Source of the DNA: Candidatus Latescibacterota bacterium | Lineage (GTDB): Bacteria > Latescibacterota > UBA2968 | Direction: 5' to 3' | Length of the DNA: 64,000 bases | NCBI GenBank assembly: GCA_022821275.1 | Contig: JAJEDY010000059.1 | Coordinates: 1 to 64,000, forward strand | Shown here: piece by piece, positions 1 to 64,000 of the stretch | How positions within the stretch are numbered: the stretch's first letter is position 1 | How the letters are laid out: the number at the start of each line of letters is the position of its first letter | Program-made: the position numbers and the translations under genes | The notes under the pieces: model-generated | Databases searched by the model: none | Told to the model about the DNA's origin: nothing | Seen by the model: the letters and a program-made list of their open reading frames with translations, nothing else

Positions 1-44
1 GGCATATATACAGATACAAACCGATGAGTCTATCTTGCCAATCC

Positions 45-114
45 ATCGCGTTCTTGCTCCTTTTTAAGGGTTGATGATTGCTTTGACTACTCAATCATCT
101 GGCAAGAACGCGAT
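45..114. repeat. Nested inverted repeat
   Basis: A perfect 13-base arm ATCGCGTTCTTGC (45-57) is matched by its reverse complement at 102-114. Inside it an 8-base pair of arms, GATGATTG (73-80) and CAATCATC (92-99), forms a second stem. A short pyrimidine run (CTTTTC) follows the right arm. It could be a terminator of a gene left of the window or a structured remnant of a small mobile element; the sequence does not decide. Confidence 0.6.
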
Positions 115-263
115 CTTTTCAACTCTTTATTCGCATTATTAACAGATCGAATATGTCCTCTTCCCATTCCCCTGTGGTATTTTGTAGCGTGTTGCAGGCA
201 TTCCGCAACCTTTCCAAATCATCCATTGCTTTCCTCTATCTGAAAGTAACCGAAAAAGGGAAA

Positions 264-295
264 AGGGATTGCCCTGACGTCTTCGGACAATCCCT
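264..295 (-). terminator. Rho-independent terminator of the glyoxalase-like gene
   Basis: The arms AGGGATTGCCC (264-274) and GGACAATCCCT (285-295) pair over 11 positions with one mismatch. On the minus strand the hairpin is followed by the U-rich run TTTTCCCTTTTT. It lies 6 bases past the stop codon of the minus-strand gene at 302-679. Confidence 0.75.
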
Positions 296-301
296 CAAGA
301 C

Positions 302-679
302 TTATCTCTCTAACAACTCAATCTCATACCCATCGGGATCATCGACAAACGCCATTTTGCGACCCGTGGGGAATGTTTCTCGCCAATCGCCGGGCCAAAT
401 TTCGAGTCCTTTTTTCTCCAACTCATCGCAAAAGGCAATCAAATCGGGCACGCCGATCGCGAAATGCATCAAATCTTCGGGCACATTCAACTCGTAATCA
501 TCGGAATACGTCAATTCCAGCGTATGCTCGTTGCCCGGCAATTCCAGATGGCAAATCTGATTGCCCGCTGGCGACTTCTCCGAACGACTCGCCACTACAA
601 AACCAAAATGATCGCAATAATACTGGATCGACTTATCCAAATCGCTCACGCGAATGCGCGTATGAAGAAATACAGCCAT
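302..679 (-). CDS. VOC-family glyoxalase-like protein (lactoylglutathione lyase type)
   Basis: A 125-residue single-subunit member of the vicinal-oxygen-chelate fold, close in length to bacterial glyoxalase I, which isomerises the hemithioacetal of methylglyoxal and glutathione in the cytosol. The four metal ligands of GloA are visible: His6, Glu55, His72 and Glu121 in the end motif DPDGYEIEL. A good ribosome binding site (AAAGGAG) precedes the ATG on the minus strand. The gene stands alone and ends in its own terminator. Other VOC enzymes (dioxygenases, fosfomycin-resistance proteins) share the fold, so the substrate is inferred; the complete ligand set favours glyoxalase I. Confidence 0.85.
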   Translation of the reverse strand: MAVFLHTRIRVSDLDKSIQYYCDHFGFVVASRSEKSPAGNQICHLELPGNEHTLELTYSDDYELNVPEDLMHFAIGVPDLIAFCDELEKKGLEIWPGDWRETFPTGRKMAFVDDPDGYEIELLER

Positions 680-791
680 GGTAAACTCCTTTGAAAAATG
701 AAAAATGCGATTTACAACTGTTGTGATAACTATCTAAGATACATAGGAATGAGATAAAGAGAAAGACAAAGAAGGGGCTGGGGGCTAAAAC

Positions 792-823
792 AAAAAAACA
801 GGTTGCGCACAAAGCGGAACCTG
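792..823 (-). terminator. Rho-independent terminator of the HTH gene
   Basis: On the minus strand CAGGTT and AACCTG pair, extended by CGC/GCG across one C-C mismatch, with a 5-base loop, followed by seven T and then GTTTT. It lies 28 bases past the stop of the gene at 851-1306. A GGGGCTGGGGGCT repeat copy (773-787) sits just beyond. Confidence 0.65.
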
Positions 824-850
824 ATTGGCAAAACAGAGCAAAGGGAAATA

Positions 851-1306
851 TTAGACTATGGAATACGTCGCTGGTGATGGGGGTTTGGCCTTCTGTCCGG
901 GTTTTATACCCAGGGCGCGTTGCACCCGTCTTATAGCGATACGATAGTGACTTTGTACAGCACTTTTTGAAATCTCTAAAAGCAGCGCAATCTCTGCATA
1001 AGTCTTGCCCTGCGAGCGCAGCAGCAAAACCTCGTACTTGCGCCCTACCAACACCGTCTCGATGACATCTTTAACCTGAGCCAAACGCACGGGATCTGCC
1101 TCGCCGGGCATTAAATGGGAGATATGACACGGCGCGCCATTTTCCTGCAAACTATCGGAAAGACGAGCGATATCTTCTGGCGCAAAACAAATCTCTCGCA
1201 CCGTGTTATAATGTATTCTTTCGCGCTTCATAGCATTTCGTAAAAGTGATAAACCTCGTAAATTTTCGAAAATCAGGACGCCGTAATTTAGCGTTTTCCC
1301 CCCCAC
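851..1306 (-). CDS. Small helix-turn-helix protein (sigma-70 region 4 / LuxR-like)
   Basis: A 151-residue protein whose C-terminal half (about 90-137) reads as a helix-turn-helix: a segment KYEVLLLRSQGKTYAEIA followed by LEISKSAVQSHYRIAIRRVQ, typical of sigma-70 region 4 and LuxR-type DNA-binding domains. The N-terminal half has no recognised sensor. The start is uncertain: the frame opens with GTG at 1306 without a clear ribosome binding site, and an ATG at 1231 would give a 126-residue protein. It is transcribed away from the oxidoreductase operon at 1460, so it could be a local regulator, but nothing proves this. Confidence 0.65.
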   Translation of the reverse strand: MGGKTLNYGVLIFENLRGLSLLRNAMKRERIHYNTVREICFAPEDIARLSDSLQENGAPCHISHLMPGEADPVRLAQVKDVIETVLVGRKYEVLLLRSQGKTYAEIALLLEISKSAVQSHYRIAIRRVQRALGIKPGQKAKPPSPATYSIV

Positions 1307-1380
1307 TTGGCAAGAAAAAATACCTTAGTACAAGCCAGAAATTACATTTCTATTAAAATTGTGCCCACCTCGCAAACATC

Positions 1381-1408
1381 TTGACGAAAAATAATTTATG
1401 CTTAAATA
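1381..1408 (+). promoter_or_regulatory. Candidate sigma-70 promoter of the oxidoreductase operon
   Basis: TTGACG (1381-1386), a 16-base A/T-rich spacer, then TAAATA (1403-1408), about 50 bases before the ATG at 1460. The fit is moderate; the surrounding A/T richness supports it. Confidence 0.4.
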
Positions 1409-1459
1409 AAAAGACAAAACACTGGACGATTGATCACCAATCCCAAATATGGAGTCCTT

Positions 1460-2452
1460 ATGCTACGTGTATGTGTCATCGGGCTGGGACCTATTGGCAA
1501 CCGGCACGCTGATATTTATGTTGAAAACCCACTATCCGAGCTTGTAGGTGTATGCGACATTGACGAAACCCGCGCCAATGCGGCCGCCCAACGCTTGGGC
1601 GTCACCGCTTTTTACAATGTCCCCAAAATGCTTGAAGAACTCAAACCCGATGTGGTAAGCGTAGCCACGGGCGGATATGAATACAGTAGCGATCACTACG
1701 CACCCACGATACAAGCCCTCGAAGCCGGCTGTCACGTCCTGGGCGAAAAACCCATCTCAAATAATATTTCACACGGCGAAGAAATGGTCGCCAAAGCAAA
1801 AGAAATGGATGTGTGCTACGGCATTGACCTCAACCACCGCTTTACCCCGGCTGCCCGTCTTGCAAAAAAATGGGTCGATGAAGGGCGCCTGGGACATCTG
1901 CTCTTTATCAATATGGCGATGTGGATCATGAACCCGGCGGAAAGTTCGCCGTATTATCATCTCAAAGCACTTCACCCACACACCATTGACGTCATGCGCT
2001 ATTTCTGCGGCGACATCGAAGCGGTTCAATGTTTCGCCACCAAAGCACCGGGACGCCAAATATGGTCCACCGCACAGTTCAATATGCGTTTTAAAAACGG
2101 CGTGGTCGGCTCACTCACCGGCAGTTACGACATCGAGCGCGGACACCCTATGGAACGCTGTGAAGTTGCCGGGACAGGCGGCCGCTTCGTACTCGAAGAC
2201 ATGTGGCACGAACTCACGCTCTACCCGGCGGGCAACCTCGAAAAAACTGTGTACACAGACCCGGCCTTTGGAGGATTTGGCGACTTTATCGACACCTTTC
2301 GAGATCGCATCGGCACATTTCTCCGCCAAGTCAGCGATGGGGTTGCACCCGAAGACATCGACGGCTCGGGCGAAGAGGGTCTCGCCGCGCAAAAAGTCAT
2401 CGCCGCAGCCATTGAATCGCTCGACACCGAAACCGTTGTTTACGTAAAATAG
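1460..2452 (+). CDS. Gfo/Idh/MocA family oxidoreductase
   Basis: An NAD(P)-dependent sugar or cyclitol dehydrogenase-like protein of 330 residues. The N-terminal Rossmann motif GLGPIGNRH follows directly on the start, and the family EKP motif (GEKPIS) carries the usual catalytic lysine. The C-terminal half is the alpha/beta dimerisation and substrate domain. I chose ATG 1460 over the upstream TTG at 1430 because GGAG lies 5 bases before it and the Rossmann strand begins there. The next gene, also of this family, starts 8 bases after the stop, so the two are almost certainly co-transcribed. The substrate cannot be read from the sequence. Confidence 0.88.
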   Translation: MLRVCVIGLGPIGNRHADIYVENPLSELVGVCDIDETRANAAAQRLGVTAFYNVPKMLEELKPDVVSVATGGYEYSSDHYAPTIQALEAGCHVLGEKPISNNISHGEEMVAKAKEMDVCYGIDLNHRFTPAARLAKKWVDEGRLGHLLFINMAMWIMNPAESSPYYHLKALHPHTIDVMRYFCGDIEAVQCFATKAPGRQIWSTAQFNMRFKNGVVGSLTGSYDIERGHPMERCEVAGTGGRFVLEDMWHELTLYPAGNLEKTVYTDPAFGGFGDFIDTFRDRIGTFLRQVSDGVAPEDIDGSGEEGLAAQKVIAAAIESLDTETVVYVK

Positions 2453-2460
2453 GAATATTT

Positions 2461-3504
2461 ATGGATAAAGTCAGAGTTGGCGTCATCAGCCACGCACACG
2501 GACACATCAACACATATTGCGGACAAATGCAGCATTATCGCGATGTCGAACTCATCGCCACATGGGACGATAACAAAGACCGCGGGCGCGAAAACGCCGA
2601 AAAATTCGACATGGAATTTCGCTCATCAGCAGACGCCGTACTCGACGACCCAAACATCGACACCGTCATGATCGGCATAGAAACCAATCGCCACGCAGAA
2701 TACGCGCTGATGGCCGCTCAGGCGGGTAAAAACATCCTGCTTCAAAAACCCATGGCCACCACCCTTGAAGATTGCGACCGCATCATCGAAGCCGTAAATA
2801 AATCGGGAGTCAAATTCAGCATGGCCTTTCAGATGAGACAGGACCCCGTCAACCGAAAAATTAAGGAACTCGTTGACAAGGGCATCGTCGGGAATATCGC
2901 AGTTGTTCGCCGAAGACATTGTATCCCCGTATTGCTCAATCCCCACTTTGTCACTGGCGCATCCAGATGGCACGTCGATCCCATTGCCAATATTGGAATG
3001 TACTTCGACGACGCCACCCATGCCGCCGACTGGTTCTACTGGATCTTTGGCCGCCCCGTCTCAGTAATGGCCGAAATCGACAACATCGTAACAGATACAG
3101 CGCCCGACGATAACGGCGTCTCCATCTTCCGTTTTGCAACCGGCATGATGGGCATATTGTTCAATGGCTCCACCACTGCCGCAGGCGTCAACACCACTGA
3201 AATCTACGGCGCCGAAGGAACCATTGTTCAGGACTACGGCGATGCGCCTTCTACCTCTGCACCGCGATCGGAAGACGCCATTCCACTTAAATATATCCGT
3301 CGCGGTGATGACCGCTGGACCGAATACAAAATGGACATACCCAAAGGGCAGGGCGAGCGCATCGCCGCTATACCCCGCCCATTCATCAACTATATCCGCG
3401 GCCTGAGTGACGAGCGCGTCTCCCCAGAAGAGGGGCGCATCTCCGTTGAAATGATCCTCGGCGCGTATCAATCGGCAAAAGAAGGCAGAAGAGTCACATT
3501 CTAA
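2461..3504 (+). CDS. Gfo/Idh/MocA family oxidoreductase, divergent nucleotide-binding loop
   Basis: A 347-residue paralogue of the preceding gene, with AGGAA close before the ATG. The family lysine motif is present as LLQKPMATT. The usual Gly-x-Gly-x-x-Gly loop is replaced by VISHAHGHINTY, in which histidines take the glycine places, so cofactor binding may be altered or lost. Pairs of such proteins often act in sugar or inositol catabolism, one as dehydrogenase and one in a later or regulatory step. After the stop there is a 95-base gap with CTGGGGGCTGG-type repeats before the methyltransferase. Confidence 0.82.
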   Translation: MDKVRVGVISHAHGHINTYCGQMQHYRDVELIATWDDNKDRGRENAEKFDMEFRSSADAVLDDPNIDTVMIGIETNRHAEYALMAAQAGKNILLQKPMATTLEDCDRIIEAVNKSGVKFSMAFQMRQDPVNRKIKELVDKGIVGNIAVVRRRHCIPVLLNPHFVTGASRWHVDPIANIGMYFDDATHAADWFYWIFGRPVSVMAEIDNIVTDTAPDDNGVSIFRFATGMMGILFNGSTTAAGVNTTEIYGAEGTIVQDYGDAPSTSAPRSEDAIPLKYIRRGDDRWTEYKMDIPKGQGERIAAIPRPFINYIRGLSDERVSPEEGRISVEMILGAYQSAKEGRRVTF

Positions 3505-3510
3505 AAAACG

Positions 3511-3584
3511 TGGGACTGGAGACTGGGGGCTGGTGAGTTGGGTGGTGTAATCTCCTCTTCCGTCTCACATCTCACGTCTCACCT
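3511..3584. repeat. Intergenic CTGGGGGCTGG-type repeat and TCTCACNTCTCAC repeat
   Basis: The region holds GGGACTGGAGACTGGGGGCT and then CGTCTCACATCTCACGTCTC. The first unit recurs at 773-787, 5448-5487 (opposite strand, inside a gene), 6675-6699 and 62336-62358 (opposite strand). It separates two otherwise tightly packed genes. Confidence 0.6.
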
Positions 3585-3599
3585 TTAAAGGATAACCCA

Positions 3600-4244
3600 A
3601 TGCAACAATCCTATCCCGATCTCGACACATACAAACGGGAAGTCTTCGCCCGCGAAGACGACCTGCTCAAAAACATCATGCCCGATGCTGCCGAACAGGG
3701 TATCCCGCGAATCTCAGTCAGTCCCGAAGCAGGGCAAACCCTGTATTTGCTCGCCAAAACAATCGGCGCTAAAAAAATCCTCGAATTTGGCGCACTCGCT
3801 GGCTATTCGGGTATCTGGCTCGCCCGCGCACTGCCCGAAGACGGACAATTCATTACCCTGGAAATTGAATCCAAACACGCCGAGATCACGCGGCGCAACT
3901 ACGCAAAAGCCGGACTATCCGACCGGACAGACGTGCGATTAGGTGACGGCACAAGACTCATGCAAGACGCGATCCAGGACGGACCTTTTGACCTCATATT
4001 TATCGATGCAGACAAAGAAAGCTATCCCAAATACCTCGAATTTGCCCTTGAAAACACGCGCCCGGGCGGCCTCATCATCGCCGACAATGCCAATGGACAC
4101 GGACATGCACACCGCGCACTGCCCGAAGGCGATGGTCGCCGCGGCATACAGGACTATAACCGCCGCGTAGCCGACCATCCCAAACTCATCTCCAACATCA
4201 TCCCCGTAGGCGGCTGGCTCGCGGTCTCACTCGTTTTGGACTAA
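3600..4244 (+). CDS. SAM-dependent O-methyltransferase (COMT-like)
   Basis: A 214-residue class I methyltransferase of the caffeoyl-CoA/catechol O-methyltransferase group. The SAM-binding motif I is LEFGALAGYSGIWLA (61-75), the acidic end of the second strand is LEIESK, and IFIDADK (134-139) holds the aspartates that bind the divalent metal. Length fits bacterial family members such as COG4122 proteins. AAAGGATAACCCA precedes the ATG. The acceptor substrate is unknown, and the neighbours do not point to a pathway. Confidence 0.88.
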   Translation: MQQSYPDLDTYKREVFAREDDLLKNIMPDAAEQGIPRISVSPEAGQTLYLLAKTIGAKKILEFGALAGYSGIWLARALPEDGQFITLEIESKHAEITRRNYAKAGLSDRTDVRLGDGTRLMQDAIQDGPFDLIFIDADKESYPKYLEFALENTRPGGLIIADNANGHGHAHRALPEGDGRRGIQDYNRRVADHPKLISNIIPVGGWLAVSLVLD

Positions 4245-4315
4245 ATCTAAGAACTGATCCTTGACCCTACCATTGCCCTCCTTTATATTTGAAAAAACGA
4301 ATAGAGGTCGCGTCC

Positions 4316-4798
4316 ATGGTCTATGAAGCCCAAATCGAAGGCATATTTATCGACCGCCAATTCGAAGAGCCGGTTGTTATGCTCAAACAAAAAGACGGCG
4401 ACCACCGCGTACCAATATGGATTCAAATGGGCGAAATGTTTTGCCTTGCCCTTCAGATTGCAGGCGAAAATTTCAAACCGCCGCGTCCATTTGCACACGA
4501 CCTGATCAAAACAGTTATTCAAAACCTGCAAGCCAGCGTTCAACATGCGCTCATCACAGACATTATAGACCACATCTATCGCGCGCAATTGCATCTCACC
4601 TCCCCTGGAATCCCTCTGGAACTCGACGCGCGCCCCAGCGACGCGATCTTGATGGCACTCAAATTTGACGCGCCAATATACATCGATGAAAAAGTCGTGA
4701 AAAAAAGTGCCGAATTGTCCAAAAACCATCCCCCTGAACGCCTTCAACAGAGACTTCAAAAACTGCATCCAGAAGATTTTATCAATTTTGTTCAATGA
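4316..4798 (+). CDS. Bifunctional nuclease domain (BFN/DUF151) protein
   Basis: A 160-residue protein matching the bifunctional nuclease family: a first strand region VYEAQIEGIFID, the segment PVVMLKQKDGDHRVPIWIQMGE, and RPSDAILMALKFDAPIYIDEKV near residue 120, all typical of BFN-1. Plant members were reported to have RNase and DNase activity; the role in bacteria is not settled. I use ATG 4316 (preceded by AGAGGT at 7 bases) rather than the TTG at 4289. Its stop overlaps the start of the next gene in ATGA, so the two are translationally coupled. Confidence 0.85.
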   Translation: MVYEAQIEGIFIDRQFEEPVVMLKQKDGDHRVPIWIQMGEMFCLALQIAGENFKPPRPFAHDLIKTVIQNLQASVQHALITDIIDHIYRAQLHLTSPGIPLELDARPSDAILMALKFDAPIYIDEKVVKKSAELSKNHPPERLQQRLQKLHPEDFINFVQ

Positions 4799-6669
4799 AA
4801 AAATTATCTACACTCCTGTTTCTCCTCCTCTTCTTTACCCAGGTATCGGGCGAGATGTACAGCCAGAAAGCCGAAACCCTCTTCCAACGCGCGATTGCCC
4901 ATTATAATCAAGACAATTTGTCAGACGCCCGGGACGGATTTATAGAACTTATCGAACAACACCCCCCCAACCAGCGCACTTCTGCAGCGAGATTCATGCT
5001 GGCAAAATCGCATTACAAATTGAAAGCATACGATCTGGCTCTGACCGAGGCCATCGCGCTTCAACACCACTACCCGCGCAGCCGATACATCTCTGAAACC
5101 GATCTGATCATTGGTGACTGTTATTTCCACCAGCACCAGATTTACAACGCTGCCACACAATATGCGCGCGTACTCACCAGCAGCGCCGACACACGCCTCA
5201 AAGCGCGTGCAGCCGATCGCCTGGGCCAACTATCGGGCAGCGAAAAACTGCCCGATAGCGAGGTCGAAAATCTGAAAACCGATTTTAATCGCGCCATCAT
5301 TGACGAAGCCATTGCCTTTGGCAAGGCGCACTGGCACATCAAACTCGACAATCTCGAAAAGGGCAACAAATACCTGAGTCTCTTTCTCGAACACCACCCA
5401 AATGGGCAATTTGCCGCGCTCGCGCGCCAAATCCTCCTGTCTGCGCGCCCAGCCCCCAGCCCCCAGCCCCCAGTTCCCAGCCCCCAAAATGCGCGCTATA
5501 AAATTGGTATCATCGCCCCATTGGGCACCCCAAGCGGCGAAGACCTTCGCAACGGCATCACACTTGCGAGAGACCGCAATCCACTCGCGTCTCACGACCA
5601 GATCGAATTGATATTTGAAGACTCCGAAGGCGACCCCATTCGCGCAGCACGCGCAGCGCAGCGCCTCGTTGAAGAACGCGATGTGCTCGCCATCATCGGC
5701 GCACTCACAAGCGCGGTAACCACGCCCATCGCAACCATGCTCAGTGCCCAAAAAGTACCCCTAATGGCTCCAACAGCCTCAGACGATGGCATTGCATCCC
5801 TCAGTCCCTATGTTTTTCAAGTCAATGCAACGCCGGGCGCACAGGGCAGGCACATTGCAGAACATGCCGTGAATAAACAGGGCTTGCGAACGCTGGCCTC
5901 ACTCGCATCTCGAGATGATTATGGCCGAAGCATCGCCCGCGAATTTGCCACCAGAGCCGAAGACCTCGGCGCCGAAGTGCTCATTCAAGAATGGTACGAA
6001 CCGGGCACTACGGATTATCGCCGCCAATTTGAACGCATCCGCAGCGCGGGACTGGCACTTCAAGCGCCCGACGATCTCGTTTCGGCAATTGACTCCTTAG
6101 TCCTCGGCAACATACACGTCGCCCCTCCCCCACCCGTCGCAGTTGATCCCGACACCGTGCAACTCGAAGTCGTCGAAGCCCTGGACGGCATCCTCATTGC
6201 CGGTGGTGCTGAAGACATCTTACTCATTGCCCCCCAATTTCACTCTGCCCTCGTCTCTTCTCAGGTACTCGGCAGCGATGGCTGGAACCACGATGAAGTG
6301 GCTCGCGATGGCGGAAATTATGTCGATGGCGCTATTTTTGTCGCGAAATATTACGACCAGAGCCATCTCGAATCCGTACAAAATTTCGTCAACGCGTACC
6401 GCTCGCGCTTTGGCAAAGAACAGAATATCGTCGCTGCCCTCGGATACGATGCCATGCTATCCATCCTGCACGGTATAAACGCGGGCGGCACCACCCGAGA
6501 CCGCCTGCGAGAGCACCTTGAAACCCTCACGGAAATACCCGGTGCAACCGGCCAAATATCCTTTGGCAAAGGCCACAGGGAAAATGCCTGGATGTATATG
6601 CTCACCATCCGAAATCGCAGAATAGAACTGTATGAGAATCCGCAGATGGACGCAGATGGACGCAGATAA
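4795..6669 (+). CDS. Exported TPR plus periplasmic-binding-fold protein
   Basis: A 624-residue exported protein. A signal peptide (about 1-20, LSTLLFLLLFFTQVSG) is followed by TPR-like helices of tol-pal/BamD style (about 21-215), a proline-rich linker (about 218-233) and a type I periplasmic binding domain of the Leu/Ile/Val-receptor kind (about 234-610) with the typical opening KIGIIAPLGTPSGEDLRNGI. The order TPR then binding fold resembles LpoA, the activator of penicillin-binding protein 1A, but may equally be a receptor. The linker is encoded by a CCCCCAG repeat and the last residues (NPQMDADGRR) by another interspersed repeat, so repeats have shaped this gene. It starts inside the stop of the BFN gene. 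Confidence 0.78.
   Translation: MKKLSTLLFLLLFFTQVSGEMYSQKAETLFQRAIAHYNQDNLSDARDGFIELIEQHPPNQRTSAARFMLAKSHYKLKAYDLALTEAIALQHHYPRSRYISETDLIIGDCYFHQHQIYNAATQYARVLTSSADTRLKARAADRLGQLSGSEKLPDSEVENLKTDFNRAIIDEAIAFGKAHWHIKLDNLEKGNKYLSLFLEHHPNGQFAALARQILLSARPAPSPQPPVPSPQNARYKIGIIAPLGTPSGEDLRNGITLARDRNPLASHDQIELIFEDSEGDPIRAARAAQRLVEERDVLAIIGALTSAVTTPIATMLSAQKVPLMAPTASDDGIASLSPYVFQVNATPGAQGRHIAEHAVNKQGLRTLASLASRDDYGRSIAREFATRAEDLGAEVLIQEWYEPGTTDYRRQFERIRSAGLALQAPDDLVSAIDSLVLGNIHVAPPPPVAVDPDTVQLEVVEALDGILIAGGAEDILLIAPQFHSALVSSQVLGSDGWNHDEVARDGGNYVDGAIFVAKYYDQSHLESVQNFVNAYRSRFGKEQNIVAALGYDAMLSILHGINAGGTTRDRLREHLETLTEIPGATGQISFGKGHRENAWMYMLTIRNRRIELYENPQMDADGRR
5448..5487. repeat. CCCCCAG-type repeat inside a coding region
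   Basis: Four CCCAG-containing units in tandem, the reverse complement of the intergenic CTGGGGGCTGG element. Read in frame it supplies the proline-serine-glutamine linker between the TPR and binding domains of the gene at 4795-6669. Confidence 0.8.
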
Positions 6670-6699
6670 AAAAGAGAGACTGGGGGCTGGTCGGGAGCT
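6638..6699. repeat. CGCAGATGGA tandem repeat at a stop codon, then CTGGGGGCTGG unit
   Basis: ATCCGCAGATGGACGCAGAT and a further unit run to 6668 and contain the last codons and the TAA stop of the gene ending at 6669. GAGACTGGGGGCTGGTCGGG (6675-6699) follows directly. Related units lie at 45360-45395, 53646-53677, 53730-53762 and 61865-61902. Confidence 0.75.
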
Positions 6700-6807
6700 T
6701 CTTAATTTTTAATTTTTAATTCTTCTGGCATACCGTTTGCTTAAGGTCTATTGCAGTAATAAAGCAACTCACTGTAAATACAGACTTTTACATCGCAAAC
6801 GGTCCCA

Positions 6808-8556
6808 ATGTCAGAACATATCTTTCACATCCGCACGCTCGCATGGCACATTGTGTTCACCCTGAGCCTCCCCGCGCTCCTATTCGCACAACCGCCCATT
6901 ATCCACACCGAAAGCGAAGCCGAAGCATTTAACGACTTGTTGCGCGACCTCGAAGGCATACGTCTCGAGCTCAACCGCGCAAATGCGAAAGACCTGCTCA
7001 TTCTGCCCGGTATCACCCCAGAACTCGCCCGACAAATCATCTCCCATCGCCCCTATCGCGACCTCGAAGAACTCGCCTATGTGCAGGGCTTATCTGAAGA
7101 ACACATCGATCTCATCGCGCCCTACCTGACCATTGCCCCCCCGCGCCCCTGGCGGTTACAATACACATCCCGCATCTCGCGCCCTTCCAAACGCGCCAAT
7201 AGCTTTAATGACCTGCGCCTCTATCAGCGGCTCCAAATCGTTTCGCCCGCACGTCTCTCCGCCTTTTTTCTGACCGAGCGAGACCCGGAAGAACCCGCCC
7301 TCACCGATTACGTCACAGGATATATTGCCCTGCCCCTTTCCCGCGTCAACATCATCATAGGAGACGTACGTCCCGAATGGGGACAGGGATTGCTCTTTTC
7401 CCGCCGCACCCGCAGTGCGACCGGCTTGAGCTATGCACGCACCCGCAATACCACGCGATTGGGCAACCGCACCAGCACAGAACACGGTGCCCTGCGCGGC
7501 ATTTATCTGAGCGGCTCACACACCCATCTGTTCTGGAACCTGATGTATGGCCGAATGACATGGGATGCGACCTTTGGCTCTGACACGCGTATCTACACCA
7601 GCGGCCTTCACAATACCGAAACCTCACAAGCGCGCAAAAACGCGCTTCGCGAACGCCTCACAGGCACAAACATAGCCATTGGCTCCTCGCAAAAACACAT
7701 TGGATTGACAATCCTCAACACGGCCTTCTCTCCTGTCGCGTCTGACACAGTCGGAGAATCCGCCGTACCGCGCAACGCCCGGGCAGGCATGTTATTCAGC
7801 CTCAACGCCCTCTACCGCACCGACCGCATCGCCCTCTTTGGCGAAATCACTCCCGAAGCTTTTATTACCGGTCTCGTTGCCGGCACGCCCATCCTGCGTC
7901 TCCACCTCATTGGCAGACGCTATGGCGCCAATTTCCACAGCTTGCACGGCGCACCTTATGCCGCCTATAGCTCTCCCCCCAACAACGAATGGGGCGCATT
8001 CTTTGGCCTGACCTATCGCATATCAAAACGCAAACGCCTCGATATCGCCCTCGACCGTCACGGTCAGATCATGCCAGAGAAAAGCGCACTGCCAGAACGG
8101 GGCAATCGCCTGAGGCTCAATTTTACCCACCGCTTCAGCAGGGGACTTTCTGCGCGTCTAACTGCAGATACCAGAAGCGCGACAAATCGCGTATCTCGCC
8201 AAAGCCTGCGCCTTGTGCTCACCTACAAACGCTCCGCCCGTGCCATGACTGCCTGGCTCCAACGCGCTCGCGCCGGTACATCGGGCAACGCCGCCGGACT
8301 TCGCCTTCAACTCGGCAAATCAACGGGCTTCTCCCTCGCATTATGGGCTACCCACCACAAAATCTCATCCTATAACGCGCGTATCTACGACGTTGAACCC
8401 GATGTCTGGGGTGGCATACGCCTGCTCACCCTCTCGGGTGAGGGCACCAATCGCGGCATACGCCTCACCTGGGCAACCGCGCATTTCCGCCTGTCAACGC
8501 GCTACAGCCACCACCGCACCTCCTCCTGGTCGGCACAACTCGACCTCAAGCGTTAG
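6808..8556 (+). CDS. Exported helix-hairpin-helix protein with barrel-like C-terminal part
   Basis: A 582-residue protein with a signal peptide (hydrophobic segment about 12-28, ending FAQPP) and a ComEA-like helix-hairpin-helix region at about 55-110 (LNRANAKDLLILPGITPELA, then RPYRDLEELAYVQGLSEEHI). The remaining 460 residues have alternating aromatic and polar strands, as in outer-membrane barrels, and end in YSHHRTSSWSAQLDLKR. Proteins with this plan are common in Bacteroidetes and Chlorobi and are mostly uncharacterised; DNA binding or uptake is suggested only by the HhH part. It is monocistronic, with 138 bases of spacer before it. Confidence 0.7.
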   Translation: MSEHIFHIRTLAWHIVFTLSLPALLFAQPPIIHTESEAEAFNDLLRDLEGIRLELNRANAKDLLILPGITPELARQIISHRPYRDLEELAYVQGLSEEHIDLIAPYLTIAPPRPWRLQYTSRISRPSKRANSFNDLRLYQRLQIVSPARLSAFFLTERDPEEPALTDYVTGYIALPLSRVNIIIGDVRPEWGQGLLFSRRTRSATGLSYARTRNTTRLGNRTSTEHGALRGIYLSGSHTHLFWNLMYGRMTWDATFGSDTRIYTSGLHNTETSQARKNALRERLTGTNIAIGSSQKHIGLTILNTAFSPVASDTVGESAVPRNARAGMLFSLNALYRTDRIALFGEITPEAFITGLVAGTPILRLHLIGRRYGANFHSLHGAPYAAYSSPPNNEWGAFFGLTYRISKRKRLDIALDRHGQIMPEKSALPERGNRLRLNFTHRFSRGLSARLTADTRSATNRVSRQSLRLVLTYKRSARAMTAWLQRARAGTSGNAAGLRLQLGKSTGFSLALWATHHKISSYNARIYDVEPDVWGGIRLLTLSGEGTNRGIRLTWATAHFRLSTRYSHHRTSSWSAQLDLKR

Positions 8557-8607
8557 CTCCCTTCTCTTCTCCTACATATCATTTTTTAGTGGATAATTAA
8601 ACGCTTA

Positions 8608-8700
8608 CGTGTTATTATTCCCCTGATTAGAGCACAAAAATAACACGAACCAACGCCCGAAAGGAGGAAACCACAGGTAAGCTATTGTCACCTGTGCTCT
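8608..8700 (+). promoter_or_regulatory. Candidate structured leader of the leucine-rich-repeat gene
   Basis: Three inverted repeats interlock here. CGTGTTATT (8608-8616) pairs with AATAACACG (8639-8647); AGAGCAC (8629-8635) pairs with GTGCTCT (8694-8700); CACAGGT (8672-8678) pairs with ACCTGTG (8690-8696). The first two would form a pseudoknot-like crossing, and the second and third compete for 8694-8696. A CCCGAAAGG tetraloop-like element (8656-8664) lies between. I cannot match it to a known riboswitch class. Confidence 0.4.
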
Positions 8701-8764
8701 GTATCTCATCAATTCAGTACGGGCACTTTGCGTGTCTCATTCACCCCCATCTGGAGGAAAAACC

Positions 8765-9523
8765 ATGAAGTATCGACATCTCCCTCTGGTCCTCGCACTC
8801 CTCATTGCATGCAGCTATGGCGTGAGTGACGCAGGGCACCACCTGAAGAGCGAGCAAAAAAGCGAGAGCGCCGCTAAAAAAATGGAGCCAAAACCAGTCA
8901 TGATCCCCGACGCCAATCTGCGGGCAGTCATTGCGGATTCCCTGAACATGGCGAGCGATGCGGTGATTACCACGGCTGACATGGCGAAATTGAGACGCCT
9001 TGTCGCGCAAAATGCAAACATCAGCGATTTGAGCGGACTCGAACATGCAAAAAATTTGACAGTACTGAACCTCGGTACTACGCGCGTAGAAAAAAAGGTC
9101 GTCAACAGCAACGCCGTCTCAGACCTTTCGGCACTTGCCGGTTTGAAAAAACTGAGAACGCTGAATCTGGCTCGCAATAATGTATCCGACGTCTCGGCAC
9201 TTGCTAAATTAAACAACCTGAGAAACCTGAATCTCAGTGCGAACCGCAACGTTTCTGATATTTCGGCACTTTCTGGGGCGACCAAACTGAGAACGCTGAA
9301 TGTCTCTGGCAACAAAGTCGCGGACATTTCAGCCGTGTCAGGCATGGCAGAGTTGAGAAACCTGAACCTCAGCAACAATAAAGTTGCAGACCTCGCACCG
9401 GCCGCTGGACTGGCCAATCTCGCAACACTGAGTATCAGGCGCAACGCTCTGGACGAGGCATCGATGAAGACGCATATTCCCGCCTTGACAAAAAAAGGCG
9501 TTAAGGTAAATACCGACAGTTAA
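8765..9523 (+). CDS. Exported leucine-rich-repeat protein
   Basis: A 252-residue secreted protein: signal peptide (about 1-23, LPLVLALLIACSYG), a lysine- and glutamate-rich linker, then the cap PDANLRAVIADSL and about seven SDS22/internalin-like repeats of 22 residues (for example LSALAGLKKLRTLNLARNNV). Such domains bind other proteins or surface ligands. ATG 8765 is preceded by GGAGGAAAAACC; the upstream in-frame ATG at 8732 would disrupt the signal peptide. A long leader with paired repeats precedes it. A cysteine at about residue 16 could make it a lipoprotein, but the context is not a clean lipobox. Confidence 0.85.
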   Translation: MKYRHLPLVLALLIACSYGVSDAGHHLKSEQKSESAAKKMEPKPVMIPDANLRAVIADSLNMASDAVITTADMAKLRRLVAQNANISDLSGLEHAKNLTVLNLGTTRVEKKVVNSNAVSDLSALAGLKKLRTLNLARNNVSDVSALAKLNNLRNLNLSANRNVSDISALSGATKLRTLNVSGNKVADISAVSGMAELRNLNLSNNKVADLAPAAGLANLATLSIRRNALDEASMKTHIPALTKKGVKVNTDS

Positions 9524-9551
9524 ATGCCTGTAAAACTCAGGTCATAACCAG

Positions 9552-9584
9552 ACGAGTTCGTTCGGTAATGCCGGACGAACTCGT
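9552..9584 (+). terminator. Hairpin after the leucine-rich-repeat gene
   Basis: ACGAGTTCGTTCGG and CCGGACGAACTCGT form a 14-base-pair stem with one U-G pair and the loop TAATG. Only a weak T-rich tail follows (TGTCGTT), so it is a probable but imperfect terminator. It lies 28 bases past the stop. Confidence 0.6.
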
Positions 9585-9602
9585 TGTCGTTAAAAACACA
9601 TC

Positions 9603-11414
9603 ATGAAATCAATCATTGCAATAATTATCCTCCTGCTAAGTACGCATACAGAAGCATTCACCCCCCCGGAGAGTGATCAAATTCTAACGACCCTGAAACC
9701 CGGCCACCCGCGTCTGATGATGGACGCGAACACCATCGCGCGCATCAAAAAACAAATCGCTCAAGATACGGTCGCCGCTAAAATCTACCGCCGGGTCAAG
9801 CGAGAAACACAAAAAATACTCGCGCAAAAACCATCGAAATACAGCATCCCGGACGGAAGGCGGTTGCTCTCCACCAGCCGTCGCGTGAAAGAGCGCGTGC
9901 GCCAACTCGCCTTTCTCTATCTCCTGGAGGGCGAACAACGCCATTTGGAACGCGCCTGGGCCGAACTCGAAGCCGCAGCGCAATTCAAAGACTGGAATCC
10001 CGATCACTTTCTCGACACCGCAGAAATGACTTATGCCTTTGCCGTTGGATACGACTGGTTATACGACCACTGGACAGAAGACCAGCGTAGCATCCTTCGC
10101 AACGCCATCGTCGAAAAGGGTCTCAAACCCGGCTTAAAAGGCTATCGCGAAAACGCCTGGTGGGCGCGCAGTCACAACAACTGGAACCAGGTCTGCAACG
10201 GCGGGCTTGGCATGGGCGCGCTCGCCATCGCCGATGAAGAACCAGAACTCGCCAGCGAAATTCTCCACGCGGGCATCAAAGGCATTCCCATAGCAATGAA
10301 TTTCTACGCGCCCGATGGCGCGGGTATCGAAGGCGTGACCTATTGGGATTATGGTACGCGCTATAACGTGCTATTTTTATCCAGCCTGTTCAGCGCACTC
10401 GGCACGGATTTTGATCTCTCATCCATCCCAGGGTTCAAAGAAAGTGGGGATTATCAGATTTACATTTCAGGGGCAGATCGCTACAGCTTTGACTTTGCCG
10501 ATTGCGGATTGCGGCGCATGAGTACCCCCATGCACTTCTGGATGGGCGAGCACTACGACATACGACACTACAGCTGGTTTCGCTACGATACGCTCAGGCG
10601 ACACGACAGGGGAACAGTGCTCGACTTGCTCTGGTTCGACAACCGCGCAAAAGACTTTGATCCCAGCACCCTACCCCTCAACAAACATTTTCGCAAAGCC
10701 GATGTTGCCACCTTCCGCACATCGTGGACCGATCCCCATGCCCTCGCGCTGGGCATTCAGGCCGGAGGCAATTACAATCTGGGCATGCACCGGCACCTGG
10801 ATCAGGGCACGTTCATCCTCGAAGCCCTTGGCGAGCGATGGGCTATCGACTCGGGCACAGAACGCGAAACCTATCAAAGACACCGCAACAAACGTCAACG
10901 GTGGGAATTTTATCGCATCCGCGCCGAAGGTCACAACACCCTCGTATTCAACCCCGGCAACGGTCCAGACCAGAATCCCAAAGCCGAATGCCCTATCACC
11001 ACCTTCAACGCTACGCCCAATCGCGCGACAGCTATTCTCGACCTCACCGACGTTTATGCCGATGATGTAACACACGCGCAACGCACCTTTGAGATGATAG
11101 ACCAAAACCAGGTCGTAATCACCGACGACATTAAATCCAAATCCCCGTCCGAACTCTGGTGGTTCATGCACACGAGAGCCAGTATCGAACTCGGCGGTCA
11201 AACCGCCCTTTTAACGCGCAGGGGCAAACATCTCAAAGCGGAAATTTTATCGCCCTCCGACGCAATATTCACAGTCCTCGACGCAACCCCCTTGCCTACC
11301 TCCCCCGATCCCAAACAAGCCGATAACGAAGGCCGCAGAAAACTGGCGATCCACTTCACAGACGTCACAAATCTGCAGATTAAAGTGAAACTCACGCCAG
11401 AGGTAAGCCCATAA
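9603..11414 (+). CDS. Exported heparinase II/III-like polysaccharide lyase-family protein
   Basis: A 603-residue protein with a signal peptide (about 1-18). The N-terminal part (about 40-360) looks like the alpha/alpha toroid of alginate lyase and heparinase II, with HPRLMMDANTIARIKKQIA as typical opening. The C-terminal part (about 365-600) matches the heparinase II/III beta-sandwich: GGNYNLGMHRHLDQGTFILE holds the conserved His-rich loop seen at the active site. It probably cleaves or binds an acidic polysaccharide in the periplasm. The second such protein of the window is at 49496-51763 and has a different N-terminal domain. Confidence 0.78.
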   Translation: MKSIIAIIILLLSTHTEAFTPPESDQILTTLKPGHPRLMMDANTIARIKKQIAQDTVAAKIYRRVKRETQKILAQKPSKYSIPDGRRLLSTSRRVKERVRQLAFLYLLEGEQRHLERAWAELEAAAQFKDWNPDHFLDTAEMTYAFAVGYDWLYDHWTEDQRSILRNAIVEKGLKPGLKGYRENAWWARSHNNWNQVCNGGLGMGALAIADEEPELASEILHAGIKGIPIAMNFYAPDGAGIEGVTYWDYGTRYNVLFLSSLFSALGTDFDLSSIPGFKESGDYQIYISGADRYSFDFADCGLRRMSTPMHFWMGEHYDIRHYSWFRYDTLRRHDRGTVLDLLWFDNRAKDFDPSTLPLNKHFRKADVATFRTSWTDPHALALGIQAGGNYNLGMHRHLDQGTFILEALGERWAIDSGTERETYQRHRNKRQRWEFYRIRAEGHNTLVFNPGNGPDQNPKAECPITTFNATPNRATAILDLTDVYADDVTHAQRTFEMIDQNQVVITDDIKSKSPSELWWFMHTRASIELGGQTALLTRRGKHLKAEILSPSDAIFTVLDATPLPTSPDPKQADNEGRRKLAIHFTDVTNLQIKVKLTPEVSP

Positions 11415-11488
11415 GCCTGTGCTGTGTGCAACTTTGCTCTTTCCACGTTTTCATTTCTTATTTAAATTTCCCCTATCCTCTCCCTCCC

Positions 11489-11510
11489 CATAATAACCTC
11501 TCTTATTATG
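11489..11510 (+). promoter_or_regulatory. Inverted repeat covering the sbcD start codon
   Basis: CATAATAA (11489-11496) and TTATTATG (11503-11510) are perfect reverse complements around CCTCTC. The right arm ends in the ATG of sbcD, and no purine-rich ribosome binding site is present. It could be an operator or a hairpin that hides the start codon. Confidence 0.45.
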
Positions 11511-12749
11511 TCCATCAAATTTCTACACATTGCCGACACCCATATTGGCGTTGAAAACTACGGCCGCCTCGACTCGGGTACGGGCCTTCACACGCGCTTG
11601 CAAGACTTTATCAAAAGTCTGCGATTTGCCTTTGAAGAAGCTATAAGAGAAGAGGTCGATCTCGTCGTCTTCGCAGGTGATGCCTATCGCTCATGCGACC
11701 CCACGCCCACGCACCAGCGAGAATTTGCATCCCTCATTCACATGCTCAGCGCCCGCGAAATCCCCATTGTCATGATCACGGGCAATCACGACAGCCCCGT
11801 ATCTTACGGCAAAGCTTCATCTGTTGACATCTTTGGCACCCTGGGCACCAGAGGTGTCCACATTGCCTCCGAAGACCGCCTCATCCCCATTGACACAAAA
11901 TCTGGACCCATTCAAGTTGCCTGCCTGCCCTGGCTGCACCGCAGCCGCCTGTTGACCCAGGGTCCCTATCACAACCTGTCGCAAGAAGAAGTCGTCGAAA
12001 AACTTCAAGACCTGGGTGCCCTCTTGATTGACCGTCTGGCCGCAGAGGTCAATCCCGATATCCCCGCTATTCTCGTGGGCCATATCGCTGCTGCCGACGC
12101 CGCCTTGTCCGGCTCTGAACAAACCGCAATAATCGGACGCGATCCCGTTTTTCTCACCAGCACACTCGCCAATCCCGCCTTTGACTACGTCGCCCTGGGA
12201 CATATCCACAAATTTCAGGACCTCAATGCCGATGCCCAGCCTCCCGTCGTGTATTCTGGCAGCATTGAACGCATTGATTTTGGCGAAGAACGAGAAACCA
12301 AAGGCGTTGTTCTGGCCACAATTGAGACCCAGGAAACAGGGCGAACGACATCTTACAAATTTGTGAGCACACCAGCCCGCCCCTTTTGCACAATATCGGT
12401 TGATATCGCCCCAGATCAGGACCCCACAACAGCCATACTCGAAGCCATCGGCAAACACACGCTGACCGATGCCATCGTGCGCGTCATATACGATTTGCCC
12501 GGTGACCGCACAGATACTGTTGACCTCAAAGCCATCAAAAACGCGCTCAAAGACGCGTTCATGATCGCCAGCATTGCGCCCAAACCCAGGGCACAAAAAC
12601 ACCAGCGCAGAGCCAATATTTCTGAAGATATGGGCATAAAAGACGCGCTTCACGCATACTTGCAAAATCATCCCGATCTCAAAGACATCGAAAAAGACCT
12701 TCAGAATTACGGCGCGCAACTCGAGGCAGAACTCAGAGGTGGCGAATGA
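11508..12749 (+). CDS. sbcD: Nuclease SbcCD subunit D
   Basis: The Mre11-type calcineurin-like nuclease subunit of the SbcCD complex, which opens hairpins and trims DNA ends. The metal-binding motifs are all seen: DTH (residues 10-12, IADTHIG), GDAY (about 57), GNHD (about 94, ITGNHDSP), and GHIH (about 231). Length (413) fits. It overlaps sbcC by four bases (ATGA), the standard arrangement for this pair. A C-terminal segment (about 330-400) is the expected SbcC-binding part. No clear Shine-Dalgarno sequence precedes the ATG, and an inverted repeat covers it. Confidence 0.95.
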   Translation: MSIKFLHIADTHIGVENYGRLDSGTGLHTRLQDFIKSLRFAFEEAIREEVDLVVFAGDAYRSCDPTPTHQREFASLIHMLSAREIPIVMITGNHDSPVSYGKASSVDIFGTLGTRGVHIASEDRLIPIDTKSGPIQVACLPWLHRSRLLTQGPYHNLSQEEVVEKLQDLGALLIDRLAAEVNPDIPAILVGHIAAADAALSGSEQTAIIGRDPVFLTSTLANPAFDYVALGHIHKFQDLNADAQPPVVYSGSIERIDFGEERETKGVVLATIETQETGRTTSYKFVSTPARPFCTISVDIAPDQDPTTAILEAIGKHTLTDAIVRVIYDLPGDRTDTVDLKAIKNALKDAFMIASIAPKPRAQKHQRRANISEDMGIKDALHAYLQNHPDLKDIEKDLQNYGAQLEAELRGGE

Positions 12750-15700
12750 TTCCCATAAGCCTTTCCCTGCAGAACTTTCTCAGCTACGGCGAAAACGTGC
12801 CCCCCCTCGATTTTTCGGGCTTTCACGTCGCCTGCATATCCGGTCGCAATGGGCACGGCAAATCCGCCCTGCTCGATGCCATCACCTGGGCACTGTGGGG
12901 AGAAGCCCGCAAATCCGGCAGTGAACGCCGTCCCAACGACGGTCTGCTCCGAATTGGCGCCACTGAAATGCGGGTCGATTTTGAATTTTTCCTCGAAAAT
13001 GACCGCTATCGCATCAGCCGCAGCTTTCGCAAAACCGGCAAAAGTGCGACCACCCGCCTCGAATTTCAGATTTACTCCCCGGAAACAAACGCATACAAAA
13101 CCCTCTCGGAAGAAAGTGCTGTGCGCCAAACACAGGCCAGTATTGACACCCTGTTGAGAATGACATACGAGACCTTTATAAACTCGGCCTTTCTCCTTCA
13201 GGGTCGCGCAGACGAATTTACGCGCTGCAAAGCGAGCCAGCGAAAAGCCCTTCTCTCAGATATTCTCGGCCTATCGCATTACGACGATCTGTCTTCCCTG
13301 GCGCGAGAGCACGCACGTGAGATGGACATAGAACTCGCAACCGCTCGCGCCAAAAGAGATGACATCGCGCAGACCATTGAAAAACGCGATGAATTTGTGG
13401 CACAGCGCGATGGCGTCAACGCGCAACTCCAGGCCTGTAATAGCGAATTGGAAAACGCGGAAAATCGCCGCGAATCACTGCGAAAAATACGCACCCAACG
13501 CGAACGCCATGAAGCCGAGCGCGAGGCGCTTCAAAAAGACATATCGCGCATCGAATCGGACATACGGGAACAACAAACCACGTGTGAAAAAGCGCAACAA
13601 GACGTGGCAGCCTATCGCGAAATCCTCGACAGACGCGCCGAAATCACAAATGCCGCCGAAAAATATAGGGCACTCCAAAAAGAAGACGCAGACCTGCAAA
13701 CAAAATTGCACACGCTAAGACCACTTGAAAAACGCGCGGGAGAACTCGAACAAAAAATCGCGGACCAGCGTCACGAAGTGGAACGCCGCCTTGGCGAATG
13801 GCAAATACGCATTGGAGATTCAGAACGCACATTGCGGGAAACAGAAGCGCTTCTCTCCGACCGCCAAACCATTCAAACACAACTCGAAGCATTGCACAAA
13901 GCCAGGCAACAGGACCGCGAATGGGAAGAGATGCGCGAAAACCGGGAGCGCGTTGAGCGCAATATCCGGGACCTCGAGCGACAAATAGACAGTGCGATTG
14001 AAAATATAAAAGTAGAGATTAACACCCACAGACATCACAAACAGCAAACCGATGTGCTGGTAGCCGCCATTGAAACGCGACGAGAAACGCGGCAATCCCT
14101 TCGCGCACAAGCCGAAGAAATCCAATCCCTCGAAGCCAAACGCGACGAGATTCGCAACAGAGGCAGTGCCCTAAAAATTCAGATTGAAAACAACGACGAA
14201 CGCCTCGACACCCTGCACCAAACCCGAGAAGACATTGACCAACAGCAGCAAGTCTTGCAAAATGTTCGGGATGCTTCGTGTCCGCTGTGCGGCAGTGAAC
14301 TCGACCAGACCCACCGCGAAGAAGTAGGGGCAAAGCTCTCAAAGCAGTTGCGAGAACAACAGACGCAGATCACACAATTGGAATCAGATATTCAAAAAGC
14401 CGAAGCAGAACGCGAACAACACAGACATCGCTATCAAGAGATTAAAAACCAACTCGCACAGCGCGAAGGCATCGCCCAACGCCTCGCCGAAGCAGAAGCC
14501 GCACTAAAAGAAGCCGAAAATGCCGTGCAAATCCGCGAGACATTGTCGGACGAAATCAACGCACTGGAAGCCCGATTGCGCGAACAAACCCACAATAGCC
14601 CGGATGCGCGCGCCCTATCCCAGGCCCGCAGCGAACTCGAAAAACTGACCTATAATCCTGCGGAACACCGCACCCTGCGCGAAAAACTCAAAGAACTCGA
14701 CGCTGTTGAGGCACAAAATGCCCAACTTCAACTCGCCGCAGAACAGCGTGAAAAAGTCCTCGTGGAATTACCCGAATTTCGTGAAAAACGCGACCTCGCA
14801 CAACAATGGCTGGACGAAGCCAAATACGCGCCCAACGAACGGGCAGAACGCGAACAAGTGCATCGGCGCATCCGCACCCTGAATTACAATGCCGAACACC
14901 ACCAGCGCATCTCCCAGCAATTCGCCGCCCTGCAAGATGCGCCCACGCAATACGAACGCCTGCAAGTGGCAGAACGCGACCTTGAAAATTCACAAACGCA
15001 ATTCGACACTGCAAAAAAACGCCTGACAGAACACACAGAGCACAGCGAGCAAGCGCGACAACGCCTGACGGAAATCGACGCAGCCATCAACAGCGCCGAA
15101 TCAACCCTCGAAGAAGCTAATGCACTGGAAAAAAATATTGCACAGATGCGTGCCCAGCGCGATGGCCTGCTCCAACAAAATGCCGCCCTGCAATCCCAAA
15201 TTGAACACTGCGATGCACTCAGCACAGAACAAAATTCCGTCGAGGAGAAAATCAAATCCTGCGAGCGCGATATCCGCATCTACCGAGAACTGACCACCGC
15301 ATTTGGCAAAGACGGCATTCAGGCACTCATCATCGAACAGGCCATTCCGGAAATTGAAGAAGAAGCCAATCGCATTCTCGCGCGCCTGACGGACAACCGC
15401 ACCCAAATCGCCCTGGAATCTCTGCGCGACCTCAAAACCGGGGGAACGCGCGAAACCCTCGACATTAAAATTAGCGACGAACTCGGCGAACGCAGCTATG
15501 AACTCTATTCGGGCGGGGAAGCTTTTCGCATTGATTTTTCCATTCGCATTGCCCTGTCCAAACTCCTATCTCGCCGCACGGGCACCCGCCTGAGAACCCT
15601 GGTCATCGACGAGGGCTTTGGCACCCAGGATGCCGAAGGGCTCGATCACCTCGTAGAAGCCATCCAGGCCATCAGCGGGGATTTTGAAAAAATATTGATC

Positions 15701-15796
15701 ATCACCCACGTCGAATCGCTCAAACAGGCATTTCCCGTACGCATCGAAGTCACCAAATATCCCGATCTGGGATCGCGCTTTGAGGTACTCTACTAA
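12746..15796 (+). CDS. sbcC: Nuclease SbcCD subunit C (SMC-like ATPase)
   Basis: The Rad50-type ATPase partner of SbcD, 1016 residues. The Walker A loop GRNGHGKSAL lies at about 33-42. Two long coiled coils flank a zinc hook CPLC at about 512-515 (SCPLCGSEL), which joins two molecules. The ABC signature ELYSGGEAFRIDFS and Walker B TLVIDEGFGTQD stand near the C-terminus (about 915-960). The composition of the coils (Glu, Arg, Gln, Ala) is typical. The gene is coupled to sbcD and ends directly against the start of alr with no spacer. Confidence 0.96.
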   Translation: MIPISLSLQNFLSYGENVPPLDFSGFHVACISGRNGHGKSALLDAITWALWGEARKSGSERRPNDGLLRIGATEMRVDFEFFLENDRYRISRSFRKTGKSATTRLEFQIYSPETNAYKTLSEESAVRQTQASIDTLLRMTYETFINSAFLLQGRADEFTRCKASQRKALLSDILGLSHYDDLSSLAREHAREMDIELATARAKRDDIAQTIEKRDEFVAQRDGVNAQLQACNSELENAENRRESLRKIRTQRERHEAEREALQKDISRIESDIREQQTTCEKAQQDVAAYREILDRRAEITNAAEKYRALQKEDADLQTKLHTLRPLEKRAGELEQKIADQRHEVERRLGEWQIRIGDSERTLRETEALLSDRQTIQTQLEALHKARQQDREWEEMRENRERVERNIRDLERQIDSAIENIKVEINTHRHHKQQTDVLVAAIETRRETRQSLRAQAEEIQSLEAKRDEIRNRGSALKIQIENNDERLDTLHQTREDIDQQQQVLQNVRDASCPLCGSELDQTHREEVGAKLSKQLREQQTQITQLESDIQKAEAEREQHRHRYQEIKNQLAQREGIAQRLAEAEAALKEAENAVQIRETLSDEINALEARLREQTHNSPDARALSQARSELEKLTYNPAEHRTLREKLKELDAVEAQNAQLQLAAEQREKVLVELPEFREKRDLAQQWLDEAKYAPNERAEREQVHRRIRTLNYNAEHHQRISQQFAALQDAPTQYERLQVAERDLENSQTQFDTAKKRLTEHTEHSEQARQRLTEIDAAINSAESTLEEANALEKNIAQMRAQRDGLLQQNAALQSQIEHCDALSTEQNSVEEKIKSCERDIRIYRELTTAFGKDGIQALIIEQAIPEIEEEANRILARLTDNRTQIALESLRDLKTGGTRETLDIKISDELGERSYELYSGGEAFRIDFSIRIALSKLLSRRTGTRLRTLVIDEGFGTQDAEGLDHLVEAIQAISGDFEKILIITHVESLKQAFPVRIEVTKYPDLGSRFEVLY

Positions 15797-16912
15797 ATGC
15801 CCCAACCCGACCGACCCGCATGGATTGAAGTAAATCTATCAGCCATTGCGAACAATATTTCCGCAGTCCGTCAGTTCGTCTCGTCAACAACACAGGTCAT
15901 GGCCATTGTCAAAGCCAATGCCTACGGCCATGGCCTCATACCCGCTTCCAGAGCAGCCATCAAAGGCGGCGCGTCTGCACTCGGCGTTGCCCTGCTACAA
16001 GAAGGCGTTGCCCTTCGCAGCGCGGGCATCACAGCACCCGTTGTCGTACTCGCCCCCACCATGCCCGAACAGGCCGACAGCATCGTTGCCCACAACCTGT
16101 CTCAAACCATCGGCCATCCCGACGCGATACCACCGCTGGAAGCCGCAGCCAAACGCCACAACACACGCGCCCGCATACATCTCAAAATTGATACTGGTAT
16201 GGGGCGTCTTGGCCTATTAGCCGATGAGGTACTCACCTTTGCAAAAAAAATCGGCCGGAGTCCCCATTTCTTTCTCGAAGGCATCGCAACACATGTGGCG
16301 TGGGAACGCGCAGAGAACATGGACAAGGCGCGCCATCAGATCAAAACATTTGCCGCATGCCTGTCCAAACTCACAGATATTTCTGTTCCCTATCGTCACG
16401 CAGCCAACAGCGTCATGACCGTTCACATGCCCGAATCGCATTTTGACCTCGTGCGCGTGGGATTGCTCGCCTATGGCATTCCCCCCACACAAGGTGCAGG
16501 CGCGCTCTCGCTTTCTCCCGCGCTATCCATCAAAGCGAGGATCGCACAAGTGCGAAATTTTTCTGCCGGCCAAACCCTCAGCTACGGCGGCACATACACC
16601 CTCACGCGCCCCTCTCGCATCGCCCTTGCGCCCCTGGGATATGCCGATGGGTACAACCGTCAGATGTCCAATAAATCCCATGTTCTCATCTGCGGAAAAC
16701 CATGCCCGGTTGTCGGCGCGATCTGCATGGATGTCATCATGATCGATGTCACCGATATACCGCCTGTTTCCGTCGGTGAGGAAGTCGTCCTGCTCGGACA
16801 ACAGGGCGACTGCAAAATTACTGTGAACGACCTCGCCCAATGGGGAAATTATATTTCACACGAAGTTGTTTCCCTGCTCGGCGCACGTCTTCCCCGGCAC
16901 TATATTTCGTAA
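15797..16912 (+). CDS. alr: Alanine racemase
   Basis: A PLP enzyme that makes D-alanine for peptidoglycan. The PLP lysine is Lys39 in the signature MAIVKANAYGHG, and the second catalytic residue is the tyrosine near 262 in LSYGGTY. The motif APLGYADGYNR is also typical of the family. The length of 371 fits. The ATG begins right after the stop of sbcC, so it is probably expressed from the same transcript. Nothing unusual is seen in the sequence. Confidence 0.95.
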   Translation: MPQPDRPAWIEVNLSAIANNISAVRQFVSSTTQVMAIVKANAYGHGLIPASRAAIKGGASALGVALLQEGVALRSAGITAPVVVLAPTMPEQADSIVAHNLSQTIGHPDAIPPLEAAAKRHNTRARIHLKIDTGMGRLGLLADEVLTFAKKIGRSPHFFLEGIATHVAWERAENMDKARHQIKTFAACLSKLTDISVPYRHAANSVMTVHMPESHFDLVRVGLLAYGIPPTQGAGALSLSPALSIKARIAQVRNFSAGQTLSYGGTYTLTRPSRIALAPLGYADGYNRQMSNKSHVLICGKPCPVVGAICMDVIMIDVTDIPPVSVGEEVVLLGQQGDCKITVNDLAQWGNYISHEVVSLLGARLPRHYIS

Positions 16913-16988
16913 AACTTGAACATTGTTTCTATCTTCAAATCCTGTTATCTTTACCTTTTGTTATTCTCCCTTTCTCCCGGATACCGTT

Positions 16989-18002
16989 ATGCGCCGTCTT
17001 CTATTCTTCCTATTATTGTGCGTCGGATGTGGCAACCACTTGCCCGAATCCCTCGGTCCCGCCCGCAAAATCATCGTACTGGCAGACTCCACCGACTGGC
17101 AGACGCTGGAAGATCCCCTCCGCGAAATTTTTGAAACCGTTATCTATACGCCCCAGGCCGAGCGCATCTATGAAATTGCATGGGGCGATGTCAATTTCCT
17201 CAAAGCGCACAAACACGAACAGCGCAAAAGCCTCATGGTTATCGCGCCCCTCAATGCCGACCATCCCACCGCGCAATTCGTCAAAGAAATACTCAGTCCC
17301 GAAGTGCAACAAACCATTTTGGACGGTCGCGCAGGTGTAACCTGGAAAAAAGATGTGTGGGCCAAAGATCAAACTCTTTATATCGTATCGGGAAAAGATA
17401 TAGACACCACCGTTGAAAATCTCTTTATGGAATCCGATCGCTTATATAGCACCCTGGAAAATGCCGTTGATCACAGTGTGCGAGAAAATGTTTACAGCTT
17501 TGGCGAACGCAAAAATATCACCCAGGAACTCGCCGAAACCTACGGCTGGAACGTGCGCGTGCCCTTTGGCTACCGCATCCTCGAAACCTATCCCAACTTT
17601 GTCGTACTCGCCAGAGACAATCCCAATCGCTGGCTCTCCGTCTATTGGGAAGATGATGTACACCCCGATCAACTCACCGAAGACTGGGTTATTCAAAAGC
17701 GCGACGACATCACGGGACGGTGGTTTGGGGGCGACCGCATTGTCCACGGCGAAGTTACCGTTGGACAGGTCGAATTTGCGGGCAAACTCGCCATCGTGCT
17801 TCAGGGACTTTGGGAAAATGAAGCCGAGTGGAAAGGCGGTCCCTTTAAGAGCTATGCTTTTGTCGATATCGATCTCAACCGATTCTTTTTTATCGACATG
17901 GGACTTTACTCACCCAACAAAAAAAAAGCCCCCATATTGAGGCGGGTAGATCTCGTCGCCAAATCTTTTACCATTCACCGCGCGTTTTTTCAAAACAAGT
18001 GA
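16989..18002 (+). CDS. DUF4837-type lipoprotein
   Basis: A 337-residue lipoprotein with a signal peptide and lipobox (RRLLFFLLLCVGCGNH; lipid cysteine at about residue 14). The C-terminal region GGPFKSYAFVDIDLNRFFFI and the internal VPFGYRI resemble the DUF4837 family known mainly from Bacteroidetes, whose function is unknown. I prefer ATG 16989 over the earlier in-frame ATG at 16923, because only the later one gives a clean signal peptide. It sits 16 bases upstream of a sulfatase gene but has no evident link to it. Confidence 0.72.
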   Translation: MRRLLFFLLLCVGCGNHLPESLGPARKIIVLADSTDWQTLEDPLREIFETVIYTPQAERIYEIAWGDVNFLKAHKHEQRKSLMVIAPLNADHPTAQFVKEILSPEVQQTILDGRAGVTWKKDVWAKDQTLYIVSGKDIDTTVENLFMESDRLYSTLENAVDHSVRENVYSFGERKNITQELAETYGWNVRVPFGYRILETYPNFVVLARDNPNRWLSVYWEDDVHPDQLTEDWVIQKRDDITGRWFGGDRIVHGEVTVGQVEFAGKLAIVLQGLWENEAEWKGGPFKSYAFVDIDLNRFFFIDMGLYSPNKKKAPILRRVDLVAKSFTIHRAFFQNK

Positions 18003-18018
18003 TATTTTTGGAGAAAAA

Positions 18019-19707
18019 ATGAACAAACCCAATGTGATTTTTGTTTTAACTGATGATCAGGGCTATGGCGATCTCTCCTGTCACGGTAACCCGATCATTA
18101 AAACCCCGAAATTGGACGCGTTACACGACGAGAGCATCAGGTTTACGGATTTTCACGTCGCGCCCATGTGTACGCCAACGCGCGGCGAATTGTTGACAGG
18201 CCAGGACGCACTCCGAAATGGCGCCACATTTGTATGCATGGGACGGTCGCTGATGAATCCCGAATTGCCGACTCTGGCGGATATTTTCGCCATGAATGGC
18301 TACCGCACGGGGCATTTTGGCAAATGGCACCTCGGCGACAATTATCCCTACCGCCCACAGGATCGGGGATTTCAGGAAACGATTCACCATCCCGCCTGGG
18401 GCATTACATCTGCTGCAGATTATTTTGGAAATGATTATTTTGACGACCACTATCGACACAATGGTACGATTAAAGCTTTTGAAGGATATTGCACAGATGT
18501 GTGGTTTGACGAAGCCATGGACTGGATCGAAGAACAGGGCGACGCGCCGTTTTTTGCGTATATCGCCACCAACGCACCCCATACACCGCTTTGGGTCCCC
18601 GACGAATACCGCCAGCCCTATCTCGACCATGTCCCATATAATGTCGCCAGTTTTTACGGAATGATTGCCAATATCGACGAAAACATGGGCAAGCTCGACG
18701 CCTTTCTCCGCAAAAGCGGACTGCGCGACAATACCATTTTGATTTTTATGACTGATAACGGGACGGCAAACGGAGAAACCGTGTACAACGCCGGCATGCG
18801 AGGAAAAAAGACCACGCTCTACGAAGGCGGTCACCGCGTTCCATTTTTTATTCGCTGGCCCGAAGGACAATTGGGAGCCCCCCGCGATATACCCGATCCC
18901 ACGCACGGCACAGATGTGTTGCCAACCCTGATCTCCCTCTGCGAACTCGACGCACCAGAAGGAATTGCCTGTGACGGCGTCTCTCTAACCGGCCTCTTAC
19001 GCGAACGAGAAGAATTGGAAGACCGGATGATCGTCGTACAATACGGCCACAATGTCCCAAAGGGGAATCGAACCACGCGCAAAGGCAATGCCGCAGTTTT
19101 ATGGAATCGATGGCGTCTCGTGGATTACACCGAACTGCATCACCTCGCCAGCGATCTCGCACAAGAACACAACATCGCCGACCAACACCCCGATGTCGTG
19201 CAAAAGATGCGGGCACATTACGATGCGTGGTGGGATGCGCTCGGAAAAAATCTCGATATTTACTTCCCCATTTCCATTGGGACAGAGGAGGAAATATCCA
19301 CGCGATTGTCCAGTTGCGATTGGATGGGCGTCTATTGCGATAATCCGGGAGGTGTGCGCGGATGTGTGATGGACAGCGGTATCTGGCAACTCGCAGTTGC
19401 ACAATCCGGAAAATACGACATCACCTTGCGGCGCTGGCCCCGGGAATCGAGTCTCGCGATTACAGCACCGGCCCCCGTGATGGAAGGCGTTGACGGCACA
19501 CTGATGGCTGGAAAAGCACTGCCCGTGGATCGGGCGTGGATGCAGATCGGAGGATCTGAACATGAAATGGACGTGCGCCCCGACGACCTGTCCGTAACAT
19601 TTACAGTGGATTTGTCGAGCGGTCCCACAACTTTGCAAACGTGGTGGATAGACGCAAATGACAATCGCCTCGCCGGCGCGTATTACGTAACAGTGGAGCG
19701 GGTATAA
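18019..19707 (+). CDS. Arylsulfatase-type sulfatase with extra C-terminal domain
   Basis: A 562-residue sulfatase of the alkaline phosphatase superfamily. Metal-binding Asp12-Asp13 (VLTDDQGYG) and the modification motif CTPTRGELLTG with Cys51, to be converted to formylglycine, are visible, as are GKWHLG and TDNGT. About 120 residues beyond the catalytic core form a beta-rich C-terminal domain. There is no signal peptide, so it appears cytosolic. GGAG precedes the ATG. The maturation enzyme (FGE or anSME) is not in the window. The sulfated substrate is unknown. It ends three bases before the XPB gene. Confidence 0.9.
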   Translation: MNKPNVIFVLTDDQGYGDLSCHGNPIIKTPKLDALHDESIRFTDFHVAPMCTPTRGELLTGQDALRNGATFVCMGRSLMNPELPTLADIFAMNGYRTGHFGKWHLGDNYPYRPQDRGFQETIHHPAWGITSAADYFGNDYFDDHYRHNGTIKAFEGYCTDVWFDEAMDWIEEQGDAPFFAYIATNAPHTPLWVPDEYRQPYLDHVPYNVASFYGMIANIDENMGKLDAFLRKSGLRDNTILIFMTDNGTANGETVYNAGMRGKKTTLYEGGHRVPFFIRWPEGQLGAPRDIPDPTHGTDVLPTLISLCELDAPEGIACDGVSLTGLLREREELEDRMIVVQYGHNVPKGNRTTRKGNAAVLWNRWRLVDYTELHHLASDLAQEHNIADQHPDVVQKMRAHYDAWWDALGKNLDIYFPISIGTEEEISTRLSSCDWMGVYCDNPGGVRGCVMDSGIWQLAVAQSGKYDITLRRWPRESSLAITAPAPVMEGVDGTLMAGKALPVDRAWMQIGGSEHEMDVRPDDLSVTFTVDLSSGPTTLQTWWIDANDNRLAGAYYVTVERV

Positions 19708-19710
19708 AAC

Positions 19711-21399
19711 ATGAACTACAACCCCGAAAACCCCCTCATCATCCAGAGCGACCTCACGGTCCTCGTCGAAGTCAACTCGCCCAGATACGAAGCGGCGCGA
19801 GATCGGCTCGTGCGCTTTGCCGAACTGGAAAAAAGTCCCGAGCATATACACACGTACCGCGTCAACCCCCTCTCGCTCTGGAATGCAGCCGCAGCGGGCG
19901 TCACCACCGAAGAAATCATCGCCACCCTCGAAACCTACGGCAAATACGACATTCCCCAGAATGTGGGCGTTGAAATCCGAGAGGCAATGAGTCGCTATGG
20001 CAAAGTCTATCTCGACAAAGAAGACGACGCGCTCATCCTGTCTTCCGAAGACCCGCTAATCATCCTTGAAATTTGCCGCCACAAAACCGTCCAGCCCTAT
20101 ATTGAAAAGCGACTCGACGCCCACCGCATCAGCGTTTTGCCCCTCTATCGCGGGCACCTCAAACAGGCGCTCACACGCATCGGATTCCCGGTCAAAGATC
20201 GCGCGGGATATCTCAAAGGTCGAACACTCAAATTTCGACACCGCCAGATTGCCCTGTCGGGAAATCCCTTTGCATTGCGCGATTATCAGCACGAGGCCGT
20301 CGATATTTTCCACGCGGGCGGAGGTCCCGATGGCGGAAGTGGCACAATAGTTTTACCCTGCGGCGCCGGCAAAACCATCGTGGGCATGGCTGCGATGAAT
20401 ACCCTTCAGTGCGAAACCCTGATTCTGACCACCAATATCACGGCATCGCGCCAGTGGAAGGCAGAACTCATCGACAAAACGAGCCTCACCGCCGACCAGA
20501 TAGGCGAATATTCCGGCGAGCGCAAAGAAATTCGTCCCGTTACCATAGCCACGTACAATATCCTGACCTATCGCAAGAGCCGGGAAGAGGACTTTCCCCA
20601 CTTCGGCATTTTTAATCAGGGCAATTGGGGCCTCATTATTTACGATGAAGTCCACCTGCTTCCCGCGCCCGTATTTCGCTTTACCGCCGAATTGCAATCC
20701 CGGCGTCGTCTGGGTCTCACAGCCACCCTCGTGCGCGAAGATGGCCTCGAAACCGATGTCTTTTCTCTCATCTGACCCAAGCGCTACGACGTGCCCTGGC
20801 GAGAACTCGAATCCAGCGGCTGGATAGCAACCGCAGAATGCTGTGAAATCCGCCTGCCATTGCCACAGGAAAAGCGACTCAGCTATGCCATAGCAGATAG
20901 ACGCGCCAAATTCCGCATCGCATCGGAAAATGCCAGCAAAATCCACCTGGTCAAGCACCTGATCAAAAAACACGAGGGCGACCAAATCCTCGTCATTGGG
21001 CAATATATCCGCCAGGTCGAATATCTTGCACGAGAACTCGACGCCCCATTAATAATGGGCAAAACTCCCACCGAAGATCGCGACCACCTCTACGAAGCAT
21101 TTCGGAGGGGCAAAATCAAGATCCTCGTCGTATCCAAAGTCGCCAATTTTGCCGTTGATCTGCCCGACGCCAGCGTCGCCATTCAAACTTCTGGCACTTA
21201 TGGATCGCGCCAGGAAGAAGCCCAGCGCCTCGGACGCATTTTGCGCCCCAAATCCGACGGCAGCCTGGCTCATTTTTACACCCTCGTCACGCGCGACACC
21301 CGCGAACAAGAATTTGCCCGTAATCGCCAGACTTTTCTCACCGAACAGGGCTATCGCTACACCATTCGAGACGCAGACGATGTCTTTGATGAGGCCTGA
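19711..21399 (+). pseudogene. XPB/Ssl2-type DNA helicase interrupted by an in-frame TGA
   Basis: The frame encodes a complete bacterial XPB-like superfamily 2 helicase of 562 sense codons, except for a TGA at 20773-20775. Before it: an N-terminal damage-recognition-like domain, Walker A PCGAGKTIVGMA, the DEVH box (IIYDEVHLLPAP) and motif III GLTATLVRED. After it: the second RecA domain with motif V (VVSKVANFAVDLP) and motif VI (QEEAQRLGRILRP). The reading frame is unchanged across the stop, and the flanking text VFSLI-stop-PKRYDVPW fits homologues with glycine at that place, so one G-to-T change from GGA explains it. It may be a real pseudogene, a readthrough gene or a sequencing error. A restart at ATG 20791 would make only the C-terminal part. 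Confidence 0.85.
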
Positions 21400-21404
21400 A
21401 AAAC

Positions 21405-22232
21405 ATGGCCTTTCGCAAGACCAAATTTTACGCCGCGCTTGAACTGCCTCGCCCTATCAACTGTCTCATAACCCTTGCCTCGGTACTCCTCGGCGGCTGG
21501 CTGGGGATTCACACGATCACAGAACCCCTGATTTTTGCCGCGCTATCCGCCACCCTCATCACCGCGGGGGGCAACGCGCTCAATGATCTGTGTGGCATAA
21601 CCGAAGATCGCATCAACAAACCGCACCGTCCACTCCCTTCGGGGCGTTTATCCCCCGGCACCGCCCGCATAGAAATGGGTATTTTCCTCCTCGCGGGTAT
21701 TCTCCTCGCCCTCCCCTTACCAACGCCAACTCTCGCCATTGCCCTCATTGCCATCGCGAGCCTGATCCTTTACAATACCTATCTCAAACGCGTACCCCTC
21801 ATCGGCAATCTCACAGTCAGTGCGCTCGGCGGTCTGGCATTTCTCTATGGCGGCGCAGCCGTTGAGAACATCTCTGCCCCATGGCTCATTGCGGGCTTTG
21901 CCTTTCTATTTCACCTCGGTCGCGAACTTCTAAAAGACCTCGAAGACAGCGCGGGCGACCGCCAATTATCGGGCGGCACTGTACCCCTCTCATGGGGCGA
22001 AAACACCGCGCGCATCCTGATCACTGGTATTTTTACAATCCTCATCATTGCAACCCCAATGCCCGCGCTCCTGGGCATGTACAGTTCGATCTATCTCTGC
22101 CTGATTCTCCTCCTCAATCTTTTGCTCGTCTTCGTCCTCATCCGTCTCTGGCAAAAAGACGCCCTCGGATACCTGAACAAACTGCTTAAAGCGGGAATGC
22201 TAATAGGACTCGCCGCCTTTCTTTTTTCTTAA
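21405..22232 (+). CDS. UbiA-family prenyltransferase
   Basis: A 275-residue membrane protein with about eight or nine hydrophobic helices. The family motif region NALNDLCGITEDRINKPHRP (about 62-81) and the second motif LKDLEDSAGDRQLSGGTVPL (about 177-196) are clear. It is closest in look to geranylgeranylglycerol-phosphate geranylgeranyltransferase-like members, which attach prenyl groups to small acceptors in the membrane. In the first Asp-rich motif the middle aspartate of NDxxDxxxD is a glycine, which may affect magnesium-diphosphate binding. It begins 5 bases after the XPB frame and is likely co-transcribed with it. Confidence 0.85.
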   Translation: MAFRKTKFYAALELPRPINCLITLASVLLGGWLGIHTITEPLIFAALSATLITAGGNALNDLCGITEDRINKPHRPLPSGRLSPGTARIEMGIFLLAGILLALPLPTPTLAIALIAIASLILYNTYLKRVPLIGNLTVSALGGLAFLYGGAAVENISAPWLIAGFAFLFHLGRELLKDLEDSAGDRQLSGGTVPLSWGENTARILITGIFTILIIATPMPALLGMYSSIYLCLILLLNLLLVFVLIRLWQKDALGYLNKLLKAGMLIGLAAFLFS

Positions 22233-22279
22233 GAACTGACGTGGGATTGCATTATTGTCGAGTAAATACCGCGCTCACC

Positions 22280-22308
22280 TTGAATATGCGGACAAAATTG
22301 GCTATACT
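22280..22308 (+). promoter_or_regulatory. Sigma-70 promoter of ligA
   Basis: TTGAAT (22280-22285), a 17-base spacer and TATACT (22303-22308) make a strong promoter match, with a start expected near 22315 and a leader of about 95 bases before the ATG of ligA. Confidence 0.7.
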
Positions 22309-22391
22309 AAACACAGCGTTAAATTAGACAATCCCGCCCGCTGGGGAAAAGACCGGGAGAAAACATCGCTTCGCACCTGACCAACCCTTAA

Positions 22392-24464
<2,073 letters not shown>

Positions 24465-24472
24465 CTTTTTGC

Positions 24473-24501
24473 TTGACAGACCCATCCCATTTTGTTACTC
24501 T
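24473..24501 (+). promoter_or_regulatory. Promoter of the tRNA-Ala gene
   Basis: TTGACA (24473-24478), 17 bases, TACTCT (24496-24501). The predicted start falls about 10 bases before the mature tRNA. Confidence 0.65.
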
Positions 24502-24518
24502 TGACTACATACAAATGT

Positions 24519-24591
24519 GGGGCCGTAGCTCAACTGGGAGAGCGTTTGACTGGCAGTCAAAAGGTCGGCGGTTCGATCCCGCTCGGCTCCA
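24519..24591 (+). tRNA. tRNA-Ala (anticodon GGC)
   Basis: A full cloverleaf can be folded. The acceptor stem GGGGCCG/CGGCTCC includes the G3-U70 pair that marks alanine tRNAs. The D arm is GCTC...GAGC, the anticodon stem TTTGA/TCAAA holds the loop CTGGCAG with anticodon GGC, and the T arm has the loop TTCGATC. The discriminator base is A; CCA is not encoded. Confidence 0.95.
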
Positions 24592-24599
24592 CTTTTTTA

Positions 24600-24631
24600 G
24601 GCACTTGCGTTTGCGAGTGTCTTAATTTTTT
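24600..24631 (+). terminator. Rho-independent terminator of tRNA-Ala
   Basis: GGCACTTGC (24600-24608) pairs with GCGAGTGTC (24613-24621) over nine positions with two G-U pairs, followed by TTAATTTTTT. It lies 9 bases past the tRNA. Confidence 0.8.
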
Positions 24632-24636
24632 GATAG

Positions 24637-24861
24637 CCAAAGCATCGCATAGCGCAATGGCAGAACCTTGCAGACGCATTGCGAATTCATGGCGCGAGTC
24701 ATCAAGTTATCAGGATTATCGAAACCAACTACAGCACAAAGTATATTATAGATGGACTGCTTGAGACTCCCGATGGACGCAACCCATACGTGAGGACTAT
24801 CTGGCAAATTGACAAGGAAAGCGACTACCCCAGGTTTGTTACGGCGTACCCGGCCGGTTAG
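24637..24861 (+). pseudogene. 5'-truncated DUF6883-domain gene
   Basis: The frame after a TAG at 24634 encodes about 74 residues that match the C-terminal two-thirds of DUF6883 proteins: LADALRIHG, then KYIIDGLLETPDGRNPYV and the family end RTIWQIDKESDYPRFVTAYP. No ATG exists at the proper place; only a TTG at 24679 could start a 60-residue stub. The missing 30 to 40 N-terminal residues would fall where the tRNA gene and its terminator now lie, so the gene was cut at the tRNA boundary. It ends within the ribosome binding site of the following DUF4926 gene, the usual partner of DUF6883. Confidence 0.7.
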
Positions 24862-24870
24862 GAGGCGAAT

Positions 24871-25167
24871 ATGTTCAAAGAATTAGACGTCATAGTGCTT
24901 ACGTCTGAAATTCCACTCGGTCACATCTGGGATATTCCCCCCTCTAGCGCGTTGATTGAGAACGGCAATCCGAGGGCAGGGTTGAAAGCCGGTGATGTCG
25001 GCACGATTGTGTATATACAGGGTAATGGAGAAGCCTTTGATGTAGAGTTTCTCGATCCAGATAGTGGTAGTACTGTTGCCATTGCCACCGTATCACCATC
25101 TCAGGCGCGTCTGGCGACCAGAGAAGATATCGCCAACTACCGGTTCTGTATAAAGCCACCTGCCTAA
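24871..25167 (+). CDS. DUF4926-domain protein
   Basis: A 98-residue protein with the features of DUF4926: opening MFKELDVIVLTSEIP, the central AGDVGTIVYIQGNGEAFDVEFLD and a strand-rich fold of SH3-like look. GGAGG lies 5 bases before the ATG. DUF4926 and DUF6883 genes are often adjacent in bacteria and have been suspected to act as a pair, possibly as a small toxin-antitoxin-like or host-interaction module; no function is established. Here the partner is truncated, so this gene may be an orphan. Confidence 0.75.
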   Translation: MFKELDVIVLTSEIPLGHIWDIPPSSALIENGNPRAGLKAGDVGTIVYIQGNGEAFDVEFLDPDSGSTVAIATVSPSQARLATREDIANYRFCIKPPA

Positions 25168-25258
25168 TTTGACCTGACAATCAATCGCATTGCATCAATG
25201 CACATCAAAACAGACAAATAAGCCGGTCCTATCTCCCCACAATTCACAACTCTCCATC

Positions 25259-27289
25259 ATGAAACTACGCACCGCGCTCACGCAATATCCGCTCGAAACG
25301 CTGTGTCAAATTGCCCGCGACGTGGGTATTGATCCCGGTGGCAGCAACAAAACCATCCTCGCCGACGCGCTCTGCCGCGTACTTCCCGATCCCGACCACG
25401 TGACCAGGCGCCTCTGTTCCCTATCGCCTGAACAGCGCGCGATGGTACAGACCCTCGCCGCCGAGGGAGGCGAGCTTTTAGAAACCGAAGTCGTTGAAAA
25501 ATTTGCCAACGGATTTCTTCCCCGTCTCCATGCACAAATCAGTGATCTGACCGGCCTCGTATTTCGAGACGCACACACACTGGACGATTCGCGTGTCCTG
25601 ATCGGCATTCCCGAATCGCTACTCAAATCCATCCCCATCCCCGACGCAGACCAGGGCCGATTACTCGCCATCATGAAACCCGTCTCTGTGGGTTTGCTCC
25701 GCGCTTTTGCAGATCAGATTGACCTGAACCTTTCAGACACGCGCAAACCCATCGTATCCAACGCCATAAGAGATGCCCTGCTCGATACAAAAACACTGCA
25801 CGCCTACCTCAACACACTCAGCGAAGACCGCCGCGCCATCCTCGATCTGTTCCTCCCCGCCAACGCAATCACACGTAGTGAAGTCGCCGATAAATTGGGG
25901 GAATCCGCAGTCCGCGAATTGGAAGACATGCTCTGGAAAATGCCGATCTTTTACGCGCCAAACCGCGATCTTCACGCCCCCAACGCGGCGATATATCTCG
26001 CCTCAGACCTGCGCGCTGCCCTATCCAAAATCGCCCAATCCCAGGGGGGGCAACTCGAAAGCAGTATCGAAACCCTCCTCGAAACCTCCGACATCGCTCC
26101 CACCGCGATACGCGAAAATACCGCCTTTCTCATCCGGGATCTGACCACATTGCTCGGCATTATTGCGCAACGCTTGCCTCGCAAGCTCAAACACGGCGGC
26201 ATATCCAAAAGCGATTTGCGCGACGCGAACAAATACTGCCATATCCAGGACGATCCGGGCTATATTGAATTTCTCACACTCTTTGCCGAAACAACAGGAC
26301 TGATAAAACCCCATGATGCAGCCTGGCATACCGTCCCGGACGCCGGCACCCGGGCAGGGCAAATCATCGACATGCGCAAGGCGTGCTTTGAATTCTGGTC
26401 TCACAGCGAGCGGTGGAATGAGTGGTCTTCCGACCGCACCAAAGCCACAAGTGTCCGAATGCAAGTACTAAAAAATATTCGCAGTGAAATCGTGCGAAGC
26501 CTTCGGCATTGTCCCACCGACACCTGGATAAATTACACATCGTATTATCAATTTCTGACGCGACTTTCAGAGCCTTTTCGGCATTTCGTCAAAGATCCAT
26601 CCCATACCGGAACCACCGCCGATGAATTGCTGCGCCGCACCATCACAGGTGCGCTCACCTATATGGGCGTTGTTCGCGTGGGCAACTTCCCCAATTTCTC
26701 CATGCCATTGCAACACAGCAAAAGGGCGGTCTTTCAGATCACCCCTGCGGGCTACGCGCTATTGCACGACACCGATGACGATGCACTAACTGAACAAATA
26801 CCCCAGCAAAATTCAGAGGCAAAATTTGTTGTACAGCCCAATTTTGAAGTCCTATCCCCACCGGACCTCCCCTGCGCGCACTATCTCAGACTGTGCATCC
26901 TCAGCGACCTCAAAACACAGGATGTGATGGCGTGTTTCCATCTCTCGCGCGACTCGATCCTCCGCGCGCTTGCACACGGTTTGTCAGGGGACGAGATACG
27001 CACATTTTTAACGCAACACAGCGCGAGTGGCCTGCCCGACATGGTCGATACTTTAATTGCAGAATGTGACGACAAATACGGCGAGATCGAAATTATTCCA
27101 GCCACCGGACGTGTCAAAACCGCCACGCGAGAATTGCTCGACGAACTCTACGCCCAACCCCGCATTGCCCAGGCATTGGACGACCGCATTTCTCCAACCA
27201 CTGCGAGCCTCAACTATGCGGCAAACCCCGAAGCCCTGATACAAATCCTCCAGCAACAAGGTTATCTGCCACACCTCTCTCGGGAATGA
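25259..27289 (+). CDS. XPB-associated Helicase_C_3-domain protein
   Basis: A 676-residue protein. The C-terminal third has the Helicase_C_3 (XPB/Ssl2 N-terminal-like) signature: KFVVQPNFEVLSPPDLP, FHLSRDSILRALAHGLSGDE and FLTQHSASGLPDMV. The N-terminal two-thirds are helical with winged-helix-like parts (about 1-150). In actinobacteria such a protein is encoded beside XPB (the Rv0861c/Rv0862c neighbours in Mycobacterium), and the two are thought to work together in DNA repair. Here XPB lies 4 kb upstream, with ubiA, ligA and the tRNA region between. I use the ATG at 25259; an upstream start at 25190 has no ribosome binding site. Confidence 0.78.
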   Translation: MKLRTALTQYPLETLCQIARDVGIDPGGSNKTILADALCRVLPDPDHVTRRLCSLSPEQRAMVQTLAAEGGELLETEVVEKFANGFLPRLHAQISDLTGLVFRDAHTLDDSRVLIGIPESLLKSIPIPDADQGRLLAIMKPVSVGLLRAFADQIDLNLSDTRKPIVSNAIRDALLDTKTLHAYLNTLSEDRRAILDLFLPANAITRSEVADKLGESAVRELEDMLWKMPIFYAPNRDLHAPNAAIYLASDLRAALSKIAQSQGGQLESSIETLLETSDIAPTAIRENTAFLIRDLTTLLGIIAQRLPRKLKHGGISKSDLRDANKYCHIQDDPGYIEFLTLFAETTGLIKPHDAAWHTVPDAGTRAGQIIDMRKACFEFWSHSERWNEWSSDRTKATSVRMQVLKNIRSEIVRSLRHCPTDTWINYTSYYQFLTRLSEPFRHFVKDPSHTGTTADELLRRTITGALTYMGVVRVGNFPNFSMPLQHSKRAVFQITPAGYALLHDTDDDALTEQIPQQNSEAKFVVQPNFEVLSPPDLPCAHYLRLCILSDLKTQDVMACFHLSRDSILRALAHGLSGDEIRTFLTQHSASGLPDMVDTLIAECDDKYGEIEIIPATGRVKTATRELLDELYAQPRIAQALDDRISPTTASLNYAANPEALIQILQQQGYLPHLSRE

Positions 27290-27293
27290 CTTC

Positions 27294-29276
27294 TTAGTAC
27301 CCGTGGATATAATGTCCGCCTTCTGGAAACCAGATCAAATCGATCAAAAAAGAACATCCCACAGCGAACACATACCCCACAATCAAACCATAACAACACG
27401 GCTTACCCCTTCGATAGAGCGAAATACCTCCAAAACTGAGAACCAGCAATTTGCTCAGCCACACGAGAAAAATATCCAGCACATAGAGCCGGACATAACC
27501 GCTCGACATCAGCATCACGCCCAGCGGATGAAACGGCCACCAGGAAAACCGGCTCTGCACCACCTGAATAATACCCGCCATCACACCGCCCAGAATCCAC
27601 ACACCAATTTTTCCCGGATCGGTTACAGTGGGGTTGGTTTCCGCAACCGCCTTGGCAATACCTTCGTACATCCCCACTGGCGCACCCACCAGAGACCATG
27701 TCCGGAAAGTGCTCCCCCCCGATTCATAGCAGATGGAAACCGTGTAGAGAATTGCCGCCAGCATCCCCAGCATCAGGCTCCCAATCACCACCCATCCAAC
27801 CCGCTTTGCCGGCCTCACCAGGCGTTCCACATGGGGCAATGCTGCCGGCAAACGCCAACCTGCCAGCAAACGCCAATTCACCAGCCGAAGCCCCACCAGC
27901 GTAGATTCCTGCATCTGGCTGGCTCCCACTGTCATATCCAGAATCGAAGTACCGAAACTCGGAAACAGATACGCAAACCCACTCGCCGCCAAAAACTTCA
28001 TCACCACCAGAATACTCGCCCAGAAAAGCAACAGCCAGGCCAGTCCAATCCCCGCGCTATAACCCGCGCTGTACAGCCAGAAAACCATATAAATACAGCC
28101 GCCCAGAATCCCAAACACGGCTAATCGGGGAGACAAAATCGCGGTTTCCGCCTCTTCGCTTATGGACGGGCGTAACACTTGCTGAAAAACCTTTCGCAGG
28201 TGACCACGAGCAACCCAAATTGCCCAGATCGCCAGCCCCATACTCACGCCATGGGTGAACAGGCCCAAAATCGCAGTGGGTTTAGCCTCTTGCCCGGCCA
28301 AACCCACGGAAAATCCAACCCTGGACATCCCGTAAAGTCCCACCTGCCCGACCAGCCACAAAGACCAGATGCTAAACAGGATATTCAGATCGCACAAAAA
28401 TGTGAACCCCAGCACAGGGGGCAAAATCCGATAAGAGAACGGCGACAAATAACGCGACAATGCAGCGCCTCTGGGGCCTCTTGGACCATAATAAGGATCA
28501 AAAATTGCCAGCCTGGGAAAACCCGGGGACCAGTACTCGATCAGATTCCACAACAAAGGGAGAGCAGCCACGGCAAATCCCACCCAGAACAGCCAGTTCC
28601 GCATAAACGGCGGCCAGCCGCGCTTGCCGTCGAATCCCTCCGTCAAATCGAGAGGAACCTGTGCCAGGGGATACGTCAGCCGTTCGTGCCGAACCCACTG
28701 TTTTTGGAACACCGCCGTCAAACCCAGCCCAATAGCCGTCATCGCCAACCCGGCGGACATCGCCCAAAAAATGGGCGCTATCCACGCCCCCCACGGCACT
28801 GCCGCCCCCTCCTCCAGCCCGAGAAAAAATCCCTCTGTCACCCCTGGAAAATTCGAAGGAAACATCCACCAGGGCAAATAGTCAAAAATCAACTCCTGCC
28901 ACCGGTTCTCGGGCGACGCATAATATCTCGGCGCCGCCATTGCCCCTACCCACTGCGTAATCCAGTTATATCCCGCAAACGATCCGCCCACCCAGAGCAT
29001 GCTCAACGCCAGCCTCAACTCTGCAGAAGTCATAGATAGGCGGGGCGCGAACCGCTTCAAAAAAGCATTCGCCAGAAGCCATGCCACAAAGGGCAACAAC
29101 ACCGCCAGAGGCAGATTCGCCATTGCCATGTGTGCAGAACGGGATTCGAACTCCAAAAACGTTGCGGCAATACAGGCAAAAACCAATGTGGCCGAGAAAA
29201 GTACCACGACAGTCCAGCGCAGGCTATCCTCGGCCAACTCAGATGATGGGAAGCGTTTCCTTTTGATTTCAGCCAT
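27294..29276 (-). CDS. Polytopic membrane protein, DUF6785/DUF6784 (OPT-like)
   Basis: A 660-residue integral membrane protein with about 13 to 15 hydrophobic segments spread over its whole length. Motifs such as GGSFAGYNWITQWVGAMAAP and RHERLTYPLAQVPLDL are typical of the DUF6785 N-terminal and DUF6784 C-terminal families, distantly like oligopeptide transporters; they are frequent in Poribacteria and Latescibacterota and not characterised. It lies 8 bases after an aldo/keto reductase gene, so the two form an operon under the 30217-30263 promoter. Its stop is 4 bases from the stop of the convergent Helicase_C_3 gene. Confidence 0.75.
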   Translation of the reverse strand: MAEIKRKRFPSSELAEDSLRWTVVVLFSATLVFACIAATFLEFESRSAHMAMANLPLAVLLPFVAWLLANAFLKRFAPRLSMTSAELRLALSMLWVGGSFAGYNWITQWVGAMAAPRYYASPENRWQELIFDYLPWWMFPSNFPGVTEGFFLGLEEGAAVPWGAWIAPIFWAMSAGLAMTAIGLGLTAVFQKQWVRHERLTYPLAQVPLDLTEGFDGKRGWPPFMRNWLFWVGFAVAALPLLWNLIEYWSPGFPRLAIFDPYYGPRGPRGAALSRYLSPFSYRILPPVLGFTFLCDLNILFSIWSLWLVGQVGLYGMSRVGFSVGLAGQEAKPTAILGLFTHGVSMGLAIWAIWVARGHLRKVFQQVLRPSISEEAETAILSPRLAVFGILGGCIYMVFWLYSAGYSAGIGLAWLLLFWASILVVMKFLAASGFAYLFPSFGTSILDMTVGASQMQESTLVGLRLVNWRLLAGWRLPAALPHVERLVRPAKRVGWVVIGSLMLGMLAAILYTVSICYESGGSTFRTWSLVGAPVGMYEGIAKAVAETNPTVTDPGKIGVWILGGVMAGIIQVVQSRFSWWPFHPLGVMLMSSGYVRLYVLDIFLVWLSKLLVLSFGGISLYRRGKPCCYGLIVGYVFAVGCSFLIDLIWFPEGGHYIHGY

Positions 29277-29284
29277 TTTTCACC

Positions 29285-30187
29285 CTACTCCACTGCGCCG
29301 TAATGCGGTCCCCATTCCGTCGCAATCTCTCGACCAAGAGCCTCAAGCGCAATACCATCCGCGGCATTCAACGGCGTAAATCGCCGCACCCACTCCAGAT
29401 TCTGCACGAGCTCGGCCTCTGAAAACATGCCGATCACGGCTGTACAAACGCCGGGCAATCCCAGCGCGTAACGCAGTGCTGCCTCGTGATCGTGCGATCC
29501 ATGCGCGGCCAGAGCCGAGGTCCTGGGTGTTTGATACGTCATTCCCCGTGCCCCGCCATAAACCTTCATGGCCGCCACGCCCACATTCCGCTCATACGCC
29601 AGAGGCAACACCTCATTCTCAAAATTATAAGTATAGCGATCCGCGAAATTTATGGCGAGCATCACCACATCTATATCCGCCTCCCGCAACACGTGAGCAG
29701 TCCTCCAGGGCGCATTGTGCGCGGTAACCCCTACAAACCGCGTCCAACCCCGTCGCTGGGCTTCTCGCAACCCTGCCAGCGCACCATCGGGAGCAAGTAC
29801 CCGATCCACATCTCTATTGCCCATAGAATGCACGTAAACCAGATCCACGTGATCCGTCTGCAAATCCTTTAGCCCATTCTCCAATACCTTCAGGGCTTGT
29901 TCCGCTTCATCCGCCGCTGTCTTGGTCACCAAAAATACCTCATCTCGCCGCTCCGCCATCACCTGCCCCAGTTGAACATGCGCCCGACCATATCCGGGTG
30001 CCGTATCGATATACGTCACCCCCTGATCAATCACCTTATGGCAAAGCGCAATGGCGTCCTCATCCGAAAGTCCCATCCCACCGGGTGCAGATCCATATCC
30101 CAGAATGGGCACCTGCTCCCCGGTCTTGCCCAGAATTCTATGGGGGACCGTACTCGTCGTGACCTCTCGTAAAGTATCCTGCGCCAT
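29285..30187 (-). CDS. Aldo/keto reductase
   Basis: A 300-residue NAD(P)H-dependent oxidoreductase with the AKR TIM barrel. The catalytic set is recognisable: Asp and Tyr in IDTAPGYGRAHVQLGQ (about 61-70), Lys in FLVTKTAAD (about 89) and His in DLVYVHSMG (about 120). The C-terminal region (about 235-300) has the usual cofactor contact segment ALGLPGVCTAVIGMFSEAEL. AAGGAGGG precedes the ATG on the minus strand. The substrate is not evident. It is the first gene of the transcript that starts in the shared 47-bp promoter module. Confidence 0.9.
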   Translation of the reverse strand: MAQDTLREVTTSTVPHRILGKTGEQVPILGYGSAPGGMGLSDEDAIALCHKVIDQGVTYIDTAPGYGRAHVQLGQVMAERRDEVFLVTKTAADEAEQALKVLENGLKDLQTDHVDLVYVHSMGNRDVDRVLAPDGALAGLREAQRRGWTRFVGVTAHNAPWRTAHVLREADIDVVMLAINFADRYTYNFENEVLPLAYERNVGVAAMKVYGGARGMTYQTPRTSALAAHGSHDHEAALRYALGLPGVCTAVIGMFSEAELVQNLEWVRRFTPLNAADGIALEALGREIATEWGPHYGAVE

Positions 30188-30216
30188 GATAACCCTCCTT
30201 GTTTGGCCTAACCACC

Positions 30217-30263
30217 TGCCCGTAATATGGCATCACAGAACTTGTCTTGTCAACCTTTGATCT
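30217..30263 (-). promoter_or_regulatory. 47-bp promoter module, copy 1
   Basis: On the minus strand this holds TTGACA (30253-30248), an 18-base spacer and CATATT (30229-30224), with transcription expected to start near 30217, some 30 bases before the aldo/keto reductase ATG. The arms TGCC and GGCA with an 8-base centre bracket the -10 box. It is identical at 41 of 47 positions to 37055-37101, which lies in front of the histidine kinase gene. Confidence 0.65.
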
Positions 30264-30273
30264 ATTGTGTGGC

Positions 30274-30301
30274 TTGATTTTTATCTCCAGGCCCCTATAT
30301 T
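30274..30301 (+). promoter_or_regulatory. Sigma-70 promoter of the sulfatase gene
   Basis: TTGATT (30274-30279), a 16-base spacer and TATATT (30296-30301), about 60 bases before the GTG start at 30362. It is divergent from the minus-strand promoter just to its left. Confidence 0.6.
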
Positions 30302-30361
30302 GCCCCACGCAAGCTCTACATAAACGCCCAACCCCTAATTTTAAATTCTCAGGGAGGAACT

Positions 30362-31744
30362 GTGAACAAAATGAACGTGTTATTCATCGCCGTAGATGAT
30401 CTTCGCCCGCAACTCGGTTGTTATGGTCAGGATTTCGTACAGTCGCCAAACATCGATCAATTGGCTGCAGAGGGCGTCCTCTTCGAACGAGCCTACTGCC
30501 AGCAAGCCGTATGCGCGCCTTCTCGATCGAGCGTTCTCAGCGGCTGTCGCCCGGATACGACGACAATTTACGATTTGCAAACCCCCTTGCGGTCCGCGAT
30601 GCCCGATGTCCTCTCGCTACCACAGCACTTCAAGCAGCACGGATATGAGACGCGATCCATCGGAAAAATCTATCACCATCGAGACGACGATCTGCAGGGA
30701 TGGTCTGACCAACCACACGTCTCAACAGGTGATTGGAAGGGACGGGGCTACCTGACGGATGAAGCAATGGAAGTGATCGAGCGCACAGATGCACAGATGG
30801 CTGCTGAAAGATCCACGCGACGGGGTATGGGACCGGCTTTTGAAGCCGCGGATGTTCCAGACGATGCCTATCACGACGGCAAGGACGCCGATCAGGCGAT
30901 CAAAACACTCAACGAATTGCGCGATCAGCCCTTCTTCCTCGCCGTGGGCTTTCACAAACCCCATCTGCCCTTCAACGCCCCAAAGAGCCACTGGGACCGT
31001 TACGATCGGGAAGCATTGCCCCTCGCCCTGAATACCAGCGCACCAGAAAATGTCACCGAGTACTCTCTGACTGAATTCGGAGAACTTCGCGGCTATTTCG
31101 GAATGCCCAAGGAGGGACCAATACCAGAGAATCTGGCGCGTACATTGGTCCACGGCTACTGCGCGTGTGTCTCGTATATGGACGCGCAGGTCGGACGCGT
31201 GCTCGACGAAGTCGAACGACTCGGCCTCAAAGAAAACACCGTTGTAATCCTGTGGGGCGATCACGGCTGGAAACTCGGCGAACACGGCAGCTGGTGCAAG
31301 CACACGAACTTCGACATCGATACACACGCCCCAATGATCGTCCGCTCGCCAGAACGCGGCAAGTCGGGCGCAAAAGCATCTGGTCTTACGGAGTTCGTCG
31401 ATATGTACCCATCGCTGTGCGACCTGTGCGATCTACCGTCGCCCGAACATCTCGAAGGCCAGAGCTTTGTCCCCTTGATGGAAGATCCCGACAGAGCCTG
31501 GAAACAGGCGGCCTTCAGCCAGTATCCGCGCACAGGCGTGATGGGCTACACCATCAAGACCGACGACTTCCGCTACACAGAGTGGCAATCGAGAGATACA
31601 GGAGAGGTAAAAGCACGAGAGCTTTACGACCATCGGGAAGATGCCGCAGAAAACGTCAATGCAGCGAAAGACGTTCGCTATACCGAAACAGTGAGCGAAC
31701 TTGAGAAAGTGATAGAAAAAGGTTGGAAAGCCGCGAGAGCATAA
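30362..31744 (+). CDS. Iduronate-2-sulfatase-like sulfatase
   Basis: A 460-residue sulfatase. The metal aspartates are Asp12-Asp13 (IAVDDLRPQLG), the formylglycine motif is CAPSRSSVLSG with Cys51, and GFHKPHLPF plus ILWGDHGWKLGEHG are the typical signature of the iduronate-2-sulfatase subfamily (S1_7). No signal peptide is seen. GGAGG lies 4 bases before the GTG start; an ATG at 30371 is the alternative. It has its own promoter and no close downstream partner, and may remove sulfate from uronic-acid-containing polysaccharide. Confidence 0.88.
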   Translation: MNKMNVLFIAVDDLRPQLGCYGQDFVQSPNIDQLAAEGVLFERAYCQQAVCAPSRSSVLSGCRPDTTTIYDLQTPLRSAMPDVLSLPQHFKQHGYETRSIGKIYHHRDDDLQGWSDQPHVSTGDWKGRGYLTDEAMEVIERTDAQMAAERSTRRGMGPAFEAADVPDDAYHDGKDADQAIKTLNELRDQPFFLAVGFHKPHLPFNAPKSHWDRYDREALPLALNTSAPENVTEYSLTEFGELRGYFGMPKEGPIPENLARTLVHGYCACVSYMDAQVGRVLDEVERLGLKENTVVILWGDHGWKLGEHGSWCKHTNFDIDTHAPMIVRSPERGKSGAKASGLTEFVDMYPSLCDLCDLPSPEHLEGQSFVPLMEDPDRAWKQAAFSQYPRTGVMGYTIKTDDFRYTEWQSRDTGEVKARELYDHREDAAENVNAAKDVRYTETVSELEKVIEKGWKAARA

Positions 31745-31873
31745 CCTGGATGCGGATCGGGGTCTCCAACCAGGACTGGACTGAGCTTTTAGGTCAACGA
31801 CCTTGAAGCCTCGTGTCCGGGGTGATGGCGTTTCGAGGTATTAGGGGTTGGAAGAATCAAAAACTGAGGGAAC

Positions 31874-32947
31874 TTAGAGGGAAATCGCCACGGAAATCGC
31901 ACTGGTATGCTTGCGATAAAAACCGCCGGTTCGGCGGGCACCGTTGCGGGAAAACCCGTATTGCAATGAGAGATCCAGCCGGTTCGTTAGCCGCCGGGAC
32001 AACTTCAGTACCAAAAGCGTCTGTTCGTATTCATCCACCTCCGAATCCCAACCGGGCAGTGGCACCAGCGGATCATCATACCTGCGAAGCTGAAGGTTTG
32101 CCAGCATCTGCGCATCGAACTGGAAACCCAGGTGTCGCACCAGAAGCACCTGCATCCGGTGCGCTTTAAAACTATATCCGTAGCTGTTGGATGTATTGTG
32201 GAGAAATCCATAGACGAGATCAACGAGCACCCCACGATAAAGCTGTATGCCCGCCGAAATCTCGCGCAAAAGATCCGATTGTGCAAATCTCAATTCATCT
32301 ATCCTGCCTCCTGCGTCAACCGCCAGAGCAGCGCGATTGTAATCCAACCATCGCCAGGTCCCTGTCAATCGAGCTCGAAATCGCCGGGATTTCCCGTACT
32401 GGACACCCGCACCCACTTCGTTCGAAATCACCTCTGGCAATCGCATATCCCGAGAATCATGTCCTCCAAAGCGATAATACAGGTCGCTTGTAAACCCCTG
32501 TCCAAAAACATATTGGATACGTCCTTCTAAAGCGCCGCGCAAATATCCTTCTTCCCCCGGGACCCGGTTTACAATCTTTACTTTCAACACGCCGCTGCCT
32601 GCCAGCCTCACCCGGCGCCCCACGCGCGAGGACGCGGTTACGTTCAAGTGGTTGGTCAACACTGCGCCGGATTCTCCGAACATTGATCGCTCCGCAGTCC
32701 AGAATCGTTTGGCACCTACCTGGTACCGCAGCCAAACAGAACTCCGGGGACGCTTGCGCAAATCACCCGCATACGCAAAGTAAAACCGGCTGATCCAGCC
32801 GGACTGCGGATCAACCGGCGCCTCAAACAGATTGTTATCATAGACCATGCCCGCCTCAATGCGGGTCTCCGCCGACCACCCGACGCCTAAGGCACACAAC
32901 ATCACCGTGAAACCGAGCACAGCCCCGCATGCTCTCTGGCACTTCAA
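31874..32947 (-). CDS. Predicted outer-membrane beta-barrel protein
   Basis: A 357-residue exported protein. A signal peptide (about 1-26, ending VGWSAE) is followed by alternating hydrophobic and polar strands of about ten residues, many with aromatic ends (FYFAYAGDL, LSLQYGFS), and the last strand ends SAISVAISL, as in barrels. I do not recognise a named family. Its start overlaps the stop of the coiled-coil gene in ATGA, so the two are coupled and lie at the end of the kinase/regulator operon. The last 45 codons and the region after the stop are repeated in decayed form at 40155-40320. Confidence 0.65.
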   Translation of the reverse strand: MKCQRACGAVLGFTVMLCALGVGWSAETRIEAGMVYDNNLFEAPVDPQSGWISRFYFAYAGDLRKRPRSSVWLRYQVGAKRFWTAERSMFGESGAVLTNHLNVTASSRVGRRVRLAGSGVLKVKIVNRVPGEEGYLRGALEGRIQYVFGQGFTSDLYYRFGGHDSRDMRLPEVISNEVGAGVQYGKSRRFRARLTGTWRWLDYNRAALAVDAGGRIDELRFAQSDLLREISAGIQLYRGVLVDLVYGFLHNTSNSYGYSFKAHRMQVLLVRHLGFQFDAQMLANLQLRRYDDPLVPLPGWDSEVDEYEQTLLVLKLSRRLTNRLDLSLQYGFSRNGARRTGGFYRKHTSAISVAISL

Positions 32948-34029
32948 CGTCCCTCCTCCAGCATCCGCTGCAGATGTTTCCGAAATGCCTCTGCACGCTG
33001 CTTCAGCGCCTGTTCGCGGGTCGTCAGAGCCTTCTGTAGTCCCTTTAATCGAGCAATCTCCGAAACCAGATCATCTGAGGAAAGCACCTCTGGCGGAGTC
33101 TGTGCGTGCGGCACGCCAATCTCTCGCCCGACCACAAAGACTCGCTCTGTCGTAGAACCGGGCTCCAATAGACCAGTCACTGTCTCTGTTGCGTCGTCGG
33201 CCCCCGATCGTTCGTCCGTCACCCCTGCTGCCGCTATCGCATCGGGCAACGCATTTTCTGGTGCCGGGCCCGCCTCATTGAGCAACACACCACCCGTTCC
33301 CTCGACTGCCTGCCCAGGTGACAGAGAACGCCCTTCGAGTACAGCCTCATCAAAAAAATCCAACTCTCCTCTCAATGTGGCCATCCGTATCCGCAATCTG
33401 CGCTCTTCCTCCAACCGTTTTATCCGCCGCACCACCACATCTGCTTTCACCCGTGTTTGAGCTGCCATATCCTCCATCAGGTCGGCTTTCTGGCGAATCT
33501 CATCTGGTCCGTCATCCTCCCGCACCACCAGCATCTGCGCCTCTGCCAGACGAATTTCCATCCCCCCTTCCTCCAGTGCGCCTCGCGCCCGCTGCAAGGC
33601 TCTCAACCGGCCAGCCTTAGCGGCATCTGGCTCTTTCTCCAGCGCTGCAATGGCTGCGCCGATCTCTCGATCATAGTGCGTTCGCAGTTTTTGCCGCAGG
33701 TGGGACAATGCAGTCCGCACCACTTCAAAGGCCATGTCAACCCGCTCAATACGATCCGCGAGTTCCAGTGTTTGCCTCAGCGCCTGCTGGAGTGTCTCCG
33801 CAACGCCCCCAGTATCGGCGCGCTTCAAACGGTAGATCTGGTTTGCCAGCGTGTCCAGTCTGACCGCCAGGATCGCCCGTTGTGTGCGCAAAGAATCTCT
33901 AACTTCCTCCAACCGCGTGTGCTCGGTCTGCAGGCTGTCGAGCGATTCGGCCGACGCTGAAAACGATAAGCTCCAAACTAAACTGTGGAAAAATAAACAT
34001 CTATAGACATATCTCATCACAATTCTCAT
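32944..34029 (-). CDS. Exported coiled-coil protein
   Basis: A 361-residue protein with a signal peptide (about 1-28, ending SFSASAES). Two coiled-coil parts (about 30-235 and about 315-361) are rich in Glu, Arg, Leu and Ala, and a flexible Gly/Ala/Pro-rich stretch (about 240-310) lies between. It looks like a periplasmic scaffold or a partner of the barrel protein whose gene overlaps its stop. No enzyme motif is seen and no named family is recognised. It starts 38 bases after the response regulator stop. The start could also be the ATG four codons later. Confidence 0.65.
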   Translation of the reverse strand: MRIVMRYVYRCLFFHSLVWSLSFSASAESLDSLQTEHTRLEEVRDSLRTQRAILAVRLDTLANQIYRLKRADTGGVAETLQQALRQTLELADRIERVDMAFEVVRTALSHLRQKLRTHYDREIGAAIAALEKEPDAAKAGRLRALQRARGALEEGGMEIRLAEAQMLVVREDDGPDEIRQKADLMEDMAAQTRVKADVVVRRIKRLEEERRLRIRMATLRGELDFFDEAVLEGRSLSPGQAVEGTGGVLLNEAGPAPENALPDAIAAAGVTDERSGADDATETVTGLLEPGSTTERVFVVGREIGVPHAQTPPEVLSSDDLVSEIARLKGLQKALTTREQALKQRAEAFRKHLQRMLEEGR

Positions 34030-34067
34030 AACGATTACCCCCTACCCTGATCTATGAAACCCGCCCT

Positions 34068-35453
34068 TTATGTCAGCCCGTATTTGTCCAATTTATAATA
34101 AAACGCGCTGGTTTTGATACCCAGCATCTCCGCCGCCTTCGTTTTAACCCCTCCGGCCTGTTCCAGCGCCTGTTCAATCAGTTGCCGCTCCAAATCTTCC
34201 AGCCTGCGGGTCAAAGGAATCGCGCTATCCTCAAGTTCCTCAGCGGAAACCTCTGCTCGTGACGCCTCCACATCCAGCGGCAGGTCGTTCACATCCACGA
34301 CATTGCCATCGGCCAGCACAAGGGTGCGCTCAATCACATTCTCCAGTTCTCGCACATTGCCGGGCCAGGTATAGGACGCCATCGCAGCCATCGCCCGGTC
34401 TGTCAATCGTTTCAAGGGCCGGTTCATCTCTTCACATTTCTTATGCAAAAAGTGGTCCACCAGATCCGGAATGTCCGCCTTGCGATCCCTCAACGGGACC
34501 AGGCGGATCGGAATCACCTCCAGCCGATAAAAAAGGTCCTCTCTGAATGCGCCCTCGGCCACCATTTCTCTCAACACTCGATGTGTGGCCGCAATCACAC
34601 GTACATCAGCATGAAGCGTCTCTTCTCCCCCCACCCGATCGTACTCCTTCGTCTGTAACACCCTCAGAATATTCACCTGAGCCTCAAGGGGCAAATCCCC
34701 GATCTCATCCAGAAAAATCGTACCGCCTTCGGCCAGCTCAAACTTGCCCTTTTTTTGACGAATTGCTCCGGTAAATGCGCCCTTTTCATGGCCGAACAAT
34801 TCGCTTTGAACCAGTTCTCTCGGCAGTGACCCACAATTCACCTTTACAAACGGCCCTTCCCGCCGGGCGCTCCGGCGATGAATCGCTCGGGCAACCAGTT
34901 CCTTACCGGTTCCACTCTCGCCGTAAACCAGCACTGCAGAATCCGTTTCCGCCACCTTTTCAACCATCTCATACACCGTTTTCATAGGCTTGGATCGGCC
35001 CACCATCTCCCCAAAATTAAACCGTACACCGATCTCGTCCCGTAAATACTGGTTCTCTTCGTCCAGGCGATCCCTCGACTGACGCAATTCCCGATGCTTC
35101 AGAACCTTCTCCACCCTCAGCCGCAACACATCGTACAATGCATCGGCTTTAACGACAAAATCTGCAGCCCCTTTTCTCATGGCCTCGACCGCCACATCGA
35201 TTGTGCCATAGGCCGTAATGACCACCACATCCGTATCGGCATAATCCCGCCGCACAGCGTCGAGCACCTCCAGCCCGTCCATGTCCTCCATCTTGTAATC
35301 CGTAATCACCAGATCAAAAGGCCTCGCTTTCATCTGCCTCAACCCCTCCACCCCGCCCGAAGCTACCGTCACGTCGTGTCCCATCCGTTCGAGCAAAAGT
35401 GCCATCCCAGTGCGCATCGTCTCGTTATCATCGATCACCAGAACCCGGCTCAC
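34068..35453 (-). CDS. Sigma-54-dependent response regulator (NtrC family)
   Basis: A 461-residue regulator in three parts. The receiver domain (1-120) has the phosphorylation site Asp52 (LVITDYKMEDMDG) and the conserved acidic pair at 8-9. The AAA+ sigma-54 activation domain (about 145-375) has Walker A GESGTGKE, the sigma-54 contact loop GAFTGA near residue 225 and Walker B GTIFLDEIGDL. The C-terminal Fis-type helix-turn-helix (about 420-461) ends KTKAAEMLGIKTSAFYYKL. It overlaps the histidine kinase stop by four bases. It should switch on sigma-54 promoters when phosphorylated; I found no clear GG-N10-GC promoter in the adjoining spacers. Confidence 0.94.
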   Translation of the reverse strand: MSRVLVIDDNETMRTGMALLLERMGHDVTVASGGVEGLRQMKARPFDLVITDYKMEDMDGLEVLDAVRRDYADTDVVVITAYGTIDVAVEAMRKGAADFVVKADALYDVLRLRVEKVLKHRELRQSRDRLDEENQYLRDEIGVRFNFGEMVGRSKPMKTVYEMVEKVAETDSAVLVYGESGTGKELVARAIHRRSARREGPFVKVNCGSLPRELVQSELFGHEKGAFTGAIRQKKGKFELAEGGTIFLDEIGDLPLEAQVNILRVLQTKEYDRVGGEETLHADVRVIAATHRVLREMVAEGAFREDLFYRLEVIPIRLVPLRDRKADIPDLVDHFLHKKCEEMNRPLKRLTDRAMAAMASYTWPGNVRELENVIERTLVLADGNVVDVNDLPLDVEASRAEVSAEELEDSAIPLTRRLEDLERQLIEQALEQAGGVKTKAAEMLGIKTSAFYYKLDKYGLT

Positions 35454-37003
35454 TCTCGTTTCCTTTCTCGCAAATATCCCTCATCCCGCTTCTGACCACC
35501 TGGCAAAATCACCTCAAATACAGTGCCTCTGCCTACCTGGCTTTTAACGCCAACAGTTCCTCCATTCTCCTTCACTGTTTTCTGCACAATGGCCATACCC
35601 AAACCGCTCCCCCTCTCTCCCGTTGTAAAAAAAGGTTCGAACAGGCGCTCGATTACGGTGCTATCCATGCCCACACCCGTATCGGCCACCCTGATGACCG
35701 TGTTTCCATTCTCTTTTTTACCTGCCAACCGCAACACGCCTCCTTCTGGCATCGCTTGAACGCCATTCTTTACCAGATTGACCAGCGCGCGTTTGAACTG
35801 GTCGACATCTACAAATACTTTCAGTCCCTGTGGAATCTCTCTTATGCACTGCACCCTTGCCTCGTCCATCTCTGGACTGAGCAAAAAAACGACCTCTTCC
35901 ACAAGCCGAGCAACATCTGCTTCCACTGGTTGCACAACTGAAGGTCGGGCAAAGTCCAGAAATTCGGAAATCACCCGATTGAGTGTGCGCACCTCTCCGG
36001 TCACCTTCTGAATGTGGGCCTTGCGCGCGTCGTCATCCGGTAGATCGCTTGCAATCAAACCCGCATAAATCTCAATGCCGCCCAGAGGATTGCGAATTTC
36101 GTGCGCCACGCCCGCCAGCATCTGCCGCAAGTGCTCATCGCGGTCCAGAATCTTCAAGCGCATTTCCTCCATGGTCTGGCCCAAATAACCCAGTTCATCC
36201 CCGGCAGACCGGTCCACTGGTCGCTCGAGGTCGCCCTCGCCGATGGCCTGTGCAGAGTTGACGAGGCGATGAATCGGCCCAGTCAGAGTGCGGGCGAGAA
36301 CCAAACCGATCGCTATGGTCAACACCACGCTCACCCCTCCAAAAATCAGCACAGAACGCTGAAATGCTCGAATCGCCTCGACAAATCCGGCCCCAATATC
36401 CACGCCAACCGCTGCCACAACTTCCTCTCCGGCATAAACAGGCGCGTAACCGGATTGATAATAAACACCCGATTTGTCCTGAAACAAAATCGAATGCGAC
36501 GCCTGCCCTCGCCAGACGTCGACCAATTCCGCTCGGTCCACCCGCAACCGCGTATATTCCCTCCCAATCGGCACGTCGGGCGCCGTGTCCAGCAGGCTCT
36601 GTCCCTGATGGTCGAACACGTAAATTCGCCGGGCGCCGACCAGATCTCGATATCTGACCAGCTTCGCTCTCAACCGCGCGTGAAGATTGCCACCCTCAAA
36701 CCCCGAACGCAAGTGGCGCACCGCATCTCCATCAATACCCGCCGCCGAAAGTTGCGCGATAGCAAGCAGTTGGTCGCTCATCTGGCGCTCGAGGCTATTG
36801 CGTGTGAGGCGATACAATATCCAACCCGTGCTACCGACCACAAGGAATACGAAAACAACAAATGTCACAACCAGCCTGCGGCCAATGCGGCCCCTGTGTT
36901 GAGACGGTAACCTTTGCCTGCTCGCGAAACCATCAAAAATACTCCGGATTCTGCATCCCAGATGCACTTTCCTCTCCGGATACTGAGAAAATCTCCAGCA
37001 CAT
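35450..37003 (-). CDS. Membrane sensor histidine kinase
   Basis: A 517-residue kinase, partner of the NtrC-type regulator. TM1 is about 43-66, followed by an extracytoplasmic sensor of roughly 145 residues (single Cache/PAS-like look, with IYVFDHQGQSLLDT), TM2 about 215-237, a HAMP domain (about 240-290), the HisKA box GVAHEIRNPLGGIEI with the phosphorylated His near 300, and the ATPase domain with the N box NLVKNGVQAM, DTGVGM and GSGLGMAI. The ATG at 37003 has a poor ribosome binding site; a GTG at 36967 with GGAG upstream is a possible alternative. The operon is read from the 47-bp module at 37055-37101. Confidence 0.93.
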   Translation of the reverse strand: MCWRFSQYPERKVHLGCRIRSIFDGFASRQRLPSQHRGRIGRRLVVTFVVFVFLVVGSTGWILYRLTRNSLERQMSDQLLAIAQLSAAGIDGDAVRHLRSGFEGGNLHARLRAKLVRYRDLVGARRIYVFDHQGQSLLDTAPDVPIGREYTRLRVDRAELVDVWRGQASHSILFQDKSGVYYQSGYAPVYAGEEVVAAVGVDIGAGFVEAIRAFQRSVLIFGGVSVVLTIAIGLVLARTLTGPIHRLVNSAQAIGEGDLERPVDRSAGDELGYLGQTMEEMRLKILDRDEHLRQMLAGVAHEIRNPLGGIEIYAGLIASDLPDDDARKAHIQKVTGEVRTLNRVISEFLDFARPSVVQPVEADVARLVEEVVFLLSPEMDEARVQCIREIPQGLKVFVDVDQFKRALVNLVKNGVQAMPEGGVLRLAGKKENGNTVIRVADTGVGMDSTVIERLFEPFFTTGERGSGLGMAIVQKTVKENGGTVGVKSQVGRGTVFEVILPGGQKRDEGYLRERKRE

Positions 37004-37054
37004 GCCGTAGCATCTCCTGCCTGACTGTTAAAGGTCCTGGAATCGATAACAACA

Positions 37055-37101
37055 TGCCTGTAATATGGCATCACAGGGCCTGTTTTGTCAACGTTTGATC
37101 T
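37055..37101 (-). promoter_or_regulatory. 47-bp promoter module, copy 2
   Basis: On the minus strand: TTGACA (37091-37086), 18 bases, CATATT (37067-37062), with the same TGCC-N8-GGCA bracket around the -10 box as copy 1 at 30217-30263. It lies about 50 bases upstream of the histidine kinase start, so it probably drives the kinase-regulator-coiled-coil-barrel operon. Confidence 0.65.
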
Positions 37102-37197
37102 GCCGGATGGGTTCCGAAACCCATGCTAATTATCCGATCGTTCACCTGCCCCGTTTGCATTGTAAGCGCCCTTCTCGACGCTACGCTACAACCTGAC

Positions 37198-38673
37198 CTA
37201 CCGGATCGGCATCGACACTGAGATTTGGTGGGTCATTACCCAGGCATCTCGTAACGTCAATGGACCTTCGGGCGCGGGGAGGAAATCGGCGGCCGCAGCA
37301 AGCTCTGCCGTGCCGGCCCTTGCCACTCCCGGTCGGCCCGTTCCCGTGATCAGCCGCCCCCTGTAGCGGAGATCGAACTCGGCCAGGCCGAAGTGGAGTC
37401 CCCAACTCGGGGTCCATTCCATCCAGCTTTCCCTCTGGTTCCGTGTCGAGCCTTTGATGTGGCTGGTTTGGGTCAGGTCGTACCGTATGGAGCGCATCTG
37501 CAGACCGAGTTGGAACCCGCCCCAGCCGAAGTCGTGCCCAATGCCCATCCTGATTTTCGCGTTCAAGAAGGAGAACTCGTTCTCTACCGTCTTCTCGCCC
37601 GCTCGGACCAGATTGCCAGTGGATCCGACCGTGTCGCTCGCAGCATCGGCCCATGTGTAGCTCGAGATAGGCTCCAGGACGAGGTCGATCCCATAGGTCG
37701 CCCTCTCCCCGGTCTTGGCAATACCCACGCCAAAGTCATACGCCCATGAATCGCCCGGGTCCCGGGGGATGTTCTGGATCTCGTAGTTCGGGATCTTGGG
37801 ATGCGACTTCCGGTTTACGGTCGTCGCGGCTCCGACGCGCCATCCACTCCTGGTCAGGGGCTGGGTGAAGCCCAAATGGAGACCCGACGTGTTCGTCTGA
37901 TCGAGATTTCGTTCCATGCGCGGCACTCCCTCTCCGATTTCCCAATCCTGTTGCCAGATCCAATCCAGATAGTGAACCTCGTGCGTCATGTCGAAGCGGT
38001 TGTGGAGAAGGAGTACCTCGAAAGACCGTCCGCTCTCCCATTCGCCGAGAAGGCCGAGGCGCAGATCCACACTATGGCCATCTTGTTCGATCCGTTCGCT
38101 GAAGGCGTAGAGGTGCTCGACGCCATCGAGGGCACCCAGTCCGGCCCAGGAGAGGCTTCCGCCGAGAGAGAACCCGCTCTCTCCGAGCATCCGCCCGAAG
38201 AATCCGTGTAAATAGAGGTTTCTGGCCGAGCGGTCGCGCAGCGGCTGCCCGGTGTTCGGACCCCACCAATTCCAGCGGTCCGCGGCAATGAGTTGTTGAA
38301 GCGCGAAGGAGCCGCCCCCGAACCAGCTATCCGATCCCGCGAGGAAGGTGATCGGAATTGTGCGCCCTGCGCCATTGTGGTCAGAGATCAAATAGAAGGT
38401 CGGAGATCCCACAATCAGCGTCTCCTCGATTCGCGCGCCCTTCGCCGGGTTGGAGAAGGGATCGAGGAGAAGGTCGTTTATCGCGAGCGATACGCCCCCG
38501 AGTGCCAGATTCGCCGAGGGGTAGATCAGGAACTGGTCTCCCGTCGCGACGGGGACCGATTTAATTCCGATGAGCTGGGAGGTTACACGGGACGGGTAGA
38601 GGGTTGCCAGGACCGCGATTGAAAGCGCGAGAAGGGTTGTAGTCATCGGCCGTTGAAAGGAAAGTGCGTTCAT
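37198..38673 (-). CDS. Predicted outer-membrane protein, atypical base composition
   Basis: A 491-residue exported protein: signal peptide (about 8-32, LLALSIAVLATLYPSRVTSQ), then PSANLALGGVSLAINDLLLDPFSNPA, which resembles the opening of PorV/FadL-like barrels that carry a conserved Asn-Pro after a short helix. The rest is strand-rich and ends MTHQISVSMPIR. The start ATG 38673 follows GGAGATTCTCCA. Its codons are much richer in G and C at third positions than those of its neighbours, which suggests a separate origin. Function is unknown. The region to its left and right is sparse and decayed. Confidence 0.65.
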   Translation of the reverse strand: MNALSFQRPMTTTLLALSIAVLATLYPSRVTSQLIGIKSVPVATGDQFLIYPSANLALGGVSLAINDLLLDPFSNPAKGARIEETLIVGSPTFYLISDHNGAGRTIPITFLAGSDSWFGGGSFALQQLIAADRWNWWGPNTGQPLRDRSARNLYLHGFFGRMLGESGFSLGGSLSWAGLGALDGVEHLYAFSERIEQDGHSVDLRLGLLGEWESGRSFEVLLLHNRFDMTHEVHYLDWIWQQDWEIGEGVPRMERNLDQTNTSGLHLGFTQPLTRSGWRVGAATTVNRKSHPKIPNYEIQNIPRDPGDSWAYDFGVGIAKTGERATYGIDLVLEPISSYTWADAASDTVGSTGNLVRAGEKTVENEFSFLNAKIRMGIGHDFGWGGFQLGLQMRSIRYDLTQTSHIKGSTRNQRESWMEWTPSWGLHFGLAEFDLRYRGRLITGTGRPGVARAGTAELAAAADFLPAPEGPLTLRDAWVMTHQISVSMPIR

Positions 38674-38805
38674 TGGAGAATCTCCTTGTGTAAAGTGAAG
38701 TGCTGATTTTGCCCTGTTATTCACAGGATTTCAGATAATAACCATTCTGCCGATGCACAGACCGGTCTCTTCTCTGTGCCTTCGGCGTGCATCTGTCGCA
38801 AAGCT

Positions 38806-39456
38806 CTATTGCCTCCCGTACAGAGCCGAAAAAATCATAAAATCTTGAAAATCAACGTATTTATTCCCATCCAGATCGTATGCAGCGTTATAACCCGCTT
38901 CGCCTTCCGCCTTTCTATACCCCTGGGCAAAGAGCAAAAAATCACTGAAATCCACACGCCCATCGCCACTAAAATCAATCCTGTGTTTATCCAGACTATT
39001 TATCCGTTCCCAAATCCGATAGACAACCCCGCGGTTTTTGACGATCACGTCCGTACCCAGCGCCAGGTACGGTCCCAGATCCGGAAACCGATCCAGCAAC
39101 TTAAAATACCGGTCACTGCCAAACCGATACTCAATAACCGGTTCCCCCTCGGTATAACCCGCATCTTTCCATACGCCATCTCTCAAATAAAACGTCTTTG
39201 TGCCCACCGTACGCACGCCGCCTTCTCGGAAAACCACGTTGGGTGAGGGTGCTGCTACAGCCCCGGCCAGGTCACGTGTGGCTTCGGACGCCGCCACTGC
39301 ATCCGCCCCTTGCTGATCTGCGAATCCGGTTGGAAGCGCAAACGGCCCCGGAGGCGTATCCTCCACAATTAAAAAAGACGTATAGGGCGTAATAATGCCA
39401 TACGTGCGACTCAGGCTCACAATTTCGTCAACCAGTTCCTTCACTTCTCCATTCAA
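38806..39456 (-). pseudogene. C-terminal remnant of a VIT/VWA protein, with dockerin-like domain
   Basis: This frame encodes about 216 residues. It opens with NGEVKELVDEIVSLSRTYGI and ITPYTSFLIVED, the well-known segment that follows the von Willebrand A domain in VIT/VWA proteins, continues with a middle region and ends in two EF-hand-like loops of dockerin type (DFSGDGRVDFSDF and DLDGNKYVDFQDF). It has no signal peptide and only a TTG in the position of a start. It is the 3' part of the gene whose 5' part is 39428-39988, in a different frame. Confidence 0.75.
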
Positions 39457-39988
39457 CCTGCACCGATACCATCTTCAGTGGACGTGCTGAGAATTTCTCT
39501 GTATTTAGTGGGTACACATATTTTCGCACCTCGTTTCGCTCCCGAATAACCTCGCTGTAGGACAACTGTACCCGCTTTTCCACTCCTGCTACAATGGGGA
39601 AAATCCGGGCGCGATAAGCCCCTCGACCCGCATACTCCAGCAGGGCCGGATCGATCCGCTGTCGCACAATTTCCGTATAAATCCGTCTCGCCTCATCCGC
39701 TGGGAGGAGTTCTGCCGAGAGTGCCTTTCCATCTACAAACATCGAAAAAGCCGAAATCGCGGCTCTTTCAGGAATCGGGAACATATAGGTGCCCTCCACT
39801 TCCCCAGCTCTTCCCAGATTTAGAAAAGACTGATCAATCTCCGTCACTACCGCCTGATCCTGGATACGCACTTTCACCAGATGCCGCGCAATCGCAAGCT
39901 CCACCCACGGTTCGGGGATAATTATTCCGTCTGCCAGAGCAGCCCCTGGCATTAAAAAGAACAGCAACGCCATCATAAATCGTAGCAT
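39428..39988 (-). pseudogene. N-terminal VIT-domain remnant of the same gene
   Basis: A 186-residue frame with a strong ribosome binding site (GGAGG, 7 bases before the ATG), a signal peptide (MLRFMMALLFFLMPGAALADG) and a VIT domain (about 25-170: QSFLNLGRAGEVEGTYMFP, then SFSMFVDG-like and GRGAYRARIFPI). It then runs into DNA that codes for the C-terminal part in another frame and stops. The von Willebrand A domain expected between the two, some 300 to 400 residues, is missing, so an internal deletion is the simplest explanation. A short VIT-only protein could still be made and exported. Confidence 0.75.
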
Positions 39989-40388
39989 CTTGACACCTCC
40001 AATATCGGGTTGGGAGCAAACTGTTTCACCCACTTATCAGCAAAACATGTGCCAAAGAACTACTTACCTCCCGTTTACTGCCTGGAAATGGATTTTCAGG
40101 AGCCAATCATGTAAAAAAACGGTTTTTTCCTGAGTCTCGTTCGATATAGATGGATTGGGAGAATCAGAAATTTGAATATGTACTCAAAAAACTGAGGGGA
40201 ACTTGGAGGGAAATCGTCACGGAAATCGCGCAAGTGTGCTTGGGATAAACGGCAGGTGCCGTTGCGAGAGAATTCTCATTGCAGTGAAAACGCGAGAGCG
40301 TAGTCGCCCTGAACTTGCTATTTATCCATAAGACGGTATATTGTCTGTATGCATCTTCCTGAATATCCAACTCATATCGGAACTGATT
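39989..40388. other. Long spacer with gene debris
   Basis: Between the VIT remnant and the epimerase-like gene there are 400 bases without an intact gene. The only recognisable content is the barrel-gene fragment at 40155-40320. Bases 39989-40154 show the VIT ribosome binding site and otherwise nothing I can assign. Confidence 0.6.
40155..40320 (-). pseudogene. Decayed 3' end of an outer-membrane barrel paralogue
   Basis: On the minus strand a peptide NSLATAPAVYPKHTCAISVT followed by ISL matches the end of the barrel protein at 31874-32947 (NGARRTGGFYRKHTSAISVA, then ISL). The nucleotide similarity also runs past the stop codon (31849-31874 versus 40155-40203), with a 20-base insertion. The stop TAA of the intact gene is CAA here. 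No upstream part of the gene remains. Confidence 0.65.
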
Positions 40389-41201
40389 ATGACCATCAAA
40401 TATTCTCTGCGCGAACCCATGGCGCCAGGCAACACCCTGATGGAGAAATTCCAGGCACTCAAAGAACTCGGCTTTTCCGGCATTGAAATCACCAACAGCA
40501 GTACCGCGGATTTTGCGGATGAGATCAAAGCAGCGTCAGACGCGACGGGCATTGCGCCCAATATCTGCTCTGCCCGAGGCAGTAAGGGCCTGCTCGACGC
40601 ACGCCCCGAAGAACGCCTCACAGCCATCAAATCCATTAACGACGCCCTGACCCTTTGTACTGAAGTCGGCGGTGTAGGTGTGATTTTTCCCCCGCTCATC
40701 GGCATCAAAATGGGCGGTGGCGAACGCATTCCAGACCTCTCCCCTCTGTACAGCACATCTACACTTGAAAAAGATCTCCTCATCGAAATTCTCAAGCAGG
40801 ACATCGCCCCCCATGCCGAAGCGTGCGGTAGTCGCCTGATCATAGAACCCCTGAACCGCTACGAACAGTGGTGGCCCTGCACAGTTGCCCAGGGCGTTGA
40901 AATCTGCGAAGCCGTGGGCAGTCCCTCCATCGCCACCATGGCCGATCTTTTCCACATGAGCATTGAGGAAGCCGACCTCGCCGAAGCCATCCGCGCAGGG
41001 GATAAACACATCGCCAATGTACATCTGGCCGACAGCAATCGCATCTTACCTGGCTATGGTCACACGGATTTTGGTCCCCCACTCAAAGCACTATCCGACA
41101 TCGGCTACGAGCACTACTGCGGTTTTGAATGCAGTATCCCCCCGGGCGATGCCAGAGCAGAACTCCGTAAATCTATGGACTATCTCAACAGCCACTTGTA
41201 G
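40389..41201 (+). CDS. Sugar phosphate isomerase/epimerase-like TIM barrel
   Basis: A 270-residue protein of the xylose isomerase-like (AP_endonuc_2) TIM-barrel family. Metal-binding residues are seen in LIIEPLNRYE (Glu about 154), DLFHMSIEE (Asp and His about 188-191), NVHLADSNR (His about 216) and GFECS near the end. This pattern fits hydroxypyruvate isomerase, tagatose epimerase and IolE relatives; the exact sugar cannot be named. ATG 40389 gives the usual N-terminus of the family. It is the first gene of a five-gene plus-strand set to 45361. Confidence 0.85.
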   Translation: MTIKYSLREPMAPGNTLMEKFQALKELGFSGIEITNSSTADFADEIKAASDATGIAPNICSARGSKGLLDARPEERLTAIKSINDALTLCTEVGGVGVIFPPLIGIKMGGGERIPDLSPLYSTSTLEKDLLIEILKQDIAPHAEACGSRLIIEPLNRYEQWWPCTVAQGVEICEAVGSPSIATMADLFHMSIEEADLAEAIRAGDKHIANVHLADSNRILPGYGHTDFGPPLKALSDIGYEHYCGFECSIPPGDARAELRKSMDYLNSHL

Positions 41202-41237
41202 TCCAAACACAAAGTCCCAAAACTGGAGGTACACGCC

Positions 41238-41666
41238 ATGTCGTCTGAACCCACAGAAAAAAGCCTCAAAAGAATGCAGATATACACGGAAAAGTACTGG
41301 GAGAAAACCGGGACATCGCCGCATCCAACCCGAGAAGTCGCCGATACGGTCATCAATGGCCTTGCAGAAAACATCGATGAACTGGGCCGCCCGCTTTGCC
41401 CCTGCAACTTTTATCCCGACAAAAAGGCCGAACTCGAACGCAGCCGCGAATGGGTCTGTGCCTGTGACGAAATGAAAATTTTCAAATACTGTCACTGCCT
41501 GCTCTTTGTCACCCCTGAAGGCATGCCCATTACGGAATACTTGCCCGAAGATCACGAAGGTCGCCAGGTCTATGGCATCATAGAAGACCCCACCCCGGAC
41601 AAGGGCCGCGAACTGCGTCGCAAAGCCGATGAAAAAATCGCCGAATGGAAAGCGGAAGAGAAATAA
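41238..41666 (+). CDS. Ferredoxin-thioredoxin reductase catalytic-subunit-like protein
   Basis: A 142-residue iron-sulfur protein. The family's six key cysteines are present as CPC (54, 56), CAC (74, 76) and CHC (85, 87), which bind a 4Fe-4S cluster and form the redox-active disulfide that reduces thioredoxin. Proteins of this type also occur without the variable subunit in many anaerobic or non-photosynthetic bacteria. TGGAGG lies 11 bases before the ATG. The reading frame overlaps the start of the phosphoesterase gene by 22 bases. The partner thioredoxin is not in the window. Confidence 0.88.
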   Translation: MSSEPTEKSLKRMQIYTEKYWEKTGTSPHPTREVADTVINGLAENIDELGRPLCPCNFYPDKKAELERSREWVCACDEMKIFKYCHCLLFVTPEGMPITEYLPEDHEGRQVYGIIEDPTPDKGRELRRKADEKIAEWKAEEK

Positions 41667-43666
41667 GATTCGACAAAACCCACCTGCCGCCCGCACAATT
41701 TGAATGCGTAGTCATCGCCGATACGCATTACATGATTGACGTTGGTGACCGCCCTCTCGAATTTGAATCGCGCCGCGTGCAAACCCAACGCGCTGGCGTT
41801 GCCCTGGAACGGGTCGCAGCTATTGAGACCGATTTTGTCATCCACATGGGCGACCTCGTCCAGGAATATCCCGAAACGCCCGACTTCAAACGCGCGATGC
41901 TCGAAGCCCGCGACCAGATACGCGCCTGCAATATCGATCCGCACTATGTCGCTGGCAATCACGATGTCGGCGACAAAACCGATCCCACCATGCCCACCCA
42001 TGCGGCAACTGCGGAATCTCTCGCATACTTCCACAATCACTTTGGTCCTTCCTGGTACAGTTTTGACCGCGACCTGTGTCATTTTATCGTGCTCAACTCC
42101 CAGATCTTCAACTCAAAAATCCCCGAAACAGACGACCAGTGGGAATGGTTTGAATCCGATCTTGAAAAACATAAAAATCAGCGGATCTTTCTCTTTTTTC
42201 ACCTTCCCCTCTACCTTTGGGATGACAATGAGCCGGGATTGGGACACTACGACAACATCAGCCAGCCAGACCGAGACCGCCTCCTCGCATTGATTCAAAA
42301 ATACGGGATCGAACTCCTCTTCGCGGCACACGTACACTATCCCTTTTACGACAAAATCGGCAAAACGCGCTATTTCATCGCTCCTTCCACATCCTTTACG
42401 CGCCCGGGATTCGGCCATCTCTACGCCAGCCCTCCCCCACCCGAACAGGGGCGAGACGACACGGGCAAGCTGGGATTTTATCTCCTCCGCATACGCGCCG
42501 ATCACACCGACATCCACTTCATCCGCACAAAAGGGAAAATAAAACGCCCTGCCCGCGACCACCTCATCACCTGCACATCCGCCGATCTGTCTTCTCCCAT
42601 TGGCCTCACCCTCCACCACCCCATCACACCCATTGCGGAAATCCCAATTGCATATCCCTCTGTCATACGTCAAAAAGTGCGCAATGACCAGCATCTTTTG
42701 GCCTGCATAGAACTCGGTGCTAAATTCGTACGCTTTCCCTGGCGCGACCTGCGCGATCCCTTTCAGCGCACGCGCCTCGAAATGCTCTGCTCCGAAGGGA
42801 TAACACCCATTGCCACATTCCTCGAACCGCGCATCGCCTCATTGCCCGAATACATCGAAGCCAACCTCAATCTCATACAGAACTGGGAAATTCAGATATC
42901 TGATCCTTCGCTATCATCCGATGAAGTTTGCGAAACACTCAACCGATGTACAAAGCTTGCAGAACTCTCGATTTGCCCGATTATCCCCAACGAACGCGTA
43001 CACGGCAAACAACACCTGCGAACCCGAATGGGTTATCACCTCGACGAACTCGAAGGCCTCCAAAACGCCGACATTCACCTTCAGCGCGTCATCTGTCGCG
43101 TACCGCCCAACGAATCGCCCTGGACTTATATCCAATCCCTGAGCGAACGCAAATACTCGAATATCGGTCACATGGACATCTTACTCGAATTAGACGCGCA
43201 GAGCGACAGCGCCAACGCCCGCCGAATTGCCGAAGCCACATTTGCCATTGTCGGCCTGCCGGATGCGCGCCTATTTGTCGATCCACTCACCGACTTTGAC
43301 CGCACAATGGATGTCACACATGGATTGCTCGACACCCTCTGCAACCCCCGCGCGTCTTTTCACGCGTTGCGTTGTTTGAACACGCTCCTCAACAGTCCCG
43401 TTCACGATACCACCTTTACAGATTCCCGCGAACAAATACGAGAAAACAACCGCGTCCTGTATCTCAACAACACCCATCGCAGGCTCGCCCTCATACTACC
43501 TGCCCGTGATATTTTTGATCTCAATACTCTCGATTTTTCACTCGACATCAGCCCTGTTCGCATCTATCATCTATGCACGGGAGAAACCGAAACAGTATCC
43601 CGTGACGCGCAAATCGAAATCCGGGATGGCTCGCCCATTCTGGTGATTGGGCAGCCTGACCGATAG
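41645..43666 (+). CDS. Metallophosphoesterase fused to a TIM-barrel-like domain
   Basis: A 673-residue protein. The N-terminal part (about 18-300) is a calcineurin-like phosphoesterase of the CpdA/Icc kind: DTH (26-28), HMGD (Asp70), GNHD (104-107), FFHLPLY (about 185) and AHVH (about 228-231). The remaining part (about 315-600) starts with KFVRFPWRDLRD and ATFLEP and looks like a beta/alpha barrel of the glycosidase or sugar isomerase type, followed by a small beta domain with LALILPARDIFDLN. I do not know this architecture under any name. The start lies within the FTR-like gene; no later start keeps the DTH strand. Confidence 0.72.
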   Translation: MESGREIRFDKTHLPPAQFECVVIADTHYMIDVGDRPLEFESRRVQTQRAGVALERVAAIETDFVIHMGDLVQEYPETPDFKRAMLEARDQIRACNIDPHYVAGNHDVGDKTDPTMPTHAATAESLAYFHNHFGPSWYSFDRDLCHFIVLNSQIFNSKIPETDDQWEWFESDLEKHKNQRIFLFFHLPLYLWDDNEPGLGHYDNISQPDRDRLLALIQKYGIELLFAAHVHYPFYDKIGKTRYFIAPSTSFTRPGFGHLYASPPPPEQGRDDTGKLGFYLLRIRADHTDIHFIRTKGKIKRPARDHLITCTSADLSSPIGLTLHHPITPIAEIPIAYPSVIRQKVRNDQHLLACIELGAKFVRFPWRDLRDPFQRTRLEMLCSEGITPIATFLEPRIASLPEYIEANLNLIQNWEIQISDPSLSSDEVCETLNRCTKLAELSICPIIPNERVHGKQHLRTRMGYHLDELEGLQNADIHLQRVICRVPPNESPWTYIQSLSERKYSNIGHMDILLELDAQSDSANARRIAEATFAIVGLPDARLFVDPLTDFDRTMDVTHGLLDTLCNPRASFHALRCLNTLLNSPVHDTTFTDSREQIRENNRVLYLNNTHRRLALILPARDIFDLNTLDFSLDISPVRIYHLCTGETETVSRDAQIEIRDGSPILVIGQPDR

Positions 43667-43674
43667 AGGCCATT

Positions 43675-44520
43675 ATGAAACCACAAAATCAGCGCTTTAA
43701 ATCCAACTATCCACTCGATGCGGATCAAATTTCCGAATGGGTAGAACAATTTCACAGAGACGGATTTCTATTTCTCGAAGATGTCTTAAAAGAAGAACAC
43801 GTCGCACAACTCAAAGCGGACCTCGACTGGTCTCTCGCACATTTTACCAGCCGGGATAAAGACCCCAATGGCAAGCTCAATCCGCAAAGCTCCAAAGCCA
43901 GCCACCGCCTGTGCCATCGCATGTTCGAGCACAGCCAGGCCAACCTCAACCTGTTTGACCTCGAACCCATCGTCAGCTTTGCCGAAGCCCTTGTTGAAGC
44001 AAATTGTCACGTTATACACAACAACTCCTTCATCACGCCCCCCGGCGGCGGCCTCACCACCTGGCATCAGGATGACGCCCCGCATTATGTTGTCACCGAT
44101 GGCAAGCCACCGACAAACATCCACCTTCCCGTACTCGTATTCACCTGCAATTATTATCTCACCGATGTGACGAAAATCGAACATGGCGGCACCGAAGTCA
44201 TCCCAGGCTCACATCTCATTGGTGAAAGCCCGCGTCGGGTTTTCAATACTGATGCCTGGAAAAAATGGCAGGACAAAGTGCATTATAACCTCGGCAAAGC
44301 CGGTAGCGTCATCATGTTCAACAACCAGGTCTGGCACAGAGGGGGACCAAATCAGAGCAATCGCAGCCGCTACATCACCCAAATCACCTATGGCAGGCGG
44401 CTCATAGGGCACAAATACTATCCCTTTATGAACTACACCATGCCCGAGCATATATATCGCAATGCAAACGAAAGACTCAAACGCCTGATCGGATTCTTAG
44501 ACCACGGCGCTTATGGGTGA
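43675..44520 (+). CDS. Phytanoyl-CoA dioxygenase family protein (1)
   Basis: A 281-residue Fe(II)/2-oxoglutarate dioxygenase-like protein. The iron ligands HxD (His and Asp in TWHQDDAPHYV, about 130-132) and the distal His in VWHRGG (about 221) are seen, with an Arg for 2-oxoglutarate in SRYITQITYGRR. It starts with FHRDGFLFLEDVLKEEHV, typical of the family. The substrate is unknown; such proteins hydroxylate a wide range of small molecules. It begins 8 bases after the phosphoesterase gene. Confidence 0.88.
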   Translation: MKPQNQRFKSNYPLDADQISEWVEQFHRDGFLFLEDVLKEEHVAQLKADLDWSLAHFTSRDKDPNGKLNPQSSKASHRLCHRMFEHSQANLNLFDLEPIVSFAEALVEANCHVIHNNSFITPPGGGLTTWHQDDAPHYVVTDGKPPTNIHLPVLVFTCNYYLTDVTKIEHGGTEVIPGSHLIGESPRRVFNTDAWKKWQDKVHYNLGKAGSVIMFNNQVWHRGGPNQSNRSRYITQITYGRRLIGHKYYPFMNYTMPEHIYRNANERLKRLIGFLDHGAYG

Positions 44521-44542
44521 ACAGCTATCTCTGGAGGTCACC

Positions 44543-45361
44543 ATGATGACAGATGCACAGCGCTACTTATTTGATATGATGGGCTATTTGCATCTGGAAC
44601 AAGCACTTAAACGAACAGAACTGAAAGCTGCACAACGGGCTATAGATCGGTATATAAATACCTCAGATGATGAACTGCCCGAAGGATTTGGGCGTTCAAC
44701 CTCATTATTTGACAAAAATCGCACACAATACAAATACGCTTTTGCTTTTGACAAAGTACTGGAAGCGTTGGTCTTTCACCGTTCATTTTGGCCCATTGTA
44801 CTGGAAGTATCTGGACGACGCCCGCGGCTAAACAGCGGTGAAGTGCGGATAAATACGGCTAAAGACCCTGTTCACCGGTTGCACTGTTCGCGCGAGAGCT
44901 TTGGTCCGTATAGCTGCCGATATAGCTGCGACGATGGGAAAATTTATTGCGATGATCTGGTGGTATTTATCTATCTCACAGATGTCTTGCCCGGAGATGG
45001 CGGATTGCTGCTCGTGCCGGGATCGCACAAAAGCGATTTTAAGCGCCCACCCGATGTGTTCAACGACGGATGGATCGAAAAAGATGTGCCCCTCGGCGTG
45101 GCGAATATCACGGCCCAAGCTGGCGATATTGTCATAACCACAGAATTAATGACACATGGGGCAATGACATGGCAACCCAAAGATCGGGATCGCCGTTTCT
45201 TCATTCTCAGATACCGCCCGCAATATCACCGACAAATCCACGAATTTCCCGATTCAGTACTGGCGCGGCTCTCGCCCGAAACGCGAGAGCTTCTCGAGAC
45301 ACAATCCTATACTTATGAAAAAGAGATCGTAAAAAAGGATTTCGTGACGTTGACGATTTGA
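44543..45361 (+). CDS. Phytanoyl-CoA dioxygenase family protein (2), unusual iron site
   Basis: A 272-residue protein of the same superfamily: opening YLFDMMGYLHLEQALKRTEL, then LVVFIYLTDVLPGDGG and LLLVPGSHKSDF. The distal His (LMTHGAMTW) and the Arg (RRFFILRY) are in place, but the first ligand pair HxD is not seen; the corresponding text is RLHCSRESFG. It may belong to the subfamily with altered metal binding. ATG 44543 has GGAGG 5 bases upstream; an earlier ATG at 44513 overlaps the previous stop. Its own stop codon lies at the edge of a CGCAGATGAA repeat and before a bidirectional terminator. Confidence 0.8.
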   Translation: MMTDAQRYLFDMMGYLHLEQALKRTELKAAQRAIDRYINTSDDELPEGFGRSTSLFDKNRTQYKYAFAFDKVLEALVFHRSFWPIVLEVSGRRPRLNSGEVRINTAKDPVHRLHCSRESFGPYSCRYSCDDGKIYCDDLVVFIYLTDVLPGDGGLLLVPGSHKSDFKRPPDVFNDGWIEKDVPLGVANITAQAGDIVITTELMTHGAMTWQPKDRDRRFFILRYRPQYHRQIHEFPDSVLARLSPETRELLETQSYTYEKEIVKKDFVTLTI

Positions 45362-45395
45362 TCCGCAGATGAACGCAGATGAACGCAGATGAAAG
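45360..45395. repeat. CGCAGATGAA tandem repeat after the dioxygenase gene
   Basis: GATCCGCAGATGAACGCAGA and two further units of GATGAACGCA. The first bases overlap the TGA of the gene ending at 45361. It belongs to the family at 6638-6668 and 61865-61902. Confidence 0.7.
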
Positions 45396-45410
45396 ACGAA
45401 TCCGAAAAAC

Positions 45411-45445
45411 AAACCGCCCGCCAGAACGATCTGACGGGCGGTTTT
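45411..45445. terminator. Bidirectional terminator between convergent genes
   Basis: AAACCGCCCGCCAGA (45411-45425) and TCTGACGGGCGGTTT (45430-45444) pair over 15 positions with one mismatch and a 4-base loop. A or T runs flank both sides, so it can end the plus-strand dioxygenase operon and the minus-strand rhaA gene. Confidence 0.85.
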
Positions 45446-45462
45446 GCATCTGGATTAAATGC

Positions 45463-46752
45463 TCAATCGCGTTGTGACAACACATCGCGCTCATAAGCCT
45501 CTATCTCATCGAGCCAGGAAGCACCGATAGGTACATTGGCTTTGAGGCAACACATATCCCACACAGCGGAAAATGGCATCGTCTTCATATCTTCCATCAG
45601 CGCGAGTTTTTGCGCGAGCTTGCCTTCGGCTTCGAGTTGGCGCAGGCGATCCGTTGGGTCAACGAGGCCATAGAGGAGGGCTTTGCGCGTGGCGCGCGTG
45701 CCAATAACATAAGCGGCGATGCGATTGATGCTCGCATCGAAAAAATCGAGCGCGAGATACATGCGACCAATCGCATTGTGGCGGGCGAGCTCCAGAAAAA
45801 CATGGCGCACATCATCGCTAAAGAGAACGACGTGATCCGAGTCCCAGCGAATGGGGCGGCTCGTATGGATAAGCAACTTGTCGTGAAATGCAAAATGCGC
45901 CGAGAGCTTATCGGCAATCGATTCAGTCGGATGAAAATGCCCCATATCGAGACAGAGGAGGACGCCCCGGGTCAGCGCATAATTGGCATAAAAATCATTG
46001 GAGCCAACCGTATAGTCTTCCATACCGAGACCAAAGAGCTTGCCTTCAACCGCATCGACGCATTCGGGACCGATGCCCAGACCATCGTCAAAGACAGTAT
46101 CCAATGCTTCCACCAGCCGCTCGCGAGGCGTCCACCGATCAGCGGGATGGTCTTTGGCACCATCGGGAATCCAGTGATTGTTGACAACCCCATCCCCCAG
46201 TGCTTTCCCAATGGCCTCAGAAATGCGACGGCTCGCAATACCGTGTTGAATCCAGAAACCGCGAATACCCTTATCGGGATGGCTCAGGGTAAAGCCATCA
46301 TTGGCTTTGGGATGTGCAAAATAAGTGGGATTAAAATCGATACCGATATCATACGCTCTTGCCCAATCAACCCACCCCGCAAAGTGCTCAGGCTCCAGAG
46401 CATCGCGATCGACGACCTTGCCGCTCGTATCACCATAAGAAGCGTGGATATTTGCCCTGTGTGGCCCCGGCAACAGATCAACCACTTTTTTGAGATCTCG
46501 GCGAAGTTCATCCCCATTGCGCGCGCGACCGGGATAATTGCCCGTAGCCATAATGCCGCCGCCTTCAACAGCCTCGTCTTTGACTTCAAAACCCGCCACA
46601 TCGTCACCCTGCCAGCAATGGAGCGAGATCGGCACTTCGAGTGCTCTATCTACAGCCCGTTCAATATCCACGCCAAAAGCGGCGTACTGTTCGGCAGCGT
46701 GCTCGAAATTGGCTTCAATCTGAACATCAGTAATCGGTGTTTTGTAATGCAT
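45463..46752 (-). CDS. rhaA: L-rhamnose isomerase
   Basis: A 429-residue enzyme that converts L-rhamnose to L-rhamnulose. The signature VPISLHCWQGDDVAGFE (about 40-56), GPHRANIHASYGD (about 96-108), the metal-binding NNHWIPDGAKD (about 195-205) and LDMGHFHPTES (about 273-283) are characteristic of RhaA. AGGAG lies before the ATG on the minus strand. No kinase or aldolase of the rhamnose pathway is close; sulfatase and lyase-like genes on the other side suggest that rhamnose comes from a sulfated polysaccharide. It ends at a bidirectional terminator. Confidence 0.93.
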   Translation of the reverse strand: MHYKTPITDVQIEANFEHAAEQYAAFGVDIERAVDRALEVPISLHCWQGDDVAGFEVKDEAVEGGGIMATGNYPGRARNGDELRRDLKKVVDLLPGPHRANIHASYGDTSGKVVDRDALEPEHFAGWVDWARAYDIGIDFNPTYFAHPKANDGFTLSHPDKGIRGFWIQHGIASRRISEAIGKALGDGVVNNHWIPDGAKDHPADRWTPRERLVEALDTVFDDGLGIGPECVDAVEGKLFGLGMEDYTVGSNDFYANYALTRGVLLCLDMGHFHPTESIADKLSAHFAFHDKLLIHTSRPIRWDSDHVVLFSDDVRHVFLELARHNAIGRMYLALDFFDASINRIAAYVIGTRATRKALLYGLVDPTDRLRQLEAEGKLAQKLALMEDMKTMPFSAVWDMCCLKANVPIGASWLDEIEAYERDVLSQRD

Positions 46753-46900
46753 TACAATCTCCTATAATCAGTAATAAAAGTCTGTCAAAGTTGCACCAAA
46801 AAAGGCGAAATAGGGCGGTGTGTCAAGGGAAAAGGCAGTGGATTTTGGCGGTAAATTGGAGTATTATAGACGACCTTATCACACAAAAGAAAGGAACAGC

Positions 46901-48301
46901 ATGAAGAGACCGAATATCTTATTGATTTACACCGACCAACAGCGGTGGGATGCCATGGGTGTGAATGGGAACACCGATATTCAAACGCCGAACCTGGATC
47001 GCCTGGCGTCCGAGGGTATAAACTTCGACCACTACTTTGTCCAGAACCCCGTGTGCATGCCCAGTCGGGTGAGTCTTTTGACCGGACAATATCCCTCCAC
47101 ACTCGGCATTATACACATGGGGGTACCCGTGCCCGAAGACTTTATGACATTTCCAAAATTGCTGCACAATTCGGGATATCACTCCGCAAACATCGGCAAA
47201 TTGCACTTTTTGCCACACGCCAATCGGGACCACCGCGAAGTACATCCCGATTATGGATTTGACCATCTGGAGATCAGTGACGAACCCGGCTGTTACGAAG
47301 ATGCATATCGCGCCTGGGTGCGCCTGGAAGCCCCAGACCAACTCGATCATTTGAGTCTCGGATTGCCGCCATTGGCAGAGCGTTGGCATCAGATGATGGG
47401 CGTAAAAGACGGTGTGCATCACCCCGATGAGCGATTTCCCAAACACCCCATCCCCTTTCGCGAAAAAGATGAATACACACACACGGCGTGGGTAGCGAGC
47501 CGGTCAATTCAATATATGTCGGAGCGTGCAAATGAAGGCCGTCCATTTTTGTGCATCGCGGGAATTTACTCCCCACATTCGCCCTGGGTTGCGCCACAGC
47601 GTTTTCTGGACTTGTACGATTCCGATCAAATGACCCTGCCATCCTTCCCGCCAGAAGCCGATGAAAAGCGCAATGAAAATCACTACGGCGACCGCGAACT
47701 TCGCCTCGCGCGACAGGGATATTACGGCATGGTCAGCGAAGTAGATCACCATGTGGGGCGCATGTTAGACGCGCTGGCTGAATTGGGCATTGCAGATGAA
47801 ACAATCGTGGTCTTCACATCCGATCACGGCGAATGGCTGGGCGAACATTTGCGCTATGGCAAAGGCTATCCGGGACACGATTGTGTCAGCCGCGTCCCCC
47901 TCCTGATACACATCCCTGGGAAAGAAGGCGGACGTCGCGTATCGAGTCTCGTCGAAGGCGTCGATGTAATCCCCACCCTGCTCGAAGCCTGTGGCGTACC
48001 CCTCCCACCCCATTTACAGGGCCAATCGCTATATCCCGTTTTTAACGGAGAAAACGCCTCGCACAAATCAGTCGCACTGATGGAAGCCACAGGCTGGAAA
48101 ATGATACGGTCTGCTGCCTATCGCTATGTCGCGCATGACGATGGAAGCGAGTTCCTCTATGACCTGAACGCCGAATGGGGCGAATACCGCGATGTATCGC
48201 AAGACCCAGACCACACAAATGCGCTGATTGAACATCGGCATCTATTGATCAAACGACTCATAGAGATGGAACGCCCCAGAAAGCGAATTTGGGGATACTG
48301 A
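46901..48301 (+). CDS. Sulfatase (choline-sulfatase/arylsulfatase-like)
   Basis: A 466-residue sulfatase. YTDQQRWDAMG (10-20) replaces the more common DDQ with DQQ, seen in several subfamilies. The formylglycine motif is CMPSRVSLLTGQYP with Cys52, and FTSDHGEWLGEH marks the metal-binding end. AAAGGA lies 5 bases before ATG 46901; the longer in-frame start at 46820 would add an unlikely leader. No signal peptide is seen. It is the first gene of a three-gene set with an enolase-superfamily enzyme and a heparinase-like protein, divergent from rhaA. Confidence 0.9.
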   Translation: MKRPNILLIYTDQQRWDAMGVNGNTDIQTPNLDRLASEGINFDHYFVQNPVCMPSRVSLLTGQYPSTLGIIHMGVPVPEDFMTFPKLLHNSGYHSANIGKLHFLPHANRDHREVHPDYGFDHLEISDEPGCYEDAYRAWVRLEAPDQLDHLSLGLPPLAERWHQMMGVKDGVHHPDERFPKHPIPFREKDEYTHTAWVASRSIQYMSERANEGRPFLCIAGIYSPHSPWVAPQRFLDLYDSDQMTLPSFPPEADEKRNENHYGDRELRLARQGYYGMVSEVDHHVGRMLDALAELGIADETIVVFTSDHGEWLGEHLRYGKGYPGHDCVSRVPLLIHIPGKEGGRRVSSLVEGVDVIPTLLEACGVPLPPHLQGQSLYPVFNGENASHKSVALMEATGWKMIRSAAYRYVAHDDGSEFLYDLNAEWGEYRDVSQDPDHTNALIEHRHLLIKRLIEMERPRKRIWGY

Positions 48302-48314
48302 GACAGGAGGTAAC

Positions 48315-49475
48315 ATGAAAATCGTAGATATACAAAAAACGCCCTCTTTTGGGGCTGAATGTCGCCACTGGTCGTTATTGAAAATCATCACAGATGAAGG
48401 CATTGAGGGGTTAGGAGAATGGCGCGGGGGACAATCGGTTGATCAATTGAAGGGGACGTTGATTGGACAAGACCCGACCAACGTAAACCAATTACATCAC
48501 GATCATCTGTGGCGCATGCAGGGCGCGGGCGCAGGCGTGGAAATCGCATTGTGGGATATTGCCGGCAAAGCTTACGGCGTACCGATGTGCGATCTCCTGG
48601 GAGGAAAGCTGCGCGACAAGGTGCGAATGTATTGCGATTGCCATTCGGGCGCGTACTGGACACCAGAAGACTATAATCGACGCTGGGATGAAGTGCGGGC
48701 ATCGGGTGAATTAGATCCCGTATATGAAACATCGAGCTATGTAGCGCGGGCAAAAGAACGAGTAGCCGAGGGATTTACAGCCTTAAAATTCGATCTGGAC
48801 GTTCCCAACCCCTGGAAAATGGATGTGTACGACCGATCTGTCGGACGGCGACAACACGAACATATCGCGACGACAATTGAAGCGTTGCGCGATGCAATTG
48901 GGCCGTATATCGATTTGTCGATTGACCTGCACGGATCGTTTAACGCGATCGATGGTCTGCGGATATGCAAAGACGTGGAACACCTCGACTTATTGTGGTT
49001 GGAAGACCCGATTCGGTGGGAATGGGGCAACGTGGATGCCCTGGCAAAAATTTGTATGCAAACAGAAACGCCGATCTGTACAGGCGAAATCTTTTACGGC
49101 GCAAAGCTATTTCGAGAACTCATGGAAAAGGGCGCGTGCGACTTGCTCGAACCCGACATACCGCGCAGTGGCGGCGCTATAGAAACGCGGCGCATCGCAG
49201 AACTGGCAGAAATGTATCACATGTCGATCGCGCCGCATTATATGGCGAGCACAGTAGCGGGCATAGCCGCCGTGCATATCTGTTCCACCATACCCAATTT
49301 CCTGGCTCTGGAATATCACTCGGCCAATATCCCGCTGTGGTCAACGATGTTGAACATCAAAAACCCGATTCAAAATGGATACATCACCGTGCCAGATGGC
49401 CCCGGGTTGGGCATCGAATTAGACGAAGAAGAAATATTAAAACACCTGCCCGATGGCACGGAATTGTGGTCTTAG
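48315..49475 (+). CDS. Enolase-superfamily dehydratase (mandelate racemase/muconate lactonizing family)
   Basis: A 386-residue protein. The conserved ligand and catalytic residues of the superfamily appear: the strand LKFDLDVP (Lys about 158), LSIDLHGS (Asp about 201), LLWLEDPIR (Glu about 227), PICTGEIFYG (Glu about 253) and SIAPHYMAST (His about 303). The pattern is like acid-sugar dehydratases such as D-galactonate or L-fuconate dehydratase, which dehydrate aldonic acids. AGGAGG precedes the ATG. It lies 13 bases behind the sulfatase gene, so it may process the sugar acid released by its neighbours. The exact acid is not known. Confidence 0.88.
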   Translation: MKIVDIQKTPSFGAECRHWSLLKIITDEGIEGLGEWRGGQSVDQLKGTLIGQDPTNVNQLHHDHLWRMQGAGAGVEIALWDIAGKAYGVPMCDLLGGKLRDKVRMYCDCHSGAYWTPEDYNRRWDEVRASGELDPVYETSSYVARAKERVAEGFTALKFDLDVPNPWKMDVYDRSVGRRQHEHIATTIEALRDAIGPYIDLSIDLHGSFNAIDGLRICKDVEHLDLLWLEDPIRWEWGNVDALAKICMQTETPICTGEIFYGAKLFRELMEKGACDLLEPDIPRSGGAIETRRIAELAEMYHMSIAPHYMASTVAGIAAVHICSTIPNFLALEYHSANIPLWSTMLNIKNPIQNGYITVPDGPGLGIELDEEEILKHLPDGTELWS

Positions 49476-49495
49476 AAACAGAAAGGACACCAAAT

Positions 49496-51763
49496 ATGAA
49501 ATTCCCATCCATTCGTCCGCCGCGCACCAATTATATCCGGCCACTCGACGGTGAAACGCTCATACTCTCACCTCCCGGCTTTAGCTGGTGGCGAGCCGCT
49601 GATCGAGATACATGTCAATATCGCGTCATTGTCGCACGCGATGGAAAACCCTATTACGAATCCCCCCTGCTCTCCGATCCCATACACCATCCAGACCGCG
49701 CTTTTGCACCCGGAACTTACGATTGGCATGTACAGGCCATTGTGGATGGCGCGGTTCGAGCGCGTTCGGAATCCCGATCTTTTGAAATAGCCGAAAACGC
49801 TGCTGAACAACCCCACCCAGACGCCGCTGCACTGTTGGCAAATGTCCCAAAAGAACGCCCGCGACTCTTCTTTCTGGCATCTGATATGGAAAATGTGCGA
49901 CGCTCGCTAACATCCACCCGAGCAGAAGCATTCGAAGCCCTGAGAAAAGACGCCGACCACGCGCTCACTCTCGAACTACCGGCAGAGCCGACATACGACC
50001 AAATTGAAGACCCCGCCGAACGCAGGCTGGCTTATGTTGAATGTTTTGGCACCATGCGAAAATATCACGATGGCGGCATGCGAAGTCTCGCACTCTTTTA
50101 TTTGCTCACAGGAGAGAAGCGATATGGCGAAGCCGCACGGCGCTTTATCGTTGACGCCGCACAGTGGGATGTGGAGGGCATATCCTCTATTCTCGCGCCT
50201 TATGGCGACGAAGTCGGCCTCGGATTGCTCAGGGCGGGCGCAGAAGTCTATGACTGGATATACGATATTTTTACCGAGGACGAACGCGAACTCGTCGCGT
50301 GCATGCTCGGCGCGCGGGCAGACCAGATGATCCGCAGACTGGAGAAACACGATTACACATTCACGCCCGAAGAGAGCCACAACGGTCGCCTGCCCGGCTT
50401 TTTGCTCGAACACGCCATTGCATGTGCCGAAGACGAACGCGCGCCTTCATGGGCGAAATACGCACTCAAACTTATTGCGACAAATTTCCCCCACTGGGCA
50501 GGACATGAAGGGGGCTGGGCACAGGGCGTCCCCTATGGCCTGTCTTACAACTCGCGGGACGCAATACCCTTTCACTCATGGACATTGGCGACCGGGCACG
50601 ATATATGGCTCAAACCCTATTATCAGAACATGCCGTGGTTTTTTTATTACGTCGTTTCCCCAGTTGGCGAACTCATGCCATTTGGCGATACCGAAGATCA
50701 ACCCGTTCGCGCCTCACAGGCCAGAACCTTTCTCCAATTTCACGGTCTCAGATTGCAAAATCACCGGCTGCGCGCCTGGGCAAACCAGGTACACGACCCT
50801 GAAGGTCGGTCCGCGGAGATCGATCCCTTTCCCGGCATTCTACTCGAAGACAAGCCCATCCCGAAAGAAAAAGATACAATACCACAAGACCGCGCTTTTC
50901 GAGGCGTCGGCTGGGGCGCCTTGCACAGCGATATCGAACATCCGGACAGTGATTTTATGGTCCTCTTCCGTTCATCGCCCTTTGGCGGCGTGAGCCACGG
51001 TCATGCGAGCCAGAATGATTTTGCAGTAATGAAAGGCGGACGCGCTTTAATCTGCGCCGGAGGTCTTCGATTCCCGCATCACGGCACGCCATTTCACAAC
51101 GAATACGCACAACACTCGATTTCACACAACTGCGTCCTCGTCAATGGCGAGGGAGCGATCAACCGGGATGGCAACCGCGGCGGCAAAATTATCGATTTTA
51201 GGACCACAAAACCGTTTGGCTATGTCTGCGGCGAAGCTGAAAATGCTTACGGAGACCGGTTGAACCGATACAGGCGACATCTCGTGATGATCCGTCCGTC
51301 GATCTTGATCCTCGTCGATGAATTGGAAGCCCCCGAAGCATCGACATTCCAGTGGTTACTGCACGCATTCGAAAAATTTGATCTCGATGCAACGACTGTC
51401 ATCTCTAATCGCAAGGGAGCCTCACTAAAAGGTCAGCTTTTTGCATCAACAAATCTTAGCCTCAGCCAGACAAATGCCTGGCCCGTAGCACCAGATAAAG
51501 GCTATCCGACTCTCGATAAAGAATTGCCCGAAAAGCGATGGCATTTTACAGCCGAGACAGATCGCGTAAAACGCTGTCGGATTGCCGCGATTTTCTCTGT
51601 CCTCGGTCCCGACGAGAATGATCCCGACTTCTCAATAAATGTATCAGAAAATCAAATCGCGCTTTCTGCGGGAAATACAACCGCGCAAATCAATCTGTCC
51701 CCGGATGAAAGCACCATTCTTTCTCTATTATCCGGATCAGAAGATTTGACCATTCAAGCCTGA
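49496..51763 (+). CDS. Heparinase II/III-like protein with N-terminal DUF4962-type part
   Basis: A 755-residue protein. The first 90 residues form a beta-sandwich-like module (FSWWRAADRDTCQYRVIVAR, a fibronectin-like pattern), the middle (about 110-420) is an alpha-helical toroid with RPRLFFLASDMENVRRSL, and the C-terminal part (about 470-755) is the heparinase II/III beta-sheet domain with FGGVSHGHASQNDFAVMKGG near 495. No clear signal peptide is seen. The ATG at 49496 follows AAAGGA; the frame is open far upstream only as a shadow of the dehydratase gene. It ends with a 10-base overlap of stops with the convergent TRAP gene. Confidence 0.82.
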   Translation: MKFPSIRPPRTNYIRPLDGETLILSPPGFSWWRAADRDTCQYRVIVARDGKPYYESPLLSDPIHHPDRAFAPGTYDWHVQAIVDGAVRARSESRSFEIAENAAEQPHPDAAALLANVPKERPRLFFLASDMENVRRSLTSTRAEAFEALRKDADHALTLELPAEPTYDQIEDPAERRLAYVECFGTMRKYHDGGMRSLALFYLLTGEKRYGEAARRFIVDAAQWDVEGISSILAPYGDEVGLGLLRAGAEVYDWIYDIFTEDERELVACMLGARADQMIRRLEKHDYTFTPEESHNGRLPGFLLEHAIACAEDERAPSWAKYALKLIATNFPHWAGHEGGWAQGVPYGLSYNSRDAIPFHSWTLATGHDIWLKPYYQNMPWFFYYVVSPVGELMPFGDTEDQPVRASQARTFLQFHGLRLQNHRLRAWANQVHDPEGRSAEIDPFPGILLEDKPIPKEKDTIPQDRAFRGVGWGALHSDIEHPDSDFMVLFRSSPFGGVSHGHASQNDFAVMKGGRALICAGGLRFPHHGTPFHNEYAQHSISHNCVLVNGEGAINRDGNRGGKIIDFRTTKPFGYVCGEAENAYGDRLNRYRRHLVMIRPSILILVDELEAPEASTFQWLLHAFEKFDLDATTVISNRKGASLKGQLFASTNLSLSQTNAWPVAPDKGYPTLDKELPEKRWHFTAETDRVKRCRIAAIFSVLGPDENDPDFSINVSENQIALSAGNTTAQINLSPDESTILSLLSGSEDLTIQA

Positions 51764-53640
51764 TTAGCAGACCGATAGTTTGAGACCGCGATAACACTGG
51801 CGATGAGCAACGCGATACCCTGCAAATAAAGGCGGGCATCTCCCGATGGGGTGAGGAATAAGAGAAGGGCAGCGGCGAGTAAAAGCGTCCGCTGATACGT
51901 GGGCAAAGGGGCAAACGCATGCCCGGCCGCGGCGGCTGATAGGGGTAAAATGCCGAGCAGGACGACGAGGATATTGGCGATTATAGCGGTGATATCAGAG
52001 GACAAGAGCAAAAGTTCTGGATGCAGAACAAAGGCATAGGGCAAAGCAAAACCCACCAGCGCAAAGCGGAAAGCCGTAACACCAGTTTGCATAATACTCG
52101 CCTTTGCAATAGCGGCAGCCGTGTACGCAGCCAACGCGACAGGAGGCGTAACCATAGACATCATGCCAAAATAAAAAATAAACAGATGCGCCCCCAGTGG
52201 CACAATGCCGAGATCGCTCAGAACAGGCCCCACCAGAGTCGCCATAAGCAGATAACACACGGCTGAAGGCAAGCCCATGCCCAGGATAATGGTGGAGATC
52301 ATCAGCAGAATCAAAGCCAGGATGATGTTATTCTGCGCCAGTGGCAACAAAGTACTCGGCAATTTTGTGCCAATACCCGTGAGCGTCACAACACCGATAA
52401 TAATACCCACGCATGAAGCCGCTGCAATAAGCGAAACACCGCCGTGTGCGGCTCTTTCCAATGCACTCATCATCGCGCGAGGCCCAACGCGCGTCGAGGG
52501 GCTAAACGCGCTGACAATAAGAACAAAGAGCAGGGCGATACTCACGGCGCGGAAAGGCGTGTAACCCAGAATGAGAAATACAATAAGAGTGATGAAAGCG
52601 ACGAGAAATACCAGGCCCCGGACTCTGGGAGGACGCTCAGGCGCATCTCGATCACTTGCAGACGCGCCAATGCGCCTGGCGTGAAAATGCACAATCAGCA
52701 AAAGAGCCGCGTAATAGAGGATCGCCGGAATCAGAGCGGCTTTAATAATTTCCAAATACGTGACAGCCGGCTCGACGATTTCGAGCATCATATATGCACC
52801 CGCCCCCATAATCGGTGGAACGAGCGCACCGCCCGAACTCGCTGCGGCTTCAATGCCGCCGGCAACAGTTGGACGAAAACCAGTTGAGCGCATCAGCGGA
52901 ATGGTAAACGTACCAGTAGTCGCCGTATTGGCCACAGCACTGCCCGAGAGCGACCCCATCATACCCGAAGAAATAACAGCCACTTTGGCTGGCCCTCCGG
53001 TGCTATTGCGAAAAATACGACGCGCCGTATTCAGAATATATCCCGTAGCACCGGTCTCTTCGAGCACTGTGCCAAAAAGCACAAAGAGAAAAACATAGGT
53101 GAACATCACTTTCAGCGCGATGCCAAAAACGCCCTGAGAGTGGAGATAGGTCTGAGAGACAATGCGCTCCCAGTTATATCCTCGGTGGGGAAAAAGCCAA
53201 TCGGGCAGGATATATCCATAAGCGGCATAAATCAGAAAAGCGAGCGCAAGCAGGGGTAACGTGAAACCAATGGCGCGACGGGTTGCTTCGAGAACAAGAA
53301 TGAGGCCGATGAGGCCGACAACGTGATCGAGCGCGTGTTCGTGCCCCGCGCGATTGCCCAGAGATTGACCATTGAGCCAATAGGACTGAAAGATGGATTC
53401 GGTCTGGATCAGGACATAACCAAAACAGAAAACAACTGCCAGCACAAAAACGAGATCGAGGATCTGGAGAGATTTATTGGAATGGATCGGATATTTCAGA
53501 AACACAAGACACAAGCCCAGCAGGGCAAAAACCGATAGCTGGGCTTGTGGTGCAAGTTGCGGATAATTGACTTCGACCAGAATAAAAAGACCGAGTAGCG
53601 CGGAGAGAATGCGAAACAGGTGGGAATGGAGGCGCGTCAT
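51754..53640 (-). CDS. TRAP transporter fused permease (TAXI type)
   Basis: A 628-residue membrane protein joining the small and large TRAP permease subunits. Four hydrophobic segments (about 10-150) form the DctQ-like part; the rest is the DctM-like part with the signature SGMMGSLSGSAVANTATTGTFTIPLMRS (split: SGMMGSLSGSAVANTA, then TTGTFTIPLM) and IMGMG-type segments near GMGLPSAVCYLL. Such permeases import small carboxylates with a sodium gradient. ATG 53640 has no good ribosome binding site; repeats of the CACAGATG type crowd the start. The TAXI binding protein is encoded just upstream. Confidence 0.9.
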   Translation of the reverse strand: MTRLHSHLFRILSALLGLFILVEVNYPQLAPQAQLSVFALLGLCLVFLKYPIHSNKSLQILDLVFVLAVVFCFGYVLIQTESIFQSYWLNGQSLGNRAGHEHALDHVVGLIGLILVLEATRRAIGFTLPLLALAFLIYAAYGYILPDWLFPHRGYNWERIVSQTYLHSQGVFGIALKVMFTYVFLFVLFGTVLEETGATGYILNTARRIFRNSTGGPAKVAVISSGMMGSLSGSAVANTATTGTFTIPLMRSTGFRPTVAGGIEAAASSGGALVPPIMGAGAYMMLEIVEPAVTYLEIIKAALIPAILYYAALLLIVHFHARRIGASASDRDAPERPPRVRGLVFLVAFITLIVFLILGYTPFRAVSIALLFVLIVSAFSPSTRVGPRAMMSALERAAHGGVSLIAAASCVGIIIGVVTLTGIGTKLPSTLLPLAQNNIILALILLMISTIILGMGLPSAVCYLLMATLVGPVLSDLGIVPLGAHLFIFYFGMMSMVTPPVALAAYTAAAIAKASIMQTGVTAFRFALVGFALPYAFVLHPELLLLSSDITAIIANILVVLLGILPLSAAAAGHAFAPLPTYQRTLLLAAALLLFLTPSGDARLYLQGIALLIASVIAVSNYRSANQA

Positions 53641-53645
53641 TTTGA

Positions 53646-53762
53646 AACCACAGATGAACACGGATAAACACAGATGGTAACATCATTGTTATTTCGAACC
53701 TGGACGCTCATTGTCGCATGATGAGCCTTTATCAGTGTCCATCTGTGTCTATCTGTGGTTGC
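53646..53762. repeat. Pair of inverted CACAGATGG-type repeats
   Basis: AACCACAGATGAACACGGAT with AAACACAGATGG (53646-53677) and the opposite-strand copy TGTCCATCTGTGTCTATCTG with TGGTTGC (to 53762) flank about 50 bases of unrelated DNA between the TAXI and TRAP genes. Together they could form a long imperfect hairpin in the transcript. Confidence 0.65.
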
Positions 53763-53777
53763 TTTTTTGTCGTTATT

Positions 53778-54728
53778 TTAATCCTGCCAGATACCAATTT
53801 CCTTGAAATATTTTATCGCACCCGGATGAAAAGGCGTACCCGTATCCCGAACGATATTCTTGGGATTTATCGCCCTGCCTGCCGGGTGTTTTTTTACGAC
53901 TTCCTCGCGGCGTTCATAGAGCGTCTTAGTAAAATTGTAAACCGTATCTTCGCTCAAACTCGCCCGCGTGATGAGATGCATAGACCCGACATTCATCCCC
54001 GCAAAATCTTCTGTTTGCCCCCGGTACGTATCGGCGGGAATCGTCGCGGCAAAAAAGAAAGGATAAGTCTCAAAAAGGCTTTGTTTGGCCGATTCATCGT
54101 AGGGAATAAAATAAATATCCTGAGACGCGCTGGCCTGGGTGATCGAGGCCGTGGGCACTGCACCCCCCAAAAAAGCAGCAGCAGCCGATCCGTCGGCGAG
54201 CATGTCAACCGTTCCCGCCTGCGTATTGTAAAGCGGTGTGAAATCGTCATACGTAACGCCATGCGCATTCAGGATGGGTCTTAAGAAATACTCAAAACCT
54301 GCCCCCGCTGGCCCAACGACAACGCGCTTGCCCACGAGATCGCTCAAACCAGTGACACCCGCGCCTTGTGGTGCAATAAAAAGCGCGACATTCGGCGCCA
54401 ATGTCATAACCGCATTGATATTCTGTTTCTCTCCCCACGCGCCTTCTCCGCGCACGGCAAAATAGGAAATCGCGGCATTGGCCAACGCAAAATCCAGTTC
54501 CCCGCTCGAAAGGCGGCGAATATTCTCCTGCGTACCCTTGGTAGCCTCGGCAGAAACCTCCCAGGGCATGTGATCGTTCACAACTTGCGCAATCGCGCCC
54601 CCCACGACAAAAAACGCACCACCGGGCGGCGCCGTGCCCACGCTGAGAAATTTATTCTCTCGATCCTGAGGCGCGCCACATCCGATGAACATGGCTACCG
54701 CGAAGATGAGTAACGCTTTGTACTGCAT
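53778..54728 (-). CDS. TAXI-family TRAP transporter substrate-binding lipoprotein
   Basis: A 316-residue periplasmic lipoprotein. The signal peptide ends in a lipobox (LLIFAVAMFIGCGAP; lipid Cys about 17). LSVGTAPPGGAFFVVGGAIA is the classic start of a TAXI binding domain, followed by LAPNVALFIAPQGAGVTGLSDLVGKRVVVG. It delivers its ligand to the fused permease encoded downstream. The ligand is unknown; known TAXI proteins bind glutamate-like or other carboxylates, and the neighbours hint at a sugar acid. The permease begins 137 bases later, after the inverted repeats. Confidence 0.92.
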   Translation of the reverse strand: MQYKALLIFAVAMFIGCGAPQDRENKFLSVGTAPPGGAFFVVGGAIAQVVNDHMPWEVSAEATKGTQENIRRLSSGELDFALANAAISYFAVRGEGAWGEKQNINAVMTLAPNVALFIAPQGAGVTGLSDLVGKRVVVGPAGAGFEYFLRPILNAHGVTYDDFTPLYNTQAGTVDMLADGSAAAAFLGGAVPTASITQASASQDIYFIPYDESAKQSLFETYPFFFAATIPADTYRGQTEDFAGMNVGSMHLITRASLSEDTVYNFTKTLYERREEVVKKHPAGRAINPKNIVRDTGTPFHPGAIKYFKEIGIWQD

Positions 54729-54827
54729 AGCTATCCTTTCAAAGTTTACAAATCGGACACTTCAACTATTGCAATTTTTGATAGCATCCAGATTCAATCG
54801 CTGTGCGCCCGAAATAACGATGGCGCA

Positions 54828-54870
54828 GATTTAATCCGTGAAATCCGCGCCATCCCTTTAATCCGCGATC
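54828..54870. repeat. TTTAATCCGYG-type repeat at a stop codon
   Basis: ATTTAATCCGTGAAATCCGC and CCTTTAATCCGCGATC run into the TGA of the minus-strand propeller gene. It is related to the repeat at the ligA stop (24404-24464). Confidence 0.65.
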
Positions 54871-56179
54871 AATTTGCCGCAATACAATAGAGGTGTTCGG
54901 TGCCGCGCAAATACAACTCATCGCCCGCGATAATAGGAGATGCGCCAGTGCCTTCGTCGAGCTTATTTTTTGCGAGCACTTCAAATTCGCTGCCGTTCTT
55001 GATCACAAATGTCATGCCAGCCAGCCCAGCGATGTACACGCGGTCGCTTGTGCCAACCAATGGGGCATATATGCGATTCATACCCTGGAGCCGCTCGGGA
55101 CCGAAAACTGTTTCGCCTGTTTTGGCATTGTAACAGGCTAAAATACTCCTGGTGCTTTTTATGCTGTAGATATTGTTTCCGGAAAGAAGAGGAGTAGAAA
55201 CATAAGGGGTATTATCAGTAACTGTCCACAACACGGCATCCGTACCCGTAATATCGCCTTTGGCTTTATCGAGTGAAATCGCCTGCATAGCTGGCTGTCT
55301 ATGACCGCTTGTAACATAGACAATGCCATCTGCATAGACAGCGGTGGGAATGACATTTGACCCCAGTCCCGCGCATTCCCATAAAACATCGCCAGTTTTG
55401 AGATCGTAACTGCGGGTCTTTCCGCTGGCGCCCACAATAATCTGTTGCGTGCCCTTGTGTTCGACAACGAGGGGCGTGACCCATGTCGTTCTCTCTGGTC
55501 GCGCCGTGCGCCAGATTTCCTCACCCGTGCGTTTATCCAGCGCGACAATAAACGAAGCGCCCTGGTGATCCCAGTTGATAATCAGCGTATTGCCGTGAAT
55601 CGTCGGCGATGAGCCTTCACCAAAAGAGCCTGCAACTCTCATATCGCCAAAGTCCTTATCCCATTTCAAATTGCCGTCGAAATCAAAGCAATACAAGCCC
55701 CATGAACCGTAAAATGCGTACAGGTGTTCGCCATCCGTAACACCCGATGTGGCAGCATAATTAGCCGTTTTATGAGTGCCTTCGTGGGGCACCGCCTCGT
55801 TCACGGTCTTTTCCCACACCACATCGCCGCTTTTGCGATCCAGTGCAAGCAGCTTAAACTGATAGATATGAGTGGGCAAAGGCTTTCTGGCATTCTGGAC
55901 GACTTCTACGGTTTTGTCGGTCTTAACCGCTGTCTGGACAAAAATTTTATCGCCCCATATAATGGGCGTAGCGAACCCCGTACCCGGAATTTTTACTTTC
56001 CAGCGAATATTGGTATCTTCGCTCCATTCCACGGGAGGATTGCCCATATCCACGAGTCCATTTACGTTCGGTCCCCGCAGGTGGGGCCAATTGTGTGTCT
56101 CCTGCTTCGCATGGTGTTTTGCTTGAACCAGAATTGGAATCAAACAGAACCCCATCAAAATCAAAATCCATTTCTTCAT
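54869..56179 (-). CDS. Exported PQQ-type beta-propeller protein (1)
   Basis: A 436-residue secreted protein. The signal peptide (about 1-20, ending ILVQAKHH) is followed by propeller blades of the PQQ/BamB type: LRGPNVNGLVDMGNPPVEWS as typical opening, then repeats such as LLALDRKSGDVVWEKTVNEA, FIVALDKRTGEEIWRT and SYDLKTGDVLWECAG. Such proteins are often annotated as quinoprotein-like but usually lack dehydrogenase activity. AGAAAGGAG precedes the ATG on the minus strand, and a strong promoter lies at 56225-56253. A paralogue is encoded divergently at 56326. Confidence 0.87.
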   Translation of the reverse strand: MKKWILILMGFCLIPILVQAKHHAKQETHNWPHLRGPNVNGLVDMGNPPVEWSEDTNIRWKVKIPGTGFATPIIWGDKIFVQTAVKTDKTVEVVQNARKPLPTHIYQFKLLALDRKSGDVVWEKTVNEAVPHEGTHKTANYAATSGVTDGEHLYAFYGSWGLYCFDFDGNLKWDKDFGDMRVAGSFGEGSSPTIHGNTLIINWDHQGASFIVALDKRTGEEIWRTARPERTTWVTPLVVEHKGTQQIIVGASGKTRSYDLKTGDVLWECAGLGSNVIPTAVYADGIVYVTSGHRQPAMQAISLDKAKGDITGTDAVLWTVTDNTPYVSTPLLSGNNIYSIKSTRSILACYNAKTGETVFGPERLQGMNRIYAPLVGTSDRVYIAGLAGMTFVIKNGSEFEVLAKNKLDEGTGASPIIAGDELYLRGTEHLYCIAAN

Positions 56180-56224
56180 CGCAAACTCCTTTCTGTGATG
56201 TGATATTTTGCAATTCAGAGATTC

Positions 56225-56253
56225 AAAATATCTGTTTAATGAGTGGTTGTCAA
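56225..56253 (-). promoter_or_regulatory. Sigma-70 promoter of the propeller gene
   Basis: On the minus strand TTGACA (56253-56248), exactly 17 bases, TATTTT (56230-56225). Transcription should start near 56218, giving a leader of about 40 bases. Confidence 0.7.
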
Positions 56254-56325
56254 ACCTTTCTTTTTTTTATACGTTGGAGGTAGAGGTAAATGAACCGACT
56301 ACTGACCACTTAAAAAAGGAATTTT

Positions 56326-57861
56326 ATGCCTGCACCTCTTTATCCCAAATCCATCCGATGGTGGCCCGCGATCGCGATCGGTGTGTTAATGCTTATTATA
56401 TTATCGGCAATCTGGATTCCCGACAGACCAAACCGCCAGATGCAAGTTATGCCGACAATATTGGTCTGCGCAATCGGCTTTTTTTTACTCTGTCTCTGGT
56501 TCTTTGCTTTTTCCCGAACGAGTCGAAAAATTCGCCTGCGGGGTCTAAGTATTTTTATACTCCTGATCGTCCTATCGGTTTCACTATTTCAAATTCGCGG
56601 CTTTACGGGCGATCTGGCTCCCAAGATAGAGTGGCGCTGGTCTTCTGTTACAGCGATATCCATAGCGAGACAATCTTCAGATGGTCCCGATACAGACTAT
56701 CCTCAATTTTTGGGTCCACACCGCAACGCCATCCTCGAAGGAATAAAACTGGAATCTAATTGGGATCAAAATCCCCCCAAATTACTCTGGCGCATACCCG
56801 TAGGTGAAGCCTTTTCTGCCTTTGCCGTCGTTGGTCGATCTGCTGTGACGCAAGAACAAAAAGGCGAAGACGAAACCGTGGCCTGTTACGACCTCTTGAC
56901 CGGAAAAGAGAAATGGCGTCACAGCGCGCGGGCGCGATATGAAACCGCGATTGCCGGAATTGGTCCACGAGCCACACCGACCATATCGGGCAACCGCGTC
57001 TATTCTTTTGGCGCAACCGGCATCCTCACCTGTCTCGATTTGGAAACTGGTCGAGAAATCTGGTCGCGCGATACAGTGAAAGAAACCGATGCGCGCGTAA
57101 AAGAATGGGGCATGAGTGGTTCGCCTCTCATTTTAGATGACAAAGTGATCGTGAGCCCGGGCGGACGAAACGAGCAATCGCTGATGGCGTATGACAAAGA
57201 AACCGGTGCGATTATCTGGGGAGGTGGCCGTGCAAGAGCAGGGCATAGCTCCCCCAGTTTGGCTTCCATAGCGGGAACAGATCAAATACTCGTTTTTAAC
57301 AGGGGACAAATCGCGGGTCACGATCCAATGTCCGGCTATTTGCTATGGGAATATCCCTGGACTGGCGGAATGACGCAACACGTAGCCCAACCCATTCCGC
57401 TGCCCGATGACCGCATCCTTGTATCAACGGGTTATGGCATTGGTAGTGAATTGATTCAAATTGCGAAAAATAGTCGGGATGAATTTACTGCCGAACGAAT
57501 ATGGAAAAGCCCCCGTCTCAAAGCCAAATTTGCCAATATGGTCTATAAAGACGGATATATTTACGGACTGGACGACGGCGTCCTCGTGTGTTTGGATCTG
57601 GTGGATGGACAGCGCAAATGGAAGCGAGGGCGCTACGGGCACGGGCAACTCATTCTCGTAGATGACCTCTTGCTCATCCAGACAGAATCGGGCGATGTCG
57701 TACTCGTCGATGCCTCGCCAGATGAACACAATGAACGCGCGCGCTTCTCCGCTCTGAGCAACCACACCTGGAACGCGCCCACATTTGCTGCCCCCTATCT
57801 CCTCGTGCGGAATGACCGGGAAGTGGCGTGCTATGAACTCGCACTCAAAAAAATAAATTAA
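56326..57861 (+). CDS. Membrane-anchored PQQ-type beta-propeller protein (2)
   Basis: A 511-residue protein. Three hydrophobic segments (about 13-33, 39-60 and 68-85) anchor the N-terminus, and the rest is a PQQ/BamB-like propeller beginning DYPQFLGPHRNAILEG and carrying blades such as VACYDLLTGKEKWRHSARAR and LTCLDLETGREIWSRDT. AAAGGA lies 5 bases before the ATG. It differs from the divergent neighbour mainly by its membrane anchor. The ligand or partner is unknown. Its stop is 6 bases from the stop of the ABC permease on the other strand. Confidence 0.85.
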   Translation: MPAPLYPKSIRWWPAIAIGVLMLIILSAIWIPDRPNRQMQVMPTILVCAIGFFLLCLWFFAFSRTSRKIRLRGLSIFILLIVLSVSLFQIRGFTGDLAPKIEWRWSSVTAISIARQSSDGPDTDYPQFLGPHRNAILEGIKLESNWDQNPPKLLWRIPVGEAFSAFAVVGRSAVTQEQKGEDETVACYDLLTGKEKWRHSARARYETAIAGIGPRATPTISGNRVYSFGATGILTCLDLETGREIWSRDTVKETDARVKEWGMSGSPLILDDKVIVSPGGRNEQSLMAYDKETGAIIWGGGRARAGHSSPSLASIAGTDQILVFNRGQIAGHDPMSGYLLWEYPWTGGMTQHVAQPIPLPDDRILVSTGYGIGSELIQIAKNSRDEFTAERIWKSPRLKAKFANMVYKDGYIYGLDDGVLVCLDLVDGQRKWKRGRYGHGQLILVDDLLLIQTESGDVVLVDASPDEHNERARFSALSNHTWNAPTFAAPYLLVRNDREVACYELALKKIN

Positions 57862-57867
57862 CGCGCC

Positions 57868-60800
57868 TCACCCCTCCTGTTTCAACGCGGGCAGTAAAGG
57901 TGATCGCAGGGCAAAGAAAACAGCTATCGCGCTTGCGATGAGGCCCGCACCGTATATGATGACAAGCGTAAGGGCCAGCGATCCCCAGGGGATTAACGCC
58001 CCATAGCTCATGACATGGGGCGCTACTGCGATAAGCGCTGAGACGCTACCGATAGCCAGCCCCACGAGCATTAAAAAACCATTCTCCGCGAGCAACATGC
58101 GCGACAACACAGCGCGGCGAAATCCAAAGGCGCGCAGAACGGCTAATTCACCGCGTCTTTCAATCACATTTCTCAATAGAACGATTCCCAATCCGAGCGT
58201 ACCCAACAGCAGACCCAATCCCCCCAGTGTTTGAAAGGTGGAGAGATAGGTATTTTCGACATCCTGAAAATGCGCGAGTTTTTGCGTTGTAGATACGGCG
58301 TCTAACCCGATGTCTTTTAATCTGCTCTCTAAAAGCGCGGTAAGCTGAACGGGTTGTTGCGTTTCAACGAGAAAAGCGCCATACCCGCTCTGGTCGGGAA
58401 AGTGTCGTATAAAATTATCTTCGGAAATCAGCAATTCACTTTGAAAAATACTCGTCTTTAACAAGCCCACCAATCTCAATACGACGGTCTCCCCCATCTC
58501 ATTCTGCAACACAATATCATCGCCTAATTGCTTGTGCAAGATCCACATAGCGGAGTTGTAATCCCCAATTGCCGGGACCACATCGGCGCCCAGGTCCTCG
58601 GATAATAGAGTCCAGGGATTTTCCACTTCAGTACTCGTTTGCTGAAATGTAAAACCACCTCGCTGACGCAGAGCATTGGGAACGCCCAAAACGCGCGGGC
58701 TTTCGGGCTTGTAAAGATTGAGACAACTCGCATCTTCCCCGGGTAAAACGCGTAGCGGGATAAACCGCGCCTGATTTAAGAGTTCTGCATCTGCTTGCGA
58801 GAACCCGAGTTCAAATTGCCCCTCTTTTGAATTGAAATCTCGATAAACCGGCACATCAACATCGGCGATGAGGGCAAAGCCGCCCGTGCCAGAGGCTTTG
58901 TCCTGCGCGATATTTTGAGTCAAGTCAGTTCGCCTGTTCGCGCCTACGGCAACAATGACAAAACACGCACATCCGATGAGTGAGGCACACAACAAACTTC
59001 GCGCGGGTTGCCGCTTGCTATTTTGCACCCCCATCCCAATAACGCCTTCTCTTATAGCGCGATGCCCGCGTCTAAACCAGAGCGAGAGAAAGCACAATCC
59101 CGAAACCATCCACAGCGCGCCACTGAAAAAGAACAACCCTGTACCCGCTGACGGCTCCATTGTCGCAGCCCCCCCCAGGCTGAGCGCGGCGAAGACGAGG
59201 CTGCCCAGGGCATACCATTTTGTGCGCGACTTTGCACGTACGACTTCTGTAATACCCGATAATAACGCGCGTACAGAAATATTGCCCAACCGGCGGAGTG
59301 TGAGCCAGATTGCCAGCAGGATCACACTCAGTGAAATGGCATAACCCAATAACAGACTCGACGCCTGGATGTGGAGCGCGAGATCAGACGTACCAACCGC
59401 GCCCACCCAATAAGTACGCAATCCCGCCATAATCAGATAGGCATAGAAAACACCGCCTATCAGCCCTGTGATACCGCCCACACAGGCCAGTACAAGGCCC
59501 TCACGACTAAAAAGTCGGCGGATTTTCTTTGCGGTATATCCCGATACCATCCGCATCCCAACTTCTCTGCCCCGCTGCTCCACACTCAGGCGAAATAATA
59601 ATCCAACCAGAAGAGCCGCGGAGATAATCAAGAATTGGCTGAATGCAATAAACAGCCCGCTGAAATCCGTTGCCCCCGCAGATGCAGCCAATCCCTCCTG
59701 TTTAACGGGTTGAAATATCAAGCCAGCAGATTCGGGTGCGATATTTTTCAGCAAGTGGTCCTCAAATCGCTTCGCTGTTGTTTCGATATCCTCTCCCGCA
59801 ATAGCTCCAATGCGTACGGCGGTTAATACGCCAAATCGACTTTGCCACAATCGCTGCCCAGTCGCGGCAGACACAAAGGCTTTTGGCGCGTCGCGATAGG
59901 TATCCCAATAATCTTCATCTTTCGGGCGAACACGACTCAAGTCTATGGGAAAAGGCGCTTCCCAATCGGCCATATTATTTGCATCACCCAGACCCGGATA
60001 ATCGGGGGACAACTTTTCATCTGCGCCCAACCCCGCCATTGCAACAATGCCTTTGAGTTGAAATGACGCCCAGCGAGTCAGGAGTTTTTCCCCCGGAGCA
60101 ACTTCGTAATAGGCAATTTTGACTTCATCGCCGACCCGTGCGTTCAAATCCTCAGCCGCCCATGTGTTGAGCAAAATATCGTCTTCCCCGATTTGTACTG
60201 ATCCATCTAAAAGCTGAAAAGACCCCAGACGCTCAACATCTAACGCAGAAATTGTGGAATAGGGCAGTTCTCTCTCCCCCACCTGTGCGGTATTCGCCAG
60301 ATAGGTGAGAATGGACATGTGGGGCGCGTTTAATTCGGCAGATACTTGTTGAATCGTTTCCGCAATATGGGATTTGAGAATAAACTGCGTGCTCTCAATG
60401 GCGAAATAATCAGCCTCTCGACGGATGACAATGCCGAGATCATCGGATGTTACAACGCGGGAAAGGGCTTCTTGAACGTCTGCATCTGGATCACCCGACA
60501 CCAGCAATGTATTCACGCGGCCTCTTTGCCCCAACGCTTTTTGCAAAACCGGCAGCGACAGATAGGCATTGAGCGGAACGGTCTGACGGGCGAAAAGGCC
60601 AAAGCGCCCCATTCCCCTATCGGGAAGCACGCCTGCAAGCGTCAGTCGAAGCGTTTGAACTGCATCATCGGCACGTCCAAATAGCGATTCGCGGTGAATA
60701 TCATCTGATTGTTCAAAAGACAGCAGAATGGCATCGCCAATCTGTGCATTGAGTTCTTTTTGGAGGGATTCGTTGACAACAACCGATGGAAATATTCCCT

Positions 60801-61167
60801 CAATCGTCAACTCGGGCAGTATTTGACCAAACAGATTTGCAAAGCGATTGTCAATACCCTGAATTTGAACGCGAGAAGCCCGCGTATTCGATCCCGCGTG
60901 AACAGCCGTTCCACCCAGGCTAATAGCCGATACAACATCCTGAGTGCCGAGTTCACGCTCGAGGTCGCGCTCCAGACTTGCGCGAAAAAATCGCTCAGAT
61001 ACCAGAGCGTGATCAATTTTTCCCAGACGACTCAACGACAAATCTCTCAAGCTACCGCGCACCGAATCGCCCACGATCAAAGCACCGGTCAAAACAGCAG
61101 TCGCCACTGCCACGCCGAGCATAACAGCCAGATTAATTCGCCAGAAATAGATCAGACTTCGACGCAC
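57868..61167 (-). CDS. Large FtsX/MacB-type ABC transporter permease
   Basis: A 1099-residue permease. An N-terminal helix (about 13-35) is followed by a large periplasmic MacB-like domain, a membrane block of several helices (about 510-715), a second periplasmic domain, and a C-terminal FtsX block (about 960-1090) with AVLRAFGFRRAVLSRMLLAENGF. This double FtsX plan is like permeases of LolCDE/YbbP type that move lipids, lipoproteins or peptides across the envelope. It overlaps the ATP-binding gene by 16 bases, so the two make one transporter. The substrate is unknown. Confidence 0.88.
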   Translation of the reverse strand: MRRSLIYFWRINLAVMLGVAVATAVLTGALIVGDSVRGSLRDLSLSRLGKIDHALVSERFFRASLERDLERELGTQDVVSAISLGGTAVHAGSNTRASRVQIQGIDNRFANLFGQILPELTIEGIFPSVVVNESLQKELNAQIGDAILLSFEQSDDIHRESLFGRADDAVQTLRLTLAGVLPDRGMGRFGLFARQTVPLNAYLSLPVLQKALGQRGRVNTLLVSGDPDADVQEALSRVVTSDDLGIVIRREADYFAIESTQFILKSHIAETIQQVSAELNAPHMSILTYLANTAQVGERELPYSTISALDVERLGSFQLLDGSVQIGEDDILLNTWAAEDLNARVGDEVKIAYYEVAPGEKLLTRWASFQLKGIVAMAGLGADEKLSPDYPGLGDANNMADWEAPFPIDLSRVRPKDEDYWDTYRDAPKAFVSAATGQRLWQSRFGVLTAVRIGAIAGEDIETTAKRFEDHLLKNIAPESAGLIFQPVKQEGLAASAGATDFSGLFIAFSQFLIISAALLVGLLFRLSVEQRGREVGMRMVSGYTAKKIRRLFSREGLVLACVGGITGLIGGVFYAYLIMAGLRTYWVGAVGTSDLALHIQASSLLLGYAISLSVILLAIWLTLRRLGNISVRALLSGITEVVRAKSRTKWYALGSLVFAALSLGGAATMEPSAGTGLFFFSGALWMVSGLCFLSLWFRRGHRAIREGVIGMGVQNSKRQPARSLLCASLIGCACFVIVAVGANRRTDLTQNIAQDKASGTGGFALIADVDVPVYRDFNSKEGQFELGFSQADAELLNQARFIPLRVLPGEDASCLNLYKPESPRVLGVPNALRQRGGFTFQQTSTEVENPWTLLSEDLGADVVPAIGDYNSAMWILHKQLGDDIVLQNEMGETVVLRLVGLLKTSIFQSELLISEDNFIRHFPDQSGYGAFLVETQQPVQLTALLESRLKDIGLDAVSTTQKLAHFQDVENTYLSTFQTLGGLGLLLGTLGLGIVLLRNVIERRGELAVLRAFGFRRAVLSRMLLAENGFLMLVGLAIGSVSALIAVAPHVMSYGALIPWGSLALTLVIIYGAGLIASAIAVFFALRSPLLPALKQEG

Positions 61168-61805
61168 GTCCCCTCCTGCAGATCAAATCGCCGCTCAAAG
61201 CGATGAGCCAGTGCCGAGCTGTGTGTCGCGCAGATCAGGATATTATTTTCCCGCTCGTGCAATTCAAACAGCAAATCGGCTATCTCTTCTGCTCGCGCCC
61301 CATCCAGGCTACCCGTTGGTTCGTCGCACAAGAGCAATGCCGGGGAATTGATGAGCGCACGCGCAACAGCTGTGCGCTGTCGCTCGCCGCCGGATAGTTC
61401 AGCGGGCCTGTGATCAATGCGATGCGACAAGCCCACGCGATCAATAATCTCTCGGGCGCGGTCTCGTGCATCGCCATTTCTAAATGCCAGCGTTGGGATC
61501 AAAACATTTTCCAAAACCGAGTATTGTGACAAAAGATGGTGCTCTTGAAATACAAATCCAATCCCCTGATTTCTAAACTGCGCGAGTTCGATTTCAGATA
61601 ATGCGAAGGGATCCTGTCCCTCAATTTCAAGACGACCCTCAGATGGTCGGTCCAGCGTGCCCAGCACATGCAACAAGGTGCTTTTCCCCGACCCCGAAGG
61701 CCCCATAATACTCAGCGATTGCCCCACCGACATTTCAAAAGATATATCCCGCAGAACATTTACATCGCCGAAGTGTTTGGAAAGATGCTCAACTTTTAGT
61801 GCCAT
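61152..61805 (-). CDS. ABC transporter ATP-binding protein (LolD/MacB type)
   Basis: A 217-residue ATPase. Walker A is MGPSGSGKSTLLHVLG (about 34-49), the Q-loop segment is GFVFQEHHLL, the signature is LSGGERQRTAVARAL and Walker B is LLLCDEPTGSLDG. The length and the text place it with LolD/MacB-type exporters. I take the ATG at 61805 (AGAGGT upstream); the frame extends to 61949, but that part overlaps the thioesterase gene's repeat-coded end. It is coupled with the large permease. Confidence 0.93.
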   Translation of the reverse strand: MALKVEHLSKHFGDVNVLRDISFEMSVGQSLSIMGPSGSGKSTLLHVLGTLDRPSEGRLEIEGQDPFALSEIELAQFRNQGIGFVFQEHHLLSQYSVLENVLIPTLAFRNGDARDRAREIIDRVGLSHRIDHRPAELSGGERQRTAVARALINSPALLLCDEPTGSLDGARAEEIADLLFELHERENNILICATHSSALAHRFERRFDLQEGTCVEV

Positions 61806-61863
61806 TCTGGACCTCTTAAATATTCGGGCGGGCACGGGGACCGCGTCCCTACATTTTCGATTT

Positions 61864-62301
61864 TCATCCGCGTCCATCCGTGTCATCTGCTTCATCCGCG
61901 ATCTGATCGGCAATAAAATCTGGAATCGGTATAGACCGAATTTTTTCACCGGGATTGCATATACAACATACCGTACTCAATTCTCCGCGGGCAATAGCCA
62001 TTTCCCCACGAAAAAAATCAAACCGATAGGTCATGGATTTGGTGCCCTTGCGTATCACCTTCAGATGAATATCCAGCACATCTTCAAATACGGCTGGACT
62101 GAGATATGTACATGTCGCCTCCAATCGCGGCCATCCGATTTTATTCCCATCCCATTCTGTTGAAACACTCGTACCCAACGAACGCAAAAAAGCATGCTCA
62201 GCAGCTTCCATAAACACAAAAAACCGGGAAAAGTGTACAATCCCGGCCATATCTGTATCGGAAAAGGCGACTCTGCGGGTAGTGTGAAATTCACTGTGCA
62301 T
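61864..62301 (-). CDS. 4-hydroxybenzoyl-CoA thioesterase-family protein (YbgC/FadM-like)
   Basis: A 145-residue hotdog-fold acyl-CoA thioesterase. RRVAFSDTDMAGIVHFSRFFVFMEAAEHAFLR holds the family signature with the catalytic Asp region (split: FSDTDMAGIVHF at 13-24, then FMEAAEHAFLR). The body to about residue 130 fits; the last part QIADEADDTDGRG is coded by a CATCCGCG/CATCTGC repeat (61865-61902) and is probably a late addition. It ends 58 bases before the ABC ATPase start. The acyl substrate is not known. Confidence 0.87.
   Translation of the reverse strand: MHSEFHTTRRVAFSDTDMAGIVHFSRFFVFMEAAEHAFLRSLGTSVSTEWDGNKIGWPRLEATCTYLSPAVFEDVLDIHLKVIRKGTKSMTYRFDFFRGEMAIARGELSTVCCICNPGEKIRSIPIPDFIADQIADEADDTDGRG
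61865..61902. repeat. ATCCGCGTCCATCCGTG-type repeat coding a protein tail
   Basis: CATCCGCGTCCATCCGTGTC followed by ATCTGCTTCATCCGCGAT. It covers the last 12 codons or so of the thioesterase gene and is the opposite-strand form of the CGCAGATGGA family. Confidence 0.7.
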
Positions 62302-62335
62302 AGTTTTTATACGTCAAAAAAAGCGATCTGCCAAA

Positions 62336-62358
62336 CCAGTCCCCAGCCTCCAGCCCCT
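62336..62358. repeat. CCCCAGCCTCCAGCCCC repeat copy
   Basis: Opposite-strand form of the CTGGGGGCTGG element, in the spacer between the thioesterase and the small membrane protein genes. Confidence 0.5.
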
Positions 62359-62404
62359 TTTCATCTAAACTCAAATTATTCTCTATCTTCTGTCGCACTT
62401 TCAA

Positions 62405-62896
62405 TTATGACGAAGGTTTAAATAAGGTCACCAGACACCCTCCCAGCGCAGCCAGTATAATACCCAGCACAAATTGCCAGTTCAAACCACCCCACCCACC
62501 TGCTGGCGGATGCATAATAAGAGAGACGATAGCATTGACCATAGGCGCGCCAGCAAAAACAATGGACATAACCACAGGCGGCGTTCCCTTTGCACCAAAG
62601 GCGAGAAGTACGCCAAACGCGCCGATGGCTCCCACAATACCAGCCAGCAGCGACCATGTCAGCCCCTTTGTCGGAAATGACCAGTCCGACCCGTTGATCG
62701 CGAGTACGATGAGAGAGCCAATAACGGCAGTCAAAAGATAGGCAATGCCCACAAACAGAAACGCCTTGTAACGTCCATTTTCGGGATCGCCCATAGCGAT
62801 CTGCCCGGTATGCAGAAAAATTCCGTACAACCCCCACGCCCCCACAGTCATCAACGCAAAAATCAACCACGTAAGTCCAGAAGAAGAAGTCGGCAT
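62405..62896 (-). CDS. Small DMT/EamA-like membrane protein
   Basis: A 163-residue protein with about five hydrophobic helices: WLIFALMTVGAWGLYGIF, AFLFVGIAYLLTAVIGSLIV, LLAGIVGAIGAFGVLLAFG, VMSIVFAGAPMVNAIVSLIM and FVLGIILAALGGCLVTLF. The pattern and the sequence at the third helix resemble one half of a drug/metabolite transporter (EamA domain), so it may work as a dimer. No substrate can be given. The next gene starts on the same strand 21 bases upstream of it, so it probably shares a transcript with the glycosyltransferase. Confidence 0.7.
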   Translation of the reverse strand: MPTSSSGLTWLIFALMTVGAWGLYGIFLHTGQIAMGDPENGRYKAFLFVGIAYLLTAVIGSLIVLAINGSDWSFPTKGLTWSLLAGIVGAIGAFGVLLAFGAKGTPPVVMSIVFAGAPMVNAIVSLIMHPPAGGWGGLNWQFVLGIILAALGGCLVTLFKPSS

Positions 62897-62917
62897 TTGC
62901 CCTCCCGTGTTAAGTTT

Positions 62918-64000
62918 TTAATCCGTCACATACTGACGATATACCGCCAGTGTTGCTTCCGCCATATCGTCGTCGCTAAAATTTTGATGTACAGCTTCTT
63001 TTCCTTTTTGCCCCATCGCCTCTCGCCCTTCTGCGTCATTCATCATCCGCAGCAACCCCGCCGCCAGCGCCTCTGAAGAATCTGGCTCTACCAGAATCCC
63101 CCCACCCGTTTTTTCAATCCATTCTGGAAAAATACCGTGCCGGGGCTGAACAACGGGAACGCCATTGGCCATAGCTTCAAGAAGCGATAGCCCCTTGGGT
63201 TCTTTATAAGGCGTTGGCACAGACAAGATATGAATGCTATTCAGGAATGCAATTTTTTCTTCTCGATTGACTTCCCCGCGATAATCAAAAATATCGGAAA
63301 GTCCCCGGGATGCGATTTGTTCGCATACTTCCTGAAAATATGTCGCATCTCTTTGTCCCAGATAACCGGCAACACTGAGTTTCACGTTTTCTTTGCCGAC
63401 TTGCTCCGCCAATTGATGAAACGCATCAACCAGCACATGCAACCCCTTCTCGGGACATATTCGGGCGAGATAACCAATCGTAAAAGGCAGCGGACCTAAC
63501 TTTACATCGCTTTCTCCATGCCCGTCTAATTTGATACCCAAAGGCGCGACGTGAATGCGATTGCGCGGTACATCGAGATAACCAGCCATAAAATCGGCAT
63601 AATACTCACAAGTAGCTACAAATCCATCGACATCCCTTGCTCGATCTCGCAAACACCGCCGCGCGTCCGACTTGTACGGTTCTATCAATCCTTCGAGGAA
63701 GATATCTTCGCCTTGTAGAGAACACAAAACGGGAATACCGAGTCCCCGTTTTATTTCTCTGGCCATGCCCAAAAACATCGAATTGGTCAACTGAACAAGA
63801 TCTGGCTGAAAATCCTCTTTCAACCAGCGCACCAGCTTTGCGAGTTCTTTTTTTTGCGCGCCATCTTCCCCCTCTAAAACCGACACAGTAAGCGCGCCGA
63901 GGTCTTCGGCGCGGGTTGATCCACTAAAACGTGCGAGACTATTGAGCAGTGTTCGGCTATTCAATAATCTATCGACAAAAGAGGGCGTATGCCGAAAAAT
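62918..64000 (-). CDS. Family 4 glycosyltransferase (partial, start outside window)
   Basis: At least 360 residues of a GT-B-type glycosyltransferase; the frame stays open to the window end, so the N-terminus is missing. The C-terminal domain shows FTIGYLARICPEKGLHVLVDA, VNREEKIAFLNSIHILSVP and the nucleotide-sugar motif EPKGLSLLEAMANGVPVVQP with the two conserved glutamates. The N-terminal part includes DLVQLTNSMFLGMAREIKRG and VLCSLQGEDIFLEGL. It should transfer a sugar from an NDP-sugar to a lipid, glycan or small acceptor. The acceptor cannot be inferred from this context. Confidence 0.88.
   Translation of the reverse strand: MFRHTPSFVDRLLNSRTLLNSLARFSGSTRAEDLGALTVSVLEGEDGAQKKELAKLVRWLKEDFQPDLVQLTNSMFLGMAREIKRGLGIPVLCSLQGEDIFLEGLIEPYKSDARRCLRDRARDVDGFVATCEYYADFMAGYLDVPRNRIHVAPLGIKLDGHGESDVKLGPLPFTIGYLARICPEKGLHVLVDAFHQLAEQVGKENVKLSVAGYLGQRDATYFQEVCEQIASRGLSDIFDYRGEVNREEKIAFLNSIHILSVPTPYKEPKGLSLLEAMANGVPVVQPRHGIFPEWIEKTGGGILVEPDSSEALAAGLLRMMNDAEGREAMGQKGKEAVHQNFSDDDMAEATLAVYRQYVTD

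Follow-up and report, generated by a model that had tools for sequence, protein, structure and literature searches.

Why would two operons whose first genes are unrelated be preceded by almost the same short stretch of DNA? Within the window analyzed here (a single stretch of 64,000 nucleotides from a Candidatus Latescibacterota genome), one copy lies before an operon opening with an aldo/keto reductase (AKR) gene and the other before an operon opening with a histidine kinase (HK) gene (Table 1). The initial annotation had read the two copies as one promoter module and offered two explanations, a single repressor or a recently copied promoter. The reading we favor, with a probability of roughly 0.7, comes from sequence comparison: an AKR-type site within the genus would have supplied a copy of its core promoter, which would now stand before the HK operon of an accessory island.

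Table 1 Features of the two operons and the accessory island, by position in the window
Feature	Positions	Strand	Remarks
AKR-side promoter module	30217..30263	-	TTGACA 30253-30248, 18-nt spacer, CATATT 30229-30224
Aldo/keto reductase (AKR), PF00248	29285..30187	-	First gene after AKR-side promoter
DUF6785/DUF6784 membrane protein	27294..29276	-	Second gene after AKR-side promoter
HK-side promoter module	37055..37101	-	TTGACA 37091-37086, 18-nt spacer, CATATT 37067-37062
Histidine kinase (HK: HAMP, HisKA, HATPase_c)	35450..37003	-	N-terminal start uncertain in window
NtrC-type response regulator (receiver, sigma-54 AAA+, Fis-type HTH)	34068..35453	-	
Third gene after HK promoter	32944..34029	-	No Pfam/NCBIfam match; coiled-coil-like by eye
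Fourth gene after HK promoter	31874..32947	-	No Pfam/NCBIfam match; outer-membrane-barrel-like by eye
Sigma-54 promoter TGGCAC-N5-TTGC	40039..40054	-	Before island VIT-domain gene
Accessory island with HK operon	31747..40290	.	8.5 kb
Left end repeat of island	31868..31920	+	Direct repeat, 53 nt, 87% to right copy
Right end repeat of island	40197..40249	+	53-nt direct repeat partner

Two near-identical sites with promoter character

Compared directly within the 64-kb window, the two modules are identical at 41 of 47 bases on the minus strand, a recount that reproduced the initial figure together with its coordinates and strand. Repeat finding extended the match to 55 nt at 85% identity (30209–30263 and 37047–37101); direct repeats of ≥36 nt form just six families in the window, this pair being one of them. 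At 9116–9369, a 53-nt stretch is present four times with a spacing of 66–69 nt and looks leucine-rich-repeat-like by eye. An Rfam RNA element was rejected as the identity of the module, the window's only Rfam match being a tRNA at 24519–24591.

The TTGACA, 18-base spacer and CATATT first described on the minus strand were found in both copies, each scoring 10/12 and carrying a TG ahead of the −10. Hexamers at a spacing of 16–18 nt before a gene, the sigma-70-type arrangement, are thus present at the AKR and HK sites alike; CATATT agrees with TATAAT at 4/6 positions, and a spacer length other than 18 nt is commonest in this genome. Genome-wide, TTGACA-N14..22-YATAWT matched 96 times versus 20 times for the reversed pattern, with TTGACA-N17-TATATT as the commonest form (31/96). 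The CATATT form accounted for 14 matches, seven of them with an 18-nt spacer, including both module sites. We inspected these two and the five other N18 sites out of the 14. Among the five others, L108 and L111 are intragenic, L109 precedes a gene judged rfbA-like by eye, L112 has its gene 355 nt downstream, and L110 allows no clear assignment. Since at least two of the five other sites are intragenic, the pattern by itself is promoter-like and not proof of a promoter. The reading as a promoter is nevertheless supported by the genome-wide excess of the pattern together with the preservation of −35, spacer and −10 ahead of the AKR gene in other species. Hexamers and spacing were kept in 12/12 copies from the genus, and we infer that both modules are good sigma-70-type promoters.

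The distance to the first gene, originally put at 30–50 bases, is 29 nt from the module to the AKR start codon (30187), and 51 nt to position 37003 on the HK side, where the start is unsure. Position 37003 is the first ATG of the HK open frame in the window only and is not conserved. In G002, G003 and G006, an in-frame HK start codon (MVSR..) follows the −10 at a distance of 128, 52 and 51 nt, respectively. As the HK start of these relatives is further downstream and the window has a frame shift there, no firm start can be assigned to the HK gene of the window.

The promoter before the AKR gene is likely the older one

The nearest named relatives of the AKR protein are encoded by Latescibacterota MAGs (97, 96 and 92% identity), some near relatives being recorded as Gemmatimonadota, and a genome search identified ten relatives in the same genus. 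The resulting set of 11 genomes, including the window's own, was readable at the AKR site in eight; G004 and G009 (partial AKR match near the contig end) and G010 (upstream sequence of N) were left out of the count. All eight readable genomes (G000–G003, G005–G008) carry the module at this site. In G008 (L009), the AKR gene has been lost save for its first codons, and the promoter is kept and now stands directly before the DUF6785 gene. G007 (L123, between 4671 and 7268) has an insert of ~2.6 kb relative to the window, some 40–50 bp upstream of the −35 of the AKR promoter.

Beyond the genus, no match to the module with ≤3 mismatches was found among the 64 phylum genomes searched; at order level, TTGACR-N18-CAYATY precedes the orthologous AKR gene in G015, G016, G017, G018 and G020. 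Among these five sites (G019 and G010 left out), the spacing was kept in 5/5, TTGACA in 4/5 and CATATT in 3/5: G018 reads TTGACG/CACATT at the same spacing, and the other four have TTGACA-N18 (4/4) with CATATT in 3/4. There was no such site ahead of the AKR relative in order-level G019, nor before the AKR relatives (51–68% identity) of G011, G012 and G014 from other genera of the family, or of G021, G022 and G024 from the class. The presence of the module in 8/8 genus genomes, and of its skeleton at order level, identifies the AKR copy as an old, resident promoter.

The second copy belongs to an accessory island

The HK operon and its module lie on an island found in 4/8 genus genomes (the window's own, G002, G003 and G006) and missing as one clean block from G001, G005, G007 and G008. 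The HK-side module is present in all four island-bearing genomes. Between the window and G003/G006, the island is 95.2–96.4% alike versus 90.5–91.4% for its flanks; for G002, it is 98.0% alike versus 94.4% for the left flank, the right flank having no match in the compared stretch. An island more alike across species (95–98%) than its flanks (~91–94%) points to spread between species. Its 53-nt end repeat has no further copy elsewhere in the genome, and no recombinase was found among the listed open reading frames. Outside the genus, the closest HK relative (G019) showed no module in the readable part of its upstream sequence, beyond which runs of N follow, and upstream of the HK genes of G019, G023, G024 and G025 the readable part held no match of ≥18/32.

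Several local differences were observed on and around the island. The VIT-domain gene of the window is split into two pieces on the minus strand (39428–40033 and 38806–39456), its middle having been lost between 8-bp matching ends; G002, G003 and G006 have ~1.07 kb extra within this gene, at 39453–39460, and in G003 a single 772-aa protein covers both pieces. In G002 (L119, 15580–15800), the 3′ end of a sulfatase gene is repeated past the right end of the island.

Shared regulation, convergence or repeat

Could the two sites instead be held alike by a common regulator? The initial annotation had pointed to a TGCC-N8-GGCA inverted element around the −10, and both copies in the window do contain it to the letter. 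Conservation breaks down among orthologues: although intact in 4/4 HK copies, it is intact in only 4/8 AKR copies (broken in G001, G003, G006 and G008) and absent from 5/5 order-level promoters. Such elements are also common by chance, since 13.6% of random 47-mers from the window contain a perfect 4+4 inverted element with a loop of 8, and 64% one with a loop of 3–12. We thus rejected TGCC-N8-GGCA as an operator; the single repressor proposed to act through it is not supported, and no evidence for a dedicated repressor was found.

A broader version would make the two operons one small regulon, in which selection keeps the sites alike because both promoters contain or adjoin an operator for the same repressor or activator. 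Conservation does reach beyond the hexamers: TTGACAA, the spacer TGTG, CATATTAC and ATCAAA, the last ahead of the −35, are invariant in 12/12 genus copies, all of them from close relatives, and these blocks could include a regulator site. The spacer TGTG recurs in 3/5 order-level AKR promoters, and in G003/G006 the HK module was retained though its flanks changed, with 66 nt (37053–37118) kept at 98.5% and ~75 bp on each side differing. Against such a regulon stand the broken inverted element in half of the AKR orthologues, the lack of a third site in the genome at ≤3 mismatches, the non-independence of the 12 genus copies, the absence of the ATCAAA part from order-level promoters, and the failure to identify a linked repressor gene. 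Overall, we consider a shared regulon rather unlikely.

The rarity of the module bears on the remaining explanations. A degenerate 46-mer matched only the two sites in the window and had 0 matches in 100 shuffles, and ~3 × 10⁻⁹ module-like pairs per window would be expected in independent sequence of the same composition. A genome-wide search (5.66 Mb, 101 contigs) for the core pattern, allowing ≤3 mismatches, returned these two sites only, as did a search for the 3′ half of the module alone. Searched alone, the 5′ half returned both sites plus eight others at 3 mismatches, compared to five in all for the reversed pattern. Four of these eight extra sites were inspected and none was a promoter copy, three of the four being one contig-end repeat. 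Contig ends L068, L071 and L073 of G000 have one near-identical stretch in common, a repeat probably responsible for the break in the assembly.

If the sites were alike merely as strong promoters of this phylum, both would have converged on a lineage consensus. The genome does favor TTGACA and YATAWT hexamers, and the N18/CATATT form also occurs before the rfbA-like gene, but the two modules match in spacer and flank positions as well, which no consensus explains. Other sites of the window reach at most 27/47, even when the base of either copy is allowed, and every other site in the genome differs from the core by more than 3 mismatches, so that we regard convergence as very unlikely. Lastly, a dispersed non-coding repeat lying before two genes by chance would suit a direct repeat of 47–55 nt, but the initial annotation expected such a repeat to show many copies, within genes or in any orientation, and we rejected it as extremely improbable, the genome holding two copies at ≤3 mismatches, both upstream of genes on the same strand and each found again at the corresponding promoter position in several species.

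Likely origin and consequences of the presumably copied promoter

The copied core promoter thus remains our preferred reading, and its source can be approached through the similarity between copies. HK copies agree with genus AKR promoters at 36–42/47 positions and with order-level AKR promoters at 21–28/47, while genus and order-level AKR promoters agree with each other at 18–27/47. Being far nearer to the former, the HK copies carry a module of the genus AKR type. Copying probably started from the AKR site, because genomes devoid of the island carry the module and order-level AKR genes its skeleton; this direction of copying rests on distribution, a tree of 47 nt being poorly resolved. Over 12 bases immediately upstream of the 47-mer, G008 matches the HK copy best, at 9/12 versus 6–7 for the others. 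Of the two explanations first offered, the copied promoter therefore fits better than the repressor, and “recently” is too strong, because four species already have both copies.

Under this scenario, the 47-bp module would be a core sigma-70-type promoter resident before the AKR-DUF6785 operon, from which ~47–55 bp would have been copied ectopically, within the genus, to a position before the HK operon of the accessory island, the island having since spread between species. Both operons would then probably be transcribed by the housekeeping RNA polymerase, with similar basal strength.

The HK and its NtrC-type partner would in turn probably act on a sigma-54 promoter of the island. The exact pattern TGGCAC-N5-TTGCW occurs at one site only in the window (40054–40039), and its TGGCAC-N5-TTGC core is kept in 4/4 island carriers. 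Genome-wide, this pattern was found at 40 sites versus 4 for the reversed pattern, and a search for the RpoN DNA-binding domain gave a match in this genome as well (rpoN). This suggests that the pair probably controls the island's own sigma-54 promoter.

In a stronger version, the stretch that the island copied from its neighbor would contain a regulator site (ATCAAA, TGTG) besides the core promoter, and the newly arrived kinase and the resident operon would be turned on at the same time. We hold this to be unlikely; if true, it would represent regulatory domestication of an island by a promoter copied from next door. For promoters in general, the case leaves present understanding as it is. 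From the enrichment of TTGACA-N17-TATATT and TGGCAC-N5-TTGCW in this genome, a preliminary idea can be gained of the housekeeping and sigma-54 promoter patterns of these bacteria.

Relation to known systems

Our literature search listed no paper that apparently describes this two-operon promoter case, and none on Latescibacterota promoters. Related systems have been described. The PrsK/PrsR system, as presented in the retrieved part of PMC1569441, likewise combines an HK and an NtrC-type regulator with sigma-54 sites before probable surface-protein genes; here, the likely target is instead a VIT-domain gene, and the corresponding models scored below cut-off (TIGR02916 for PrsK, 87.3 bits versus 300; TIGR02915 for PrsR, 371.8 versus 502.6), so that we do not assign the pair to PrsK/PrsR. 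Horizontal regulatory switching of intergenic regions (Oren et al. 2014, cited in PMC5890482) similarly involves non-coding regulatory DNA, exchanged between related strains according to the excerpt of PMC5890482, but concerns alternative alleles at one locus, whereas here two loci of one genome share a promoter.

The closest parallel is offered by promoter copying and “mobile promoters”, a described phenomenon for which PMC8049555, PMC5906472 and PMC9208149 refer to Matus-Garcia et al. 2012 and van Passel et al. 2014; existing promoters are often copied ahead of other genes, according to the passage in PMC5906472. As far as these passages describe them, mobile promoters resemble our case in that a near-identical short promoter precedes unrelated genes, here AKR and HK. 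They differ in that several dispersed copies are replaced here by two close ones, one of them on an accessory island, with nothing to indicate that the short stretch is itself mobile. Taken together, with no sign of a special repressor, this locus most likely records promoter copying, a modest and known kind of event, and would add to it a small natural example of an accessory island gaining a working promoter in an uncultured phylum.
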